From: Mesorhizobium sp. WSM4904
GTDB taxonomy: Bacteria; Pseudomonadota; Alphaproteobacteria; Rhizobiales; Rhizobiaceae
Direction: 5' to 3'
Assembly: GCF_029674545.1 (NCBI RefSeq)
Contig: NZ_CP121354.1
Span: 4,101,001-4,165,000 of the forward strand
Length of the DNA: 64,000 bases
Shown here: positions 1 through 64,000 of the stretch, one piece after another
Layout of the letters: each line of letters opens with the position of its first letter
Position numbering within the stretch: position 1 is the first letter of the stretch
Translations under genes and position numbers: made by a program
Notes under the pieces: generated by a model
Databases searched by the model: none
The model's input: the letters and a program-made list of their open reading frames with translations, nothing else
What the model was told of the DNA's origin: nothing

Positions 1-1000
1 CATAGGAGGCGTCGACATCATACTGCACCAGCGAGAAATTGCCGTTGCGAAACAGATAGGTACCGGTCGATGAAGCGTCGCCGACGCCGCGCCATTTGTT
101 CATGGACGTGATCGTCTTGGTCTTGTCGTCGTAGTCGGAATTGACCAGCTGATCGTCGGTCTGGAAGCCGATAATGTGGATCCCCTCGACCTTGCCTTCG
201 CTGTTGTTGTTCTCATAGCGGATGTCGAGTTCCGGCGCTGCGAATTGCAGCTGCCTGACGCCGGAAACGTCGTCATGGATGTAGTAGACCGCGCTCTCAT
301 TGTAGGCGGCCATCGAGCAGAAGAAACGGAAGAGCCGCGTCTCGCGCTCCGGTTCGTCGGCCCCGGCGTCCTTGTCCTTGTAGTGGATGGAGTAGGCGTC
401 CGGCTCGCCGACCGGTTTGCCTTCCGGAGTCTCCTTGTCACACTGTTCGCCGTAGGCGGCGAGGAACGCCTTCTTGGCTTGTTCCAGTGCTTCATCCTTC
501 TTCGGAGGTGGCGGGCCGTTGCCGCAGCCGGCCGGCACGGCATCTTCGAAATCCGAGGTCGACGGTTTGAGCGCGCCCTTGTCGATGAAGATCGGCTGGA
601 ACGGCGGCTCCTGGATCTGCGCATTGACCTGCCGCAGGGTGTAGCAGCCGGCAAAGACCTTGGCCTCCCCCTTCTTGTCGGTCGCCTGGATGGCGACGGG
701 CACGCTGTAGTAGATGCTGCCGGCGGCACCCTCGTCCGATACCGCGCCGGTCTTGACCTCGACCGTGTCGGTGTTGTCGTAGCCCTTGACGAAAGCACTG
801 AAATCTTTTGCCGGCTTGGTATCCCCGAAATAACCCCAGGCGCGGGCAAATTCATGCCGGCCGATGGCGCTGTAGAGCGAGCGGACGACCGCCTCTGCGC
901 TGGATCTGTCGTCGATATAGGGCGCTTCGGCGGCGAGTGCCGACCGGCCGATGCCGACAAGGGAGAACAAGGCAGTCGCTGCGAGAAGGACACGTCTCAT
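1..1000 (-). CDS. DUF1176 family secreted protein (C-terminus cut off by window)
   Basis: Predicted exported protein of unknown function. Reading starts at the ATG at 1000-998, with a GGAG Shine-Dalgarno about 8 nt upstream, and runs off the window at base 1, so about 333 residues are visible. It opens with a signal peptide (MRRVLLAATALFSLVGIG, cleavage expected after SALA). The mature part carries several cysteines (AGCYTLRQ, PAGCGNGP, EQCDKE, FFCSMAA), as expected for a periplasmic fold. The last visible stretch (SMNKWRGVGDASSTGTY) resembles the C-terminal signature of DUF1176 proteins. It is divergent from the DUF1993 gene. The family call comes from recalled pattern similarity; no activity is known to me. 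Confidence 0.7.
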   Translation of the reverse strand, partial: MRRVLLAATALFSLVGIGRSALAAEAPYIDDRSSAEAVVRSLYSAIGRHEFARAWGYFGDTKPAKDFSAFVKGYDNTDTVEVKTGAVSDEGAAGSIYYSVPVAIQATDKKGEAKVFAGCYTLRQVNAQIQEPPFQPIFIDKGALKPSTSDFEDAVPAGCGNGPPPPKKDEALEQAKKAFLAAYGEQCDKETPEGKPVGEPDAYSIHYKDKDAGADEPERETRLFRFFCSMAAYNESAVYYIHDDVSGVRQLQFAAPELDIRYENNNSEGKVEGIHIIGFQTDDQLVNSDYDDKTKTITSMNKWRGVGDASSTGTYLFRNGNFSLVQYDVDASY

Positions 1001-1143
1001 CGGGAATCTCCGCTCGATAACGAAAATACTACCACGGCGATTGCGGCGAGGCGGTGACGCGGGGGCAGGGCTGCTTGAAGAATCGAGCCAGGAAGCGCTA
1101 GCTCACGGCCCGCGGCGCTGAGGCCGCCTGGGAGATTACCAAC

Positions 1144-1647
1144 GTGACCATATCCATGTACGATTTTTCCGTGCCTGTCTTTTCGGCCCGGCTGAAGGCG
1201 CTGGCCAGCGTGCTCTCGCTGGCCGAGCAGAACGCGGCCGACCGCAAGATCGACCCGCAAGTGTTCCTGACCGCCAGGCTGGCGCCCGACATGTTCGCGC
1301 TGACCCGGCAGGTGCAGATCGCAACCGACCACGCCAAGGGCGCGCCGTCGCGGCTCGCCGGCCGCGAAGTGCCGAAATACGAGGACAATGAGTCAAGCTT
1401 CGAGGAGTTGCACGCCCGAATCGCCAAGACGCTCGATCATCTGGCGACATTCTCGGCCGCCGATCTGGACGGGTCGGAGGAGCGGACGATCGAACTCAGG
1501 CTTGCCGGCCGCGAGGTGTCGTTGAGCGGGCTGCAATATCTGCTGCACGCCGCCATGCCGAACTTCTACTTCCACATCACCACGGCCTACGACATCCTGC
1601 GGCACAATGGCGTGCCGCTTGGTAAGTCGATTTTCCTGGGACGCTAG
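1144..1647 (+). CDS. DUF1993 domain-containing protein
   Basis: A 167-residue cytosolic protein of the DUF1993 family, probably a DinB-like helical bundle of unknown function. The start is GTG at 1144, preceded by GGGAG 9 nt upstream; it gives MTISMYDFSVPVF, the usual opening of this family. The C-terminal stretch with NFYFHITTAYDILRHNGV and GKSIFLGR is also typical. It stands alone and is followed by a stem-loop terminator at 1653-1690. Nothing in the sequence points to a substrate. Confidence 0.85.
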   Translation: MTISMYDFSVPVFSARLKALASVLSLAEQNAADRKIDPQVFLTARLAPDMFALTRQVQIATDHAKGAPSRLAGREVPKYEDNESSFEELHARIAKTLDHLATFSAADLDGSEERTIELRLAGREVSLSGLQYLLHAAMPNFYFHITTAYDILRHNGVPLGKSIFLGR

Positions 1648-1652
1648 GCCCA

Positions 1653-1690
1653 AGGGTTTCCCGGCGCGGCCCGGAAACCCTCCTTATTTT
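1653..1690 (+). terminator. Rho-independent terminator after the DUF1993 gene
   Basis: Nine-base stem AGGGTTTCC (1653-1661) pairs with GGAAACCCT (1673-1681), followed by CCTTATTTT. It lies 6 nt after the DUF1993 stop codon. Confidence 0.6.
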
Positions 1691-1706
1691 GGTTTCGCAA
1701 CCCGGA

Positions 1707-1731
1707 CGGAAAAGCCCGGCGGGCTTTTCCG
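1707..1731 (-). terminator. Terminator after the small DUF1127-like gene
   Basis: Perfect 11-base stem CGGAAAAGCCC (1707-1717) and GGGCTTTTCCG (1721-1731) with a three-base loop. On the minus strand the GC core runs into TTTT, fitting a terminator for the gene ending at 1750. The symmetric A/T tracts could make it work in both directions. Confidence 0.6.
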
Positions 1732-1749
1732 GATTGATCCGGCGCCAGA

Positions 1750-1914
1750 TCAGCGTATCGACATCTCGCGGGCGATACGCGGAAAATCGGCCGGCTTGAT
1801 GCCGATATCGGCGCGGTCGGCATTGCTCATCGCGTTCAGAAGCGCGAGCGCCGAGCGATAACGCTGCTGTTCCTGCGGCCGCGGCCGCGCGAACATTTCC
1901 GTGAAGAACCCCAT
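1750..1914 (-). CDS. Small DUF1127-like protein, 54 aa
   Basis: Short basic protein beginning MGFFTEMFARPRPQEQQRY. Its second half (LLNAMSNADRADIGIKPADF) resembles the DUF1127 core, where a helix ending in LADIGL is the hallmark. DUF1127 proteins in Rhizobiales have been tied to RNA binding and growth control, but that is family knowledge and not visible here. The start at 1914 was chosen because upstream in-frame codons lack family-like sequence; a GGGG run 7-10 nt upstream is a weak Shine-Dalgarno. It is followed by its own terminator and looks monocistronic. Confidence 0.65.
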   Translation of the reverse strand: MGFFTEMFARPRPQEQQRYRSALALLNAMSNADRADIGIKPADFPRIAREMSIR

Positions 1915-2116
1915 ATCCCATGCCCCTAGTTTGCCCTCCACACTGCCAAAATATAGGTGATTTGTTAAAATTGTGCAGTGCAGCAATTGCATGGCAGCCA
2001 TGCCTGGCGAGCTTTTTTCGCCACAATCGATTTTTTTTGAAACTTTAGCCGAAGCTCGATCGTACGCCCCATGCTGGCACATGGCCGGCTTTTTCCTCGC
2101 CACTCCTGGCGATCTT

Positions 2117-2149
2117 GCCGGGCTGCACGAAAATGCAGCCCGGCCTTTT
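2117..2149 (+). terminator. Strong stem-loop with T-run, no obvious gene upstream
   Basis: Eleven-base perfect stem GCCGGGCTGCA (2117-2127) and TGCAGCCCGGC (2134-2144), loop CGAAAA, then CTTTT. It is oriented to end a plus-strand transcript, yet no convincing plus-strand coding sequence lies between 1915 and 2117, so it may end a small RNA. See findings. Confidence 0.55.
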
Positions 2150-2272
2150 GCTTGCGGCCGACGTTTGGAGCGGAATGCCCACAATTGTTAGCACCGTTGG
2201 CATTCATTTTTAACGACAGCGATCTAAGGTCGGCAACGACAGTGAATACTGTCGCGACAGAGGGAGGCCGAG

Positions 2273-2764
2273 ATCGGCACCGGGAACAAGCTCGATTTCG
2301 CTTCGTTGCTCGACGACCTCATCACCGCTTCCGAGAAGGGCGACGATGGAGGCGCCCGGCCATCCATTCCGTTCGACTATCTGTCGGTAGCGGACGAGCT
2401 TCACTCCGGCCGCATCAAGGTTGCGGGCGAAAGCGTGGCCACCGAATATCGTGAGGCCGGCGCCGATCTTGCCGCCGAGTTCGCCGCGCTTCTCGACCCG
2501 GCCAAGCTGTCGCTTGCCGATGAAGAGCACCGGCCGGAAGAAGACCTGCCGCCGATCGATCCCGAATCGATTGCCGGCGAGCTCGGCCTCGACCGCCCTG
2601 GCAAGAATGCCGATTTCGGCCGCATGCGCCGCAACTTCGCCTTCGCCAACCATCCGGACCGTGTCGCCCCGCATCTGCGCCAGCGCGCCATGATCCGCAT
2701 GCAGGTGGCCAACATGCTGATCGACGAGGCCAAGCGACGCGCGCTGGCCGGCCCCAGGCGGTAG
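2273..2764 (+). CDS. Protein with C-terminal J-domain-like HPD motif
   Basis: About 163 residues, function unknown. The C-terminal part (RMRRNFAFANHPDRVAP, followed by QRAMIRMQVANMLIDEAKRR) looks like the core of a J domain: basic helix II, the invariant HPD tripeptide that stimulates DnaK ATPase, then an amphipathic helix III. The N-terminal part is acidic and unrecognised. The start is a problem. A perfect AGGGAGG at 2261-2267 sits 5 nt before ATC at 2273, and the reading frame is open back to a stop at 2243, but no ATG or GTG is available. TTG at 2306 is the fallback and lacks a Shine-Dalgarno. The protein is probably a DnaK partner or a degenerate J-like scaffold. Confidence 0.6.
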   Translation: MGTGNKLDFASLLDDLITASEKGDDGGARPSIPFDYLSVADELHSGRIKVAGESVATEYREAGADLAAEFAALLDPAKLSLADEEHRPEEDLPPIDPESIAGELGLDRPGKNADFGRMRRNFAFANHPDRVAPHLRQRAMIRMQVANMLIDEAKRRALAGPRR

Positions 2765-3143
2765 TTCCCTCCATCAGAGACTTCAACTGTTCGCTTCGGC
2801 GACCCATCGCAAGCCATCGAGATTGGCTGGAGCCTCTCCAATATTCGTCATCCTTGGGCGTAGCGACGCGAAGCGGAGTGCAGACCCAAGGATCCATGCC
2901 GTGACCTTCACCGTAGAGCGCGACGGTGCAGAATTCTGTAATCACTGCAACGCCTTAGGGTAACGGAATGGATTCTAGGGTCTGCGCGCGTCGCTTCGCT
3001 CCTTGCTCCACCCTAGAATGACGAACTGACTGACGCTTCGGCCAATCTCGAAACTGGGCGACTTTGCAAAACGCAAGCGTTTTGCTCTATGTTCAACCTC
3101 CTCTTCGCGCAGCCCGCGCAACACCTCCCGCCGGAGACATTCC
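2765..3143. other. Gene-free stretch holding a palindromic repeat
   Basis: No convincing coding sequence. Most of it is the inverted-repeat element at 2844-3025. The remaining 118 bases before the aldo/keto reductase should carry its promoter. Confidence 0.6.
2844..3025. repeat. Palindromic intergenic element, family A copy 1
   Basis: About 182 bp bounded by TTCGTCAT and ATGACGAA. The two arms are long imperfect inverted repeats: the left arm has GCGACGCGAAGCGGAG then GCAGACCCAAGGATCCATG, and the right arm has the complementary order. A second copy lies at 19736-19919. The layout resembles the Rhizobium-specific intergenic mosaic elements (RIME); no coding capacity is seen. Confidence 0.8.
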
Positions 3144-4211
3144 ATGCACAAACGCCGCCTCGGTCGGACCGACCTCCTTGTTTCGCAAATCTGCCTGGGC
3201 TCGATGACCTGGGGCCAGCAGAACACCGAGGCCGAAGGCCATGCGCAGATGGACCTGGCTTTCTCGTACGGCGTGAATTTCATCGACACCGCCGAGCTTT
3301 ACCCGATTCCGCCGAAGGCCGAGACGCAAGGGCGGACCGAGAGGATCATCGGCAGCTGGATGAAGGCGAAGGGAAACCGCGACAAGGTCATCCTTGCCTC
3401 GAAAGTGGTCGGCCGCACCGCCAATGCCTGGTTCCGCGGCGACCGTCCGTCGAAGCTGGTGCGCGCCGACATCTTAGACGCGATCGAGAAGTCGTTGGCC
3501 AAACTCGGCACCGATTATATCGACCTCTACCAGATTCACTGGCCGGACCGAGATATTCCGTGGGGTTCGAACCCGACACGCGTCGGCGCGGTTGCACGGC
3601 GGGCCGACGCTGCCGGCGCGCCGGCGGGCGAGACGCCGATTGCCGAGACGCTCGCCGTCTTTGACGAACTGGTGAAGGCCGGCAAGATCCGCCATCTCGG
3701 CCTGTCGAACGAGAGTTCCTGGGGCGTCATGCGCTTCCTCGCCGAGTCCGACAAGGGTATCGGCCCGCGCGTAGCCTCGCTGCAGAACGCCTATAATCTC
3801 GTCAACCGCACCTTCGAGGTGAACCTGGCCGAGGTCTGCGAGCGCGAGCAGGTGTCCATGCTTGCCTATTCGCCGCTCGCGCAGGGCTACCTTACCGGCA
3901 AATACGACCACGGCGCGCGCCCACTCGGCTCGCGTTCGCAACTCTTCAACCGTGGACAGCGCTACGAGACGCCGAATGCCGCGGAAGTGCTGCTCGAATA
4001 CAATGAGCTGGCACGCTCCTTCGGCATGGAGCCGGCGCTCTTCGCCAATGCCTATGTGTCGAGCCGGCCGTTCGTGACCGCCAACATCGTCGGCGCAACA
4101 ACCGTCGCGCAGCTCGACACGGCGCTGTCCTCCGCCGAGGTCAGGTGGACGGAGGAGATGCAGAAGGCGGTCGACGCCATCCACCAGCGCGTCGGCAATC
4201 CCTGCCCGTGA
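3144..4211 (+). CDS. Aldo/keto reductase, Tas-like
   Basis: A 355-residue NADP(H)-dependent oxidoreductase of the aldo/keto reductase superfamily, predicted to fold as a cytosolic TIM barrel. The catalytic tetrad is visible: Asp48 and Tyr53 in FIDTAELYP, Lys87 in LASKV, His132 in QIHWPD. The opening MHKRRLGRTDLLVSQICLG and the long insert after WPDRDIPWG place it near E. coli Tas rather than the short AKRs. The natural substrate is unknown. The gene is followed after 31 nt by an aminotransferase class V gene on the same strand, so they are probably co-transcribed. Confidence 0.9.
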   Translation: MHKRRLGRTDLLVSQICLGSMTWGQQNTEAEGHAQMDLAFSYGVNFIDTAELYPIPPKAETQGRTERIIGSWMKAKGNRDKVILASKVVGRTANAWFRGDRPSKLVRADILDAIEKSLAKLGTDYIDLYQIHWPDRDIPWGSNPTRVGAVARRADAAGAPAGETPIAETLAVFDELVKAGKIRHLGLSNESSWGVMRFLAESDKGIGPRVASLQNAYNLVNRTFEVNLAEVCEREQVSMLAYSPLAQGYLTGKYDHGARPLGSRSQLFNRGQRYETPNAAEVLLEYNELARSFGMEPALFANAYVSSRPFVTANIVGATTVAQLDTALSSAEVRWTEEMQKAVDAIHQRVGNPCP

Positions 4212-4242
4212 CCGGAAATCATTGAGAAAAAGACAAGAGACG

Positions 4243-5511
4243 ATGGCAGATTTTCCGATCGGGGCCGTGCGTGAACGATTTCCGGCACTTTCGCTGACCG
4301 ACAGAGGCCGCCGCCGTATCTATCTCGACAATCCGGCCGGCACGCAGGTGCCGCAGGCAGTGGCGGGCGCGGTGTCGCGCTGCCTGCTGACGACCAATGC
4401 CAATCTCGGCGGGTTCTTCGAAACGACGGTCGCGGCGCAGCAAGTGGTCGACGACGTGCACGCGGCGATGGCTGATTTCCTCGGTGCGGCAAGTGTCGAG
4501 GAAATCGTCATCGGCGCCAACATGACGACGCTGACCTATCACATGTCGCGCACGCTCGGCCGCATGATGAAGCCGGGCGACGAGATCATCCTCACCCGCA
4601 TGGACCATGAGGGCAATGTCTCGCCCTGGCTGCAGCTTGCCGAGGACCTTGGTCTGGTCGTGCGCTTCCTGCCTTTTGACGAGCAGAGCTGGCAGGTCGA
4701 AGAAACGGCTCTTCAGGCGCTGCTTTCGGACAAGACGCGGCTGGTGGCGCTGAACTATGCCTCGAACCTCACCGGCTCGATCAACCGGGTGAAGGCGCTG
4801 ACGGCGATCGCCAAGCAGGCCGGCGCATTGGTCTATGTCGATGCCGTCCAGTTCGCGCCGCACGGGCTGATCGACGTGCAGGCGCTCGGCTGCGATTTCC
4901 TGGTCTGCTCGGCCTACAAGTTCTTCGGGCCGCATATAGGCATATTGTGGGGCCGCCGCGCCGTCATCGATACGCTGAAGCCTTACAAATGCCGCTGCTC
5001 GTCCAACGGCCTGCCGGAGCGGTTCGAACTCGGCACGCCGCAGATCGAGCTGATGGCGGGCCTCACCGCCGCTGTCGACTACTTCGCCGATCTCGGTGCC
5101 GCGGCGGGCGAGGACGGCTCGCGGCGGCAACAGATCGCGAGGGCCTTCGAGATGTCGGTCGCCTACGAGAATGCGCTCGCCCGGCAGTTGATCGAAGGCC
5201 TGGCCGACATCGATGGCCTGACCATCCGAGGCATCACCGATCCCGAACGCTTCAGCGAACGCGTACCGACAGTCTCTTTTACGGTCGACGGTGTCGCGCC
5301 GGAGACGATGGTGCGGCAGATGAATGCCGAAAACATCTTCCTGTGGTCGGGCCACAACTATGCGTGGGAGATCGTCCACCAGCTCGGCATCCCGCCGGAG
5401 CAGGGCGTCGTGCGCATCGGCATCGCGCACTACAACACGGCGGCCGAGATCGCCGAGACGCTGGACAGCGTGCATCGTGTGATCGCGATGCTGAGGCAGC
5501 AGCGCAGTTAG
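4243..5511 (+). CDS. Cysteine desulfurase-like class V aminotransferase
   Basis: PLP-dependent enzyme of fold type I, 422 residues. Lys226 in SAYKFFGPH is the expected Schiff-base lysine and Asp200 in VYVDAVQ the pyridine-nitrogen partner. The opening YLDNPAGTQVP and the motif NLTGSINRV match the cysteine desulfurase-like subfamily modelled on Vibrio VC1184, whose reaction is not firmly known. ATG at 4243 was taken as the start because an AAGAGA sequence precedes it; an upstream TTG at 4222 is possible. It converges with the deacetylase gene, leaving only 4 nt between the stops. No isc/suf neighbours, so a housekeeping Fe-S role is unlikely. Confidence 0.85.
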   Translation: MADFPIGAVRERFPALSLTDRGRRRIYLDNPAGTQVPQAVAGAVSRCLLTTNANLGGFFETTVAAQQVVDDVHAAMADFLGAASVEEIVIGANMTTLTYHMSRTLGRMMKPGDEIILTRMDHEGNVSPWLQLAEDLGLVVRFLPFDEQSWQVEETALQALLSDKTRLVALNYASNLTGSINRVKALTAIAKQAGALVYVDAVQFAPHGLIDVQALGCDFLVCSAYKFFGPHIGILWGRRAVIDTLKPYKCRCSSNGLPERFELGTPQIELMAGLTAAVDYFADLGAAAGEDGSRRQQIARAFEMSVAYENALARQLIEGLADIDGLTIRGITDPERFSERVPTVSFTVDGVAPETMVRQMNAENIFLWSGHNYAWEIVHQLGIPPEQGVVRIGIAHYNTAAEIAETLDSVHRVIAMLRQQRS

Positions 5512-5515
5512 AGAA

Positions 5516-6544
5516 CTATCGCTGCTTGCCGCCGAAGCCGGTCAGGAAAGCGGTGAGATTGTCACCGAGCGCATCGCAGAGATAGCCGCCTTCCTGGATA
5601 ATGACCGTCGGCAGGCCGAGCCCGGCAATCGCCTCGCCGATACGCGAGAAGCCGGGCGTCGTCACCGACAGCCCGCCGAACGGATCGCCTTCGAAAGCAT
5701 CGAGCCCGAGCGCCACCACCAGCGCCTCCGGCGCGAAGGCGCGGATGCGCCGGAAAGCCGTCGCCAGTGCTTCGAGGAACGCCGCGTCGGCGGATTTGCG
5801 CGGCAGCGGCAGGTTGAGATTGTAGCCGAGGCCTGCGCCTTCGCCGCGCTCGTCGGCATGTCCCCAGAAGAAGGGATAGAAGCGCACCGGATCGGCATGC
5901 AGCGAGACCGTCAGTATGTCGGGCCGGGCGTAGAAGATGCCTTGTGTGCCGTTGCCGTGATGCAGGTCGACATCGAGGATGGCGACCCGCGCCGCTTGCC
6001 TGCGCAGCGCCTGCGCCGCCACCGCCGAATTGTTGATGAAGCAGAAACCGCCGGCGACACCGGCGAAGGCATGGTGACCCGGCGGGCGGCAGAGCGCATA
6101 GGCCGACGTCGCGCCGGCCATGACGGCTTCGGCCGCCTCCACCGCGCTCCAGGCGCTCCACAACGCACTGTTCCAGGTCTCGGCCGAAATCGGGCAGGCG
6201 GTATCGGCCATATGATAGCCGGCCTGACCGACTGCCGAGGCCGGGTAGGAACCGTTGCGGGCGATCGGATGGATGTTGGGGATGACTTCGGCGGAAGCGC
6301 CTTCGATGCGCTGCCAGCGAGTGAAAATGTGCTCGAGGAAGTCGAGATATTCCGGCGTGTGTACCGCCGCGATCGGGCCGAGGCCATATTCTTGGGGCCG
6401 CTCGACCGTCAAACCAGCCGATCTTGCGCCGGCTAGCAATCTTTCGACCCGTTCCGGCTTTTCCGGATTGGGCTGGGGAGCGCCGCTGGAAAGGAAGGCC
6501 TTTGGGTCGTGGCGCTTCTGCTCCTCGGCATGGAAGGCTTTCAT
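5516..6544 (-). CDS. Acetylpolyamine amidohydrolase-like deacetylase (HDAC family)
   Basis: A 342-residue zinc hydrolase of the arginase/histone-deacetylase fold, predicted to deacetylate N-acetylated polyamines or similar amines. Zinc ligands Asp193 and His195 (DVDLHHGNGT) and Asp282 (GLDAFEGDP), catalytic His157-His158 (RPPGHHA) and Tyr321 (QEGGY) are all present. Length and spacing are close to those of the Mycoplana acetylpolyamine amidohydrolase as I remember them. The ATG at 6544 overlaps the stop of the upstream acetyltransferase gene (ATGA), implying translational coupling. It is the last gene of the five-gene minus-strand unit starting at 10659. The exact substrate is inference. Confidence 0.88.
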   Translation of the reverse strand: MKAFHAEEQKRHDPKAFLSSGAPQPNPEKPERVERLLAGARSAGLTVERPQEYGLGPIAAVHTPEYLDFLEHIFTRWQRIEGASAEVIPNIHPIARNGSYPASAVGQAGYHMADTACPISAETWNSALWSAWSAVEAAEAVMAGATSAYALCRPPGHHAFAGVAGGFCFINNSAVAAQALRRQAARVAILDVDLHHGNGTQGIFYARPDILTVSLHADPVRFYPFFWGHADERGEGAGLGYNLNLPLPRKSADAAFLEALATAFRRIRAFAPEALVVALGLDAFEGDPFGGLSVTTPGFSRIGEAIAGLGLPTVIIQEGGYLCDALGDNLTAFLTGFGGKQR

Positions 6545-7056
6545 CGTTCTTTCTCCGGCGCGTCGGCAAAGGCGAAGAAGGCCTCGCCGACGATCTTCTG
6601 CACCTGCTCGTAGCTCGACCAACCGATGCCGAGCTTTTCATAGAAGGTCTTGGCGGTCTCATTGTCCGTGTCGACGGAGAGCCTCAAATAGACGCCGCCT
6701 GCAGCGCGGCACTCCTTGGCCACCCGCCGCAGCAGTTTCTCGCCGATGCGTCGGCCGCGAAAGCGATCCTCGACGTAGAGATCCTGCACGAAGACGCCGG
6801 GCCGGCCCATCCAGGTCGAGAAGATCGGGAAATGCAGGCAGAGCCCGGCGAACTCGCCGTCGACCTCGGCGATCAGGGTCGAGAAGGCGGGCTTGTCGCC
6901 GAAGCCGTAGCGGCGCAGATCGTCAGCCGTCGAAGTGATTTCCTGGTGCGCGCCGATGTGGGTGCCAAGGCGCAGCAGGGCGGCGTGGATGGTTTCGACG
7001 TCGTCGATGGTGCCGGTGCGGAGCAGAATGTCGGTGGCCTGGATGTGCTGCCGCAT
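6541..7056 (-). CDS. GNAT acetyltransferase, spermidine/spermine acetyltransferase-like
   Basis: A 171-residue acyl-CoA N-acyltransferase. The acetyl-CoA loop is visible as RFRGRRIG (residues 98-105), followed by a helix, and Tyr139 in TFYEKLG is the likely general acid. Segments such as DLRRYGFGDKPAFSTLIAEV and the block around FVQDLYVEDRFRG align by eye with eukaryotic-type diamine acetyltransferases (SSAT/thialysine acetyltransferase). Its stop overlaps the start of the acetylpolyamine amidohydrolase-like gene, and DUF523 ends 3 nt upstream. A polyamine or related diamine substrate is inferred from both resemblance and context. Confidence 0.85.
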   Translation of the reverse strand: MRQHIQATDILLRTGTIDDVETIHAALLRLGTHIGAHQEITSTADDLRRYGFGDKPAFSTLIAEVDGEFAGLCLHFPIFSTWMGRPGVFVQDLYVEDRFRGRRIGEKLLRRVAKECRAAGGVYLRLSVDTDNETAKTFYEKLGIGWSSYEQVQKIVGEAFFAFADAPEKER

Positions 7057-7059
7057 CGG

Positions 7060-7569
7060 TCAGTCCGCATGTCCGCCGGCGTTGGAGCCGGTCAACAGAT
7101 CGTCAAGCTCGCCGATCCTGTCTTCGGAAAAGACACGGATACCGTTTTCCTCGAGCAGCGCGGCGGTCGTGCCTTGGCCAGCCATGCTGGCCCCTGAAAA
7201 GCTCCCGTCATAGATAAAACTGCTGCCGCATGACGGGCTGCCGTCCGTCAATACGGCATAGCGGCATCCGGTTTCCCGGGCGAGGTCGAGTGCCAGTTGC
7301 CCGGCTTCGCGGTAAAGGCGGGTGACATCGCTGCCGGTTTGCTCGATCACTCTGCCGTGGCCCAGCAGGACCGCATGGCCGTCGCCCGCGGCCTGGATTT
7401 CCGCAGGCGGACGCGGCGTCGAAAAACCTGCCGCAACCTCTGGACAGATCTGCACGATCCGGCCTTCCGACTGCCACCGCACCAGTACGGGATGGTGATC
7501 GAGCCGAAACGAGCCGTTGTAGCGCACCTTGCTTCCGAGCAGGCAGGCCGAGACAAGCACTCTCTCCAT
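7060..7569 (-). CDS. DUF523 family protein
   Basis: A 169-residue protein of DUF523, function unproven. Family hallmarks are the N-terminal SACLLG with Cys9, RYNG, the CPEV motif and DGSPSCGSSFIYDG with a second conserved cysteine, which suggest a thiol- or metal-based active site. It is the third gene of the minus-strand unit: 24 nt after the aminotransferase stop and 3 nt before the acetyltransferase start. The context hints at amine or amide metabolism, but nothing in the sequence proves this. Confidence 0.88.
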   Translation of the reverse strand: MERVLVSACLLGSKVRYNGSFRLDHHPVLVRWQSEGRIVQICPEVAAGFSTPRPPAEIQAAGDGHAVLLGHGRVIEQTGSDVTRLYREAGQLALDLARETGCRYAVLTDGSPSCGSSFIYDGSFSGASMAGQGTTAALLEENGIRVFSEDRIGELDDLLTGSNAGGHAD

Positions 7570-7593
7570 ATCGGCACCTCCCTCGGCGAGGGC

Positions 7594-8961
7594 TCAGTGA
7601 TTTACCGGCAGGTCAAGTTCGGCGGCAAGTGCCTCCAGCGTGTCGCCAAGCACCGCGATAATCTCGCCGATCTGTTTGCGGGTTGTGATCAAAGGCGGGC
7701 AGACCATGAAATTATCACTCACCGGCCCGCCGCGCACGCGCCGCGAGTAGATGATGAGTCCACGCTCGAAGGCAAGATCGATGAGCCGCAAATTGGCGTT
7801 GAGATTTTGTGGCAATGGCGTCCTGGCCAAGGGGTCGGCGTAGAGCTCCGCACCCATGAACAGGCCCTTGCCCCGCACGTCGGCAATGAAAGGAAAGCGA
7901 CCGGAGAGGACTTCAAGCTCGTTCCTCAGCACCTCGCCCATGGCAGCGGAATTCTCTATCAAGCCGAGGCGGTCGACTTCGCTGAGAACAGCAAGGCCCG
8001 CAGCGCAGGCAACAGGGTTGCCGCCATATGTATGGCCGTGAAGGAACCCGCCGTTCTCAACCACCGGCCCGACGATCCTCTGTGTCGCGGCAAGCGCGCC
8101 AAGCGGTGCGTAGCCTGAACTCAGCCCCTTCGACAACGCGACGATATCCGGCCGGCAGGACCAGTGATCGCCGCCCAGAAATTTGCCGGTGCGTCCGATG
8201 CCAGTCATCACCTCGTCGTGGATAAGCAGAATGCCATAGCGATCGCAGATTTCACGAATTCGCGGAAAATAGCTGTCGGGCGGAACCAGTGCCGCGGTCG
8301 CGGCGCCGCCAATCGGCTCCATAATGAAAGCGAGCACGCTTTCCGGCCCTTCCTCCAAGACCTTTTCTTCCAGCATATTGGCGTAGCGAACTCCTCGCTG
8401 CTCCATCGACAGATTGTCGTGGTCGCGATGAACAAGCGGGGCCGGCACCAAAGGCATTGGCCGCCCGACCGGGTCGAATGTCTTGGTAAGGATATCATCG
8501 CCAGTGACGGCAAGCGTGCCGAGCGTGATGCCATGATAGGAGGGCATACGTCCGATGATTTTCCAGCGGTTTTCCTGACCTGTTGCAACGGCCCATTGTC
8601 GCGCGAGCTTGATGCAGGCCTCGACCGCCTCAGAGCCGCCCGATACAAAATAGATACGGTCGAGCCCGTTCGGAAGTCGAGCGGCGAGCCCCCGCGCAAG
8701 TTCGATGGCCTGTTCGTTCTCAAATTGGAAGATGTAGGCGAAGCTGACGCGGTCCAGCTGCCGCTTCATCGCATCGATGACGTGGCGATTGCCGTGACCA
8801 ACATTGACGTTGACCGCGCCACTCGATCCGTCGATGTAGCGGCGGCCGCTCTTATCCCACAGATAGATGCCGTCAGCGCGGTCCACGATTGGCTGGGGCC
8901 GCCGCGTGAAATGGAACAGATTCGGTCGGCGGTCGGTTTCGACGGACTGCACAGCGCTCAT
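7594..8961 (-). CDS. Class III aminotransferase (aspartate aminotransferase family)
   Basis: A 455-residue PLP enzyme of the omega-amino acid/diamine transaminase class. The Schiff-base lysine is Lys278 (DIVALSKGLSSGYAPLGA), Asp249 (LIHDEV) contacts the pyridine nitrogen, and SGGSEAVE near residue 107 binds phosphate. Enzymes of this class transfer amino groups from terminal amines (putrescine, beta-alanine, taurine) to pyruvate or 2-oxoglutarate; which one applies here cannot be read from the sequence. Its ATG directly follows the stop of the dimethylformamidase-like gene (TGAATG, no gap), so the two are almost certainly translated together. Confidence 0.92.
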   Translation of the reverse strand: MSAVQSVETDRRPNLFHFTRRPQPIVDRADGIYLWDKSGRRYIDGSSGAVNVNVGHGNRHVIDAMKRQLDRVSFAYIFQFENEQAIELARGLAARLPNGLDRIYFVSGGSEAVEACIKLARQWAVATGQENRWKIIGRMPSYHGITLGTLAVTGDDILTKTFDPVGRPMPLVPAPLVHRDHDNLSMEQRGVRYANMLEEKVLEEGPESVLAFIMEPIGGAATAALVPPDSYFPRIREICDRYGILLIHDEVMTGIGRTGKFLGGDHWSCRPDIVALSKGLSSGYAPLGALAATQRIVGPVVENGGFLHGHTYGGNPVACAAGLAVLSEVDRLGLIENSAAMGEVLRNELEVLSGRFPFIADVRGKGLFMGAELYADPLARTPLPQNLNANLRLIDLAFERGLIIYSRRVRGGPVSDNFMVCPPLITTRKQIGEIIAVLGDTLEALAAELDLPVNH

Positions 8962-10659
8962 TCACCCTCTCTCGTCTCGGCCAAGGTAGCGGTCGAGAAC
9001 ATTTTTGGTCACGCGTTCGACCATCGCGTCCTGCCTTAGCAGGCCGGCGACCCACTCGCAGCTTCCGGCGTGGAAGACCTCGCCCTTGCCGCGCGGGAAA
9101 TTGACGATCATGCCGTTGCCGCGCTTGACCTTGTCGAGATTGGCGTCGCTCGCCTCGCCGAACAAAGTCTCGGCGGTGAAGCGGCCGTCCTCGTCGGTGA
9201 GGAACTGGTCCTCGATCGGGATGTCGGCGCTTTCCTCGACTTGGCTCGCCATGCCGACGGCGAGCACCTGCAAGCCGTCCGGCGCGCCGCTCTGCGCGGT
9301 CGGGTAGGGCAGGCCGCCGCGGATCTCGAAGTCCAGCCCGTCGACCTCATAGCCATAGACGTGGCTGTCGGCGCCGAGCAGGTCGCCATAATAGACGCCG
9401 GTGCCGGCGAAGGCCCAGTGCTCCGGCCGATAGACCGGGAAGCCGCGCACGCCGCGCGGCGCGCAGCCGCCCCAGCCGGCATAGACGCCGCGCGTTGCAT
9501 TGAGGCCGAAGGTGGCGCTGCCCGGACGGCCGATCTCCGGCGCTTCCCAGGAGTTGGTGGCGCGGGTGACATCGCCGTCGCGATAGGCGGGATCCTCGGC
9601 GCGGGCGCGGTACTTGTAGCAGACTTGCCGGCGGCCCTCGTCCTCCAGCCTGGTCTGCCACATGAAATTGCCGGCGAAACGGGCGGCACGACCGCCGCGC
9701 TCGACATAAGCGTCGACCGCGTCGCGCATCTCCCAGGTCCAGTATTCGTCGTGGCCGACGAACGCGACGCAGTCATAGCCGTCGAGGATCTCCGGCGAGA
9801 AATGCAGCTCGTGCTGGCTGGCGAGATCGACCGCATAGCCGGCGCGCTCGGCGAAGCGGAAGAAATGGCTGTCGTAGCTCGCCCAGCCGGAAGAGGCGTA
9901 TTTCTTCGAATGTCCTGTGGCGAAGGCCCATTCCATATGCGGATAGCGCGGCACGGTTCTCGGCGGCACCGCGACCTCCAGCGGCACGCGCGGCGCTTCC
10001 TTCGGCAACACGACGAAGCCGCGGCACCAGGGGCGCTGCGTGGAGACCATCGTGGCATACTGGTCGCGGTTCGGGCCGGTGATGCCCTGGTAATGGTTCG
10101 AACCGCCCCAGGTATTGTAGGCCATCCAGGTGCCGGTCGCCGCGACCTGCAGCAGGCGGCCAGGCTTGCGGCCGGGCAGGGGTGCGACGATGAAGAGGTG
10201 GTGGCTGTGGATCGGCTCGCCGTCACGGCCGTCCGCCGAGAGCGTCACGCGATAGGCGCCTGACGGCCAGTCGTCGCCGACGCTGAGCTCGAACGAAGCC
10301 TCCCAGCCGCAGCCTTCGACCGAGCATTGGTCGGGCGTATCCTGCCAGCGCGCCGACAGGCCCGTTCCCTCAAAGACCTTGGTCTCGTCTCCACCATCGC
10401 GGACGACAACGATGTCGAACCGCGGCGACGTCGAGCTGACGAACAGCGTCACCGTCTCGCCCGGTCGATAGGAAAATCGGTCGCTGTAGCCCCAGATCTC
10501 GCCGCTCGCGCCGTCCATTCCCGGCCACTCGTAATAGTGGCCGCGCACGGCCTCGCGGCGCTGCTCGGGCGTCAGCCCGAAATCGGGAAATTCGGCGGGC
10601 AACTGCGTCAAGAAGCACCTGAAACCAACAGGCCGCCATTGAGACCATTGGCCGGGCAA
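8962..10659 (-). CDS. N,N-dimethylformamidase large (beta) subunit-like protein
   Basis: A 565-residue protein matching the large subunit of bacterial N,N-dimethylformamidase. The N-terminal beta-rich domain contains WGYSDRFSYRPGETVTLFVS; the large C-terminal domain contains MAYNTWGGSNHYQG, FVGHDEYWTWEMRDAV and GNFMWQTR. Dimethylformamidase cleaves amide C-N bonds and normally needs a small subunit, none of which is seen nearby, so the true substrate may differ. No signal peptide is visible. The start is uncertain: TTG at 10659 gives the longest form, while an internal TTG giving MTQLPAEFPDFGLT has an AGGTG in front. It is the first gene of the five-gene unit. Confidence 0.82.
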   Translation of the reverse strand: MPGQWSQWRPVGFRCFLTQLPAEFPDFGLTPEQRREAVRGHYYEWPGMDGASGEIWGYSDRFSYRPGETVTLFVSSTSPRFDIVVVRDGGDETKVFEGTGLSARWQDTPDQCSVEGCGWEASFELSVGDDWPSGAYRVTLSADGRDGEPIHSHHLFIVAPLPGRKPGRLLQVAATGTWMAYNTWGGSNHYQGITGPNRDQYATMVSTQRPWCRGFVVLPKEAPRVPLEVAVPPRTVPRYPHMEWAFATGHSKKYASSGWASYDSHFFRFAERAGYAVDLASQHELHFSPEILDGYDCVAFVGHDEYWTWEMRDAVDAYVERGGRAARFAGNFMWQTRLEDEGRRQVCYKYRARAEDPAYRDGDVTRATNSWEAPEIGRPGSATFGLNATRGVYAGWGGCAPRGVRGFPVYRPEHWAFAGTGVYYGDLLGADSHVYGYEVDGLDFEIRGGLPYPTAQSGAPDGLQVLAVGMASQVEESADIPIEDQFLTDEDGRFTAETLFGEASDANLDKVKRGNGMIVNFPRGKGEVFHAGSCEWVAGLLRQDAMVERVTKNVLDRYLGRDERG

Positions 10660-10763
10660 GCGTCAAATGGAAACGATCGGGCCAGCAAACGTCTGCGCTT
10701 GGCGATATCCGGCAAACGAACTAATTTCATTCTCAGGCGATGTTTCCAACGCCGGGAGCCGAC

Positions 10764-11012
10764 ATGCTGCGCGTGCAAAGGGTCAAGGTCGACGACATCT
10801 ACGTGCCGACGGCGCGTCGCAAGACGCTGCATCCCGAGACCGTGCGCCATCTCGCCGAGGACATCCTCGAAAACGGCATGAAGATGCCGATCCAGGTGCG
10901 CCACGACGGCAAGCGCCATGTTCTGGTCGAAGGGCTGCATCGGCTGGAAGCCGCCAAATGGCTCGGCGAAACCGAGATCGACGCCTATCTCGTCCAGGCC
11001 CGGCGCCACTAG
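10764..11012 (+). CDS. Stand-alone ParB/Srx-like domain protein, 82 aa
   Basis: A single ParB N-terminal-like domain without the DNA-binding half of true ParB. The segment DDIYVPTARRKTLHPETV, then IQVRHDGKRHVLVEGLHR and LEAAKWLGE, follows the ParB/sulfiredoxin-like fold with the EGLHR box at the nucleotide-binding loop. Such single-domain proteins can bind nucleotides or DNA, but their role is unknown. ATG at 10764 has GGGAG 6 nt upstream. It is divergent from the dimethylformamidase-like gene, with about 100 nt for two promoters. No parA is nearby, so no role in partition is proposed. Confidence 0.8.
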   Translation: MLRVQRVKVDDIYVPTARRKTLHPETVRHLAEDILENGMKMPIQVRHDGKRHVLVEGLHRLEAAKWLGETEIDAYLVQARRH

Positions 11013-11138
11013 TTCCATCCTATTTTGCTGCCGCGTCGCCCCCTGCATCACCGCAAGCGATCACGTCCCATCAACGCTTTTTGATTGACGCTGCGATGCT
11101 CGCCGCTACCGTGAGCTATTTCCACGAAGCGAGTGTCG

Positions 11139-11537
11139 ATGATGACGAAATACCAGGGCGGATGCCTGTGCGGCGCGGTGCGCTATCGGGCCGAGGCCGA
11201 ACCGATCAACGAGCGCGTCTGCCATTGCCGGCTCTGCCAGAAGGCTATCGGCGCGGCCTTCAACGCGCGGCTCCTGTTCCGCATCGACGACGTCACCGTC
11301 GAAGGGCCTCTGGCGACGGTCAATTCCTCGCCGGACCTCAAGCGCGGCTTCTGTTCTTCCTGCGGCACGACGCTGTTTTCGCGGCGCGATTCCAGAGGTA
11401 TTCTCGGCGTTACCTCCGGTTCACTCGACGATCCGTCGGCGTTCAGGCCCGACATGCATTTCTGGACCGCTTCCATGCAACCCTGGGTGCGACTCGACGA
11501 CGGCTTGCCGCAATATGAGGGTGCTCCGCCGGCGTAG
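11139..11537 (+). CDS. GFA/CENP-V family zinc protein
   Basis: A 132-residue protein of the glutathione-dependent formaldehyde-activating enzyme (GFA) family. Its zinc-binding cysteines lie in the expected order: GGCLCGAVRY, VCHCRLCQK and GFCSSCGT. Family members bind glutathione or S-hydroxymethyl-glutathione, but most are uncharacterised. Tandem ATGs at 11139 and 11142 and a GTG at 11133 compete as start; the first ATG was chosen. It is followed at once by the palindromic repeat at 11545. Confidence 0.87.
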   Translation: MMTKYQGGCLCGAVRYRAEAEPINERVCHCRLCQKAIGAAFNARLLFRIDDVTVEGPLATVNSSPDLKRGFCSSCGTTLFSRRDSRGILGVTSGSLDDPSAFRPDMHFWTASMQPWVRLDDGLPQYEGAPPA

Positions 11538-11544
11538 AGCTTAA

Positions 11545-11692
11545 CCTTCTCCCCTTGTGGGAGAAGGTGGCCGAGCGAAGCTCGGTCGGATGAGGGGTGT
11601 TCCAGGGAATGCCAGCGTCTCACTCCACTGGAACACCCCTCATCCGTCTCGGCGCTGCGCGCCGATCTACCTTCTCCCACAAGGGGAGAAGG
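11545..11692. repeat. Palindromic intergenic element, family B, full copy
   Basis: A 148-bp inverted repeat. The left arm starts CCTTCTCCCCTTGTGGGAGA and goes on to CGGATGAGGGGTGTTCCAG; the right arm is its complement with a different internal hairpin (GCGCTGCGCGC versus CGAGCGAAGCTCG). A half copy lies at 19640-19696. This sequence type is abundant between genes in Mesorhizobium as I remember it. It may also end transcription of the GFA gene. Confidence 0.8.
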
Positions 11693-11812
11693 AAGAATGC
11701 CTGCAAAAAAATTTCATCTTCGATTCACGAGATAGCCGGCAAAGCGTCATTGGCGAGCCATCATTGGCTGCTTATCTGACCGCCATGCGGGAAGGCATCG
11801 AGGAGGCGACGG

Positions 11813-12025
11813 ATGAGCGAGAGCATCAATACCCTGGACGAGCTTTTGAACGACCCGATGATCCAACTCGTGATGGAGCGTGACCGCGTGCGCCCGGCCG
11901 AGATTCGCATGCTCCTGGAAAAGGCTCGCGACAAGACCGTCGACGATTCCCGCATCGACCAGCCGGTGCTGCCGCCGGCGCATGTCGTGGCCAGAAGCTG
12001 CTTGAAGCAATGGCTGTACCGCTAG
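11813..12025 (+). CDS. Small conserved-looking protein, 70 aa
   Basis: Unrecognised. It starts at ATG 11813 with an excellent GAGGAGG 5 nt upstream and reads MSESINTLDELLNDPMIQLV, then a helical, charged segment with RVRPAEIRMLLEKARD and a C-terminus CLKQWLYR. There are no membrane segments or known motifs. It stands alone between a palindromic repeat and the convergent GNAT gene. The strong ribosome site and amphipathic helices make it a real gene; its function is unknown. Confidence 0.75.
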   Translation: MSESINTLDELLNDPMIQLVMERDRVRPAEIRMLLEKARDKTVDDSRIDQPVLPPAHVVARSCLKQWLYR

Positions 12026-12034
12026 TTCATCCCA

Positions 12035-12946
12035 TCAGCTCGAATGCGCCGGCAAATAGCTGTAATGACTGCGGAAATAGGCAATTTTGAAACCGAGCTG
12101 CGCGTAGTTGCGGTAGGCCGGACCATCACGTTCCGGGCGCGGCGCCTCGATGTCGGCGACGAACAGTTTCGCGCCGGCGGCGATCCCGTCGCGAACCAGC
12201 CTTTCGCCAAGCATGGCGTCGAGATCGAAGCTTGGCGCCATGATGCCGGGCACCGGCGCGTCGATGCCGCTCCAGGCGGCGCCGTCCGAGATGAACAGTG
12301 AGCGCACCGCGGCCACCGCACCATCACGTTTCAGCATGTAGTGACGCCAGCCCTTGCGGCCGACCAGCGCTATGAGCCAAGGCGAGGTGGGCAACCTGTA
12401 CTTGCCATCGATGAAGGCAGCCCATTCCGGAGCCGTTTTGGGCGTGACCTCCTCGACCGACAGATCGTCGGCCGAAAACAGCGGTTCGGCCGCCAGCGGC
12501 GTCGCATCGCGAAAGATGCGTTCCCAGCCGCTCTGGTGCTGCAGCCCGCGAGCTTCCAGCCAACATCTCAATCGCGACGGCTCGGTATGCGGGCTTGTAT
12601 AGAACCACGGCCGGAGAATGCCTGCAGCACGATAGTGCGCCAGCAGCGCGTCGAGCTGAGCCTCCGAGGCCGGGCCGTCGACGCCGATGTTCTTCACGCA
12701 GTTGAAATGGATGAACGGGATCATCGTGCAGGTGGTCCAGACGAGGTCGCCGTCGCGAGCGATCGACAGGTCGTGCCGCGCGGCGAAATCCGCGGGTGCG
12801 GCGTCGTAGAGGTCGAGCCAGGCATTGACCTCGGCGCGCTCGATGGCGCGGCTCATGTCGCGTGACACCTCCTCGATCGCGATTTCGGGAACATGCGTGT
12901 CCGGCGGCACGACCGGCTGCAGCTCCGAGAGGGCGGCGGTCGACAT
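12035..12946 (-). CDS. GNAT-like N-acetyltransferase, 303 aa
   Basis: Predicted acyltransferase with an N-terminal half that resembles a degenerate GNAT unit (WTTCTMIPFIHFNCVKNIGV) and a C-terminal half that also looks like one, ending NYAQLGFKIAYFRSHYSYLP. In place of a clear RxxGxG loop it has LGERLVRDGIAAGAKLF, so the assignment is by overall pattern. The substrate is unknown. It starts at ATG 12946. The upstream region carries a perfect palindrome (12968-12980) that could bind a repressor. Confidence 0.7.
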   Translation of the reverse strand: MSTAALSELQPVVPPDTHVPEIAIEEVSRDMSRAIERAEVNAWLDLYDAAPADFAARHDLSIARDGDLVWTTCTMIPFIHFNCVKNIGVDGPASEAQLDALLAHYRAAGILRPWFYTSPHTEPSRLRCWLEARGLQHQSGWERIFRDATPLAAEPLFSADDLSVEEVTPKTAPEWAAFIDGKYRLPTSPWLIALVGRKGWRHYMLKRDGAVAAVRSLFISDGAAWSGIDAPVPGIMAPSFDLDAMLGERLVRDGIAAGAKLFVADIEAPRPERDGPAYRNYAQLGFKIAYFRSHYSYLPAHSS

Positions 12947-12967
12947 GGTGGTCCTCCTCCGATTTAC

Positions 12968-12980
12968 CTTACAGTGTAAG
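12968..12980. promoter_or_regulatory. Perfect palindrome upstream of the GNAT gene, possible TetR-type operator
   Basis: CTTACAGTGTAAG reads the same on both strands around the central base. It sits about 22 nt upstream of the GNAT start at 12946, in an AT-rich promoter-like region. A second half-site-like CTTACA occurs at about 13033. Operators of this shape are common for TetR-family repressors, but no regulator gene is adjacent. Confidence 0.45.
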
Positions 12981-13151
12981 ATTAGTGGATGATAATATGG
13001 GTGCGCCCATTGTCAAGCAGGATTAGCGGCACCTTACAAATCCGTGAGTTGGATTCACGGGATCGTGAGGCTAAGGCTGTCCTCGAGGGGCTTTGCGAAT
13101 GGCGATTCACTTTTGCTCCGGCAGGACCGGGGCGCTGGGGAAAGGACTGGG

Positions 13152-14024
13152 ATGACCGACGTCTGCACTCAAGGGTTGGACACCGGCTTTGTCGGCCTGG
13201 GCTATGCCAAGGTGGCGTTTCTCGGCATCGTCCAAGGCATCACCGAATTGCTGCCGATCTCTTCGACGGCGCATATGCGCATCGTGCCGGCCGTGCTGGG
13301 CTGGCAGGATCCGGGTTCCGCCTTCTCGGCCGCCATGCAGCTTGCGGCCCTTGCCGCGGTGATCAGTTATTTCTGGAGCGATGTCAGGGAAGTCGCGGTG
13401 GGTTCGCTGTCGGCGCTTGCGCGGCGCGATTACGCCAACCGCTACTTTCGCCTGGCGATTGGCATCGTGCTTGCGACGGTTCCGATCGTCATCGTCGGCC
13501 TTGCGCTTTCCGGCGTGCTCAATGCCTGCAATTCGCCGCTGCGTGGACTGGCCGTGATCGGCTTGTCCTGCATCGTCATGGCCGTGCTGCTTGCGCTCTC
13601 CGAAATCTATGCCAGCCACAGGCTTACACTCGACAAGGTCTCGGTGCTCGACGCCTTGCTTGTCGGCGTTGCCCAGGTGGGCGCGCTCATTCCTGGCGTC
13701 TCGCGCTCGGGTTCGACGCTGACGGCGGCGCTGGGCCTTGGCTATGCCCGGCCGGAGGCCGCGCGGCTCTCCTTCCTGCTCGGCCTGCCGGCGATCGCGC
13801 TTGCTGGCCTGAAGGAGCTTTGGGAACTGCACAAGATTCACCTCGGTGCATATGGCTGGTCGGTCCTGGCCGTCGGCCTCGTCGTCGCCTCGATCTCGGC
13901 CTTCTTCGCCATATGGGGCCTGATGCGCGTGCTCGAGCGCTTTTCCGCCTGGCCCTTCGTCGTCTATCGCGGCCTGCTGGGCGTCGTGCTCTTGATCAGC
14001 GTCGCTGCCGGCTGGCTGAGCTAG
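13152..14024 (+). CDS. uppP: Undecaprenyl-diphosphate phosphatase
   Basis: A 290-residue polytopic inner-membrane enzyme that removes a phosphate from undecaprenyl diphosphate, recycling the lipid carrier for peptidoglycan and other surface polymers. Both catalytic motifs are present: QGITELLPISSTAHM with Glu32 and PGVSRSGSTLTAALGLG with Arg185. The PISSTAHM variant, instead of PVSSSGH, marks the divergent BacA-like branch common in alphaproteobacteria. ATG at 13152 was chosen because GGAAAGGA lies just upstream and the 36-residue upstream extension is not family-like. Conferring bacitracin tolerance is a family property. Confidence 0.9.
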   Translation: MTDVCTQGLDTGFVGLGYAKVAFLGIVQGITELLPISSTAHMRIVPAVLGWQDPGSAFSAAMQLAALAAVISYFWSDVREVAVGSLSALARRDYANRYFRLAIGIVLATVPIVIVGLALSGVLNACNSPLRGLAVIGLSCIVMAVLLALSEIYASHRLTLDKVSVLDALLVGVAQVGALIPGVSRSGSTLTAALGLGYARPEAARLSFLLGLPAIALAGLKELWELHKIHLGAYGWSVLAVGLVVASISAFFAIWGLMRVLERFSAWPFVVYRGLLGVVLLISVAAGWLS

Positions 14025-14079
14025 AGGCAGCCGCAAAATCGGCTATATCGACACCTGAACCTCCGCTTCGGGTGTCTTG

Positions 14080-14871
14080 ATGGATCTTGCGACGCTACTG
14101 CAATCGGTGCCCTTGCTGGCAACGCTGGTGAAATCGGCGCTGCCGGCCGCCGTCGGCGCGACTTTAAGCGCCGGGCAATGGCTGGCGGCGCTGCCGCCGT
14201 GCCGCAACCTGACCTTCGAGACCGCGACCTATCTCGTCTGCGAGACCGATCCGCGGCAATTTTCGATCGAGCTGTTCTGGAAGAACAAGGATGGCGACCT
14301 CTATCGCTCGCTGCACAATCTGCGCACGGCCGAGCAGGCGGCCGGGCGCACAATGCTCTTCGGCATCAATGCCGGCATGTATCATCCGGACCTCGCGCCG
14401 GTGGGACTCTATGTCGAACAGGGCAGGCAGGTCACGCCCGCAAAAACCGGGGCCGGCACCGGCAATTTCTCCATGCAGCCGAACGGAATATTCTATCTCA
14501 GCGGCGGCAAGGCGGGCGTTCGCGCGACGAGGGACTATCTGAAGCGTCCGCCGCGTGTGGATTACGCGACCCAATCGGGGCCGATGCTGGTCATCGACGG
14601 CAGGCTGCATCCGAAATTCCAGGCCGGCAGCCCATCGCGAAAAATCCGCGACGGCGTCGGCGTGCGGGCCGACGGCGTCGCCGTCTTTGCCATCTCGAAC
14701 GACGTCGTGACATTCCACGAATTCGCGCGCCTGTTCCGCGACGAGCTTGGCTGCCCGAACGCGCTGTTCCTCGACGGCTCGATATCGAGCCTCTATGCGC
14801 CGGCCATCGGCCGCAACGACGATTTCTGGAATCTCGGTCCGATGATCGGCGTGTTCAGGCGAGGTGGCTAG
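14080..14871 (+). CDS. Phosphodiester glycosidase family protein (DUF2233/NAGPA-like)
   Basis: A 263-residue protein with the NAGPA-type phosphodiester glycosidase domain. Family landmarks are FGINAGMYHPD, the TGAGTGNFSMQPNGIFYL segment, YATQSGPMLV and the C-terminal ALFLDGSISSLY. It probably hydrolyses a sugar phosphodiester or anomeric linkage in the envelope. A hydrophobic N-terminus (residues 5-35) suggests export or anchoring. ATG at 14080 is the start. The leader from 14050 forms a stem GACACC/GGTGTC that includes the presumed ribosome site. It is 55 nt after uppP, so co-transcription is plausible. Confidence 0.85.
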   Translation: MDLATLLQSVPLLATLVKSALPAAVGATLSAGQWLAALPPCRNLTFETATYLVCETDPRQFSIELFWKNKDGDLYRSLHNLRTAEQAAGRTMLFGINAGMYHPDLAPVGLYVEQGRQVTPAKTGAGTGNFSMQPNGIFYLSGGKAGVRATRDYLKRPPRVDYATQSGPMLVIDGRLHPKFQAGSPSRKIRDGVGVRADGVAVFAISNDVVTFHEFARLFRDELGCPNALFLDGSISSLYAPAIGRNDDFWNLGPMIGVFRRGG

Positions 14872-14950
14872 ACATCAGCCATCGGCCAGCGGCGGAAAGC
14901 TGCATCAGGCAGGGCGCCGCGGCGCGGACAGCACCGCGGCGCCTTCACGT

Positions 14951-15922
14951 TCAGTTGGATGCGTCCTGGATTGCGGACAGCAGCCACGGGCCGCCAGCCT
15001 CGCGTGTAAAAGTCCACAATTCGGTCGCTTCGACCGGATTTTTCGGATCGCCCTTTTCGACAGCGCCGGTCTGGCGATTGCGCATGACATCGATGGCCTG
15101 CCAGCGCATTGCCGCCGTGGCGTAGTCGCGCGAGCCTTCTCGCCACGCCTCCGCAATGTCGGCTTCCAGCAGCTCGAGATTGGTCACGTCGTTTTTGAGG
15201 CCATGCGTCGCGTTGTCCGCGAGCTCCTCCGAAAGATAGGAGACCATCTCGGGCGTCGTCAGCCTTCGCAATCCCTGGTGATCCTCGCGACTGAACGCGG
15301 TCTGCACGTCGCCGAGGATACGTTCGAACGCGTCCCGGTCGGTATCCGTGATGCCGATTTCGTCAGCGCCGGATGCGCCGGCCGCGCCCAAACCCGTGGT
15401 GCGGGATGGGTAGCTGGGTTGGGAACCTCCCCAGCCTTGCTGGCCGAACGGAAAGCCGGAGCTTCTCATATTGGCCGGCGCGGCATTGTCGCGGCTGAAA
15501 AACCGCATCGCCAGCATGATGAGGCCGCCGATCAGCAGCAGCTGGAAGATGAAGCTGAAGCCGCCGCCGATGCCGCCGAAGCCATGGCCGAGCATCATGC
15601 CGAACAAGCCGTTGAAGAGCAGTCCGCCGACCAGCCCGCCGACGAAGCCGCCGCCAAACCCGTTCCAGAATCCCGGTCGCGCCTGGCCGGGAAACGACTG
15701 CGACGGCGGTATCGACTGGGTGGTGTTCGGCGTCATCGAGCGCGTTACAGGCGCGGTATAGGGCGCGGTCTTCGTCGGTGCCGGGGCCTGGAAAGTACGG
15801 CTGCCGCGGCTGCCGAAACTGCCGCCCATGCGCGCCTCGGCGGTGCCTATGGACACACTTCCGAGCGCCATCAGCAGGATCAGGAAGATCGACGCGACTT
15901 TGATCGTCCGTGATTTTGACAT
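14951..15922 (-). CDS. Tim44-like domain membrane protein
   Basis: A 323-residue protein with an N-terminal signal or anchor (KVASIFLILLMALGSVSIG), a Gly/Ser/Pro-rich segment, a glycine-rich hydrophobic stretch and then a membrane segment (FIFQLLLIGGLIMLAMRFF). The C-terminal half is the Tim44-like domain (DRDAFERILGDVQTAFSRED through AMRWQAIDVMRN). Such proteins sit in the alphaproteobacterial inner membrane and are related to the mitochondrial import factor Tim44; their bacterial role is unclear. It is convergent with the phosphodiester glycosidase and divergent from the GH25 gene. Confidence 0.88.
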   Translation of the reverse strand: MSKSRTIKVASIFLILLMALGSVSIGTAEARMGGSFGSRGSRTFQAPAPTKTAPYTAPVTRSMTPNTTQSIPPSQSFPGQARPGFWNGFGGGFVGGLVGGLLFNGLFGMMLGHGFGGIGGGFSFIFQLLLIGGLIMLAMRFFSRDNAAPANMRSSGFPFGQQGWGGSQPSYPSRTTGLGAAGASGADEIGITDTDRDAFERILGDVQTAFSREDHQGLRRLTTPEMVSYLSEELADNATHGLKNDVTNLELLEADIAEAWREGSRDYATAAMRWQAIDVMRNRQTGAVEKGDPKNPVEATELWTFTREAGGPWLLSAIQDASN

Positions 15923-16235
15923 TGGTGACAGATCCTTGGGGTGACAATCCTTGGGTCGGAGCGTTTCAAACGCATCTAGCGAGCCCCCTATATGGGTACG
16001 AATTGAGGCGGGGTTAGACCCCGTCTTTCAGACGTCAGTCGCTTTAGGGCCTGCAGCCGTCCAATCAGAGCCTTGCGGCTTCCGGCTTCATGGCGGCTTG
16101 GGCCGTCCGCGAATCGCCCGGCCGGACCAAAAGTAAATTTTGATTCAAACTTTGTTGGTAATTTCTCGTTAGGAATGGGGCTTCCGGCGGCGCTGTTCCT
16201 GCCCTCGGTCTGTTTTGTTTTGCGTACAGGTCAAG
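15923..16235. other. 313-bp divergent intergenic region
   Basis: No coding sequence seen. It should hold the promoters of the Tim44-like gene (minus) and the GH25 gene (plus). A short stem-loop GGGGT/ACCCC lies near 16010-16023, and an AT-rich stretch at 16132-16170 is the likeliest promoter for the GH25 gene. Confidence 0.5.
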
Positions 16236-17396
16236 ATGCGGATTCCTAGCGTCGTCAGTTTCGTGCTCGCAGCGCTTTGCCTTGCCGGCTGCTCGTCCAC
16301 GTCGGGCGTCGACGCCTTGCAGGTGCCGTCCAGCGAGACGACAAGCTCCGTCGTGCGGCCGAGCGCGCCGGTGACGAAGGCCATGAGGACGGTTGACACC
16401 GAGACAACAGTCGAGGCCGCGTCGATGTCGGGCGCTGCGCGTATCAAGCCGCCGGCGCCGCTGCTTGACGAGGACAATGCGCGTCCCGGCGACGAGAACT
16501 CGCGCCTTGACGCCGAGAACTCGCGTCCCGGCGACGAGAATTCGCGCCCCTTCGGCCTCGCCGAGGAAGAGACGGTCGCGTTCCCCGCGCCGGACCTGCC
16601 GGACAGCGTCGAGCCGCCGGTCGAGGCGGCGGCGCTCGTCTCGCCGCCGAAGCGGCTGTCGCGCGCTGCACCAGCCATGCTCGCCAGCCCGGTCACCCGC
16701 TATGCGTTCCGCGATGCCAAGCCGATCAATTTCGGCCGGTCTTCGCCCCGGCACCTTGCGGTGCACGGCGTCGACGTCTCGCGCTGGCAGGGCGACATCA
16801 ACTGGGGCAAGCTGCGTGCCCAGGGCGCCAACTTCGCCTATATCAAGGCAACCGATGGCGGCGATCATCTCGATCCGATGTTCATGAGGAACTGGCGCGG
16901 CGCCGACGCTGCCGGGCTGAAGCGCGGCGCTTATCACTTCTTCTACTGGTGCCGCACCGCGGGCGAGCAGGCCGACTGGTTCATCCGCAACGTGCCGAAG
17001 GTCGAGGGCGCGCTGCCGCCGGTGATCGACGTCGAGTGGAACGGCGACTCCTCGTGCAGGCGGCGGCCGTCGCGCGAAAAAGTGCTGGAGAAGATGCAGG
17101 TGTTCATGGACAAGCTGGAGCGCCATTACGGCCAGCGGCCCATTATCTACACCAGCCCCGACTTCTACCGCGACAATCTGCGCGGCGCCTTCCCGGACTA
17201 TCCGTTCTGGCTGCGCGCGGTGGCCGCGCACCCGTCAAAGGTCTATCCGGGCCGCAACTGGCTGTTCTGGCAGTATTCGGGCTCCGGCCTGTCGCATGGC
17301 GTGAGGGGGCGCGTCGACCTCAACGTCTTCCACGGCGACGAGCGGCAGTGGCGTGCCTGGCTGGGCGGCGGCCAGATGGTCGCCGACGCGGATTGA
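16236..17396 (+). CDS. GH25 muramidase-like lipoprotein
   Basis: A 386-residue lipoprotein with a glycoside hydrolase family 25 domain that should cleave the muramic acid-GlcNAc bond of peptidoglycan. The lipobox LAGC puts the lipidated Cys at residue 19. Residues 60-160 are a low-complexity linker with short tandem repeats of the type DENSRPG. The catalytic domain begins at HGVDVSRWQGDINW and contains PPVIDVEWNGDS with the Asp-x-Glu pair, YIKATDG and FWQYSGSG. ATG at 16236 is preceded by AGG; the longer form from 16215 would put residues before the signal peptide. It acts in the periplasm or outer membrane. Confidence 0.9.
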   Translation: MRIPSVVSFVLAALCLAGCSSTSGVDALQVPSSETTSSVVRPSAPVTKAMRTVDTETTVEAASMSGAARIKPPAPLLDEDNARPGDENSRLDAENSRPGDENSRPFGLAEEETVAFPAPDLPDSVEPPVEAAALVSPPKRLSRAAPAMLASPVTRYAFRDAKPINFGRSSPRHLAVHGVDVSRWQGDINWGKLRAQGANFAYIKATDGGDHLDPMFMRNWRGADAAGLKRGAYHFFYWCRTAGEQADWFIRNVPKVEGALPPVIDVEWNGDSSCRRRPSREKVLEKMQVFMDKLERHYGQRPIIYTSPDFYRDNLRGAFPDYPFWLRAVAAHPSKVYPGRNWLFWQYSGSGLSHGVRGRVDLNVFHGDERQWRAWLGGGQMVADAD

Positions 17397-17417
17397 GCCG
17401 CTTTCGGATTGCCTCGC

Positions 17418-17531
17418 CTATTTCGGTGGCAGAGGTCGCGAATCCGTGATTGCCGCATAGGCCAGCACACCCATGAAGACTGCGAAATAGGCCAGAACGA
17501 CGGCGACGACGATCAGGGTATCGGTGGGCAT
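17418..17531 (-). CDS. 37-residue single-span membrane protein
   Basis: A short protein MPTDTLIVVAVVLAYFAVFM followed by GVLAYAAITDSRPLPPK: one membrane helix (about residues 5-28) with a polar Pro-rich tail. ATG at 17531 is chosen because CGAGGAG ends 6 nt upstream; an ATG two codons earlier is too close to it. A FixK/FNR-type box lies 54-67 bases upstream, the same distance as for the PPOX gene next door. Small helices of this type often stabilise respiratory oxidases, but no oxidase is adjacent here. I do not recognise the family. Confidence 0.7.
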   Translation of the reverse strand: MPTDTLIVVAVVLAYFAVFMGVLAYAAITDSRPLPPK

Positions 17532-17584
17532 ATCCATCTCCTCGAGAGAACGGCCGAGGAGACAGCGGGCCGTACGGCATTGCC

Positions 17585-17598
17585 TTGATCTGGATCAT
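17585..17598. promoter_or_regulatory. FixK/FNR-type box upstream of the small membrane protein
   Basis: TTGATCTGGATCAT, one base off the palindrome TTGAT-N4-ATCAA recognised by FNR/FixK regulators. Its centre is about 60 nt upstream of the minus-strand start at 17531. Confidence 0.6.
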
Positions 17599-17714
17599 GC
17601 GATCCATCAATAGGCAGCTGCAGTGACCTGATTCCGGGCCGACGTCGGGGGCCAGGGACCCCATCACTAAACAAAAGTGCGGTTCGCGCCGCCCGCCTTG
17701 CCGCCGTACCGCGC

Positions 17715-18167
17715 TCAGCAGGTGACCAGATCCGTGTGGCCGAAACCCTTCGAGTAATCGAGCACGGAGATGACTGAAGGCATCACGCGAAAAATGCGGA
17801 CCTGCTCCGGCGTCGGCATCGGGCCTGGTAGCGAGGCCTGCGGCGGATATTTCATCGGCAGCATCCGCAGAACCTTCTCGGCCTCGGTCCTGTCGGTGAC
17901 CGGTTGCGCGCGCGCCGCCATCGAAAGTCCGGTAATCTCCATCACCTGAGGCGCGTCGTGGTCGATGGTCAGCGACACACGATCGTCCCGCGCGATGTTC
18001 GCTGCCTTCTGGCTGTCCAGGCCGCAGAGGAAGTAGAGGGTGAGGCCGTCGTTGACGTAGCCGACGGTCGTCGCCTGCGGCCAACCGTCGGGTCTCAAGG
18101 TCGCAATCGTCATGACCCGATGCTGATCCAACAGCGTCTCGATCTTGTTCTTGATCTCCTTGTCCAT
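17715..18167 (-). CDS. Pyridoxamine 5'-phosphate oxidase-like flavoprotein
   Basis: A 150-residue protein with the split beta-barrel fold that binds FMN. The opening HRVMTIATLRPDGWPQATTV and the following LYFLCGLDSQKAANIARDDR are typical of the PPOX-like superfamily. Members reduce or bind varied cofactors, F420 or heme derivatives; this one is too short and divergent to be a genuine PdxH. A perfect FixK-type palindrome centred 66 nt upstream of the start suggests induction under low oxygen. C-terminal Cys150 is unusual. Confidence 0.85.
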   Translation of the reverse strand: MDKEIKNKIETLLDQHRVMTIATLRPDGWPQATTVGYVNDGLTLYFLCGLDSQKAANIARDDRVSLTIDHDAPQVMEITGLSMAARAQPVTDRTEAEKVLRMLPMKYPPQASLPGPMPTPEQVRIFRVMPSVISVLDYSKGFGHTDLVTC

Positions 18168-18513
18168 CCTTGCCTCCGAAGTCTTTGCTTACGGTGGCCA
18201 TGGTAAGGATCATGGATAGGGTGGCTTTGACGTACGTCAACGCATGGGCTGCAACGCGCCTGGTCGCGATGTCCGACCGGACGAACACACTTGCATGCGC
18301 GCCGCAACTCGCTGGCGCTACGGAACGATCCGGCCAGGCATTCGTTGGAATCGACCAGGGATATCGTGCGGCGAAAGCGAGCGCTCTGCGAACAATCAGG
18401 CGAATGACCAAACCGCACCTGTCGTCCATCCGGAAGGAAGAGAACCTGGTTGCTGCCGAAGCCAGTGGGTCGTTGCGGGCCGCCTTGCGGCATCAAAAGC
18501 GGAAGGGACCAAC
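18168..18513. other. 346-bp divergent region upstream of PPOX and PEBP genes
   Basis: It contains the FixK-type box at 18227-18240. Between 18241 and 18500 reading frames are open on the plus strand, but their translation is low in hydrophobic order and unlike any family, so I call no gene there. Confidence 0.5.
18227..18240. promoter_or_regulatory. Perfect FixK/FNR-type palindrome
   Basis: TTGACGTACGTCAA is a perfect 14-base palindrome and matches the rhizobial FixK2 pattern TTG(A/C)-N6-(G/T)CAA. It lies 60-73 nt upstream of the PPOX-like start on the minus strand and about 275 nt from the PEBP gene on the plus strand, so the PPOX gene is the likely target. Confidence 0.7.
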
Positions 18514-18984
18514 ATGCCACTGACACTGACCAGTCCTGCGTTCGCCGACGGCGATCCCATCCCCGAACGTTTTACCCGCGATGGCGAAAATGTTTCTCCG
18601 CCTCTGAAATGGTCGGGGATCCCTGACGGGACCAGGAGCCTCGTTCTCGTCGTGGACGACCCCGATGCACCACGCGGGACGTTCGGTCACTGGGCGGTGT
18701 TCAACATTTCGCCCGACGTCGAGCAACTTGCCGAAGGCGCGGACGGAAAGCCGGGAACCGAAGCACTCCAGCAAGGGAAGAACGACTTCGGCAACGCCTC
18801 CTACGATGGCCCGGACCCGCCGGTAGGGCACGGAGTTCACCACTACCATTTCCGGCTGGCGGCTCTCGATGTGCCGAGCCTCGGCATTCCCGGCCAGACC
18901 GGCATCAAGGAAATCTGGAAGGAGGCTAGGCGCCATGCGATCGAGGCGGCGGAACTCGTGGGCACATACGAACATGCCGCCTGA
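18514..18984 (+). CDS. YbhB/YbcL family (PEBP-like) protein
   Basis: A 156-residue phosphatidylethanolamine-binding-protein homologue. Landmarks are FTRDGENVSPPLKWSG, LVVDDPDAPRGTFGHWAVFNI and the anion-pocket region HGVHHYHFRLAAL. Bacterial members are cytosolic or periplasmic, and their ligand is not settled. ATG at 18514 has GGAAGGGA a few nucleotides upstream; the reading frame is open further upstream but that part is not family-like. No signal peptide, so it is probably cytosolic. Confidence 0.9.
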   Translation: MPLTLTSPAFADGDPIPERFTRDGENVSPPLKWSGIPDGTRSLVLVVDDPDAPRGTFGHWAVFNISPDVEQLAEGADGKPGTEALQQGKNDFGNASYDGPDPPVGHGVHHYHFRLAALDVPSLGIPGQTGIKEIWKEARRHAIEAAELVGTYEHAA

Positions 18985-19041
18985 GTGGCGAAGGCTTTTT
19001 CCCGTCAGGCAGTGCCGGCCGCGTCACTCGGGAGCCCGCAA

Positions 19042-19350
19042 ATGAACAATCCAGACCCGAACAATCCCGAACCGATGCCGGGCGATCCCGGGCCGGAGCC
19101 TTCCCGCCCTCCAGTTCCACCGGAAAAGCCGCCCGGAGAACCACCAGGCGTTCCTCCGCCTTCACCCGATCCTATCCCGGGACCGGGGAGGGGACCCCCT
19201 GATATTCCGCCGGACGCGCCACCTGAGATCCCGCCGGAGGAGCCGACATTTCCCAAGCCGACGGCAGAAGAATTCCGCCGACGTGTCCAAATCAGATCGC
19301 CGGAACCCATTTCCAGAACACGCCTTCCATCCTCTCGGGATAGTATTTGA
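19042..19350 (+). CDS. Proline-rich small protein, 102 aa
   Basis: A highly proline-rich protein (MNNPDPNNPEPMPGDPGPEP and onward, about one residue in three being Pro to residue 75) with a basic C-terminal tail. GGGAG lies 6 nt before ATG at 19042. No membrane segment or known domain. Its 3' end overlaps the convergent 110-residue gene by 59 nt, so either the C-terminus is not native or the overlap is real. Pro-rich composition in high-GC DNA can arise by chance, hence moderate confidence. Confidence 0.5.
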   Translation: MNNPDPNNPEPMPGDPGPEPSRPPVPPEKPPGEPPGVPPPSPDPIPGPGRGPPDIPPDAPPEIPPEEPTFPKPTAEEFRRRVQIRSPEPISRTRLPSSRDSI

Positions 19351-19624
19351 ATTCACATTCGAACCGTCGTCCGTAGCTGGCGGCGGCAGCAAGCGCTGCC
19401 TCGCTGACGGGGCGCATGCCCGTTCCCGGCGCGAACCAATCCTCCAGCAGATCGTCCGGCACATAGGCGCCGATCCTCAGCGGCAGTTGTTGCAGGACAA
19501 CGTCCATTTCCTTCGGCGGCACCGCGTTCATTCGCTTCCTCGCGTGTGCGGTGAATTTGAAGTTCCTGCGATTCAAGAATTCCGAAATCACACCAGGAAC
19601 TGCGGGCTCGGCCTGGAGTTCCAT
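19292..19624 (-). CDS. Hypothetical protein, 110 aa
   Basis: Unrecognised soluble protein beginning MELQAEPAVPGVISEFLNRR, with a basic segment NFKFTAHARKRMNAVPPKEM and an acidic stretch DDLLEDWFAPGTG, ending EGVFWKWVPAI. Composition and codon pattern look like a genuine gene. The start at 19624 has AGAGG upstream, lying 15 nt from the edge of a family B repeat, so the promoter must be inside or beyond the repeat. The KFTAHARKRM segment recalls toxin-like RelE/BrnT folds only vaguely, and I make no such claim. Confidence 0.65.
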   Translation of the reverse strand: MELQAEPAVPGVISEFLNRRNFKFTAHARKRMNAVPPKEMDVVLQQLPLRIGAYVPDDLLEDWFAPGTGMRPVSEAALAAAASYGRRFECEFKYYPERMEGVFWKWVPAI

Positions 19625-19639
19625 GAGAACCTCTTCTTC

Positions 19640-19696
19640 CCTTCTCCCCTTGCGGGAGAAGGTGGCCGCGAAGCGGCCGGATGAGGGGTGTTCCAG
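19640..19696. repeat. Family B intergenic element, half copy
   Basis: Contains the left-arm sequences CCTTCTCCCCTTGCGGGAGA and CGGATGAGGGGTGTTCCAG seen at 11545-11607, with a different inner hairpin (GCCGCGAAGCGGC). The complementary right arm is missing. Confidence 0.75.
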
Positions 19697-19735
19697 CTTG
19701 GCGATATGCTCGAAATCGCCGCATCGCAGCGCGCC

Positions 19736-19919
19736 TTCGTCATCCACGGGCGGAGCAAGGAGCGAAGCGACGCGCGCAGACCCGAGGATCCTGCCGTGAC
19801 CCTTATCGTAGGGCGCAACGGCGCAGAATTCTGAGCCGTTGCAACGCGTTGATGTAACGGCATGGATTCCAGGGTCTGCGCGCGTCGCTTCGCTCCTTGC
19901 TCCGCCCTGGAATGACGAA
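19736..19919. repeat. Palindromic intergenic element, family A copy 2
   Basis: Same TTCGTCAT/ATGACGAA ends and same internal order as 2844-3025, with matching blocks such as GGGTCTGCGCGCGTCGCTTC and GCAGAATTCTG. The two copies differ at scattered positions, so they are old or independently drifting. Confidence 0.8.
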
Positions 19920-19938
19920 GCTGCGGGGCGTTCGCAAA

Positions 19939-20310
19939 CTACGCCTCGTTGATCATCGCCTCGATATTGTACCCATCGGGATCGAGCACGAAGCAGGCGT
20001 AGTAGTGCTCCGCATAGTCCGGACGCGGCCCGGGCGCGCCGTTGTCCGCCGCGCCGGTCTCGAGCGCCGTCCGATAAAACGCATCGACCTCCGCCTTGCT
20101 CTTCACCCGGAAGGCGACATGCAGGTGGGTGAGCGGCGGTTTCTCGCCGGTGCACTGGATCTCGAACAGGCAGCCATTGCCGACATCGAAGGCCCAGAAC
20201 ACGCCTTCCTTGCCGAAGGAGAGGCGATAGCCCAGAGGCAAAAAAGCCTTTTCGTAGAATAGCTTGCTCTTGGCGAGGTCGCTGACTTCGATGGTGATGT
20301 GATCAATCAT
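19939..20310 (-). CDS. VOC (glyoxalase/dioxygenase fold) family protein
   Basis: A 123-residue single vicinal-oxygen-chelate domain. The opening MIDHITIEVSDLAKSKLFYE, THLHVAFRV and the ending DPDGYNIEAM supply the expected metal-ligand positions: His at the start, His in the second module and Glu near the end. Members include glyoxalase I-like enzymes, dioxygenases and antibiotic-binding proteins; the substrate cannot be read here. It stands alone. Confidence 0.9.
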   Translation of the reverse strand: MIDHITIEVSDLAKSKLFYEKAFLPLGYRLSFGKEGVFWAFDVGNGCLFEIQCTGEKPPLTHLHVAFRVKSKAEVDAFYRTALETGAADNGAPGPRPDYAEHYYACFVLDPDGYNIEAMINEA

Positions 20311-20350
20311 GGCAAAAGCGCGCTACCGGCCCACAGCGCTTGTCAGTCGG

Positions 20351-20557
20351 CTATGCCTCAACGTACTCAGATAGGCTGACTGCCTTGGGCACTTCCAGCC
20401 CATCGGCGCGCAGACCCTCTATGTGGAAACGAATTGCATCGCGGATTTCGTTCTCCACCTCAGGCACTGTTGCGCCTGTCGCGATGCAGCCAGGCAAATC
20501 CGGCACATAGGCAGAAAAATTGTTTTCCGCTTTCTCAATTACTACGGCATAGCGCAT
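20351..20557 (-). CDS. hicB: HicB-family antitoxin, apparently orphaned
   Basis: A 68-residue protein with the partly degraded RNase-H-like fold of HicB antitoxins (RYAVVIEKAENNFSAYVPDL, PGCIATGATVPEVENEI, IRFHIEGL). In working modules HicB binds and inhibits the mRNA-cleaving toxin HicA. Here the gene normally found upstream is reduced to a C-terminal scrap (20562-20636), so HicB has no local partner. AAGGAG lies 8 nt before the start. No DNA-binding tail follows the HicB domain, so autoregulation is doubtful. Confidence 0.85.
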   Translation of the reverse strand: MRYAVVIEKAENNFSAYVPDLPGCIATGATVPEVENEIRDAIRFHIEGLRADGLEVPKAVSLSEYVEA

Positions 20558-20561
20558 GCCA

Positions 20562-20636
20562 TCACTCCTTTAAGCCGGACTGCTTGAGGATACTGTTCAA
20601 TCTAGCTACATCCACCGAAATGGCCATCTCGTGATG
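20562..20636 (-). pseudogene. C-terminal remnant of a hicA toxin gene
   Basis: Directly upstream of hicB, in frame and ending in TGA 4 nt before the hicB start, the translation ends ARLNSILKQSGLKE, which matches the usual C-terminus of HicA toxins (pattern LNSILKQAGLK). The rest of HicA, including its double-stranded-RNA-binding-like core and catalytic His, is missing. In its place the stop codon of the low-GC gene at 20637 abuts this remnant in the same frame. Confidence 0.6.
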
Positions 20637-21233
20637 CTAAGTCTGGCTCGATTTTGCTATATTATCCAAAGACTTGGCTATCTTTTCAAGTTGCTCTGGT
20701 AATCTCTTTGCGCCTGAGGTGTAGAAATATGCCCTTAGATCTATAACAAAGCTCTCAATATATTTACGTGATCCATAGTTGTAAGAGGCTTGAATTGTGA
20801 ATTTATCGGGCGTTATGACCTTGCCATCAATGGTCTTTCCTACTTCAGGACCTGTGCAAAGCTCAATCCAAAAACCGTCCCCAGGGGCAAGCGTTGATAG
20901 CGTATTTTTGAAAATATACATATCAGCAATATTTTTTGATTCCCCTCTCATTTCGCCAAATCGATAGAAATCCTTATCGATCGAAAGTCTCAAGTTCTCT
21001 GCTGGTGAGGCGCCTCGGTTCCAAATGCGAGCGACAAAAATGGTGTGGTGCTGAATTTCGATGTTGAACGAAATAACTGGCCGGGTTTGAACCTCGATCT
21101 GTTTTTGAACCTCTGCAACCATACGCCTGTTAGAATGTGCTATGCTATATGTAAGCCATGCGTATATCGCGGTTATAATCACCAAAATTCCAGTTAAAAA
21201 ATCTGTGGCTGTTAGTCCAAAGAAGGTAGCCAT
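20637..21233 (-). CDS. Low-GC membrane-anchored protein of unknown function, 198 aa
   Basis: Unrecognised. It begins MATFFGLTATDFLTGILVII, giving one membrane helix (about residues 10-30), a short linker, and a soluble domain with alternating beta-type sequence (RPVISFNIEIQHHTIFVARI). The C-terminal LPEQLEKIAKSLDNIAKS forms a short amphipathic helix. Base composition is visibly AT-richer than its neighbours, which suggests horizontal gain. ATG at 21233 has GGAGG 5 nt upstream. The Shine-Dalgarno starts right after the T-run of the nrdJ terminator, and the stop codon abuts the hicA remnant. Confidence 0.75.
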   Translation of the reverse strand: MATFFGLTATDFLTGILVIITAIYAWLTYSIAHSNRRMVAEVQKQIEVQTRPVISFNIEIQHHTIFVARIWNRGASPAENLRLSIDKDFYRFGEMRGESKNIADMYIFKNTLSTLAPGDGFWIELCTGPEVGKTIDGKVITPDKFTIQASYNYGSRKYIESFVIDLRAYFYTSGAKRLPEQLEKIAKSLDNIAKSSQT

Positions 21234-21243
21234 GGGCTCCTCC

Positions 21244-21273
21244 AAAAAATAGCCCGCACTTAGCAGTGCGGGC
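21244..21273 (-). terminator. Rho-independent terminator after nrdJ
   Basis: On the minus strand GCCCGCACT-GCTA-AGTGCGGGC is followed by TATTTTTT. It ends nrdJ transcription; the Shine-Dalgarno of the next gene follows immediately after the T-run. Confidence 0.85.
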
Positions 21274-21300
21274 CATATGTTTCATTCTCGATATGCCTTC

Positions 21301-24300
21301 TCAGCTGCACCCGCTCGTCGAACCACAAGTATCGCACTTCTCGCAGGTGCCGTTCCGCACCATGGTGAAGTTGTGGCATTCCGAGCATTCGTTGCCGGTG
21401 TAGCCTTGGAGCAGCGACTGCTGACGCCTTGTCGCGGCGAGCTTCTTCGCCTCGGCGGCCTCGTTGGCGGCAGCGTCGGTGAAGAGCGCCTCGGCGCTGC
21501 CGGCGGCCTCGGCTTCCTCTTCCACCATCTCCTCGGCCAGTTCCCTGGCGCGCTCCTCATAGTCGCGCTTGTAGGCCAAGGCCTCGTCGCTCGCCGGCTT
21601 CAGCGCCAGTACGTTGGAACCGGCGAAGGCGGCGCGGGCAGGAGTGGTAGCGGAGGAGGGATTTGAACCCCCGCCAAAGCCCTTGGGATCGCTGCCGATG
21701 CCCGAGACCAGCTTCACCGGCGAGGCGCCGCGATAGAGGCCCTTGGAGAAGGGCGTCGCCTTGCCTTCGGTGATGCCGCGGCCGAGCGCGGTCTTGTCGA
21801 AGTCCGACTGGTCGACATGGGCGAGGTCGTGCCGGCCGAGATAAGAGACGGCAAGCTCGCGGAACACGTAGTCGAGGATCGACGTCGCGTTCTTGATCGC
21901 GTCGTTGCCCTGCACCATGCCGGCCGGCTCGAACTTGGTGAAGGTGAAGGCCTCGACATACTCGTCGAGCGGCACGCCATATTGCAGGCCGAGCGAGATC
22001 GCGATGGCGAAGTTGTTCATCATCGCGCGGAAGGCCGCACCTTCCTTGTGCATGTCGATGAAGATCTCGCCCAAGCGGCCGTCGTCGAATTCGCCGGTGC
22101 GCAAGTACACCTTGTGGCCGCCGACGACGGCCTTCTGCGTGTAGCCCTTGCGGCGGTTCGGCAGCTTCTCGCGGTCGCGGTACAGCCGCTCCACCACGCG
22201 CTCGACGATCTTTTCCGTCACCTGCACGGCGCGCTGGGCGGCGGGTGCGGCAATCAGCTGCTCGACGACCTCGTCCTCATCCTCGTCGTCATCGGCGAGC
22301 AGCGAGGCATTGAGCGGCTGCGACAGCTTCGAGCCGTCGCGATAGAGCGCGTTGGCCTTCAGCGCCAGCTTCCAGGACAGCATGTAGGCGTTCTTGGCAT
22401 CCTCGACCGTCGCCTCGTTCGGCATGTTGATGGTCTTGGAGATGGCGCCCGAGATGAAAGGCTGCGCCGCGGCCATCATCAGGATGTGGCTCTGGATCGA
22501 CAGCGAACGCTTGCCGATCTTGCCGCAGGGGCTGGCGCAGTCGAACACCGAAAGATGTTCGGCCTTCAGGAAGGGCGCGCCTTCCAGCGTCATCGCACCG
22601 CAGACATGGATGTTGGCGGCGTCGATATCCTTCCTGGTGAAGCCGAGAGCCGGCAGCATCTCGAAGGAGACGTCTGAGAGCTGCTCGTCGGTGAAGCCGA
22701 GCGTCTCCTTCACCCAGTCGGCGCCCAGCGTCCACTGGTTGAACACGAACTTGATGTCGAAGGCCGACTTCAGCGCAGCGTTGAGCGCCGCGATCTTCTC
22801 GTCGGTGAAGCCCTTGGCCTTGAGCGTGGAGGGGTTGATGCCAGGCGCCTGGTTGAGGTTGCCGTGGCCGACCGCATAGGCCTCGATCTCGGCGATCTGG
22901 CTTTCGGAATAGCCGAGCGTCCTCAGCGCTTCCGGCACGGCGCGGTTGATGATCTTGAAGTAGCCGCCGCCGGCGAGCTTCTTGAACTTCACCAGGGCGA
23001 AGTCGGGCTCGATGCCGGTGGTGTCGCAATCCATGACCAGGCCGATCGTGCCGGTCGGCGCGATCACGGTCGCCTGCGCGTTGCGGTAGCCATGCTCCTC
23101 GCCGAGCTCGATGGCGCGGTCCCAGGCGGCGCGGGCATGCTCGGCCAGCGCCTGCTGCTTCAGGTCAGCAGCGACCAGCGGCACCGGGTTGACGGCGAGC
23201 TTCTCGTAGCCGTCCTTGTCGCCATAGGCGGCGCGGCGGTGGTTGCGCATGACGCGCAGCATGTTTTGCGCGTTGCGGTCATAGTCCGGGAAGGCGCCGA
23301 GCTCGGAGGCCATCTCGGCCGAGGTCGAATAGGCGACGCCGGTCATGATCGCGGTGAGCGCGGCGCAGATGGCGCGGCCCTCGTCGGAGTCGTAGGGAAT
23401 GCCCGAAGTCATCAGCAGGCCGCCGATATTGGCGTAGCCGAGGCCGAGCGTGCGGTAGTCGTAGGAAAGCTTGGCGATCTCCTTCGACGGGAACTGCGCC
23501 ATCATCACCGAGATTTCGAGCACGACGGTCCACAGGCGAACGGTGTGCTCGTAAGCGGCGATGTCGATCGTGCCGTCTTCCTTGCGGTAGGGCAGCAAGT
23601 TGATCGAGGCGAGGTTGCAGGCCGTGTCGTCGAGGAACATGTATTCCGAGCACGGGTTGGAGGCCCGGATCGCACCGGCAGAAGCGCAGGTGTGCCAGTC
23701 GTTCATCGTCGTGTTGAAGTGCAGGCCGGGGTCGGCCGACGCCCAGGCGGCATAGCCGATCTTTTCCCAGAGATCCCTGGCCTTCAGCGTCTTCAGCACC
23801 TTGCCGTCCTTGCGGGCGGTGAGCTGCCAGTCGCCATCGGCCTCCACGGCGCGCAGGAAATTGTCCTTCAGCGACACCGAATTGTTGGAGTTCTGGCCGG
23901 AGACGGTGAGATAGGCGTCCGAATCCCAATCGGTGTCGTAGGTCTTGAACGACATCGAGGTGTAGCCCTGGCGGGCGAACTGGATGACGCGGTAGATATA
24001 GTTCTCCGGCACGGCGTCCTTCTTGGCGGCCTTGATCTCGCGCTTCAGCGCGGTGTTCAGCGCCGGGTCGAAGCAGTCGTCGCCATTGCCTTCGCAATTG
24101 ACGCAGGCCTTCATGATCGCTTCGAGATGCTTCTTGACGATTTTGGAGCCGGTGACCAGCGAGGCGACCTTCTGCTCTTCATTGACCTTCCAGTCGATGA
24201 ATTCCTCGATGTCGGGATGGTCGGCGTCGACGATCACCATCTTGGCGGCGCGGCGCGTCGTGCCGCCCGACTTGATGGCGCCGGCGGCGCGGTCGCCGAT

Positions 24301-25077
24301 CTTGAGGAAGCTCATCAGGCCGGACGAGCGGCCGCCGCCGGAGAGCTTCTCGCCTTCGCCGCGCAGCATGGAGAAATTCGAGCCGGTGCCGGAGCCGTAT
24401 TTGAACAGGCGCGCCTCACGCACCCACAGGTCCATGATGCCGCCCTCGTTGACGAGGTCGTCCTGCACGCTCTGGATGAAGCAGGCATGAGGCTGCGGAT
24501 GCTCGTAGGCGGACTTCGACTTGGTCAGCTTGCCGGTGAAGGGATCGACATAGAAGTGGCCCTGGCTCGGGCCGTCGATGCCGTAGGCCCAGTGCAGGCC
24601 GGTGTTGAACCATTGCGGCGAGTTCGGCGCCACGCGCTGGGTGGCCAGCATATAGGCGAGCTCGTCGCGGAAGGCGCGCGCATCTTCCTCCGATTTGAAG
24701 TAGCCGCCCTTCCAGCCCCAATAGGTCCAGGTGCCGGACAGCCGGTCGAAGACCTGGCGGGCGTCGGTTTCCGAACCATAACGCTCGGCTTCGGGGAGCT
24801 TGGCAAGTTCGGCCTCGTCGGCAACCGAGCGCCACAGGAAGGAGGGGACATCATTCTCCTCGACCTTCTTCAGGCGCGCCGGCACGCCGGCCTTGCGGAA
24901 ATACTTTTGCGCCAGGATGTCGGCCGCGACCTGGCTGAACTGCGCCGGCACGTCGATGTTGTCGAGGCGGAACACCACCGAGCCGTCGGGATTCTTGATC
25001 TCCGACAGGGCCTTGCGGAATTCGATCTCCGCATAGGCAGACTTTTCTGGCTTGGTGAAGCGACGCTCGATGCGCAT
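21301..25077 (-). CDS. nrdJ: Adenosylcobalamin-dependent (class II) ribonucleotide reductase
   Basis: A 1258-residue class II ribonucleotide reductase, making deoxyribonucleotides with an adenosylcobalamin radical and no oxygen requirement. Visible motifs are [36 protein letters not shown] in the active site, the segment [17 protein letters not shown], and the C-terminal cysteines CSECH...CEKCDTCGS that re-reduce the enzyme. Length is normal for the long alphaproteobacterial type. Regulation by NrdR is suggested by boxes at 25312-25356. An odd insert around residues 1135-1145 ([11 protein letters not shown]) is encoded by DNA that looks like the 3' end of a tRNA gene. A 234-nt leader precedes the gene. 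Confidence 0.96.
21646..21673 (-). other. tRNA 3'-end-like segment inside nrdJ
   Basis: On the minus strand these 28 bases read like a T-arm (GGGGG, loop TTCAAAT, CCCTC) followed by an acceptor strand CTCCGCT, the discriminator A and CCA. All arm lengths are canonical. It is in frame within nrdJ and codes for a glycine/serine linker. Confidence 0.5.
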
Positions 25078-25311
25078 TGGTCCGGTCCCTTTTGTCTATA
25101 TATAGCGCTTTTCCCCAGGGATTTCTGCCCCACAGAGTGAAAAGCGCGCTCCGCCGTTTGCCGGCATTGCGAGCAGCGCCGGCACTCTCCTCGTCGCGGG
25201 TGCCGGCATGCAGACGACAGCACGTCTTCCCAGGCATTTGCCCAGGCTGCAGACCGACCCGCGGGTCCCTAAACTGAAACTTTGGTCGATTCCCTCGCTC
25301 GAGGGAGGTTC

Positions 25312-25356
25312 ACACTATCTAGGGTCGAGCCTGCCTGCAAACACTAAATATAGTGT
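25312..25356 (-). promoter_or_regulatory. Pair of NrdR-type boxes upstream of nrdJ
   Basis: ACACTAAATATAGTGT at 25341-25356 fits the NrdR consensus ACAC-WATATMTW-GTGT closely. A second, weaker site starts at 25312 (ACACTATCTAGGGTCG), 29 bases away; NrdR boxes usually occur as pairs about three helical turns apart. They overlap a possible minus-strand promoter, TTGCAG-N17-TAGTGT. A further core match CTATATATAG lies at 25096-25105, 20 nt from the start codon. Confidence 0.75.
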
Positions 25357-25612
25357 TAACAGATCATTTTTTCCAGGCCGACAATTCTCCCTTTTGCCAC
25401 CCAAGCCCCAACATTCCCAACGCTTCCGCCGGCCTCGTGAACGGCGGAAATGTGGGCAAAACGCACAAAATCCGGGAAAAAAGACCGGCCTCTGAACTCT
25501 CCGGTCACGCCCGCAAACAGGAGCGCATGGCCTATAAAAAGCGACTCGTTCTGACCCGTCAAGGATTCGTTTTTGTAGCTTTTGTGACCCCCAATATCTT
25601 GTGTGTCGCATA

Positions 25613-25621
25613 TGTGGATAA
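25613..25621. promoter_or_regulatory. Single DnaA box
   Basis: TGTGGATAA is a perfect match to the DnaA 9-mer. It is isolated, so it is not an origin. It could be a regulatory site or chance. Confidence 0.3.
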
Positions 25622-25838
25622 CGGGGACAGAAAACCGGCGCAGTGAGACTCGCTCCGGACGCGTTCAAAGCCGGCTACTTGCCGCGATCGTCGCGCGCTC
25701 CCGCAACCAGTCGAACGCGCCAGCGCATTTCTATCCACCCAAGACCCGCCGGCGCCTCGGCGCGATCCATTTCGGCTGCCGAAAGACCTTGACGGCCGGA
25801 TACCGCAATGCACTTATTAGTCCGTAACTAAGATATAA

Positions 25839-25856
25839 ATTCCACAAATATGGAAT
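25839..25856. promoter_or_regulatory. ATTCCA-N6-TGGAAT operator upstream of the peptide ABC operon
   Basis: Perfect inverted repeat with 6-base spacer, overlapping a TATAAA-like -10 region and ending 17 nt before the first start codon. Shape and spacing suit IclR-family regulators; an IclR gene closes the same operon (32608-33429). Confidence 0.6.
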
Positions 25857-25873
25857 AATGGAAGGGAACCAAG

Positions 25874-27412
25874 ATGAAGCGCTTCGTGAAAATCGCTGCT
25901 TCGCTCGCCGCGCTTGTGCTCTCGGCAACGGGCACTGCCTGGGCCGAGCCCGCCAAAGGCGGCGTTATCGATGTAGCCACGATCGGCGAGCCGCCGACAC
26001 TCGACCCAATGGCGTCCACGGCCGATCTCGTCGGCATCGTCACCCAGCACGTTTATGAGACGCTTTACACTTTCGACAAGGATTGGGGCATCACCCCGCT
26101 TCTCGCTGCCGACATGCCGCAGATTTCGCCCGACGGCCTCGTCTACACGATCAAGCTGAGGACAGGCGTGAAGTTCCACGACGGCAGCGACATGAATTCC
26201 ACCGACGTCGTCGCGTCGCTGCAGCGCTGGATGAAGGTCGCCACCCGCGGCAAGCAGGCCGCCGAAGTGATCGCCTCGGTCGACAAGGTCGACGACAACA
26301 CGGTCAAGATCACGCTCAAGAAACCCTTCGCTCCGTTGTTGGCGCTGCTGTCGCTGAACAACGCCGCCGCCATCATCATTCCGTCCGAGAATGCGGGGCA
26401 GGATCCGCTGACCAGCTTTGTCGGCACCGGGCCCTATATGCTGAAGGACCGCAAGCCCGACCAGTTCATCCAGCTTGCCCGCTTCGACGGCTACAAATCG
26501 CGCGACGGCGAGCCGAACGGCTATGGCGGCGCCAGAAAGCAGTATCTCGACGAGATCCGCTTCGTGCCGGTTCCCGATGCAAACACCCGCGTGGAAGGAG
26601 CGGTCGCCGGCCAGTTCGCCTATGTCGATTCGCTTCCGGTCGAATCCTTCGACAAGATCTCCGGCGGCAAGACCGCGCCCGTCATCCTGAAACCCTTCGG
26701 TTGGCCGGTTTTCGTCCTCAACACCAAGCAGGGACTGAACAGCGACATCCGCGTCCGCAAGGCGATCCAGGCAGCACTCGCGCCCAACGACATGCTGCTC
26801 GCGGCCTTCGGTTCCAAGGATTTCTTCGCCGCCGACGGCGCGCTCTATCCTGAAGGCTATGCCTGGCACACCGATGCCGGCGCCGAAGCCTACAAACCTG
26901 ACGGCGATACGGAAGCCGCCGCTGCCCTGCTCAAGGAAGCCGGCTATGACGGCAAGCCGCTGCGCATCCTCACCAGCCGCCAGTACGAGTTCCATTACAA
27001 GATGGCGCAGGTCGCCGCGGAATATCTCAAGGCCGCCGGCTTCCAGGTCCAGCTCGACGTCGTCGAGTGGGCGACGCTGACCAAGAACCGCACCGATCCG
27101 GCACTCTGGGACATCTACATCACCCACAGCCCCTTCCTGCCCGAGCCGTCGCTGACCGGCATCATGTCGGACTCTTCGCCCGGATGGTGGGTTTCCGACC
27201 GCAAGCACAAGGTGCTCGGCGCCTTCAATGCCGAGCCCGATCCGACCAAGCGCGTCGCGCTGTTCGCGGATGTCCAAAAGGCGGTCCTCGACGAGGTGCC
27301 GGCGGTCAAGATCGGCGACTTCAACGCCTTGGCCGCCCAGGCGCCGACGCTCAAAGGCGTGACGCCCGCGCCATGGCCTTATTTCTGGAACGCCTATCTG
27401 GAAGGCAAATAA
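25874..27412 (+). CDS. ABC transporter substrate-binding protein, oligopeptide family
   Basis: A 512-residue periplasmic binding protein (SBP_bac_5 family) for dipeptides, oligopeptides or similar solutes. The signal peptide MKRFVKIAASLAALVLSATG is cleaved after AWA. Family marks include GGVIDVATIGEPPTLDPMAS, the YTIKLRTGVKFHDGSDMNSTD motif and FVGTGPYML. It is the first gene of the operon and has an IclR-type palindrome in front. A strong hairpin (27455-27482) downstream should keep its mRNA more abundant than that of the membrane genes. Confidence 0.92.
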   Translation: MKRFVKIAASLAALVLSATGTAWAEPAKGGVIDVATIGEPPTLDPMASTADLVGIVTQHVYETLYTFDKDWGITPLLAADMPQISPDGLVYTIKLRTGVKFHDGSDMNSTDVVASLQRWMKVATRGKQAAEVIASVDKVDDNTVKITLKKPFAPLLALLSLNNAAAIIIPSENAGQDPLTSFVGTGPYMLKDRKPDQFIQLARFDGYKSRDGEPNGYGGARKQYLDEIRFVPVPDANTRVEGAVAGQFAYVDSLPVESFDKISGGKTAPVILKPFGWPVFVLNTKQGLNSDIRVRKAIQAALAPNDMLLAAFGSKDFFAADGALYPEGYAWHTDAGAEAYKPDGDTEAAAALLKEAGYDGKPLRILTSRQYEFHYKMAQVAAEYLKAAGFQVQLDVVEWATLTKNRTDPALWDIYITHSPFLPEPSLTGIMSDSSPGWWVSDRKHKVLGAFNAEPDPTKRVALFADVQKAVLDEVPAVKIGDFNALAAQAPTLKGVTPAPWPYFWNAYLEGK

Positions 27413-27454
27413 GTTCCTCCCGCCTGTCCCGTGCGCAACCGGGGCAGGCAAAAC

Positions 27455-27482
27455 GGGCGCCGGCCAGTCAAGGCCGGCGCCC
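27455..27482 (+). promoter_or_regulatory. Intercistronic stem-loop after the binding-protein gene
   Basis: Eleven-base perfect stem GGGCGCCGGCC and GGCCGGCGCCC with loop AGTCAA and no T-run. It is placed between the binding protein and permease genes, where such structures commonly protect the upstream mRNA and lower downstream expression. Confidence 0.65.
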
Positions 27483-27517
27483 GAGAACGCTTCGATGAAC
27501 CACCGAAGAGAACGCCA

Positions 27518-28459
27518 ATGCTGCGCTCGATCCTCAACAGGCTTCTCGGCATGATCGTCGTGATGGCGCTGGTCGTCACCATCGTGTTCGTCATCGTGCG
27601 CGTGACGCCGGGCGATCCGGCCGCGGTGATGCTCGGGCCGGAAGCGTCCGCGGCCGACATCGCCGCGCTGCGCTCCAGGCTCGGACTCGACGGCTCGATC
27701 CCGGAGCAGTTCGGGCGCTACGTCCTTGGCGTCGTCCAAGGCGATTTCGGCCAGTCGATCTTCCTCAACGAGCCGGTGACGACGGCGCTCGCCCAGCGCG
27801 CGGAGCCGACCTTCTTCCTCACCGTCTTCTCGCTGCTCATCGCAACGCTGATCGCCTTGCCGGTCGGCATCCTGGCCGCCTACAAGCGCGGCTCGATCTT
27901 CGACCAGGCGACCACCACCGTCGCCATGTTCGCGGCGAGCGTGCCGAGCTTCTGGCTGGGCCTGCTGTTCATCCAGTTCTTCGCCGTCAGGCTCGGCTGG
28001 TTCGACACCTCGGGCTATGGCGGGCCGGGCGCGTCCTTCGCCGTCAGGCTGAACCACCTGGTGCTGCCGGCGCTGGCGCTCGGTCTCGTCAGTTCGGCGC
28101 TGATCACCCGCTTCACCCGCGCCTCGATGCTCGACGTGCTCAACGACGATTATGTGCGCACGGCGCGCTCAAAAGGCATGAGCGAATGGCGCGTGGTGCT
28201 TAAGCACGCCTTCAAGAACGCACTGATCCCGATCATCACCGTCATCGGGCTTACCGCCGCGCTGCTCATCTCCGGCGCGGTGGTGACCGAAACGGTGTTC
28301 GGCCTGCCGGGCGTCGGCAGCCTTGTCGTGTCGGCGGTGCTCAGGCGCGACTATCCCGTCATCCAGGGCGCGCTGCTGGTCATTGCCGGCCTCTACGTGC
28401 TGGTCAATTTCGCCATCGACATGCTCTATCTCGTCGTCGACCCGAGGGTTCGCTACTGA
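27518..28459 (+). CDS. ABC transporter permease, DppB type
   Basis: A 313-residue inner-membrane permease. It starts MLRSILNRLLGMIVVMALVV and contains the typical periplasmic loop (VRVTPGDPAAVMLGPEAS), six hydrophobic helices and the EAA-type cytoplasmic loop (YVRTARSKGMSEWRVVLKHAFKNAL). It pairs with the DppC-type permease that begins within its stop codon (TGATG). ATG at 27518 follows AAGAGAA. Part of the dipeptide/oligopeptide importer. Confidence 0.93.
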   Translation: MLRSILNRLLGMIVVMALVVTIVFVIVRVTPGDPAAVMLGPEASAADIAALRSRLGLDGSIPEQFGRYVLGVVQGDFGQSIFLNEPVTTALAQRAEPTFFLTVFSLLIATLIALPVGILAAYKRGSIFDQATTTVAMFAASVPSFWLGLLFIQFFAVRLGWFDTSGYGGPGASFAVRLNHLVLPALALGLVSSALITRFTRASMLDVLNDDYVRTARSKGMSEWRVVLKHAFKNALIPIITVIGLTAALLISGAVVTETVFGLPGVGSLVVSAVLRRDYPVIQGALLVIAGLYVLVNFAIDMLYLVVDPRVRY

Positions 28460-29322
28460 TGGCCTCGATCTCCGTCCCGCTTCATTCCGAACCCAATATC
28501 CTGTCGCGGCTGATCGGCCGGCCGACCTCGGCCATCGGCCTGATCGTGCTGGCGATCATCGTTGCTGCCGCCGTCTTGGCGCCCGTCATCGCGCCCTATG
28601 CGCCGTCGAAGCTCTCGATCGCCAGCCGGCTGCATGCGCCGAGCCTCGATCACCTGTTCGGCACCGACGATCTCGGCCGCGACGTGTTCACCCGCATGCT
28701 CTATGCCGCGCGCACCTCGCTCAGCGTCGGCTTCGCGGTGGTCATCCTCTCATCGATCATCGGCACGTTTTTGGGGCTGACCGCGGGCTATTTCAAACGG
28801 CTCGACACGCCGGTATCGCGGCTGATCGATGCCATGATGGCCTTCCCGGACATCCTGCTGGCGATTGCGCTGGTCGCGGCGCTCGGCGCGACCGCGACCA
28901 ACGTCGTGGTGGCGCTCGGCATCGTCTATGCCCCGAGGATCGCCCGCGTCGTGCGGGCCTCGACACTGGTCATCCGCGAGCTTCCCTATGTGGAGGCGGC
29001 GCGGGCTCTGGGCGTGCCGACGCCGATCATCCTGATCCGCCATGTGCTGCGCAACGTCACCTCGCCGCTCCTGGTGCAGGGCACCTTCATCTTCGCCAAT
29101 GCCATCCTGGCGGAGGCCGGCCTGTCTTTTCTCGGCGTCGGCATTTCGCCCGACATTCCGACCTGGGGCACGATGATCGCCACCGGCCGCCAATACATGG
29201 ACCAGGCCGGTTGGGTGATGATGTTTCCCGGCGCCGCGATCGTCGTGACGGTGCTGTCGCTGCAGCTTCTCGGCGACGGGCTGCGCGACCTTCTCGATCC
29301 ACGTCTCGCCAAGGATATCTGA
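28459..29322 (+). CDS. ABC transporter permease, DppC type
   Basis: A 287-residue partner permease. The N-terminus (SRLIGRPTSAIGLIVLAIIV) is followed by HLFGTDDLGRDVFTRMLYAARTSL, the hallmark of DppC/OppC proteins, and the EAA loop YVEAARALGVPTPIILIRHV. The start overlaps the previous stop by one base, and its own stop overlaps the amidohydrolase start the same way, so the three are coupled. Confidence 0.93.
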   Translation: MASISVPLHSEPNILSRLIGRPTSAIGLIVLAIIVAAAVLAPVIAPYAPSKLSIASRLHAPSLDHLFGTDDLGRDVFTRMLYAARTSLSVGFAVVILSSIIGTFLGLTAGYFKRLDTPVSRLIDAMMAFPDILLAIALVAALGATATNVVVALGIVYAPRIARVVRASTLVIRELPYVEAARALGVPTPIILIRHVLRNVTSPLLVQGTFIFANAILAEAGLSFLGVGISPDIPTWGTMIATGRQYMDQAGWVMMFPGAAIVVTVLSLQLLGDGLRDLLDPRLAKDI

Positions 29323-30542
29323 TGTTTGCCAATCGCTTCCCCAAGGCCGACCGGCCGCTGCTGATCAAGGGCGCCAAACCCGTGGGGTTCGGCGGCGGCT
29401 TCGAGCAGCCGATCGACGTGATGATCGACGAGCAAGGCCGCATCGCCGAAACCTCGTCGGCGATTGCCGCCGGCGATGACGTCAAGGTGGTCTACGCCAA
29501 GGGCGCTTTTCTGTCGCCGGGCTGGACCGACCTGCATGTCCATGTCTGGTATGGCGGCACCGACATTTCGCTGCGCCCCGAACAATGCGGCGCCGCGCGC
29601 GGCGTCACCACGATGGTCGACGCCGGCTCGGCCGGCGAGGCTAATTTCCACGGCTTTCGCGAGTTCATCATCGAGCCCGCGAAGGAGAACGTCTACGCCT
29701 TCCTGAACATCGGCTCAATCGGCCTTGTCGCCTGCAACCGCGTCAGCGAGCTGATCGACATGCGCTCGATCGATTTCGACCGGACGATCGCCACTGTCGA
29801 GGCCAATCGCGACGTCATCATCGGGCTGAAGGTCCGCGCCAGCCACGTCATTACCGGCGCCTGGGACCTGACGCCGGTGCGGCTGGCCAAGAAGCTCGGC
29901 CGCATCCTGAAGCTGCCGATCATGGTGCATGTCGGCGAACCGCCGCCGCTCTATGACGATGTGCTCGGCCTCCTGAGCGAGGGCGACATCGTCACCCACT
30001 GCTTCAACGGCAAGGCCGGCGGCTCGATCATCGAGGATGACGACCTCTACCGGCTTGCCGAACAGGCGGCGGCGCGCGGCATCGTGCTCGACGTCGGCCA
30101 TGGCGGCGCCTCTTTCTCCTTCGACGTCGCCAGGGCCGCGCTCGAGCGGGGCCTGCCGCCGGCGACCATCTCGACCGATCTCCACAACCGTTCGCTCGAC
30201 GGCTCGGTCTGGGACATGGCCACGACCATGTCGAAACTGCTGTCGCTTGGCATGAAGTTCGAGGACGTGGTGGCGGCGTCGACGACGGCTCCGAGGCGCG
30301 CCATCCGCCTGCCGATCGAAGGGCTGCTGGAGAAAGGCAAGCCGGCGGAATTCACGCTGTTCGACCTCGTCGACGCCGATCTCACGGTGCGCGACTCACA
30401 GGGCGCTTTGAGCACGCTGCGTCGGCTGTTCGAACCGCGCCACGCCATCCTAGGCGCAGAGGCTATTGACGCGCATCGTCATGTGCCGGCGCAAGGCGAG
30501 GGTGGTTCCCACGTCTGTCCGCATTGCGGGTGGAAATCATGA
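29322..30542 (+). CDS. Amidohydrolase/deacetylase-like metallohydrolase
   Basis: A 406-residue member of the amidohydrolase superfamily with a dihydroorotase-like TIM barrel. Metal-binding HVHVWYGG lies at about residue 67, a likely carbamylated Lys in GLKVRASHV at about 170, His in MVHVGEPPP and VTHCFNG, and Asp in ISTDLHNR. It most resembles the amidohydrolase/deacetylase family of unknown exact substrate. The C-terminus [10 protein letters not shown] has an unusual CxxC pair. Its position inside a peptide-type ABC operon suggests that it hydrolyses the imported solute, perhaps an N-acyl amino acid or cyclic amide. Coupled by overlap to both neighbours. Confidence 0.85.
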
Positions 30543-31554
30543 CCGAGCCTTTAGCCAGCGACGTCATCCTTTCGGTTCGCGATCTCAAGACCTGGTTCGT
30601 GACGCGCCGGGTGACGGCGAAGGCGGTCGATGGCGTGACCTTCGATCTGAAGCGCGGCAGGACGCTCGCGGTGGTCGGCGAATCCGGCTCCGGCAAATCC
30701 GTCACCAGCCTTTCCATCATGGGACTTTTGTCGCGGCCGGGCCGCATCGCCGGCGGCAGCATCCTGTTTCGCGACCGGCAGGAGCACGTTCACGATCTCG
30801 CCGGCTTCAGCCAGCAGCGGTTCCGCAAGCTGCGCGGCAGCGAGATCGCGATGATCTTCCAGGAGCCGATGACCAGCCTGAATCCGCTGTTCACGGTCGG
30901 CGACCAGATCGGCGAGATGATCGCGCTGCACGAGCCGGTCGACCGCAGCGAGGCGCGCAAGCGTGCGCTCGCCATGCTGAAACACGTTGAAATTCCCGAT
31001 GCGGAGTCGCGGCTGGACGATTATCCGCACCAGATGTCCGGCGGCATGCGTCAGCGGGTGATGATCGCCATGGCGCTGTCGTGCAACCCGTCGCTCTTGA
31101 TCGCCGACGAGCCGACCACGGCGCTCGACGTCACCATCCAGGCGCAGATCCTCGACCTGTTGCGCCGGCTGCAGGCCGAGATGGGCATGTCGATCCTGTT
31201 CATCACCCACAATCTTGGCGTCGTGGCCGAAATCGCCCATGACGTCGTCGTCATGTATGGCGGCCGCGTCGTCGAGCAGGCGCCGGTCAACGATCTCTTC
31301 GAGCATCAGCGTCATCCCTACACCAGGGGCCTGCTCGCCTGCACCCCGAACGCCGCGCGCGACATCGATGCCGCGGGGCAGCGCCGCGCCCTGCATTCGA
31401 TCCCGGGCAGCGTGCCGCCGATCACCAACCTGCCGCCCGGTTGCGCCTTCGAGCCGCGCTGCGACTTCGCCATCGCGCCTTGTCGGGCAGCCCCGCCGCC
31501 GTTGGTACCTGCCGGCCCACAAGGCGCATCCCGCTGTATCCGGAGCGCCGAGCT

Positions 31555-31558
<4 letters not shown>
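30539..31558 (+). CDS. ABC transporter ATP-binding protein, DppD type
   Basis: A 339-residue ATPase. Walker A is [11 protein letters not shown], the signature is [19 protein letters not shown], Walker B is [12 protein letters not shown]. The C-terminal oligopeptide-type extension contains [16 protein letters not shown] with the cysteines that bind an iron-sulfur cluster in related transporters. The start overlaps the amidohydrolase stop (ATGA). Works with the DppF-type ATPase next to it to energise import. Confidence 0.93.
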
Positions 31559-32580
<1,022 letters not shown>

Positions 32581-32607
32581 ATCATCGCGATCAACATTCG
32601 AGACCAC

Positions 32608-33429
32608 ATGACCGCCAACGTGAGAGACCAAGACCTGAGCCGCACCGAAGTCGCCGTCGAACCGCGCCGTTCACGCACCAGCGGCATCGACCGCGTGCTG
32701 CAGATCCTGGACTGCCTGCAACGGCGGGGACGCCCGGCGACCGCCTATGAGATCGCGCGCGATATCGGCGCGCCGCTGTCGACCGTCTACGTCATCGTCG
32801 ACGACATGGTCGAGAAGGAGCTTCTCGATCGCAAGGATGGCGGCCTTTTATGGCTCGGGCCGAGGCTTTATCAGTATGGGCTGACTTATGCCCGCACGCT
32901 CGACCTGCTCAATGTGGCGACGCAGGAAATGCACGAGCTCGCCCAGAGTTCGAAGGAAACCATCCAGATATGCGGTCGCGACGGCGACTATATGGTCGTC
33001 TTCGCCATGGAGGAGGGCAAGGACCATTTCCAGGTGACGTCGCGTGTGGGTACGCGCACACCACTCAACTGGACAGCGTCGGGCCGGTTGCTCGTCGGCC
33101 ACCTGCCGGAGGCGGAGCGTCTCGCCATTTTTGCCCGCTCGGCGACCGCTTCACCGACAGGACGCGCTGAAACGGACAAGCATGTACTCGCTCGCGCCTC
33201 GGCAGCCGCGCTGGCCGACGGGCTTGCGATCCAGGCCGGCGAATCGGATTTTTCGGTCGCCTGCATCGCGGCTCCGATCCGCGACAATCTCGGAGCTTGC
33301 CGGGCGACGATTTCAATCGTCGTGCCGGATGTGAAGCTCCGGCAAAAGGATCCCGATTTGACGTCGCTGGTCCGGCAAAGCGCCAGGCGTATCGAGGAGC
33401 GGCTGGGCTGGCGCCACGGAACCCCGTAA
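32608..33429 (+). CDS. IclR-family transcriptional regulator
   Basis: A 273-residue regulator with an N-terminal winged helix (GIDRVLQILDCLQRRGRPAT, then YEIARDIGAPLSTVYVIVDDM) and a C-terminal effector-binding domain (TPLNWTASGRLLVGHLP; ESDFSVACIAAPIRDN). IclR proteins usually bind inverted repeats near the promoters they control and respond to small carboxylates. It is the last gene of the importer operon, 27 nt after the DppF-type gene, and the palindrome at 25839-25856 in front of the operon is its most likely target. The effector is probably the imported solute or its product. Confidence 0.9.
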   Translation: MTANVRDQDLSRTEVAVEPRRSRTSGIDRVLQILDCLQRRGRPATAYEIARDIGAPLSTVYVIVDDMVEKELLDRKDGGLLWLGPRLYQYGLTYARTLDLLNVATQEMHELAQSSKETIQICGRDGDYMVVFAMEEGKDHFQVTSRVGTRTPLNWTASGRLLVGHLPEAERLAIFARSATASPTGRAETDKHVLARASAAALADGLAIQAGESDFSVACIAAPIRDNLGACRATISIVVPDVKLRQKDPDLTSLVRQSARRIEERLGWRHGTP

Positions 33430-33546
33430 CCGCATGGACCCGACACCCGGCCGGCAGGCTTTTCATTCCAGCTGGCTTGCACTATCTCTTGCGCTTGCGC
33501 GGGGGCGCGTCTTGTCAAGCCTAAAAGCATCCGTTACGCCCCGCTC

Positions 33547-34920
33547 ATGACAGTTACCGTTCGTTTCGCCCCATCGCCGACCGGCCGCATCCATATCGGC
33601 AATGCGCGCACCGCGTTGTTCAACTGGCTGTTCGCCGTGAACAACAAGGGCCGCTACATCCAACGCTTCGACGACACCGACATCGGCCGTTCCAAGCAGG
33701 AATTCGCCGATTCCATCCTCTACGACCTGCATTGGCTGGGCATTTTCCCGGACGTCACCGAATATCAGTCGCGGCGCGTCGAGATCTACGACGCGGCGGT
33801 TGAGCGGCTGAAGGCGGCGCGGGTGCTCTATGCCTGCTACGAAACACCCGAGGAACTCGACCTGCGCCGCAAGGTCCGCCGCACGCGCGGCCTGCCGCCG
33901 GTCTATGGCCGCGAAGCGCTGACGCTGACGCCGGAGCAGATCGCCGAATACGAGTCGGACGGGCGGCGGCCGCACTGGCGCTTTCTTTTGCCGAACTTCA
34001 CCGGCGATCCGCTGCAGCCGGAGCGCACCGAGGTGCATTGGAACGACCTGGTGCGCGGCGAGGAAACCGTCGATCTCGCCTCGCTGTCCGACCCCGTCCT
34101 GGTGCGCGAGGACGGCACTTATCTCTATACGCTGCCTTCCGTGGTCGACGACATCGAGATGGGCGTCACCCATGTGATCCGCGGCGATGATCACGTCACC
34201 AACACCGGTGTCCAGATCGCTTTGTTCCAGGCGCTGGGAGCGGAACCTCCGATTTTCGGCCACCACAATCTGTTGACCACGGTGTCGGGCGAAGGGCTGT
34301 CGAAGCGCACCGGCGCGCTGTCGATCGAGAGCCTGCGCGAGGACGGCATCGAGCCGATGGCGGTCGCCTCGCTCGCCGTGCTCGTCGGCACGTCGGAGAA
34401 CGTCACGGCCGCGCACGACCTCAACGAGCTCGCCGCGCATTTCGACCCCGCAGCGACGTCCAAGTCCGCCGCCAAGTTCGATCCCGACGAGCTCTTCGTG
34501 CTCAACCGGACGCTCATGCATCACATGCCGTTCGAGGAGGTGCGAGACCGGCTGATCGTGCTCGGCATTTCCGGCGACAAGGCGGAGTCCTTCTGGCTGG
34601 CGGTGCGTGGCAACATCGACCGTCTGTCCGACGCGGTCGCCTGGTGGCGAATCCTCGCCGACGGCCCGCAAGAGCCGGCGGAGTTTTCCGGCGAGGACCG
34701 CGACTTCCTTCACCAGGCGTTCGACCTTCTGCCGGAAGAGCCGTGGAACGGCACCGTCTGGAAGGACTGGACCGGCAAGATCAAGGAAGCGACAGGCCGC
34801 AAGGGCAAGCCGCTTTTCATGCCGCTGCGGCTCGCCCTTACTGGGCGGACTTCCGGGCCGGAGCTTGCAGATCTATTGCCGCTGATGGGTCGGGAAGGAA
34901 CGCTGGCCCGACGACCCTGA
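33547..34920 (+). CDS. gltX: Glutamate--tRNA ligase
   Basis: A 457-residue class I aminoacyl-tRNA synthetase. The HIGH box is [16 protein letters not shown] and the KMSKS-like box is [13 protein letters not shown]. The C-terminal helical anticodon-binding part is present and the length is normal. Alphaproteobacteria often have two gltX copies and charge tRNA-Gln through GatCAB; this shorter version fits the second copy, but the other is not in the window. The gene begins 117 nt after the IclR gene. Its last 83 nt overlap the convergent DUF2865 gene. Confidence 0.95.
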
Positions 34921-36052
34921 CCTTGCGCTGATCCGGCGGCAATGCCGACACCGGCGACACCGGCACCTTGGTGACCAGCCGCTTGATCGCCGCGCGGTCG
35001 AACCCGCCTTCGGCATCGGCGAGCGTTTCCGGGTCGGCGCCAGGATCGGGCTTGGAAGCCGGCGCCATCGGGATGAGACGCGTCGCTTCACCGTCAGGTT
35101 GCGGCCGTTCCGGATTGGGCGGATTGCCGGCGATGATCGAGAAATTGCCGGCTTGCGCGTTACAGCCGCAGGCCGGCGGCCGTGGGAAACTGGCGTTCTT
35201 GTAAAGAAAGGCGGTCGGCAGCTCGCTGTAGGGACGGCCGGTCGCCGACGAGATCATCGCGCCGGCGTCATCATCCATGCCGCGCGTGTAGAAGACCTGC
35301 ATCTCGGTGCCCGGGCAGCTCGATTCGCAATTCTTCTGGTCGCGCTCGAAATCCGCAACAGAGGCGGCGTTCGACATCGGGAAGAAATAGCCGTCGCAAG
35401 TGCGCACGCACACGGTATGAAATTCGCCGTCGAGGCGCGGCAGATCCATGCCGTCCGGCTGGCCGATCACGCGGCGAATGTTGCGCACGCTCGGATCGTC
35501 GGATGGCACCTCCGGTGCATCGGGCACGTCGAGAGGCTCTGTTTCCTGACCGCGACCGAAAAGCTGTTCGAAGAGATTGCCGGCGCCATTGTCGCGGTTG
35601 GCCTGCTGAATGGGCGCACGGCGTGGAGCGATCTCGTCGTCGCGGCAGCCATTGGCGTCGAGCGCCGCGAGGATGCGGCTGCGGTCACGCCGCGTGCCGC
35701 CGCTGGCCAGCCGCTCGCGCTTCGCCTGCAAGGTGTCGAGATTGGCGTTCATGCGCTGGATCGAGGCGTTTATCGCCGCGCATTGGCCGACATTGCGCGA
35801 AAACAGCGTGAAGCCGCAATTGGCATCGCTTGCGCGGCTACGCGCTTTCGAAAGCTGTTCGCGCTGGCGCGCGATCGCGTCGTCATACTTGCGGATCAGC
35901 CCCGGGCCGCCGCCTCCGCCGCGCGTGGCGGCGAGTTCGGCTTCGAGCTGGCGGCACGCAGGGGAAGCCGCCTGCGGCTCGGTGACGGCCACAGCTGACG
36001 CCGCCAAGGCTGCAAGCAGCGCCGCGAGGTGCGTCAGCTTCAACCCCTTCAT
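34838..36052 (-). CDS. DUF2865 domain-containing exported protein
   Basis: A 404-residue secreted protein of a Rhizobiales family of unknown function. Signal peptide at the start ([20 protein letters not shown]), then a coiled coil (residues 40-130, e.g. [20 protein letters not shown]), and the conserved core [43 protein letters not shown]. Even cysteine content suggests disulfides. The final 27 codons lie antisense to the gltX 3' end. The C-terminal tail is Pro-rich and may be disordered. Confidence 0.88.
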
Positions 36053-36112
36053 CCGCCTGGAATCCCGATTGCCCGTGGCCGGAAGGCTACCGCGTTCGTG
36101 GTTAACTGTTTC

Positions 36113-36511
36113 CTAGTATGGCCATACCGATGCCAGCAAGAGCATGACGATTCCAACAAACGCAACGTTCCAAACGAGCGAGCGAAGCAAGGGAACGCCG
36201 AATGCATAGAGCGGGAGATAGATCAGCCTGGCCGAAAAATAGAGTCCGGCGCCCCACTTGCTGAGCGCGGTCTCGCGGCCAGCGGCGTAGACGAGAAAAA
36301 CCGCCGCCACGAACACCGGAAATGTCTCGACGAAGTTTCGCAGGGCCCTTTCCAGGCGCCCCGCCATTCCCGTGAGCGGCGGGACTTCGGCGTCTCGGGC
36401 GCTCGCCGTCCAGCGGTAACCCCGCTGCAAGCTCGCCGAATGCGAGGCGAGAACTATGTGGATGAAACAGAGCACGCAACTTGCGGCGAGCATGGCTAGT
36501 TCGAAGCTCAT
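36113..36511 (-). CDS. MAPEG family membrane protein
   Basis: A 132-residue integral membrane protein with four helices (MLAASCVLCFIHIVLASHSA; NFVETFPVFVAAVFLVYAAG; then YFSARLIYLPLYAFGVPLLR; last FVGIVMLLLASVWPY). The spacing and the central segment ARLIYLPLYAFGV are typical of MAPEG proteins, which include glutathione transferases and eicosanoid enzymes in eukaryotes; bacterial members have poorly known roles. It lies between DUF2865 and maeB on the same strand, with no clear operon link. Confidence 0.85.
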   Translation of the reverse strand: MSFELAMLAASCVLCFIHIVLASHSASLQRGYRWTASARDAEVPPLTGMAGRLERALRNFVETFPVFVAAVFLVYAAGRETALSKWGAGLYFSARLIYLPLYAFGVPLLRSLVWNVAFVGIVMLLLASVWPY

Positions 36512-36632
36512 TCAATCCTCGCACCTGCCCATTCGTCTTTTACGCTTGAATATCGGAACGCGACAGTGTGGCCGCGATGGCCGCCACCAACTTTCAATGA
36601 AGCACCATCGGCGTTTTCGGCCAGAGCGGTCC

Positions 36633-38957
36633 TCAACCCAGATTGGCGATCGCCTGCGCCTTGTGCGCAGCCTCGACCACCGCCAGTGCCGTCATGTTGA
36701 CGACGCCGCGCGACGTCACCGACGGCGTCAGGATATGCGCGGGCTTGTCGGTGCCGAGCAGGATCGGTCCGACATGCAGCGCATCCATCATGGCGCCCAG
36801 CGCCGTCAGCGTGATGTTCGCTGAATCGAGGTTCGGGAATACCAGCAGGTTGGCTTCGCCCTTCAGTCGCGAATGCGGATAGACGCGCTGGCGCAGATGT
36901 TCCGACAGCGCGGTATCGGCATGCATCTCGCCGTCGCATTGCAGGTCGGGCGCAATGCGCGCCAGGATCGCCGCGGCTTGCCGCATCTTGAATGCGCTCG
37001 GCGCGTCGCGCGAACCGAAATCCGAGAACGAGAGCAGGGCGGCCTTGGGTTCCAGGCCGAAACGGCTGATCTCCTCGGCTGCCAGGACGGTCATCTCGGC
37101 GATCTCCTCGGCCGTCGGGTCGATGGAGACATAGGTGTCGGTGAGGAAAATGATGCCGCGCTGCGAAATCAGCATGGAGAGCGTCGACAGGTCGCGGTCC
37201 TTGACGCCGGCGCGAGGCCCGATGATCAGCGTGACATTGCGCAGGTGCCGCTCGAAGCGGCCTTCCAGCCCGCAGATCATCGCATCCGCATCGCCACGCT
37301 TCAGCGCGAGCGCCGCGATCACCGTATTGTTGGTGCGCACCATGGTGCGGGCGGCTTCCGTCGTGATCCCGCGGCGGCCGGCGAGCTCGATCAGGAGATC
37401 GACATAGTGGCGGTAGCGCGGGTCGTCTTCCGGGTTGATTAGACCGAAATCGACACCCGGCCGGATACGCAGGCCGTAACGCTTCAGCCGGACCTCGACG
37501 ACATGCGGGCGGCCGATCAGGATCGGCTCCGCGATGCCTTCCTCCAGCACCACCTGTGCCGCGCGCAGCACGCGCTCGTCCTCGCCATCGGCGTAGATCA
37601 CACGCTTGGCGCTCGAGGTCTTGGCCGACGAGAACACCGGCTTCATCACCAGGCCGGAACGGAAGACGAAGCGGTTGAGCTTGTCGATATAGGCCGAGAA
37701 GTCGGCGATCGGCCGCGTCGCCACGCCGGTCTCGCAAGCGGCTTTCGCCACCGCCGGCGCGATGCGCAGGATGAGACGCGGGTCGAAGGGCGAGGGGATC
37801 AGGAAATCCGGGCCGAACACCGGCGTCTCGCCGGAATAGGCACGCGCCGCGACGTCCGAAGGCTCTTCACGAGCAAGAGCCGCGATCGCCCGCACGGCGG
37901 CCATCTTCATCTCCTCGTTGATGGCGCTGGCGCCGCAGTCCAGCGCGCCGCGGAAGATGTAAGGAAAGCAGAGCACGTTGTTGACTTGATTGGGAAAATC
38001 GGAACGCCCGGTGCAGATCATGGCGTCCGGGCGGGCGGCGCGCGCCACTTCCGGCATGATCTCCGGGGTCGGATTGGCGAGTGCCAGGATCAGCGGCTTC
38101 GGCGCCATGTGCTGCAGGAGTTCGGGCTTGAGCACGCCGGCGGCGGAGAGGCCGAGAAAGACATCGGCGCCGGGGATGACATCGGCCAGCGTACGCGCCT
38201 CCGTATCCTTCACATAAGGGTCTTTCCAGCGATCCATCTCCTCGGCGCGCCCCTTGTAGGCGACGCCGAAACGGTCGGTGACCCAGATGTTTTCCACCTT
38301 GGCGCCCAGCGAGACCAAGAGGTTGAGGCAGGCGAGCGCCGCGGCGCCTGCGCCGGAAGTGACGATCTTGATGTCGGAGATCGTCTTGCCGGCGAATTCC
38401 AGCCCGTTGAGCACCGCCGCGGCGACGATGATCGCCGTGCCATGCTGGTCGTCATGGAAAACCGGAATGCCCATGCGCGCCTTCAGCCGCTCCTCGACCT
38501 CGAAGCATTCGGGCGCCTTGATGTCCTCGAGGTTGATGCCGCCGAAAGTGGGCTCGAGCGTCGCGACCGTCTCGACCATGCGCTCGATTTCCGGCGCGTC
38601 GATCTCGATGTCGAAGACGTCGATGCCGGCGAACTTCTTGAACAGGACGGCCTTGCCTTCCATCACCGGCTTGGAGGCGAGCGGGCCGATATTGCCGAGG
38701 CCGAGCACCGCCGAGCCGTTGGAGACGACGCCGACGAGGTTGGCGCGCGCCGTGTAGTCGGCGGCGGTCGCCGGATCGTCGCGGATTTCGAGGCAAGGGG
38801 CGGCCACGCCCGGCGAATAGGCGAGCGCGAGATCCCGCTGGTTGCCGAGCGGCTTGGTGGCCTGGATTTCGAGCTTTCCCGGGGTGGGGTGCTTGTGGAA
38901 GAAGAGCGCAGCCTCGTCGAGGTCCGACCGGGCCGTTTTCTTGCTCTCGCCGTCCAT
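36633..38957 (-). CDS. maeB: NADP-dependent malic enzyme fused to phosphotransacetylase-like domain
   Basis: A 774-residue MaeB-type malic enzyme that decarboxylates malate to pyruvate, feeding gluconeogenesis and C4-dicarboxylate growth. The malic domain ([11 protein letters not shown], then [12 protein letters not shown]) spans about residues 1-160, the NAD(P)-binding domain follows ([17 protein letters not shown] at about 195), and from about residue 430 the chain is a phosphotransacetylase-like domain ([15 protein letters not shown]), regulatory rather than catalytic in characterised homologues. ATG at 38957 has GGGAGGGG upstream; the longer form from 38999 is less likely. Monocistronic. 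Confidence 0.93.
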
Positions 38958-39128
38958 CGCGGCCCCTCCCTGCTTGCTTGCTTTCGAGCCTTGTAGCATG
39001 CGGCGACGATTCTTCGCGACGCCAAATCTCGATACTGGCGTTCACATTGCCGAAGCCAAAATAATCAAGCTATTTCAGCTTCTTGAAGTATTACTCTCCA
39101 GTTTTTCGATAGCCGGAGACCGGCCCGG

Positions 39129-39908
39129 TCAGAAGGCGCTGACGTAGAGGCCGCCATCCACCGGAATGTTCTGGCCGGTGAGGTAGCCGGCGTGGACCGA
39201 GCAGAGGAAGGCGCAGATCTGGCCGAACTCCTCCGGGGTGCCGAGGCGCTTCGCCGGCACGTCGGCGCTGATCCGGGCCTTGCGCGCGGCGGCCGCCGCC
39301 GGATCTTCCGGCGTGCCGGCCTCATGCGGGCCGCGCAGCCGGTCGGTGTCGAGCTTGCCGGGCAACAGGCTGTTGATGGTGACGTTGCGGTCGATCACCG
39401 TGCGCGCCACGCCGGCGAGGAACGAGGTCAGGCCGGCGCGGGCGCCCGACGACAGGTCCAGCCCGGGGATCGGCACATAGACCGACAGCGAGGTGATGTT
39501 GACGATGCGGCCGAAGCCGCGCTTGGCCATGCCGTCGATCACCGCCTGGACCAGCTCGATCGGCGTCACCATGTTCTGCGTCACGCCTTCGAGGATTTTT
39601 GCGCGGTCGAGCTCGCGGAAATCACGAAGAGGGGGGCCACCGTTGTTGTTGACCAGGATGTCGGGGTCGGGGCAGGCGGCAAGCAACGCCTTCTGCACCT
39701 CCGGTTTCGAGACGTCGCCTGCGATTTCGATCACCTTGACGCCGAAGCTGTCGCGGATGTCTTGCGCGGTCTTCGCCAAAAGCTCGGCGTTGCGGCCGTT
39801 GACGACGAGGTCGACGCCAGCTTCGGCGAGCGCAATCGCGCAGCCACGCCCCAGTCCCTTGCTCGAGGCGCAGACGATGGCCTTCTTGCCGCGAATGCCG
39901 AGATCCAT
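39129..39908 (-). CDS. Atypical SDR-family protein lacking the usual catalytic Tyr and Lys
   Basis: A 259-residue Rossmann-fold protein annotated in relatives as a 3-oxoacyl-ACP reductase-like SDR. The nucleotide-binding start is IVCASSKGLGRGCAIALAEAG instead of TGxxxGIG, and the place of YxxxK is LSSGARAGLTSF, so Tyr is Ser and Lys is Arg. The NNNGGPP motif replaces NNAG. The C-terminal GQNIPVDGG is normal. This fits the atypical BKR-like SDR subgroup, which probably has another activity or none. It stands alone, convergent with nothing and divergent from the LpxH-like gene. Confidence 0.87.
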   Translation of the reverse strand: MDLGIRGKKAIVCASSKGLGRGCAIALAEAGVDLVVNGRNAELLAKTAQDIRDSFGVKVIEIAGDVSKPEVQKALLAACPDPDILVNNNGGPPLRDFRELDRAKILEGVTQNMVTPIELVQAVIDGMAKRGFGRIVNITSLSVYVPIPGLDLSSGARAGLTSFLAGVARTVIDRNVTINSLLPGKLDTDRLRGPHEAGTPEDPAAAAARKARISADVPAKRLGTPEEFGQICAFLCSVHAGYLTGQNIPVDGGLYVSAF

Positions 39909-40027
39909 GGTGATTTCTCCTTTTTTAAGGGCGGCAAGCTAGCGCCTGGGCTGGACCAACCGCAACCGTCACACGGTTGTTGCATGAATCGAGGCATAGG
40001 CACGCGAAAGCAAAGGGTGAAATCGCG

Positions 40028-40858
40028 ATGTCCGGTCCAGAGCCCCGCACTTTCCGCACTATGTTCATTTCCGACGTCCATCTCGGCTCGAAGGCGGCCA
40101 AGGCCGATTTCCTGATCGACTTCCTGCGCTATCACGATGCCGATACGATCTATCTGGTCGGCGATATCGTCGACGGCTGGCGGCTACGGCGCAGCTGGCA
40201 TTGGCCGCAAAGCCACAATGACGTCGTGCAGAAATTGCTGCGCAAGGCGCGCAAGGGCGCCTCGATCACCTATATCGCCGGCAACCATGACGAGTTCGCC
40301 CGCCAGTTCCAGGGCGTGCATTTCGGCGGCATCGTCGTTGCCGACCGCGCCATCCACGAGACCGCCGACGGCAGGCGTTTGCTGGTCATCCATGGCGACC
40401 AGTTCGACACCGTCGTCCACAATCAGCGCTGGCTCGCCTATCTCGGCGACCATGCCTATGATGCGGCGATGCTCATCAACCGCGTCGTGACGAAGCTGCG
40501 CCATCTGCTCGGCCTGCCTTACTGGTCGTTCTCGTCCTGGGCCAAGGTCAAGGTCAAGAAGGCGGTGAACTTCATCGGTTCGTTCCAGACGGTGCTCTCC
40601 GATGAAGCGCGGCGCTCGCATGTCGACGGTGTCATCTGCGGCCACATCCATCACGCGGCGATCGAAAACTATGGCGATGTGCAGTACATCAACACCGGCG
40701 ACTGGGTGGAGAGCTGCACGGCGGTGGTCGAACATTTCGACGGCCGCATGGAAATACTGACCTGGGCGCATGTGCTGCCCGAGGTTCCGGCCGGCAAGGA
40801 CACGCTGGTGCCCGTCGATATCGTCAGTCTCAAGGGCAGGGCGGTCAAGGCCGCCTGA
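40028..40858 (+). CDS. LpxH-like metallophosphoesterase (UDP-2,3-diacylglucosamine diphosphatase family)
   Basis: A 276-residue calcineurin-type phosphoesterase. Metal ligands are seen as FISDVHLG (Asp16, His18), GDIVDG (Asp46), AGNHDEF (Asn86, His87), VIHGDQFD and CGHIHHA. Relatives hydrolyse UDP-2,3-diacylglucosamine to lipid X in lipid A synthesis, but many alphaproteobacteria use LpxI for that step, so the true substrate may be another nucleotide-lipid. ATG at 40028 follows AAGGGTGA. Followed by an MFS transporter after 149 nt. Confidence 0.85.
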   Translation: MSGPEPRTFRTMFISDVHLGSKAAKADFLIDFLRYHDADTIYLVGDIVDGWRLRRSWHWPQSHNDVVQKLLRKARKGASITYIAGNHDEFARQFQGVHFGGIVVADRAIHETADGRRLLVIHGDQFDTVVHNQRWLAYLGDHAYDAAMLINRVVTKLRHLLGLPYWSFSSWAKVKVKKAVNFIGSFQTVLSDEARRSHVDGVICGHIHHAAIENYGDVQYINTGDWVESCTAVVEHFDGRMEILTWAHVLPEVPAGKDTLVPVDIVSLKGRAVKAA

Positions 40859-41007
40859 GCGTCTTCCGCAGTCTCGGCCCTGAGTTTCCTTGCCTTTCAA
40901 CAGCTTTAGCCTGATCGATTGGTCCAGGCAGTTCCGCCGCGCTTTGCCGCATGATAGGGATCGAAACGCGTTGCAGGTCGTGGAATGCAGCGTAATTGGA
41001 TCGATTC

Positions 41008-42222
41008 ATGCCGCTGCCGCCGCTTTCGCCTGAGCAACTCGTCAAGCCGAGCCATTTCGAACTGCGCATGAGCCTGATCTTCGCGACCTTGTTCGTGTCG
41101 CAGGGCACCCATCTGCCGTATTTCCCGCTCTGGCTGCAGGCGAAAGGTTTTCATGCCGAGCAGATAGCCGTCATCCTGGCCGCGCCGATGTTCCTGCGCG
41201 TCGTGACGACGCCGATGCTGACCGCACTGGCCGATCGGGCGAAGGATCGCGCCAACGTCTATATCGCTCTGGTTGCGGCGTCGATGATCATTTCGGCCGG
41301 CTATTTCCTGCCCGCCACCTATGCGATCGTGCTCGCCGTATCGCTTGTTTTGACGATCGTGTGGACGCCGCATTCGCCAATGGCCGATTCGCTGGCGCTG
41401 TCGGGCGTGCGCCGCTTCGGCTCGAACTACACCGCCATGCGCAAATGGGGTTCGATCTCCTACCTTTGCGCCAATGTGGTGGGCGGCTTCATCCTGGCGG
41501 CGACCGGCCCTCAAGCCGTTCCGGCGATCATCTTCGTGGCCCTTGCGGCTGCCCTTGTCGCGGGGCTCTGGGCGCCGCGCATGGGCAAGCCGCGCAAGGC
41601 CTCGCCGCTGTCGGCGATCGACATCCAGCATTCGGCGCCGAGCCTCTTCAATGCCTATTTCCTCTATTTTACCCTCGGCGTCGGCATCATCACCGCCAGC
41701 CATGCCTTCCTCTACGGTTTCGTGTCCATCTACTGGAAGTCGATCGGCATCAGCGATTCCGTCGTCGGCCTGCTCTGGGCTTGGGGCGTGGTCTCCGAGG
41801 TCTGCATGTTCGTGCTCTTCAACCGCATTTTCGCCTCTGCCTCGGTCGTCAGGGCGATGGTGATCGCCGGCATCGGCTCGATCGTGCGCTGGATCGCCTT
41901 TCCGCTGGTCTGGCCGCTCGGTTTGGGCGTCGCCGGCTTCTTCGGCGTGCAGACGCTGCATTCGGTGTCGGTGGCGATGGTGCTGATCGGCCTGCAGAAG
42001 ATGATCGGCGAAACGGTTTCTGAAGAGCGCACGGGCGCTGCGCAAGGCATCGCCTATTTCTTCAACGGCTTCTTCATGGCCACGGTGACGCTTGCCTCGG
42101 GACCGCTCTACGACCGTCTCGGCGTTGACGGCTTCCTGGCGATGATTCCGATTGCGATCGTCGGTCTGGTGCTGATCGGCCTTGCCGCGCGCTCAGCCCC
42201 ACAGCGCCCGGTCAGGGGGTGA
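41008..42222 (+). CDS. MFS transporter, HcaT/LacY-like
   Basis: A 404-residue twelve-helix carrier of the MFS_1-like family that includes the phenylpropionate transporter HcaT. Landmarks are FATLFVSQGTHLPYFPLWLQ, ADRAKDRANVYIALVAAS and a second half beginning LFNAYFLYFTLGVGI. The substrate is unknown. The start at ATG 41008 was preferred to TTG 40996. Its 3' end overlaps the convergent dipeptide epimerase by 30 nt. The neighbouring murein-peptide epimerase could hint at cell-wall peptide uptake, but the link is weak. Confidence 0.85.
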   Translation: MPLPPLSPEQLVKPSHFELRMSLIFATLFVSQGTHLPYFPLWLQAKGFHAEQIAVILAAPMFLRVVTTPMLTALADRAKDRANVYIALVAASMIISAGYFLPATYAIVLAVSLVLTIVWTPHSPMADSLALSGVRRFGSNYTAMRKWGSISYLCANVVGGFILAATGPQAVPAIIFVALAAALVAGLWAPRMGKPRKASPLSAIDIQHSAPSLFNAYFLYFTLGVGIITASHAFLYGFVSIYWKSIGISDSVVGLLWAWGVVSEVCMFVLFNRIFASASVVRAMVIAGIGSIVRWIAFPLVWPLGLGVAGFFGVQTLHSVSVAMVLIGLQKMIGETVSEERTGAAQGIAYFFNGFFMATVTLASGPLYDRLGVDGFLAMIPIAIVGLVLIGLAARSAPQRPVRG

Positions 42223-43176
42223 CACCAGCGATCCCTGGTAGGCGAGACCCGGCTCGCGGTCGCGCGCAAGCAGCAGCGGGCCGTCGAGATCGACGAAATC
42301 GGCTCCCTGAGCCAAAAGCACCGCGGGCGCCATGGCGAGTGACGTGCCGACCATGCAGCCTACCATGATGCCGAAACCCAGTTCGCGCGCGCGGTCGCGA
42401 AGAATCAGCGCTTCGGTCAGGCCGCCCGACTTGTCGAGCTTGATGTTGACGGCGTCATAGAGACCCGCCAGCGATTCGAGGTTCCTCGCCTCGTGCACGC
42501 TCTCGTCGGCGCAGATCGGCACGGGATGCGCGATTTCGCGCAAGATGCCGTCGCGGCCGGCGGGCAGCGGTTGCTCGACCAGCGCAATGCCTTGCCCGGC
42601 GGCAAAGGCAAGATTGGCCTCGATGTTGTCGTCGGTCCAACCCTCGTTGGCGTCGAGGATGATGCGGCTTTGCGGGGCGGCTTCCGTCACCGCGCGAATC
42701 CTTGCCATATCGTTGTCGCCGCCGATCTTGACCTTGAGCAACGGCCGCGAGGCGTTGGCGCGCGCCTGAGCGGCCATCGCCTCCGGCTCGGCAAGCGACA
42801 GCGTGTAGGCGGTTTCGAGCGCCTTCGCCGAAGCAACGCCGATCGCGTCCGCCACCGGCTTGCCGCTCAGCTTGGCCTCGAGATCCCACAGGGCGCAGTC
42901 GACGGCGTTGCGGGCCGCGCCGGCCGGCATGGCCGCGAGCAGGGCGGTGCGGCCGATGCCGCCGATAATCTGGCCGCGCATCGCTTCGATCGCGGCGTGC
43001 ACGCCCTCCATCGTCTCGCCGTAGCGCTTGTAGGGCACGCATTCGCCGCGCCCGACGTGTCCGTTGTCGCCGATCGTCACCGTGATGACCTCGGCCTCGG
43101 TTTTCGATCCGCGCGAGATGGTGAAGGTGCCCGCGATCGGAAACCGCTCGGCCTCGACCGAAATGACACGCGCCAT
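42193..43176 (-). CDS. L-Ala-D/L-Glu (dipeptide) epimerase
   Basis: A 327-residue enolase-superfamily enzyme that interconverts L-Ala-D-Glu and L-Ala-L-Glu from recycled murein peptides, or related dipeptides. Acid-base lysines are in KVKIGG (Lys148, Lys150) and KLDKSGG (Lys249). Mg ligands are Asp175 (LDANEGW), Glu201 (EQPLP) and Asp224 (CADES). ATG at 43176 has GGAGAA upstream. It is divergent from the Mla operon. Specificity among dipeptides cannot be decided from these motifs. Confidence 0.92.
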   Translation of the reverse strand: MARVISVEAERFPIAGTFTISRGSKTEAEVITVTIGDNGHVGRGECVPYKRYGETMEGVHAAIEAMRGQIIGGIGRTALLAAMPAGAARNAVDCALWDLEAKLSGKPVADAIGVASAKALETAYTLSLAEPEAMAAQARANASRPLLKVKIGGDNDMARIRAVTEAAPQSRIILDANEGWTDDNIEANLAFAAGQGIALVEQPLPAGRDGILREIAHPVPICADESVHEARNLESLAGLYDAVNIKLDKSGGLTEALILRDRARELGFGIMVGCMVGTSLAMAPAVLLAQGADFVDLDGPLLLARDREPGLAYQGSLVSPPDRALWG

Positions 43177-43253
43177 ATTTTTCTTCTCCGGCTGGGCGAC
43201 ACCGGTCTGCCGGCAAATCGACACGCCAGTCCCGTCACGCTAAACAGGACGCC

Positions 43254-44441
43254 ATGTTGACCATCCGCAAACGCGACGCAAGCCGCACGCCTGCCGGTGA
43301 GGCCAATCACCAGCCGCGTATCGCCGTCGGCGAGGAGGGCGGCGTGCTCGGCTGCGCCTTTTCCGGCGTCTGGACGACGCGGACCGTCGCATCGGTGGAT
43401 GCCGAGATGCGCAAGATCGAGAAACGCAACGGCGCCAAGACGCTGACGCTCGATCTTTCCCAGATCGAGAAGATGGACACCGCCGGCGCTTGGCTGATCG
43501 ACCGGCTGGCCAGCGCCTTCGAGAAGAAGGGCGTGGACGTCCAAGTGCGGGGCCAGAGCGAGATCGCCTCGATCCTGCTCGGCGCGGTCGGCGACGCGGT
43601 GCGGCGCGAACCCGAATCGGGGCCGGCCGGGCCACCCAACATCATCCTGCGCGCGCTGGAGTTGGTCGGACGCCGCGTCTACGAGATGCGCGACGACTTC
43701 CTCGCCTCGATGAATATCCTTGGCGCCACCATCCGTGGCGCGCAGATGAAGCTTGGCCGCGGCCATGCCGTCAATCCGGCCGCGATCTTCAACCAGATCG
43801 ACCGCATGGGCGTCGGCGCCATCCCCGTGGTGGTGCTGATGTCGGCCATCGTCGGCGCCATCGTCGCCCAGCAAGGCGCCTATCAGCTCAGCTATTTCGG
43901 CGCCGACATCTTCGTCGTCGACCTCGTCGGTGTGCTGATCCTGCGCGAGCTCGGCGTGCTGATGACGGCGATCATGCTGGCCGGCCGCTCGGGCAGCGCC
44001 ATCACCGCCGAGATCGGCTCGATGAAGATGCGCGAGGAGGTCGACGCGCTGAAGGTGATCGGGCTCAACCCGATCGGCGTGCTCGTGTTTCCACGGCTCG
44101 TCGCCCTGGTGATCGCGCTGCCATGTTTGACGATCATCGCCAATTTCGCGGCGCTTGGTGGCGGCATCGTCGCGGCCTGGCTCTATTCCGACATTCCGCC
44201 GGCCGCGTTCATCGACCGGCTGCGTGTCGCCATCGACCTCAGCACTATTTTCGCCGGACTGATCAAGGCGCCGTTCATGGCCATGATCATCGGCACCATC
44301 GCTTCCGTGGAGGGCATGAAGGTCGGCGGCAGCGCCGAATCGCTCGGCCTCCATGTGACCGCCTCGGTGGTGAAGTCGATCTTCGTCGTCATCATCCTCG
44401 ACGGGCTCTTCGCCATGTTCTACGCAGCGATCGAGTTCTGA
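43254..44441 (+). CDS. mlaE: MlaE-type ABC permease with fused N-terminal STAS domain
   Basis: A 395-residue inner-membrane component of the phospholipid-trafficking Mla system. Residues 25-125 form a STAS-like domain (KTLTLDLSQIEKMDTAGAWL), the role played by separate MlaB in E. coli. From residue 140 comes the MlaE permease (VGVLILRELGVLMTAIMLAG, then RSGSAITAEIGSMKMREEVD). The gene heads a co-linear set with an ATPase and an MCE protein, the next start being 2 nt after its stop. It should maintain outer-membrane lipid asymmetry; direction of transport is debated in the family. Confidence 0.92.
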   Translation: MLTIRKRDASRTPAGEANHQPRIAVGEEGGVLGCAFSGVWTTRTVASVDAEMRKIEKRNGAKTLTLDLSQIEKMDTAGAWLIDRLASAFEKKGVDVQVRGQSEIASILLGAVGDAVRREPESGPAGPPNIILRALELVGRRVYEMRDDFLASMNILGATIRGAQMKLGRGHAVNPAAIFNQIDRMGVGAIPVVVLMSAIVGAIVAQQGAYQLSYFGADIFVVDLVGVLILRELGVLMTAIMLAGRSGSAITAEIGSMKMREEVDALKVIGLNPIGVLVFPRLVALVIALPCLTIIANFAALGGGIVAAWLYSDIPPAAFIDRLRVAIDLSTIFAGLIKAPFMAMIIGTIASVEGMKVGGSAESLGLHVTASVVKSIFVVIILDGLFAMFYAAIEF

Positions 44442-44442
44442 G

Positions 44443-45261
44443 ATGGCAATCGCGAACGGCAATGGAGCCCAGACGACGCGGAACGCGGATGAAAGCGAGA
44501 TCGTGCTTTCGGTCCGGGACGTCACCGTCGCCATCGAAGACAAGCTGATCCTCGACAAGCTTTCGCTCGACATCAAGCGTGGCGAGATCCTGGGCTTCGT
44601 CGGCGCCTCGGGCGCCGGCAAGTCCGTCCTGCTGCGCACCATCCTCGGGCTGATGCCGAAGCAATCGGGAAGCATCAGGCTGTTCGGCGTCGACGTCGAC
44701 AAGGCAAGTGAGGCCGAGCGCCTGCGCATCGACATGCGGCTCGGCGTCCTGTTCCAGCACGGCGCGCTGTTTTCCGCGCTGACGGTGCAGGAAAACGTGC
44801 AGGTGCCGATGCGCGAATATCTCGACCTGCCGAAGAAATTGATGGACGAGCTCGCGATGCTGAAAGTGGAGCTGGTCGGGCTGCCGCCGGACGCGGCGCA
44901 GAAATTCCCCTCCGAGCTGTCGGGCGGCATGATCAAACGTGCGGCGTTGGCACGCGCGCTGGCGCTCGATCCGGACATCGTCTTTCTCGACGAGCCGACC
45001 TCGGGCCTCGATCCGATCAGCGCGGCCGAGTTCGACGAATTGGTCGTCAAGCTGCGCGATACGATGGATTTGACGGTCTATATGGTCACGCACGACCTCG
45101 ACACGCTGTTCACCGCCTGCGACCACGTGGCGGTGCTCGGCAAGAAGAGGGTGCTGGTCGAGGGCACGATCGACGACATGCTGAAGAGCGAAGAGCCGTG
45201 GGTAAAGTCCTATTTCCGCGGAAAACGCGCCCGGCAACTTGATCTTGCGGCGCGCGCTTAG
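44443..45261 (+). CDS. mlaF: MlaF-type ABC ATP-binding protein
   Basis: A 272-residue ATPase of the phospholipid transporter. Walker A GASGAGKSVLLR (residues 54-65), Q-loop LFQHGALFSALTVQENVQVP, signature LSGGMIKRAALARALAL, Walker B DIVFLDEPTSGLDPISAAEF. The tail DMLKSEEPWVKSYFRGKRAR is characteristic of MlaF proteins, where the C-terminus docks onto the partner ATPase. It starts 2 nt after mlaE. Confidence 0.94.
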   Translation: MAIANGNGAQTTRNADESEIVLSVRDVTVAIEDKLILDKLSLDIKRGEILGFVGASGAGKSVLLRTILGLMPKQSGSIRLFGVDVDKASEAERLRIDMRLGVLFQHGALFSALTVQENVQVPMREYLDLPKKLMDELAMLKVELVGLPPDAAQKFPSELSGGMIKRAALARALALDPDIVFLDEPTSGLDPISAAEFDELVVKLRDTMDLTVYMVTHDLDTLFTACDHVAVLGKKRVLVEGTIDDMLKSEEPWVKSYFRGKRARQLDLAARA

Positions 45262-45275
45262 CCATAAGTGAGGCA

Positions 45276-46649
45276 ATGGAAACCAGAGCCAACTACGTCA
45301 TTGTCGGCATCTTCACGCTGGCTGCGATCCTTGCGGCCTTCGCCTTCGTCTATTGGACCGCCGCAATCGGCGAACGGGGCGAGACGACGATGCTGCGCGT
45401 GCGCATCCCCGGCTCGGCTTCGGGCCTTGGCCGCGGCAGCTTCGTCTTGTTCAACGGCGTCAAGGTGGGCGATGTCAAACGGGTCTATATCGACGTCGAC
45501 AACCCCACCGTCGCCATCGCCGACACCGAGATCGACCGCATGACGCCGATCACCAAGTCGACGCAGGCTGACATTGGGTTGGCGGGCCTCACCGGTCAGG
45601 CGAATATCGAGCTCAGGGGTGCGGATCCCAAGGAAGCCAAGCTGCTCGACGAGGCGGAGAAGGAGGGCAGGATCCCCGAGATCGTCGCCAATCCTTCGGC
45701 CGTGACCAACTTGCTGCAGACGGCGCAGAACATCTTCACTCGCGCCGACAAAGTGCTTTCCGAACTCGAAGGCTTCACCAAGGACGTTCGCGGTCCGCTG
45801 ACGCAGACCGTCAAGAACGTCGAGACCTTCTCCGACGCGCTGGCCAAGAATTCGGACGGTATCGACAAGTTCCTGTCCGCCGTGAGCTCGCTTTCGGAGC
45901 AATTGCAGAATGTGTCGGGCCGACTCGACAGCACGCTGAAGGCGGCTGAGGGCCTGCTCAACTCGGTCGACAAGGACCGGATCAAGAGCATCGTCGCCAA
46001 TGTCGATACGGTCACGGCGAACCTGAAGGAAACTTCGAAGCAGTTCGACACGACCATCGACAACGTCAACACCGCGGTCGGCTCGATCAACGACTTCGCC
46101 AAGCAGACGCAAGGCACGCTCGCCAAGGTGAATGGCGTGCTCGACGGCATCGATCCGAACGACGTCCGCACGGCGCTCGCCAATATCCAGAAAGCCAGCG
46201 ACAGCGCCAACAAGGCGGCCGCCGACATCGCCAAGGTCACCGACAAGATCGCCAACCGCTCCGACGACATCAACGATACCATCAAGAATGCCCGCCAGCT
46301 CGCGCAGCGCCTCAACGATGCCTCGGTGCGCGTCGACGGCATCCTCGCCAAGGTCGATCAGCTTCTCGGATCCGGCGAGGCCAACGGCGTGATGGCCGAT
46401 GCCAGGTCGACGCTGAAATCCTTCAAGCAGGTTGCCGACACGCTGAACTCCCGCCTCGGCACCATCGTAGACAATCTGTCGCGTTTCTCAGGCTCGGGGC
46501 TGCAGAATGTGGAAGCGCTGGTGCAGGACAGCCGCCGGTCCATCAATCGCATTGAGGAGGCGGTGACCGATCTCAGCCGCAATCCGCAGCGCATCCTGAC
46601 AGGTGGCGAAGGAGAGGTTCGTCAGTTTGATGGCAGGGCGCGGCGTTGA
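45276..46649 (+). CDS. mlaD: MlaD-type MCE protein
   Basis: A 457-residue membrane-anchored MCE protein. One N-terminal helix (YVIVGIFTLAAILAAFAFVY), an MCE domain (residues 38-120: RVRIPGSASGLGRGSFVLFN), then a long helical, coiled-coil C-terminus (LSSLSEQ... through KVTDKIANRSDD) that may reach across the periplasm like a needle. It is longer than E. coli MlaD (about 183 residues), as usual for alphaproteobacteria. It starts 14 nt after mlaF. Confidence 0.92.
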   Translation: METRANYVIVGIFTLAAILAAFAFVYWTAAIGERGETTMLRVRIPGSASGLGRGSFVLFNGVKVGDVKRVYIDVDNPTVAIADTEIDRMTPITKSTQADIGLAGLTGQANIELRGADPKEAKLLDEAEKEGRIPEIVANPSAVTNLLQTAQNIFTRADKVLSELEGFTKDVRGPLTQTVKNVETFSDALAKNSDGIDKFLSAVSSLSEQLQNVSGRLDSTLKAAEGLLNSVDKDRIKSIVANVDTVTANLKETSKQFDTTIDNVNTAVGSINDFAKQTQGTLAKVNGVLDGIDPNDVRTALANIQKASDSANKAAADIAKVTDKIANRSDDINDTIKNARQLAQRLNDASVRVDGILAKVDQLLGSGEANGVMADARSTLKSFKQVADTLNSRLGTIVDNLSRFSGSGLQNVEALVQDSRRSINRIEEAVTDLSRNPQRILTGGEGEVRQFDGRARR

Positions 46650-46731
46650 CTTCGGCTGCCGCGAACGCCAAGAACATGGATTGCAGCTGTAAGTTGATCG
46701 TCAGATCCGGGGACATAAACGGGGATCGTGC

Positions 46732-47334
46732 GTGAAATCGGGTAGAGGGTGGTTGAAGCCGGTTGCCGCCGCGGCGCTCGTGTTTGGGCTAGCCGGCTGC
46801 GCGGCGTTGGGAGGCAAGCCGGCGCCGCTCGACACGTTCGAGCTTTCGGCGCCTTCGGTCGACATGCACGGCCATAGCCGCCGTCAGATCCTGATCGCCC
46901 AACCCTCGGCGCTGAAGGCGCTGGACAGCCAGAACATCGTCATCAGGCCGTCCGACCAGTCGATCCAGTTCCTCAAGGGCGCGCAGTGGGCGGACCGCCT
47001 GCCGCTGATCGTGCAGGCAAGGCTCGCCGAAACCTTCCAGCGCTCCGGCAGCTTTGCCGGCGTCGGCAAGCCGGGCGAGGGGCTGGCGATCGACTATCAG
47101 ATCATCGTCGAGGTCCGCTCCTTCGAAGTCCGCGTCAATGGCGGCGAACATGCCGACGTCGACCTCTTCGTGCGCATCCTCAACGACCGCAACGGCGAGG
47201 TGCGCGCCTCGAAGAGCTTCACCGCGGGCGCGCCGGTCTCCGGCAGCGGCAACGCTGCCTATGTCGACGCGCTGGACAACGCCTTCGGCCAGGCGGCAAA
47301 GGACATCGTGCGCTGGACGGACCAGACGATCTAG
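46732..47334 (+). CDS. ABC-type transport auxiliary lipoprotein (PqiC/Mla-associated)
   Basis: A 200-residue outer-membrane lipoprotein. The lipobox LAGC gives a lipidated Cys23. The body (TFELSAPSVDMHGHSRRQIL, then LPLIVQARLAETFQRSGSF) matches the auxiliary lipoprotein domain that accompanies MCE transporters such as PqiABC. The start is GTG at 46732, with GGGGA upstream; no ATG is available. It is 82 nt downstream of mlaD and is presumably part of the same transcript, acting as the outer-membrane end of the lipid bridge. Confidence 0.88.
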   Translation: MKSGRGWLKPVAAAALVFGLAGCAALGGKPAPLDTFELSAPSVDMHGHSRRQILIAQPSALKALDSQNIVIRPSDQSIQFLKGAQWADRLPLIVQARLAETFQRSGSFAGVGKPGEGLAIDYQIIVEVRSFEVRVNGGEHADVDLFVRILNDRNGEVRASKSFTAGAPVSGSGNAAYVDALDNAFGQAAKDIVRWTDQTI

Positions 47335-47337
47335 ACA

Positions 47338-47682
47338 ATGATGAGCGAATCCCAAGTCATTCTCCGCAAATGGAGCGGCCGCATCAGGACGGCCGATGAG
47401 GAGGCGTATGCCGCCTACATCGTGAAGACAGGGTTGAAAGACTACTCAGAGACGCCCGGCAACCTCGGCTGCCAGATGCTGATGCGCACGCTGGGCGACG
47501 GCGTCAGCGAAATCACCACGCTGAGCTGGTGGCGCCACATGGATGCCATTCGCGCCTTCGCCGGGCCGCAGCCGGAGCGTGCAGTCTACTACCCGGAAGA
47601 CGATCGCTTCCTGCTCGACCGTCTGGAATTTGTCGAGCACCACCGGGTGATCGCGAGCGACGTCCGTCTCGGCGAGGCATAG
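47338..47682 (+). CDS. Antibiotic-biosynthesis-monooxygenase-like small protein
   Basis: A 114-residue protein with the dimeric alpha/beta-barrel (ferredoxin-like) fold of the ABM superfamily: VILRKWSGRIRTADEEAYAA, GCQMLMRTLGDGVSEITTLS, WWRHMDAIRAFAGP, VYYPEDDRFLLDRLE. Such proteins may be heme-degrading or quinone-related oxygenases, but many have no known activity. It is 3 nt downstream of the lipoprotein gene and may be co-transcribed with the Mla operon. Tandem ATGs at 47338 and 47341 are possible starts. Confidence 0.75.
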   Translation: MMSESQVILRKWSGRIRTADEEAYAAYIVKTGLKDYSETPGNLGCQMLMRTLGDGVSEITTLSWWRHMDAIRAFAGPQPERAVYYPEDDRFLLDRLEFVEHHRVIASDVRLGEA

Positions 47683-47683
47683 A

Positions 47684-47815
47684 GCATGATCCCGAAAAGA
47701 AGGTCAGCGACGGCAAAAGAGTTGCAGACCTTTCGGATTAAGACCATGCGACAGAACAAAGAGTCGGAGCGGGATGAATGACTCCTCTCAAATTCATCCT
47801 GCTGTAAGCGCCGGC
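47684..47815. repeat. Intergenic element of the GCATGATCCCGAAAAG type, family D
   Basis: Starts GCATGATCCCGAAAAG and has the reverse-oriented ACCATGC about 70 bases on, followed by AGCGGGATGAATGACTC and a complementary ATTCATCCTGCT. This resembles the common Rhizobiales intergenic repeat whose copies begin GCATGATCCCGAAAAG. Only one copy is in the window. Confidence 0.55.
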
Positions 47816-47843
47816 CGAGCCGACAATCGACATCGTGGACATG

Positions 47844-47871
47844 AAAAAGGCGGGTCGAAACCCGCCTTTTT
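47844..47871. terminator. Bidirectional terminator between ABM gene and gpr
   Basis: Perfect 12-base stem AAAAAGGCGGGT and ACCCGCCTTTTT with loop CGAA. The T-run on either strand makes it work for both converging genes. Confidence 0.85.
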
Positions 47872-47895
47872 AGTTTCCGATTCTGCCTGCCGGCT

Positions 47896-50800
47896 TCAGT
47901 GCAGGCGGCCGCTGGCGTGGGCCAGCATGGTGTAGACCTTGCCGGTGTCCGACGTCAGGTAGGTCTGCGCCATGATGTTGTCGCGGTCGTTGCGCGACAC
48001 GTCCTTGAGCAGTTTTTCGAAATCGTCGCAGTAGCGGTCGACGGCGGCGCGGAACTCGGCTTCGGCCTGGTACTTGCGACGGATCTCGTCGAAGGTCTGC
48101 TGGCCCTTGAGAGTGTAGAGGCGGCGCGTGAACACGTCGCGCTCGCCGCGACGATAGCGGTTCCACAACTCGATCGAGGCGTCATGGTCGATAGCCCGCG
48201 CGATGTCGACGGACAGCGAGTTGAGCGATTCCATGACATGCAGCGGCGAGCGCTGGGCAGGCGCGGCGCGCGGCGCTTCCGCCGGGGCGGCCGGCTTCAG
48301 GTCCTCCTCGCGCGACGCGTTGGTCAGGAGATCGCGCACCCAGCCGCCCTGCGGCGTGCGGCCGTTCGGATCGCGGCGCGGCGTCTCGGCGGGGCGCGCG
48401 AGGTCCAGCGTGCCGCGCAGCGTCGTCTCGGCGAGCGGCGCCTGTGTGGCTTGGCGCTCAGCTTGAGGCTGCGGCGCCGGCGGACGGCGCAGCGGCGGCT
48501 CGGCGGGGCGGGCAGGAGCCTGCGGTGCGGGGCGCAAGCCACGCGGCTCGCCGGTCTCGCTGCTGCCGCTGCGGCCGGATTTCGCAACGATATCCGACAG
48601 TTCCTTGAGCGCGTTGATCTGCTCGGAGACGGCGCGGCGGATGGCAGACGTCGATTCCTTGGCCTCTTCCGGCATCTCGATGACGCCCTTCTTGAGCTCT
48701 GCGCGGGTAAGGTCCAGCTCGCTCTTGATCGAGCTGGCGGTGCGCCGCATCTCCTCGGTCGCGTCGGCGAAGCGCCGCGTGGCGGAATCGACGACCTCGG
48801 CGATGGCCGTGCGGATCTTCTCCGCCGATTCCATCGTGCGGCCCTCGGCGGTTTGCATCGTCTGGCCGACGAGGTTCTCGAAGGAGCGCATGACCTTCTC
48901 GAGGTCTTCCGACTTCTTGACCAGGCCGACGGCGAGGTCCTCGAGCGAAGATTGCCGCTCCAGCGTGTGCTCCAGATTGCTCTGCGCGGAACTGAGCAGA
49001 TTGGAGGCGCTCGACAGCAGACGGCTATGCTCGTCGAACTTGGTCGCGATCGATGCGACCTCGCGCAAGGTCGCCGACGACAGGTCGGTCAGCCGCGTCG
49101 TGTTGGAGTCGACGAGACGCGCCGAGCTGGCAAAGGTCTGGGCTGCCTTTTCCGTGGTCGAGGCGAAGCTTTGTGTGCTGCCGTTCAGCCGTTCCTCGAT
49201 CTGGCCGAGGTTGACGGCAGCCTGGTCGATCAGCTGGCTGAGTTGAGCGCTGGAGGTGCCCATGCGGCCGATGAGGTCGGCAACGCTGTCGGCCAGCGTC
49301 GAGCGCGCGCCCTCGACGGCCGAAAGCGTTTCGGCCGTGCGGCTGGCAAGCGCGTTGACGAGGACGGCGTTTTCGCTGCGCAGCTTCTCGGTCGCCCGTT
49401 CTGTGACCTCTTCCACGCTCTTCTGCAGCTCGGACCCGCCCTGGGCGAAGCGCTCGACCAGGGGACGCGCCGTCTCGTCGAGGATCCTCGACATCTCCGC
49501 GGAGCGCGCCGCAAGCATGGTGTTGAGCTCGCGGGTGTTGGCGCCGATGGTCTTTGCCGCCTCGTTGGTGCTCTGGCCGATGTGCTGGCCGACCGCAGTG
49601 AAGGTTTCGGCGATGACGTTGGCGCGCGAGATCAGCTGGGCTTCGGCGCTGGACACCTGCTCGCTGAGCTTCTGGCCCATCGTTTCGGCGCTGTAGGAGA
49701 GGCGGTTCTCGACGCTCGCCACCTGCTCCTCGACGCGGGCGGCGGCGGCGGCGGCGCTCGACGCCAGCCTTTCGTCCGCTCCGGCAAGCGCCTGCTCGAT
49801 CTCGCGGGCGTGGACGGCGAGCTCCTGGCCGGTCTGGCGGGCACGATCGGCGACGCGCTGCTCGGTGGCCGCGAATGCGCCGACAATGGTGTCGGCATGT
49901 TCGCCGATGGTCGAGGTGCTGCTGGCGATGCGCGACACCAGGCGGCTGTCGGCGTCGTCGAAGATACGGGCGATTTCGGACGCCCGCGACGACAGCGCTT
50001 CCGACCCCTCGGCGATGCGCGAGATCAGATGCTGATCGGCGGCATCGAAGATGCGGCCGAGATCCGAGGCGCGTGCGGCCAGCGCTTCGGCCGATTCGGA
50101 GATGCGCATGCCCATCCGCTCGTCCGCGCCCTCGAAGTTGCGCAGGATATCGCCGGCGCGTGCGGCCAGCGACTGCGCCGTTTCGACCGCACGGGCGACC
50201 AGCTTCTGGTCGGCGGCATCGAAGGTGCCGGCGATCTCGCTGGCGCGTGCGGCCAGCTTGTCGGCGGTTTCCTCGGCGCGGGCCATGAGCGAATTGGATG
50301 CATCGTCGGCGCGGGCCATCAGCATGCTGGAGGTGTCCTGCGCGCGCTCATGCAGGCGGCGATCCGCAGCCTCGAAAGCGTTGGCAATGTCCTCGGCCCT
50401 GGCAAGCAGGGCGGCCGAAGTCTGCTCGGCGCGCTCGGCGATCTTGCGATCGGCGTCGCTGAAGGCGGCGCCGGCCTGTTCGTGCAGGGCGCTGGTGACT
50501 TCCATCACCTTGTCGCGCAGCGCGCCGGCAACGAAGACGGCGGTCTTTTCAAGCACGCCGCGGACATTGTCGACGCCGGTCGACAGCGCACGTTCCATGG
50601 TGGCCGAGCGTTCCTCGATAATGCCGGTCTGTCGGCTGAAGGCCTGCTCGATCTTCTCGACATCGGCGGCGATCGCCGCTGAGATGTCGCCGCTTTTGGC
50701 CGCGATCTGGTCGATGTGCCCGGACACCGAGCGGTCGACGTCCTTGCGCGCCTCGGCGAGCTTGGCGAGATCGTCCTCCAGGGCGCGGGCCAGCATGTCA

Positions 50801-53800
50801 CGGCCCTCCGACAGCTTGCCGACATGGCCGGCAATGACGCCTTCGATCTCGGAGCGGCTTTCGGCCAGCTTCTGCAGGTCGGCTTCGAGCGCACGCTTGA
50901 GGATATCACGACCCTCTGCGAGCTTCTCCACCTGGCCGGAAACCAGGCCGTCGATACCGGCGCGGCTTTCTGCGAGCTTGGCAAGGTCGGCCTCGAGGGC
51001 GCGCGTGAGGATGTCGCGGCCTTCGGCGAGCTTCTCGACCTGGCCGGCAACGAGGCCGTCGATCGAGGCGCGGCTTTCGGCGAGCTTGGCGAGGTCCGCT
51101 TCCAGAGCGCGCTTGAGGATGTCGCGACCCTCGGCGAGCTTCTCGACCTGACCGGCGACCAGCCCGTCGATGCTGGAGCGGCTTTCGGCCAGCTTGGCGA
51201 GATCGTCCTCCAGGGCCTTGGACAGCGCAGCGCGGTCCTGCGACAGCCTGTCGGCGTGGGTCTGCATGAGGCCGCTGGCATTGACCATGTCGGAATCGAG
51301 AGCGCGCGACAGCTCGGCACGATGGTCGCTGATCTTCTGCGAATGATCGACGATGGCGCCTTGGATGGTATTGAGGTCGGCTTCCAGGGCCCGCTTGAGG
51401 ATATCGCGGCCTTCGGCGAGCTTCTCGACCTGGCCGGCGACAAGGCCGTCGATGCTGGAGCGGCTTTCGGCCAGCTTGGCGAGATCGTCCTCGAGAGCCT
51501 TCGACAATGCCGAGCGATCCTGGACGAGCCTGTTTTGATGGTCGGCGATCGCACCGCTGACCGTATGCAGATCGGTTTCCAAAGCCCTGGACAGCTGGGC
51601 GCGTTCCTCCTGCACCCGCTCGGAATGTCCCGCGATGGCACCCCTGATGGTGTTTATGTCTGCTTCCAGCGCGCGCTTGAGGATATCGCGGCCTTCGGCG
51701 AGCTTCTCGACCTGACCGGCGACCAGCCCGTCGATCGAGGCGCGGCTTTCGGCGAGCTTGGCCAGGTCGGATTCCAGCGTCTGCGACAGCAGGCTGCGGT
51801 CCTCGACGAGCTTGCCGGCATGACTGTTGATCAGGTCCCGGATTCCGCTCAAGTCGCCTTCCAGGGCTCGGCTGAGTTCGCCCCTGTCTTCCGCGAGCTT
51901 GGCCGAATGTGTTTCGATCAGGGTCCTTATACCGGCGATGTCGGTCTCCAGCGCCTTGGCGAGCACCGCGCGGCCTTCGGCTATCTTCTCGACCTGACCG
52001 GCGACCAGGCCGTCGATCGAGGTGCGGCTGTCTGACAGCTTACCGAGATCGGCTTCCAGCGCGCGCGCCAGAATGTTGCGGCCCTCAGCCAGCTTGCCGA
52101 CATGGCCGGCGACCATTTCGTCAATCATCGTACGGGCTTGGACGAGTCTGCCGGAGTCTTCGTTTAGGGCCTGAGACAGTCGGTTGCGGCCCTCTTCGAG
52201 CTGTTCGAGGTGGCTGCCCAGCGAGGCATCGATGGCTGCGTGCGCCTCGTTGACCTTGCGCAGGTCATCTTCCAGCGCGCGCGAGATCAGGCTGCGGCCC
52301 TCGGCCAGTTTCTGGACCTGACTGGCCACGGCGTCATCGATGCCGGCGCGACTCTCGGCGAATTTCGCGAGGTCCTCCTGCATGGCGGCCGCCATACGGC
52401 TGCTGCTTTCGGAGAGCTTCCGGCTGTGGTCTTCGATGGCTTCGTCGATGCCGGCGCGGGCATCGGCTAGCCGCTGGATGTCGGCGTCGAAGGAGCGCGA
52501 CACGACGTGGCGGGCAGCTTCCATGCGTCCGGCGAAATCAGTGGCGCGGGCTTCGAGCATGGACGAGGTCGACGAGATGATGTCGGCCATGTCCGCACCG
52601 ATCTGGGTCTTGCCCTGATCGATCATCGACGACAGTTGGTCCTTGCTCTCGGCGAAAGTATTGGCGATGTCGCGGGCGCGTTCGACCAGCGTCTCATTGA
52701 TCTGACGGGCGCGCGCCTCAAGCGCCGCGTTGAGCTTCTGCGTGCCGGTGTCGAGCGCCTCGGCGCGGGTCTGGAACTCGCTGATCAGCGCCTGGCCGCG
52801 CTCGGCCAGCGTCCGCTCGATGCCGCTGAGGCTCGCTTCGAATTCGGAGCTCAGCGTGCGCGCGGCCCCGCCGAGCAGCGAGACCATGCCGGTGGTGCGG
52901 TCGTCGAGCAGGTCGGTGAGCGAGCGGGTGAGGCCGTCGGTCGTGTCGGTCAGCTTGGCGATGCGGGTGTCGAGCAAGCTGGCGAAGGCCTCGCCGGAGG
53001 TCGACAGGCGGTCGGTGATCGTATCGAGCCGGGTCTCTACCGAATCGAAGATCGACATCGAGCTTTCGTTGATGCGATCGATCAGCGTGTCGCCCGAATT
53101 GTTGATCGTCATCGACAGCTTGGTCGAGGCGTTGAGGATCGAGTCGCGGATGATGTCGCTGGCGGCGCCGATCTCGTCGCGCAGCGTCTCGTGCGCGCCG
53201 TGAATCGAGGCGCGCACGCGCTCTGCATGGCTCACGACCGCCTCGCGTTCGCTGCCGAGCCCGTCGACCAGCGAGCGGATGCGCGCTTCGTTCTCGGAAT
53301 AGGAGCGCTCGATCTGGCTGACTTCGCTGTGGACGAGCGTTTCGAGCTCGACGGCGCGCGCCAACGTGCGCTCGATGCCTTCGCCCATGGCCGCCACCTC
53401 GCGGCGAACGGCCTGGCCGATCATCATGACGCGGTCCTGGGCAAGGTTTTCCGGCTCGGCGAGGCGGAAGGCAACTTCGGTCATCGATTGCGCCGCAATG
53501 CGCATTTCCTGGGCGCGCCGGATCATGGCGGCGAAGGCCCAGAACAGAATGACCGGGATAATCGCCGCGACCGCCAGGCCGATCAGCTCGGGGCGGGCGA
53601 AGAATTGGTCGAAGCTGCGGATCTTCCAGATGTCCGAACCGAACAGAAGATTGGCGAGGCCGCCGGCGCCGGCGATCCAGGCAAGCGAGATGAACGCTAT
53701 GACCCAGTAGACGGTGCTCGACGCACGCCGGTTGAGGCCATGCAAAAGCGTCCGGTAATCCTTCTGGCGATCGTCGTTGGCTGGCGTGAAACCGGCGGGA

Positions 53801-54096
53801 GCCGGTGTGAAGCCGGCCGGCTGCGAACCGCGCGATTCGATTGGGCGCAGCTCCGCCGGCTTTGGCTGAGGCGCCGCCTTCGGCGCCGGAGCCTCATTTG
53901 CCGGCTCGATCCTCTGGCTGCGGCCTTCGCGCGCCAGCTCGTCCGCGGCCGCCGAAATCTGGGCCTCGAGATCTTCCATCGACGCCGCCATGTCGAGCCC
54001 GCCTTCGTCGCCGTTGAGGTCAAGGTCAAGCGCCTTTTCCAGTTCCGCGGCCACGTCGCTCTCGAGGGATTTGGTCGTCGTCGGTTTCTTAGCCAT
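47896..54096 (-). CDS. gpr: Growth pole ring (GPR) protein homologue, giant coiled-coil membrane protein
   Basis: A 2066-residue protein matching in size and architecture the Agrobacterium growth-pole-ring protein, which forms a ring at the growing pole and is needed for polar growth. Residues 1-125 are cytoplasmic, acidic then Pro-rich; two membrane helices follow (about 129-152 and 171-191). Most of the rest is predicted alpha-helical coiled coil with apolipoprotein-like repeats, very regular at about 690-1100 (SIDGLVAGQVEKLAEGRDIL units of about 36 residues). A Pro-rich linker (about 1835-1930) leads to a conserved C-terminal domain (last 115 residues, SIELWNRYRRGERDVF). It starts at ATG 54096, divergent from an Hpt gene. 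Confidence 0.88.
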   Translation of the reverse strand: MAKKPTTTKSLESDVAAELEKALDLDLNGDEGGLDMAASMEDLEAQISAAADELAREGRSQRIEPANEAPAPKAAPQPKPAELRPIESRGSQPAGFTPAPAGFTPANDDRQKDYRTLLHGLNRRASSTVYWVIAFISLAWIAGAGGLANLLFGSDIWKIRSFDQFFARPELIGLAVAAIIPVILFWAFAAMIRRAQEMRIAAQSMTEVAFRLAEPENLAQDRVMMIGQAVRREVAAMGEGIERTLARAVELETLVHSEVSQIERSYSENEARIRSLVDGLGSEREAVVSHAERVRASIHGAHETLRDEIGAASDIIRDSILNASTKLSMTINNSGDTLIDRINESSMSIFDSVETRLDTITDRLSTSGEAFASLLDTRIAKLTDTTDGLTRSLTDLLDDRTTGMVSLLGGAARTLSSEFEASLSGIERTLAERGQALISEFQTRAEALDTGTQKLNAALEARARQINETLVERARDIANTFAESKDQLSSMIDQGKTQIGADMADIISSTSSMLEARATDFAGRMEAARHVVSRSFDADIQRLADARAGIDEAIEDHSRKLSESSSRMAAAMQEDLAKFAESRAGIDDAVASQVQKLAEGRSLISRALEDDLRKVNEAHAAIDASLGSHLEQLEEGRNRLSQALNEDSGRLVQARTMIDEMVAGHVGKLAEGRNILARALEADLGKLSDSRTSIDGLVAGQVEKIAEGRAVLAKALETDIAGIRTLIETHSAKLAEDRGELSRALEGDLSGIRDLINSHAGKLVEDRSLLSQTLESDLAKLAESRASIDGLVAGQVEKLAEGRDILKRALEADINTIRGAIAGHSERVQEERAQLSRALETDLHTVSGAIADHQNRLVQDRSALSKALEDDLAKLAESRSSIDGLVAGQVEKLAEGRDILKRALEADLNTIQGAIVDHSQKISDHRAELSRALDSDMVNASGLMQTHADRLSQDRAALSKALEDDLAKLAESRSSIDGLVAGQVEKLAEGRDILKRALEADLAKLAESRASIDGLVAGQVEKLAEGRDILTRALEADLAKLAESRAGIDGLVSGQVEKLAEGRDILKRALEADLQKLAESRSEIEGVIAGHVGKLSEGRDMLARALEDDLAKLAEARKDVDRSVSGHIDQIAAKSGDISAAIAADVEKIEQAFSRQTGIIEERSATMERALSTGVDNVRGVLEKTAVFVAGALRDKVMEVTSALHEQAGAAFSDADRKIAERAEQTSAALLARAEDIANAFEAADRRLHERAQDTSSMLMARADDASNSLMARAEETADKLAARASEIAGTFDAADQKLVARAVETAQSLAARAGDILRNFEGADERMGMRISESAEALAARASDLGRIFDAADQHLISRIAEGSEALSSRASEIARIFDDADSRLVSRIASSTSTIGEHADTIVGAFAATEQRVADRARQTGQELAVHAREIEQALAGADERLASSAAAAAARVEEQVASVENRLSYSAETMGQKLSEQVSSAEAQLISRANVIAETFTAVGQHIGQSTNEAAKTIGANTRELNTMLAARSAEMSRILDETARPLVERFAQGGSELQKSVEEVTERATEKLRSENAVLVNALASRTAETLSAVEGARSTLADSVADLIGRMGTSSAQLSQLIDQAAVNLGQIEERLNGSTQSFASTTEKAAQTFASSARLVDSNTTRLTDLSSATLREVASIATKFDEHSRLLSSASNLLSSAQSNLEHTLERQSSLEDLAVGLVKKSEDLEKVMRSFENLVGQTMQTAEGRTMESAEKIRTAIAEVVDSATRRFADATEEMRRTASSIKSELDLTRAELKKGVIEMPEEAKESTSAIRRAVSEQINALKELSDIVAKSGRSGSSETGEPRGLRPAPQAPARPAEPPLRRPPAPQPQAERQATQAPLAETTLRGTLDLARPAETPRRDPNGRTPQGGWVRDLLTNASREEDLKPAAPAEAPRAAPAQRSPLHVMESLNSLSVDIARAIDHDASIELWNRYRRGERDVFTRRLYTLKGQQTFDEIRRKYQAEAEFRAAVDRYCDDFEKLLKDVSRNDRDNIMAQTYLTSDTGKVYTMLAHASGRLH
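50800..52030 (-). repeat. Near-identical tandem repeats inside gpr
   Basis: Seven or more repeats of the block encoding GLVAGQVEKLAEGRDIL, some almost identical at DNA level, spaced by multiples of about 108-120 nt. Such DNA may recombine to shorten or lengthen the protein. Confidence 0.8.
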
Positions 54097-54378
54097 GCCT
54101 TCGCTACCCTGTACTAGCTGCCGCGGGACTTATGATTCTGGCCTGATTTTGGCTTGTCTGGTCCCAGACAGGAGGCTGAAAATGGACGTTCGTATCGTAA
54201 TGACACACGGGGGTAAAGAAAACATGCATTCAGGGCGATACGTAAAACTTTAAATATAAGGTTAACGGAGGCGTGATTTGGGCTGCCTCTGTGACAACAT
54301 TTTTCCCTGGCAATCGTTAACGCGATGGCGACGCAAGTCGCCTATTTTTTGGCGGTAGGCCGCCTTTCGGGAGTTGCA

Positions 54379-54753
54379 GTGCGTATGCGTGGTGACAGTG
54401 GGATCGCGTTTTCCATGCCCGGCGGTGACGTGTCGGGAACGGCAGGGTCGCGACCTGTGGATATGGCCCATCTTGCGCGGCAGACGATGGATGATCGCGC
54501 GCTCGAACAGGAAGTGCTGGCGCTGTTCGTGCAGCAGGCGCTATCGGTGCGCGACGAGATTGCCGATGCCGATGCCAAGGAACGGGTGCTCCTCGCACAC
54601 AGCCTCAAGGGCTCGGCGCGCGGTATCGGCGCCTTTGCCGTCGCCGAATGCGCCGCGGCGATCGAAAAGCAGCCCGAGGATGCCCGCATCTTGAAGAAGC
54701 TTGGCGTGCTGATCGAGGAAGTGCGGGACTTCATCGCCGCCATCAGCCGCTAG
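54379..54753 (+). CDS. Stand-alone Hpt (histidine phosphotransfer) protein
   Basis: A 124-residue four-helix-bundle phosphotransfer protein. The phospho-accepting His74 is in LLAHSLKGSARGIGAFAVAE. GTG at 54379 was chosen: GGGAG ends 5 nt before it, whereas the ATG at 54385 is 11 nt away; a longer ATG at 54325 has no ribosome site. It relays phosphate between a hybrid kinase and a response regulator, neither of which is nearby. Divergent from the growth-pole gene with a 282-nt shared promoter region, which may hint at cell-cycle or envelope control. Confidence 0.82.
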   Translation: MRMRGDSGIAFSMPGGDVSGTAGSRPVDMAHLARQTMDDRALEQEVLALFVQQALSVRDEIADADAKERVLLAHSLKGSARGIGAFAVAECAAAIEKQPEDARILKKLGVLIEEVRDFIAAISR

Positions 54754-54774
54754 CCCCTCGCGAGAGCACCTTCC

Positions 54775-54806
54775 GAAAACGTCATTTGGCTGAAAACGTC
54801 ATTTGG
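54775..54806. repeat. Two direct copies of GAAAACGTCATTTGG
   Basis: Fifteen-base identical repeats at 54775-54789 and 54792-54806 (17-bp period), 72 nt upstream of the ferredoxin start. Possible regulatory half-sites on nearly the same DNA face. Confidence 0.5.
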
Positions 54807-54877
54807 TGGCGTTTTTCGCGCCGCAGTTGACTTGTCCGGCGGAGTGATTATCTCGGCTGCGACTCCTCAGGTGACAA

Positions 54878-55198
54878 ATGACAAAGCTGACTTTCATCGC
54901 CAATGACGGCACTCAATTCGACGTGGAGGCCGAGAACGGCTCGACCGTCATGGAAAACGCGATCCGCAACGCGGTGCCCGGCATCGAGGCGGAATGCGGC
55001 GGCGCTTGCGCCTGCGCGACCTGCCACGTCTATGTCGACGAGGCTTGGACGGCCGAGGTCGGCGAGCCGGAAGCGATGGAGGAGGACATGCTGGACTTCG
55101 CTTACGACGTCCGGCCGAACTCGCGCCTGTCCTGCCAGATCAAGGTGCGCGACGCGCTCGACGGCCTCGTCGTGCGCGTTCCCGAACGCCAGGGCTGA
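54878..55198 (+). CDS. [2Fe-2S] ferredoxin, adrenodoxin type
   Basis: A 106-residue electron carrier. Cluster ligands are Cys40, Cys46, Cys49 and Cys86 in the C-X5-C-X2-C-X36-C pattern ([24 protein letters not shown]). This type serves cytochrome P450s, Fe-S assembly or terpenoid/heme O monooxygenases. It is followed by a ferredoxin-NADP reductase after 96 nt, an expected redox partner. ATG at 54878 follows AGGTGACAA. Confidence 0.93.
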
Positions 55199-56326
<1,128 letters not shown>

Positions 56327-56330
56327 GCTA

Positions 56331-56498
56331 TGTTGATATTCAGGTGATGCCGGCCTGCGAACGGAGCCTCCTGCGCTTCCGGCCTTCGCCGGCCGGAGCC
56401 ACTCGTGAGTGGCCAAGCAGCCGAATTGAGGCTACGGCCGGCGTAGGCCGGTTCTCGGAAGCCACCATTCTCGGCTCGGCCTGACCTGAATCTCAACA
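56331..56498. repeat. 168-bp element with terminal inverted repeats, family C
   Basis: Ends TGTTGATATTCAGGT (56331-56345) and ACCTGAATCTCAACA (56484-56498) are inverted repeats with one mismatch. The inside has two further hairpins (CCGGCCTTCGCCGGCCGG; GGCCGGCGTAGGCCGG) and CACTCGTGAGTG. This has the form of a MITE-like or palindromic Mesorhizobium repeat. It lies between convergent genes. Confidence 0.75.
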
Positions 56499-56511
56499 CA
56501 CCTCGGAGAGA

Positions 56512-57993
56512 CTACTCCGCAAGCACGGGCGCGGCGTTCTCGTCATGGCCGCGCAGCGGCTTTTCGGGCATCAGCGCCAGCACGACGAGCGCCAGGACGA
56601 GCGTGATGCCGGCGGTGAGGAAGATCATCACGAACGGCATCGCCGATGTCAGCTCGATATGTGTCTCAGAGCCCTCGGCCGCGAGCGGCAGGCCATAGCC
56701 GAGCGCGACGGCGCCGAGCATGGCGACGCCAAGCGCGCCGCCCAGCGAGCGCAGGAAGGTCAGCACGCCGGTCGCGACACCGAGATGGGCGCGATCGACC
56801 GCGTTCTGGACCGAGACGGTGCTGACCGGGAAGGTCGTGCCGCTGCCGATGCCGATGAGCGTCGTCAGGACCTCGACTTCGAGCAGCGAGGCTTGCCCCG
56901 CAATGGCGCTGAGCACGCCGATGCAGACGATCGCCAAAATGATGCCGATCATGGCGATGCGCTTGTAGTGGACGAAGCGCGGGATCATGCGGCCGCTGAA
57001 GGTGGCGCCGGCAACGGTGCCGAGAAGCAGCCCGAGCATGGCGGTGCCGGATTCGCTGACCGAGAGTCCGACGACCGACTGCAGATAGACCGGCAGGTAG
57101 ACCGAGGCGCCAATGTTTGCCGCCTGCAGCAGGAACAACGACAGCGTGCCGGCGAGCACGATCGGATTGCCCAGCACTTCGAGCGAGATCAGCGGCTCAC
57201 TGGCCCTCAGCAGCCGTAGCGCGAACAGCGCCCAGAACACGGCCGAGCAGGCGACCAGCCCGAGGATTTCCGGCGAGAGCCACGGATAGGTGCTGCCGCC
57301 CCAGTTCAGCGCCAGGAGCAGCAGGGCCGTGGCGATCACCAGGAGCACGGCGCCCAGCCCGTCGATGCGGTGGTGCTTGGCCGCGATCGGCAGCTTCTTC
57401 AGCGGGTTGTTGATTATTGCCATCGCCAGGAAGCCGATCGGCAGGTTGATCCAGAAGATCAGCGACCAGTGCAGGTGCTCGGCGAACACGCCGCCAAGCA
57501 GCGGACCGGCGACGCTGGCGACCGCCCATGTGCCGGCTATCCAGGCGGCGTAGCGTGCGCGCTCGCGCGGCGGCACGAGATCGCCGATGACCGTTTGGGC
57601 AAGCGCGAACAGACCGCCGCCGCCCGCGCCCTGAATCGCCCGGCCGATGACCAGCACCAGCATGTTGGGGGCCAGGGCACTGACCAGCGAGCCCAGAAGA
57701 AAGATCAGGATAGCGGCGTAGATGACCGGCCGGCGGCCATAGACGTCGGAAATCTTGCCGTAAAGCGGCGCCATCGCCGTCGCGGTCAAAAGATAGCCAG
57801 TGACGATCCATGGCAGATATTCGGCGTGGCCGAGAGCGCGCGCGATGGTCGGCAGGGCAGGGGCGACGATGGTCTGGTCAAGTGCCGCCAGAAGCATCGA
57901 CAGCAGCACGCCGCCGATAATGGCGTTCTTCTCGCTTTCGCTGATCGGCGGCGAGGTCGCCATCGTCGTGCGATTGTCGACGGTCTGGTCCAT
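56512..57993 (-). CDS. MFS drug exporter, DHA2 (14-helix) family
   Basis: A 493-residue proton-driven exporter. Landmarks are LLAALDQTIVAPALPTIARA (motif D1), GKISDVYGRRPVIYAAILIF (motif A) and GAGGGGLFALAQTVIGDLVP with RERARYAAWIAGTWAVASVA (motif C region). Fourteen helices fit the EmrB/QacA subfamily. No membrane-fusion partner gene is adjacent. ATG at 57993 was taken; the upstream TTG is possible. The upstream region has GGTCG-TTTT-CGACC (58136-58149), which could be an operator. Confidence 0.9.
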   Translation of the reverse strand: MDQTVDNRTTMATSPPISESEKNAIIGGVLLSMLLAALDQTIVAPALPTIARALGHAEYLPWIVTGYLLTATAMAPLYGKISDVYGRRPVIYAAILIFLLGSLVSALAPNMLVLVIGRAIQGAGGGGLFALAQTVIGDLVPPRERARYAAWIAGTWAVASVAGPLLGGVFAEHLHWSLIFWINLPIGFLAMAIINNPLKKLPIAAKHHRIDGLGAVLLVIATALLLLALNWGGSTYPWLSPEILGLVACSAVFWALFALRLLRASEPLISLEVLGNPIVLAGTLSLFLLQAANIGASVYLPVYLQSVVGLSVSESGTAMLGLLLGTVAGATFSGRMIPRFVHYKRIAMIGIILAIVCIGVLSAIAGQASLLEVEVLTTLIGIGSGTTFPVSTVSVQNAVDRAHLGVATGVLTFLRSLGGALGVAMLGAVALGYGLPLAAEGSETHIELTSAMPFVMIFLTAGITLVLALVVLALMPEKPLRGHDENAAPVLAE

Positions 57994-58226
57994 GCGTCGT
58001 TCTTTCAAAAAGGCCGGCTCAAGGCTTGTGCGCGGTCCGCAAGAAACGGCCGGTTCCGGGACGTCTTCCGCTTGCCGTTCCTATCTCTGCTTCCGAAGCC
58101 CGCCCGAGGCGGACCCGGTACATGTCGTCCGATATAGGTCGTTTTCGACCGCCGCTCGAAAGTTTTTCGAATCTGGCACCATGTTTAGGGCGGGATTGGC
58201 CTTCGCTGGGACTGCGGCTCCGTCGA

Positions 58227-58847
58227 TCAAGCCGGCGGCAGTTGGCCACTTTGGATGCGCTGCATCCGGTAGCGCAGAAGCCGGATGATCCGGCTTTCGA
58301 AGTTGACGCTTTCGACGCGGTCGAACTGCACCTGGGCGCGGTCGTGCTCGGCAAGGATGGCGGAAGAGATCTCGGCGGCCTTGGCCTTCACCGCTTCGCA
58401 GGTCTTTTGCGGATAGGTCGCCTTCAACGCGTCCTCGAGGTCGCGGGCATGGTTCTTGGCGATCTCGACATGGCGCTCCTCGTGGCGCTTGATGTCCGCC
58501 GACAGCGTGTCCCAGAACAGCCTGACGTCCGGATCGGCCTTGCGCGGTCGCCGCCATTCGGGAAGGATCACCTTGACCTTCAGAGTGACCTGCGCGTTCG
58601 CGATCCGGCAGGAATTCGCAGTCTGCGCGTAGCTGACGCGGGTGGTGAAGGCCATCTGCGTTGCGCCCGGATGCCTGGAGCCGGTGCTCTTCACTTCGGG
58701 GCCGTTTTTTGTCAGCTGCTTTTCGATGTCGTCCAGCGTGCGGCCGGTGACGGCGAAATAGCTGTAGGTCTTCACCAGATTCGCCGCGCCAGCCGGCGCG
58801 GTGGCGAGGACGAGCATCAGGGCGCTGAGCAGGGGACGGTTCATCAT
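58227..58847 (-). CDS. DUF922 putative secreted zinc protease
   Basis: A 206-residue exported protein of DUF922. Signal peptide MMNRPLLSALMLVLATAPAG, cleaved near AGAA. The metalloprotease-like HEERH lies at residues 122-126 (DIKRHEERHVEIAKNHARDL), with Cys80 and the Cys in PQKTCEAV likely disulfide-bonded. Protease activity is predicted only from HExxH. GAGG precedes the tandem ATG start by 5 nt. Confidence 0.85.
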   Translation of the reverse strand: MMNRPLLSALMLVLATAPAGAANLVKTYSYFAVTGRTLDDIEKQLTKNGPEVKSTGSRHPGATQMAFTTRVSYAQTANSCRIANAQVTLKVKVILPEWRRPRKADPDVRLFWDTLSADIKRHEERHVEIAKNHARDLEDALKATYPQKTCEAVKAKAAEISSAILAEHDRAQVQFDRVESVNFESRIIRLLRYRMQRIQSGQLPPA

Positions 58848-58931
58848 GTTGCCTCTTCACGCACCTTGCTTTACGGCCGTTGCCGGCGCAACGAAATTGA
58901 TTTCGCGCGGATCACACATGGTTGATGGACA

Positions 58932-59783
58932 ATGACGACAAGGCGATGGCAGCTCGCGCACGGACGCCATCTCGACCTCGGCCCCAAGGCGGTGGTCGTC
59001 GGTATCCTCAACGTGACACCGGATAGTTTTTCCGATGGTGGATTGTTCATTGCGCCCGAGAAGGCGATAGCCCAGGCGCGCCGCATGGCGGAAGAGGGGG
59101 CCGCCATCATCGATATCGGCGGGGAATCGACGCGGCCGGGTTTTGCCCCGATCACCGCCGAGGAAGAGCAGGGGCGGGTGCTGCCGATCATCGAGGCGCT
59201 CGCAGGATCGGGCGAGGCCCTGATTTCGATCGACACCTATCGCGAGGATACGGCGCGTCGGGCCGTCGCAGCCGGTGCGCATATCGTCAACGACGTCTGG
59301 GGCCTGCAGCGCGAGCCCGGCATAGCGCGTGTCGCGGCCGAGACCGGCGCCGGCCTCATCATCATGCACACCGGACGCGAACGGCAGAAGTTGCCGGACT
59401 TGATCGAGGACCAGTTCCTGTTCCTGCGCAAATCGCTGGAGATCGCGCGCGCCGGCAATGTTTCCGATAGCCAGATCGTGCTCGACGCCGGCTTCGGCTT
59501 CGCCAAGGAAACGACGGAGGAAAATCTCGATCTGATGGCGCGGTTCTCCGAGCTTCAGGCGCTCGGCTTCCCGCTGATGGCGGGGACTTCGCGCAAGCGT
59601 TTCATTGGAGGCGTCACGGGGCGCGAACCTGCTGAGCGGGCGGCCGGCACCGCGGCCACCAGCGTCATCCTGCGGCTCAAAGGCGCCGATCTTTTTCGCG
59701 TCCACGATGTCGCAATCAACGTGGATGCGCTGGCGGTGGCCGATGCTATGTTGGCGCGAGAAACCCACTCTCCCGGACGCTGA
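58932..59783 (+). CDS. folP: Dihydropteroate synthase
   Basis: A 283-residue TIM-barrel enzyme joining p-aminobenzoate to 6-hydroxymethyl-7,8-dihydropterin diphosphate in folate synthesis; the target of sulfonamides. Motifs are VVGILNVTPDSFSDGG, DIGGESTRPG, SIDTYREDTARRAVAAGAHI, NDVWG, and the phosphate-binding GTSRKRFIG. Heads a folP-folB-folK cluster. Confidence 0.96.
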   Translation: MTTRRWQLAHGRHLDLGPKAVVVGILNVTPDSFSDGGLFIAPEKAIAQARRMAEEGAAIIDIGGESTRPGFAPITAEEEQGRVLPIIEALAGSGEALISIDTYREDTARRAVAAGAHIVNDVWGLQREPGIARVAAETGAGLIIMHTGRERQKLPDLIEDQFLFLRKSLEIARAGNVSDSQIVLDAGFGFAKETTEENLDLMARFSELQALGFPLMAGTSRKRFIGGVTGREPAERAAGTAATSVILRLKGADLFRVHDVAINVDALAVADAMLARETHSPGR

Positions 59784-59785
59784 TC

Positions 59786-60145
59786 ATGTATGTCATCCGC
59801 ATGAAGAACTGCGCCTTCTTTGCCCGGCACGGCGTGCTGGACGAAGAGGAGACGCTCGGCCAGCGTTTTTATGTCGACGCCGAACTGACGGTCGAGCCCA
59901 GCCGGCCGCTGGAGGAAGATTCCATCGAGGACACCGTCAATTACGGCATCGCCTTTTCGGTGATCGAGAAGATCGTCACCGGGCACCGCCGTTTCCTGAT
60001 CGAGGCGCTGGCGCTGGAAGTGGCGAAGGCGCTGGCCGCTCGGTTTCCACAGATCAAGAAAGCAGAGATCACGGTGCGCAAGCCGAACGCCCCGGTGCCG
60101 GGCGTGCTCGATCATGTCGAGGTGACCGTTGTCTGGCCCCAATAG
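59786..60145 (+). CDS. folB: Dihydroneopterin aldolase
   Basis: A 119-residue tunnelling-fold enzyme cleaving 7,8-dihydroneopterin to 6-hydroxymethyl-7,8-dihydropterin. Motifs are MKNCAFFARHGVLDEEETLG, YGIAFSVIEKIVTGHRRFLI and EALALEVAKALAARFP, with Glu22-like and Lys residues (VRKPNAPVPG). It begins 2 nt after folP and overlaps folK by 17 nt, so all three are coupled. Confidence 0.95.
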   Translation: MYVIRMKNCAFFARHGVLDEEETLGQRFYVDAELTVEPSRPLEEDSIEDTVNYGIAFSVIEKIVTGHRRFLIEALALEVAKALAARFPQIKKAEITVRKPNAPVPGVLDHVEVTVVWPQ

Positions 60146-60641
60146 CGTCGTCTACCTCAGTCTCGGCGGCAATCTCGGCGACCCGGCAAAGTCCATGGCC
60201 GCGGCGCTGCGCATGCTGGATGGCGATGACAAGACGCGCGTCACCGCCGTCTCCTCGCTCTACCGCACGCCGCCCTGGGGCAAGCTCGACCAGCCGGATT
60301 TCCTCAACGCCGCGGCTGCGATCGAAACGGCGCTGCCGCCACGCGCCCTGCTCGACCTCTGCCTCGACGTCGAGAGACGGCTGAAGCGGGTGCGCGAGGA
60401 GCGCTGGGGGCCGCGCCTGATCGACATCGACATATTGGTGTTCGGCGACCGCGTGATCCACGAGACCGGCCTTGAGGTTCCTCATCCACGCATGCTGGAG
60501 CGCGCCTTCGTGCTGGCCCCGCTGGCCGAGATCGCGCCCGACCTCGTTGTCGGCGGCAAAAACGTGTCGGAGCGGCTCGGCGCCGTCGATGCGTCGGGGA
60601 TCGAGCGCCTGCCGTCAGGCCGGGAATGGTGGCTGAGCTGA
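60129..60641 (+). CDS. folK: 6-hydroxymethyl-7,8-dihydropterin pyrophosphokinase
   Basis: A 170-residue HPPK. Motifs are YLSLGGNLGDP, SSLYRTPPWG, FLNAAAAIET and the catalytic block RWGPRLIDIDILVFGD with PHPRMLERAFVLAPL. The start is TTG at 60129, inside the end of folB; there is no ATG upstream that keeps homology. It provides the diphosphate substrate for FolP. Confidence 0.94.
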   Translation: MSGPNSVVYLSLGGNLGDPAKSMAAALRMLDGDDKTRVTAVSSLYRTPPWGKLDQPDFLNAAAAIETALPPRALLDLCLDVERRLKRVREERWGPRLIDIDILVFGDRVIHETGLEVPHPRMLERAFVLAPLAEIAPDLVVGGKNVSERLGAVDASGIERLPSGREWWLS

Positions 60642-60644
60642 AAC

Positions 60645-61193
60645 TCAGCCGGAGAAGCCGCCGCCGTCGAGAAAGGCCTTTTCCTCGAGCGTCGTCTGGC
60701 GGCCGAGCATTTTGTTTCGATGCGGAAAGCGGCCGAAGCGCTCGATGATCTCCAGATGCTCCTTGGCGTATTTGAGGTAGTCCGGCGCTCGCGCGGCGGT
60801 GAGTTCCACCGATCGCTGCTGGTCCGCAAGCAACTCCGAATGCTCGAAGGGCAGATAAAGGAAGACGCGCAGGCTCTCGTCGAGCGCAAGGTCTTGGCCG
60901 GCGGCGATCGCCCGGTCGGCGAAATGCCTGGCCAGCGGATCGGTCGCGTACATATGCCCGGTGCCGCGGAAGCAGTTGCGCGGAAACTGATCGAGCAGGA
61001 TCATCAGCGCCAACGATCCCTCGGCATGGGCGTTCCAGTCGTCGCATTCACGCCCGGCGGCGGCATAGTGCAGCTCCAGGAAGCGGTTGCGGAAATCCGT
61101 GTCGAACGCATCGTTCTTCTCGAACCAGGCGTCCTCGCCGGCATCGCGCCAGAATTTGGTGACGGAAAGCGCCCGCGCGTCGAGCCCTGCCAT
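60645..61193 (-). CDS. DUF924 family protein
   Basis: A 182-residue all-helical protein of DUF924, tetratricopeptide-like, function unknown. Landmarks are FWRDAGEDAWFEKNDAFDTD, ALMILLDQFPRNCFRG, LPFEHSE and ERFGRFPHRNKMLGR. Starts 10 nt after the stop of the antiporter gene, so the two are an operon; it is convergent with folK (3 nt apart). Confidence 0.9.
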   Translation of the reverse strand: MAGLDARALSVTKFWRDAGEDAWFEKNDAFDTDFRNRFLELHYAAAGRECDDWNAHAEGSLALMILLDQFPRNCFRGTGHMYATDPLARHFADRAIAAGQDLALDESLRVFLYLPFEHSELLADQQRSVELTAARAPDYLKYAKEHLEIIERFGRFPHRNKMLGRQTTLEEKAFLDGGGFSG

Positions 61194-61203
61194 GCGTTGC
61201 TCC

Positions 61204-63039
61204 TCAGTTCTTCGTCTCTGCCTTGTTCAGCACGCCCGCCGTCTCTTCGTTCAGTGCCCGGCCGGCGTGGCGCGGCTGCGCGAGCGGCGTCGGGATCGGC
61301 GTGCCGATATTGCCTTTCAGAAAGCGCTGGCCGGCGCGGATGCCTTCGGCAAGCTGCGTCTCGAAACGGGCGGTGTCGCGGCGGCGCACGTCCTCGATGA
61401 CCTCGGCAACCTCTTCTGGGTCGACGCCTAGCGCTTCCAGCGCCGAGCCGCCGAACACCAGCGCGGATTCGAAGGTCTCACGCAACTGATAGTCGGCGCC
61501 GGCGCGGATGAGCTGCAAAGCGGTGCCCCGGTCGAAGGCGCGCGCCAGGATGGTGACCAAAGGGAATTCGGCCTTGATCAGCTGCGCGATACGCACAGCG
61601 GCGTCCGGCTTGTCGACGCAGATCAGCACGGCACGCGCGCGGCCCGCGCCGGCCGCATGCAGGATGTCGAGCCGCGTGCCGTCGCCGTAATACACCTTGA
61701 AGCCGAAATCGGCCGCCGCCTGGATCATCTCGACCTCGTTGTCGATGATCGAGACGTCGAGGCCGCGCAAAAGCAGCGGTTGGCTGGCGATCTGCCCGAA
61801 ACGGCCAAAGCCGATGATCAGCACGCTGCCGGTGAGGCCGTCGGCGATGTCGACGCCTTCGAGCGATTGCTCGTCGCGCGGCGTAAGATAGCGCAGCGCC
61901 ACGATCGCCAAGGGCGTCAGCACCATGGAGATGATGACGATGGCGGTCAGCGTGGCGTTGGCCTGGCCGTCGATGATGCCGACCGCGGCCGCCGAGGAGT
62001 AGAGTACGAAGGCGAATTCGCCGCCCTGCGCCATGAAGACGGCGCGTTCGAGCGCCTCGCGGTGGCCGCTCTTGAGCATGCGCGCGACGATATAGATGCC
62101 GAGCGCCTTCATGATCATGTAGGCGACGACATAGATGGCGACGAGCCGCCAGTTCTGGGCGACGACGCCGAGGTCGAGCGACATGCCGACGGCAAGGAAG
62201 AACAGGCCGAGCAGGATGCCGCGGAACGGCTCGATGTCGGCTTCGAGCTGATGGCGGAAGGTCGATTCGGAGAGCAGCACACCGGCGAGGAAAGCGCCCA
62301 TTGCCATGGAGAGGCCGGAAAGCTGCATGGCTAGAGCCGACCCAAGCACCACAAGCAGGGCCGCGGCCGTCATCACCTCGCGGGCGCGGGCGTCCGCCAG
62401 GATGCGGAAGAGCGGGTTGAGCAGATAGCGCCCCGCCACCACCAGTCCGATGATCGCCGCGATGCCGATGCCGACTTCGGTCAACCGTTCGGACAGGCTG
62501 GTCTCGGCGCCGCCGGGCGCCAGAAACGCAACCAGCGCCAGAAGCGGCACGATCATGAGGTCTTCGAGCAGAAGGATCGACACGATACGCTGGCCCTTGG
62601 GCGTAGCGATCTCGCCGCGCTCCTCGAGCAACTGCATGACGATCGCCGTCGACGTCAGCACGAAACCGGCGCCGGCGACGAAGGACTGCGCGATCGGAAA
62701 GCCTCCGGCCAGTCCGACGCCGGTCAGCAGCAGGGCGCAAACGCCGACCTGCAGCGCGCCGAGCCCGAAAATCTCGCGGCGCAGGCCCCAGAGCCGCGAC
62801 GGCTGCATCTCCAGGCCGATGATGAACAGGAACATGACGACGCCGAGCTCGGCGACGTGGAGGATGGCTTCCGATTCGGAGAAGACGCGGAGGCCGAACG
62901 GCCCGATGACCACGCCCGCCGCGAGATAGCCGAGGATGGAGCCCAGTCCCATGCGCTTGAAGATCGGCACGGCGACCACGCCAGCGGCAAGCAGCGCCAC
63001 CACCTGTACGAGATCGCTGCTCGATGCTTCAGCCGCCAT
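61204..63039 (-). CDS. CPA2 family cation:proton antiporter (KefB-like) with TrkA-N domain
   Basis: A 611-residue inner-membrane antiporter. Twelve or so helices (LVQVVALLAAGVVAVPIFKR; FTSTAIV-like STAIVMQLL) are followed by a Rossmann TrkA-N/RCK domain (SVLIIGFGRFGQIASQPLLL at about 420-540) that binds nucleotides and gates the pore. KefB/C relatives are glutathione-gated K+ efflux systems, but no KefF/G quinone oxidoreductase gene lies nearby. ATG at 63039 was chosen over an upstream start that would add a non-homologous 34 residues. Confidence 0.92.
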   Translation of the reverse strand: MAAEASSSDLVQVVALLAAGVVAVPIFKRMGLGSILGYLAAGVVIGPFGLRVFSESEAILHVAELGVVMFLFIIGLEMQPSRLWGLRREIFGLGALQVGVCALLLTGVGLAGGFPIAQSFVAGAGFVLTSTAIVMQLLEERGEIATPKGQRIVSILLLEDLMIVPLLALVAFLAPGGAETSLSERLTEVGIGIAAIIGLVVAGRYLLNPLFRILADARAREVMTAAALLVVLGSALAMQLSGLSMAMGAFLAGVLLSESTFRHQLEADIEPFRGILLGLFFLAVGMSLDLGVVAQNWRLVAIYVVAYMIMKALGIYIVARMLKSGHREALERAVFMAQGGEFAFVLYSSAAAVGIIDGQANATLTAIVIISMVLTPLAIVALRYLTPRDEQSLEGVDIADGLTGSVLIIGFGRFGQIASQPLLLRGLDVSIIDNEVEMIQAAADFGFKVYYGDGTRLDILHAAGAGRARAVLICVDKPDAAVRIAQLIKAEFPLVTILARAFDRGTALQLIRAGADYQLRETFESALVFGGSALEALGVDPEEVAEVIEDVRRRDTARFETQLAEGIRAGQRFLKGNIGTPIPTPLAQPRHAGRALNEETAGVLNKAETKN

Positions 63040-63272
63040 GCCTGTCGTTCCGTTGTCTCGAAGCACTCCTTGCATGCAGCGGGAGTGGGAGGCAAGGGCA
63101 GGGCGCCTGGCAGGAAGAGCAGGGCCATTGGCAGGAAACAAAGGTGACGCCTGTCCGGCAAACTCCTGTTGCAGCTTCGTTACACAAGTTTACGCGGCCC
63201 GGTCGTTGCGTGCCGCCACAATCAGAGGTTAAGGCACGACCGGCTTTGGCCATTGGGCTTCGGCCATTGGAA

Positions 63273-63301
63273 GGCAGCGGCGATGGGCCGCTGCCTTTTT
63301 T
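63273..63301 (+). terminator. Stem-loop with T6 directly before the lipoprotein gene
   Basis: GGCAGCGGC-GATGG-GCCGCTGCC followed by six T. The Shine-Dalgarno GAGGAG of the next gene starts at the base after the T-run, so this could be an attenuator of that gene or the end of an upstream transcript. Confidence 0.65.
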
Positions 63302-63316
63302 GAGGAGATGACTGAC

Positions 63317-63583
63317 ATGAAGAAGTTTTTGCTCGTTGCCGTTGGTGTTGCGGCGCTGGCCGTTTCGGCCTGTTCGAAGGGACCGGAGTGCACGCAGGAA
63401 ATTGCCACCAAGAAGGCGCAGGATATGGCCGCCGCGCTGCAGGAAGCAATCACCAAGGATCCGAGCAAGGCGGCCGATCTGACGGCCAAGGTGCAGGCCG
63501 TGACGACGAAATATCAGAACGCCACGACGCTGGACGAGGCCTGCAAGGCCTATGACGAAGTGACCGCCGCCATCAAGGGTTGA
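63317..63583 (+). CDS. Small lipoprotein, 88 aa
   Basis: Begins MKKFLLVAVGVAALAVSACS; the lipobox VSAC gives a lipidated Cys. The short mature part is helical and acidic with many Ala and Lys (AKVQAVTTKYQNATTLDEAC). ATG at 63317 is favoured because GAGGAG lies about 8 nt before it; the in-frame ATG at 63308 touches the GAGGAG. No known domain. Flanked by hairpin terminators on both sides, so it is transcribed alone. Confidence 0.8.
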   Translation: MKKFLLVAVGVAALAVSACSKGPECTQEIATKKAQDMAAALQEAITKDPSKAADLTAKVQAVTTKYQNATTLDEACKAYDEVTAAIKG

Positions 63584-63602
63584 GCTAAGTCATAAACGGA
63601 TG

Positions 63603-63630
63603 AAGGCGGCGGCCATGGCTGCCGCCTTTT
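63603..63630 (+). terminator. Terminator after the small lipoprotein gene
   Basis: AAGGCGGCGGCC pairs with GGCTGCCGCCTT (one G-U) around AT, ending in TTTT. It lies 20 nt after the stop codon and also faces the converging partial gene. Confidence 0.7.
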
Positions 63631-63650
63631 GTCAATCCACGCTTGTCTGG

Positions 63651-64000
63651 TCAGTTCTTGGCTATCGAGCCGACCTCGACCGTATCGACCCGCTTCAGGC
63701 TCATGCCGATGACCGGCACCAGCTCTTTGTTGACGCGCACGGCAACCGTGACGGTCATCGAATTGTCGTCGGGGATGCGGGCCTGCATGACGCCATTCAA
63801 CTGATTGCGGTTGATGGTGAAGACCACCTTCTGCGCGTCGACGACATTGCCGCCGATGATGTCGAGCCCGTTGCCGGCCGAGCCGCCCATGAAGTTGCCT
63901 TTGTAACCTTCATGGCCCTTGCGTTCGACGCTCGCTGACATTTTTTGGGTGAACACACCGACCCGGCAGTCTCCGTCCAGCGTCATGCCGACCTTGCCGT
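63651..64000 (-). CDS. Hypothetical protein, N-terminus beyond the window
   Basis: Only the C-terminal part is in the window; the frame is open to base 64000. The visible protein (MTLDGDCRVGVFTQKMSASV, MGGSAGNGLDIIGGNVVDAQ, MTVTVAVRVNKELVPVIGMS) is beta-rich with no known motif. Whether it is secreted cannot be told without its N-terminus. No function proposed. Confidence 0.7.
   Translation of the reverse strand, partial: GKVGMTLDGDCRVGVFTQKMSASVERKGHEGYKGNFMGGSAGNGLDIIGGNVVDAQKVVFTINRNQLNGVMQARIPDDNSMTVTVAVRVNKELVPVIGMSLKRVDTVEVGSIAKN

Follow-up and report, generated by a model that had tools for sequence, protein, structure and literature searches.

A conserved five-gene operon of Mesorhizobium as a possible part of a beta-amino acid degradation route

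The locus and its conservation

In the stretch of Mesorhizobium sp. WSM4904 DNA analyzed here (64,000 nucleotides, hereafter the window), five adjacent minus-strand open reading frames without internal stops are joined at distances of 0, 24, 3 and -4 nt. The frames, the joins and the gene families had all been described in an earlier note made from the letters alone, and the Pfam search on which our family assignments are based agrees with it for all five genes:

5516..6544, minus strand, histone-deacetylase-family amidohydrolase, 342 aa (Pfam histone deacetylase domain, 1.9e-76)
6541..7056, minus strand, GNAT acetyltransferase of the SSAT2/thialysine-acetyltransferase kind, 171 aa (Pfam GNAT, 1.9e-14)
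7060..7569, minus strand, DUF523/TudS-like protein, 169 aa (PF04463, 2.1e-40)
7594..8961, minus strand, class III aminotransferase of a divergent type, 455 aa (Pfam Aminotran_3, 6e-91)
8962..10611, minus strand, dimethylformamidase-large-subunit-like iron amidohydrolase of the DMFA2 family, 549 aa (Pfam DMFA2_C, 1.8e-67; alternative start at 10659)

The deacetylase start was placed at the ATG at 6544, which overlaps the stop of the GNAT gene, and not at the longest-ORF start at 6622. The amidohydrolase gene has two TTG starts (10659 and 10611), and its relatives, many of them 546 aa long, align with the protein started at 10611 from its first residue onward.

A first set of 80 loci was fetched with a dimethylformamidase-like gene, 77 of which were not cut by a contig end. 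The order amidohydrolase-like gene, aminotransferase, GNAT, deacetylase recurs in 76 of these 77, with or without DUF523 and a beta-keto acid cleavage enzyme (BKACE) in between. The shuffling of neighbors against which the earlier note had staked its idea of a single module was thus not found in these loci, and its view of acetylation, deacetylation, amide hydrolysis and transamination as parts of one unit stands. Pairwise dN/dS values of 0.05-0.35 between the five window genes and up to ten relatives indicate purifying selection on all five. The combination of aminotransferase, GNAT and deacetylase also occurs on plasmids of other genera with different flanks, and Ensifer, Pararhizobium, Shinella, Phyllobacterium and Rhodobacterales have the module in other surroundings. 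Most of the 80 loci of the first set share the flanking genes as well, which encode a cysteine desulfurase-like protein and an aldo-keto reductase; these were considered as module parts and set aside, being absent from the stretches seen in Ensifer, Pararhizobium and Shinella. Their conservation would suit the idea that unrelated genes have merely stayed together in Mesorhizobium, an idea which we find hardly credible, contradicted as it is by the recurrence of the module in other genomic contexts and by the replacement of individual steps by unrelated enzymes of like function (see below).

The DUF523 protein exceeds the PF04463 cut-off and matches the TudS structure 6z92 (8.7e-36), and is by these matches a member of the TudS/2-thiouracil desulfurase family. 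Its gene is present in 14 of the 77 uncut loci. In the comparisons with L006, L008, L009 and L025 its dS is 0.10-0.21, versus 0.37-0.61 for the other four genes, while elsewhere it is higher (0.43 in L031, 1.04 in L036 and L037). A role as a pathway enzyme was rejected on account of this patchy presence and of the recent spread seen in four of the seven pairwise comparisons; the gene looks like a late passenger in the operon.

Active-site residues of the two hydrolases

The best PDB matches of the deacetylase are 3men (7.1e-105) and acetylpolyamine amidohydrolases, enzymes whose catalysis relies on a His pair, zinc-site Asp residues and a Tyr. The corresponding residues H157, H158, D191, D193, D282 and Y321 are present in 95 of 95 deacetylases, a count that leaves aside the zinc-ligand His beside D193. 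On this alignment the window protein has the catalytic site of acetylpolyamine amidohydrolases, and it matches the Mycoplana ramosa and Pseudomonas enzymes over their full length (E = 1e-79 to 3e-89). It differs from them in substrate recognition. In two studies (PMC11532494, PMC5454378) polyamine recognition is ascribed to Glu106, Glu117 and a PIS motif, with Glu106 not universal in the family, being His in PsApaH. Across our 95 sequences these acidic polyamine-binding residues are missing: the position of Mycoplana Glu106 is V105 in 92, that of Glu117 (residue 116) is Ala in 89 and Ser in six, and the PIS position reads PFG in the window deacetylase. A module-specific arginine, R221, is instead found in 94 of the 95 deacetylases that have the aminotransferase in the same locus, versus four of 12 that do not. 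We propose that the deacetylase carries out the final N-deacetylation of an acetamido acid. In 12 of 20 fetched deacetylase contexts there was no related aminotransferase.

The profile of the amidohydrolase matches Paracoccus N,N-dimethylformamidase (6lvb, 2.7e-21) and 8i5a (2.6e-20), the latter one of three structures (8huy, 8i59, 8i5a) of the same family titled N-acetyl-(R)-beta-phenylalanine acylase in the PDB. For 6lvb, Y399, Y440 and E521 are given as iron ligands and H519 and N547 as catalytic residues (PMC7686228); the equivalents Y165, Y174, E289, H287 and N315 are invariant in 87 of 87 amidohydrolases (30 of 30 in a smaller set), the correspondence of Y440 to Y174 having been mapped by eye via an intermediate homologue. 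By this alignment the window enzyme has the DMFA2-family iron site of two Tyr and one Glu with the catalytic His and Asn. At 549 residues it is shorter than both the dimethylformamidase (775) and the acylases (772-776), and its gene neighbors differ from those of the dimethylformamidase. The same source states that the Paracoccus enzyme requires a small subunit for activity (PMC7686228); no small-subunit gene was found beside the amidohydrolase gene in the window, where the neighbors are the aminotransferase and a ParB-N domain protein. The best structural match of its AlphaFold model is the N-acetyl-(R)-beta-phenylalanine acylase; the model is weak (pLDDT 62.6), so that fold matches are taken as supporting only. 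The sequence profile places the dimethylformamidase slightly above the acylase, and the structural ranking is the opposite. We propose that the enzyme hydrolyzes an N-acyl-beta-amino acid or a beta-aminoacyl amide.

A probable beta-keto acid step in related loci

The related loci further encode BKACE (DUF849), a thioesterase, a LysR regulator and an amino-acid ABC transporter, whose solute-binding protein resembles generic binders of polar amino acids. In 47 of the 77 uncut loci a BKACE gene sits between the genes for the aminotransferase and the GNAT, the other 30 being without it at the locus, and all 16 uncut loci with the transporter also have both thioesterase and BKACE. The catalytic residues E171 and R254 (PMC11961710) have equivalents in all 70 BKACEs found at the loci, as does the His pair of the HLHAR motif. 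Four other BKACEs with 66-71% identity had no module partners within 5 kb.

Outside the first set, 30 aminotransferase loci, which are not independent of one another, were gathered using three different anchors; 23 of them carry BKACE (in L143 as a match in pieces), five carry a 3-oxoacid CoA-transferase, accompanied in three by a thiolase, two carry neither and none carries both. The same-locus deacylase is of the histone deacetylase family in 21, of the ArgE/DapE kind in six and absent in three, again without a locus that has both. Sampling by the aminotransferase only, with contexts seen for 15 of 18 other positive genomes, gave a beta-keto acid step in 14 of 15 and a deacylase in 12 of 15. 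Since the aminotransferase gene is usually accompanied by BKACE or the CoA-transferase, and never by both, its product probably turns a beta-amino acid into a beta-keto acid. The enzyme is of a divergent type by its tree and by a GC3 of 0.706, its presumed PLP lysine K278 is present in 108 of 108 sequences, and the best 25 of its 69 NCBIfam matches include no name above cut-off. The GNAT has thialysine acetyltransferase 12jc as its best PDB match (1.3e-16), and its gene adjoins the aminotransferase gene in 77 of 79 first-set loci and in 18 of the 30 others, the remaining 12 having no GNAT. None of its 16 NCBIfam matches is above cut-off, and the model of the beta-lysine acetyltransferase AblB is not among them. 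The proposed roles are side-chain N-acetylation for the GNAT and beta-transamination of an N-acetylated diamino acid for the aminotransferase.

The earlier note had interpreted the five genes as a catabolic or salvage route, here read as one for polyamines or N-alkylformamides, in which an amide yields an amine that is then acetylated, deaminated or deacetylated. The nearest characterized relatives of the deacetylase are indeed acetylpolyamine amidohydrolases, putrescine and polyamine aminotransferases are among the PDB relatives of the aminotransferase (by their titles), and in eight of the 30 outside loci a PotB/PotD-type (polyamine-type) transporter replaces the amino-acid one. This replacement speaks against the beta-amino acid reading, as it keeps a cationic amine in play. 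Salvage nevertheless appears quite improbable and was dropped as the main reading: the usual partners of the aminotransferase act on beta-keto acids and would have no role in it, whether BKACE or CoA-transferase with thiolase; the polyamine-binding residues of the characterized enzymes are not conserved; and the conserved set has no aldehyde dehydrogenase, the one noticed near a cluster being that of Rhizobium CB3171, 3.9 kb past LysR.

A DAO-family FAD oxidase is present in nine of the 30 outside loci and an alanine racemase with an M20 amidohydrolase in three (L130, L139, L140). These additions hint at a D-amino acid part and, together with the acylase title of the amidohydrolase's characterized relative, they favor the same route logic on another N-acylated or diamino beta-amino acid. 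The substrate might then be beta-ornithine, a beta-amino acid with an aromatic side chain, or one linked to a D-amino acid on which the racemase or FAD oxidase of some loci would act. We regard this as possible but rather unlikely, as the GNAT and the side-chain-type deacetylase point to a second amine, and beta-lysine is the common natural beta-amino acid that has one. Plain beta-lysine degradation needs neither a PotB/PotD transporter nor the oxidase, racemase or M20 enzyme.

A candidate route and its known counterparts

The reading which we put at a little better than even is that the five genes are a reduced alphaproteobacterial module for catabolism of a diamino beta-amino acid, most likely beta-lysine, its N-epsilon-acetyl form or an N-acyl derivative. 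Every reaction and the substrate are inferred from the genes present, their order and conservation, the replacements between loci and the site residues. Against this reading stand, besides the PotB/PotD transporters, the 12 outside loci without GNAT, the 12 deacetylase contexts without a related aminotransferase, and the lack of BKACE at the locus in the window strain and in 30 of 77 relatives. In the proposed route the ABC transporter, which is not encoded at the window-strain locus, would import the substrate; the iron amidohydrolase would release the beta-amino group from its amide when the substrate comes acylated; and the GNAT would acetylate the side-chain amine, which, we suggest, leaves a keto product unable to close into a cyclic imine. 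The aminotransferase would then convert the beta-amine to a beta-keto acid (6-acetamido-3-oxohexanoate from beta-lysine), which BKACE with acetyl-CoA, or in other bacteria the CoA-transferase and thiolase, would cleave to an acyl-CoA (4-acetamidobutyryl-CoA). The thioesterase would release the free acid, and the deacetylase would strip the acetyl group to give 4-aminobutyrate.

All five enzyme families of the beta-lysine route (acetylation, transamination, keto acid cleavage, thioester hydrolysis and deacetylation) are found in one cluster in Shinella L132 and L137, in L136 and in Ensifer/Sinorhizobium L105 and L142. On the Shinella plasmids they lie together with the transporter and LysR, without a dimethylformamidase-like gene in the stretch seen. 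The window strain does not have them in one cluster, its locus being without BKACE, thioesterase, LysR and transporter genes; the cleavage and thioesterase steps may be performed by enzymes encoded elsewhere, such as a second BKACE which its genome does encode. In a survey of 61 congeneric genomes this second BKACE was present, at 59-65% identity, in all 20 that carry the amidohydrolase gene without a BKACE of the operon type, and in 21 of 39 with the operon-type BKACE (Fisher p = 0.00017, phylogeny ignored). Its retention points to later steps that continue to operate. It also weighs against a repurposing of the operon in the window clade for nitrogen stripping or detoxification of a beta-amino compound, for instance a beta-lysine-containing natural product. 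We consider such repurposing unlikely, although four functions are missing, the aminotransferase has been swapped and DUF523 added, with all five genes under purifying selection.

The closest counterpart of the proposed beta-lysine route is that of Pseudomonas, reportedly worked out in the Barker laboratory in the 1970s-1980s, in which N6-acetylation is followed by transamination of the beta-amine, acetyl-CoA-dependent cleavage of the keto acid, CoA release and deacetylation to 4-aminobutyrate. The order of the chemistry is the same, and the full modules hold a gene of a fitting family for every step, with the amidohydrolase, FAD oxidase and racemase as extras. To our knowledge the Pseudomonas route is known as enzyme activities to which no genes have been assigned, whereas the modules described here are known from genes alone. 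Carnitine degradation shares two steps with the module, as BKACE there turns a beta-keto acid into an acyl-CoA from which a thioesterase frees the acid, but it has no aminotransferase, acetyltransferase or deacetylase. Ectoine degradation, with the deacetylase DoeB and the aminotransferase DoeD, likewise combines a deacylase and an aminotransferase on an N-acetylated diamino acid; it differs in its alpha-amino acid chemistry and in having neither BKACE nor a histone-deacetylase-family enzyme. In L130 the M20 enzyme is distantly related to DoeB2 (154.8 bits versus a cut-off of 550).

More tentatively, and at somewhat less than even probability, these clusters may be the missing genes of beta-lysine degradation. 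Such a route would follow a protecting-group logic, the side-chain amine being masked by the GNAT and later unmasked by a histone-deacetylase-family enzyme adapted to a carboxylate-bearing substrate, and would exist in two versions built from unrelated enzymes (BKACE or CoA-transferase/thiolase; histone-deacetylase-family or ArgE/DapE), to which rhizobia would have added the iron amidohydrolase, opening N-acyl-beta-amino acids to use. In the open-licence PMC literature, covered mostly by title and abstract, we found no description of beta-lysine catabolism genes or of such a cluster. If the proposal is correct, genes would be at hand for N6-acetyl-beta-lysine transaminase and for 4-acetamidobutyrate or 4-acetamidobutyryl-CoA deacetylase, activities described decades ago and, as far as we know, still without genes; histone-deacetylase-family and dimethylformamidase-family proteins that now bear family names only would gain a metabolic role; and common soil and marine bacteria would be able to consume beta-lysine. 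Beta-lysine is part of streptothricin-type antibiotics. Its N-acetyl form is an osmolyte of methanogens (PMC4685198).

Gene order and the reduced form in WSM4904

The arrangement described in the earlier note, five intact minus-strand genes with joins of 0, 24, 3 and -4 nt, was borne out from position 5516 to 10611 or, with the alternative upper end of the first gene, 10659; the deacetylase starts at 6544 and not at 6622. The genes belong to the families DMFA2_C (amidohydrolase), Aminotran_3 (class III aminotransferase), 2-thiouracil desulfurase (DUF523), GNAT (acetyltransferase) and Hist_deacetyl (deacetylase), all with dN/dS well under 1, in a genome that is a single contig of 6.65 Mb. Conservation was analyzed in the best 80 of 402 loci with a relative of the first gene, nearly all of them from Mesorhizobium; three loci end with their contig before the GNAT gene, and counts refer to the remaining 77. 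Gene order is shared by 77/77 loci, the deacetylase being present in 76 (the exception is L042), the beta-keto acid cleavage enzyme (BKACE) in 47, a thioesterase in 17 (in L054 a partial match elsewhere in the locus), an ABC transporter binding protein in 16 and DUF523 in 14. All 16 transporter-bearing loci also have BKACE and thioesterase, and the order of the full form is thioesterase, LysR, binding protein, two permeases, ATPase, amidohydrolase, aminotransferase, BKACE, (DUF523), GNAT, deacetylase. Since transporter, BKACE and thioesterase are present in these other loci, the window operon is a reduced version of a larger cluster.

In Ensifer adhaerens and Sinorhizobium chiapasense the full cluster is plasmid-borne (unannotated records, genes assigned by tblastn); the Pararhizobium qamdonense locus comprises LysR, amidohydrolase, aminotransferase, BKACE, GNAT and deacetylase. 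In Shinella, and in a Roseateles-named record flagged unverified, transporter, LysR and thioesterase genes accompany aminotransferase, BKACE, GNAT and deacetylase, with no amidohydrolase gene found in the stretch seen. One Phyllobacterium record holds aminotransferase, BKACE, GNAT and deacetylase, and two further ones the deacetylase only. The flanks differ between genera, which shows that the module travels as one unit. Next to the module, at 3144-5511 and convergent to it, lie genes for a cysteine-desulfurase-like protein (TIGR01976) and an aldo-keto reductase; most of the 80 loci keep them as neighbours of the module, and they were not found in the stretches seen from other genera.

Loss and replacement of single genes

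At a cut-off of at least 85%, the operon-type BKACE, which lies between aminotransferase and GNAT, was found in 39 of 61 congeneric genomes (the copy of G690 has an internal stop) and not in the window genome, where the best relative has 59% identity and lies far from the operon (G000:C1:2864612-2865529; L111:8610-9542). A second BKACE of 59-65% is present in 20/20 genomes with the amidohydrolase gene and without the operon type, versus 21/39 with the operon type (Fisher p = 0.00017, for genome-level presence with kinship ignored). The amidohydrolase gene occurs in 59 of the 61 genomes; if the two that lack it, G682 and G688, which are also without operon-type BKACE, are kept in, the figures are 21/22 versus 21/39 (p = 0.00055, kinship again ignored). 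This distribution fits a second BKACE that serves as a backup permitting loss of the operon copy. The window genome's copy (L111) lies a few kilobases from genes resembling, by eye, DNA primase and a main sigma factor. In Rhizobium CB3171 a 133-aa "hypothetical" protein (L133:9100-9498) is what remains of a decayed BKACE at its operon site, with internal shortening, and possible short C-terminal remnants are seen in L023 and L038 too. Nothing close to the transporter ATPase is encoded elsewhere in the window genome (58% for the best of the 10 matches listed).

The window aminotransferase (7594-8961) is of a divergent type common to 11/77 uncut loci and seen also in L117 (78%). To L002 it shows 69-70% identity, with 97% for the amidohydrolase and 96% for the deacetylase, and the usual aminotransferase type is nearer to the outgroups; on these comparisons a divergent homologue seems to have replaced the usual aminotransferase at its own site in the window clade. 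DUF523 has a dS of 0.10-0.21 versus 0.37-0.61 for the other four genes (window to L006, L008, L009 and L025), rising to 0.43 for L031 and 1.04 for L036 and L037; by the low values in some pairs, it spread recently among some strains. GC3 is lower for the aminotransferase (0.706) and DUF523 (0.724) than for the other window genes (0.784-0.856).

The beta-keto acid step and a proposed route

Among 385 alphaproteobacterial genomes, 61 were positive with the deacetylase (E <= 1e-110; 20 contexts fetched) and 19, window genome included, with the aminotransferase (E <= 1e-150; seven additional contexts), so that contexts were seen for 15 of the 18 other aminotransferase-positive genomes in total. 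As 12 of the 20 deacetylase contexts are without an aminotransferase of >50% identity, the deacetylase family is broader than the module; G353 has both genes at separate loci (L178, L205). In two Rhodobacterales records the aminotransferase stands with 3-oxoacid CoA-transferase, thiolase and ArgE/DapE deacylase in place of BKACE and deacetylase, and across the 30 aminotransferase loci outside the first 80 the alternatives never co-occur.

Partners of the aminotransferase in the 30 loci
Beta-keto acid step: BKACE 23, CoA-transferase 5, both 0, neither 2 (L133, with its BKACE remnant, and L181)
Deacylation step: deacetylase 21, ArgE/DapE 6, both 0, neither 3 (L203, L205 and L208, the last close to a contig end)
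Pairings: BKACE with deacetylase 19, BKACE with ArgE/DapE 2
Other partners: GNAT 18, amidohydrolase 8, thioesterase 6

Thiolase was seen in three of the five CoA-transferase loci (L139, L140, L207), and none of these partners lies within 5 kb of four control BKACEs from outside the module (66-71% identity). Because the same aminotransferase precedes two routes that lead, by unrelated enzymes, from a beta-keto acid to an acyl-CoA, its product should be a beta-keto acid, and these alternative routes are the strongest sign of it.

In the proposed route the side-chain amine would be acetylated, the beta-amine transaminated, the beta-keto acid cleaved with acetyl-CoA, the thioester hydrolysed and the acetyl group finally taken off. 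An unmasked 6-amino-3-oxo acid would cyclise to an imine, which would account for the acetyl mask. The same acetylate-to-deacetylate route was reportedly worked out for beta-lysine by the Barker laboratory; to our knowledge no genes have been attached to its enzyme assignments. No description of this cluster was found in the open-licence literature, judged mostly by titles and abstract openings. A PotB/PotD-type transporter (a resemblance under NCBI naming cut-offs) in 8/30 loci, a DAO-family FAD oxidase in 9/30, a RidA-like protein in 3/30 and a racemase with M20 amidohydrolase in 3/30 suggest that the imported compound, or part of it, may exceed beta-lysine in complexity. Were the substrate a different beta-amino acid, the logic of aminotransferase, BKACE and deacetylase would hold and the beta-lysine assignment would fall. 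L179, L180, L182 and L186-L189, from other alphaproteobacterial families, combine aminotransferase, BKACE and deacetylase with this transporter and oxidase, L179 and L182 additionally with the RidA-like protein.

Deacetylase and amidohydrolase

The label of acetylpolyamine amidohydrolase-like deacetylase stands as far as the alignment, which spans the length of the protein, and the counted catalytic residues (95/95 deacetylases) are concerned, but the polyamine features are not kept. In PMC11532494 and PMC5454378, Glu106 and Glu117 of the Mycoplana enzyme, together with a PIS motif, are given as polyamine or specificity features, Glu106 being replaced by His in one active relative. The corresponding positions are V105 in 92/95, A116 in 89/95 (Ser in six) and, in the window deacetylase, PFG. 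R221, a probable tunnel-lining residue judging from its position in the sequence, is found in 94/95 copies sharing a locus with the aminotransferase versus 4/12 without (one of the 12 being a gap), and the substrate end may thus be anionic, as in 4-acetamidobutyrate. A second recurrent set (L131, L193, L194, L195) joins a deacetylase of this kind to a nearby ArgE/DapE deacylase (53-57% to those found in aminotransferase clusters) and to an ABC transporter of peptide type, with the aminotransferase absent; the two enzymes are adjacent in L131 and L195, and divergent and about 7-8 kb apart in L193 and L194.

The amidohydrolase family includes both dimethylformamidase and N-acetyl-(R)-beta-phenylalanine acylase, the latter named in the titles of PDB entries 8huy, 8i59 and 8i5a. 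By sequence profile the two are nearly equal as relatives, dimethylformamidase slightly ahead; a weak AlphaFold model (pLDDT 62.6, pTM 0.69) matches the acylase first (2e-13), then dimethylformamidase (1e-11). The iron ligands and catalytic residues of dimethylformamidase, as reported in PMC7686228, correspond to Y165, Y174, E289, H287 and N315 and are invariant. These features fit a predicted role in releasing the beta-amino group, which would account for the gene being optional; its presence in every locus of the first set follows from its use as search anchor. Farther paralogues have different neighbour genes. Those of Dinoroseobacter (L104:9502-13644) and Shinella (L110:6489-10602) are preceded by genes for a large CoA transferase and, divergently oriented, a regulator, and at L125:6757-10775 a 753-aa full-length dimethylformamidase-type protein is encoded next to a shorter protein paralogous to the window amidohydrolase.
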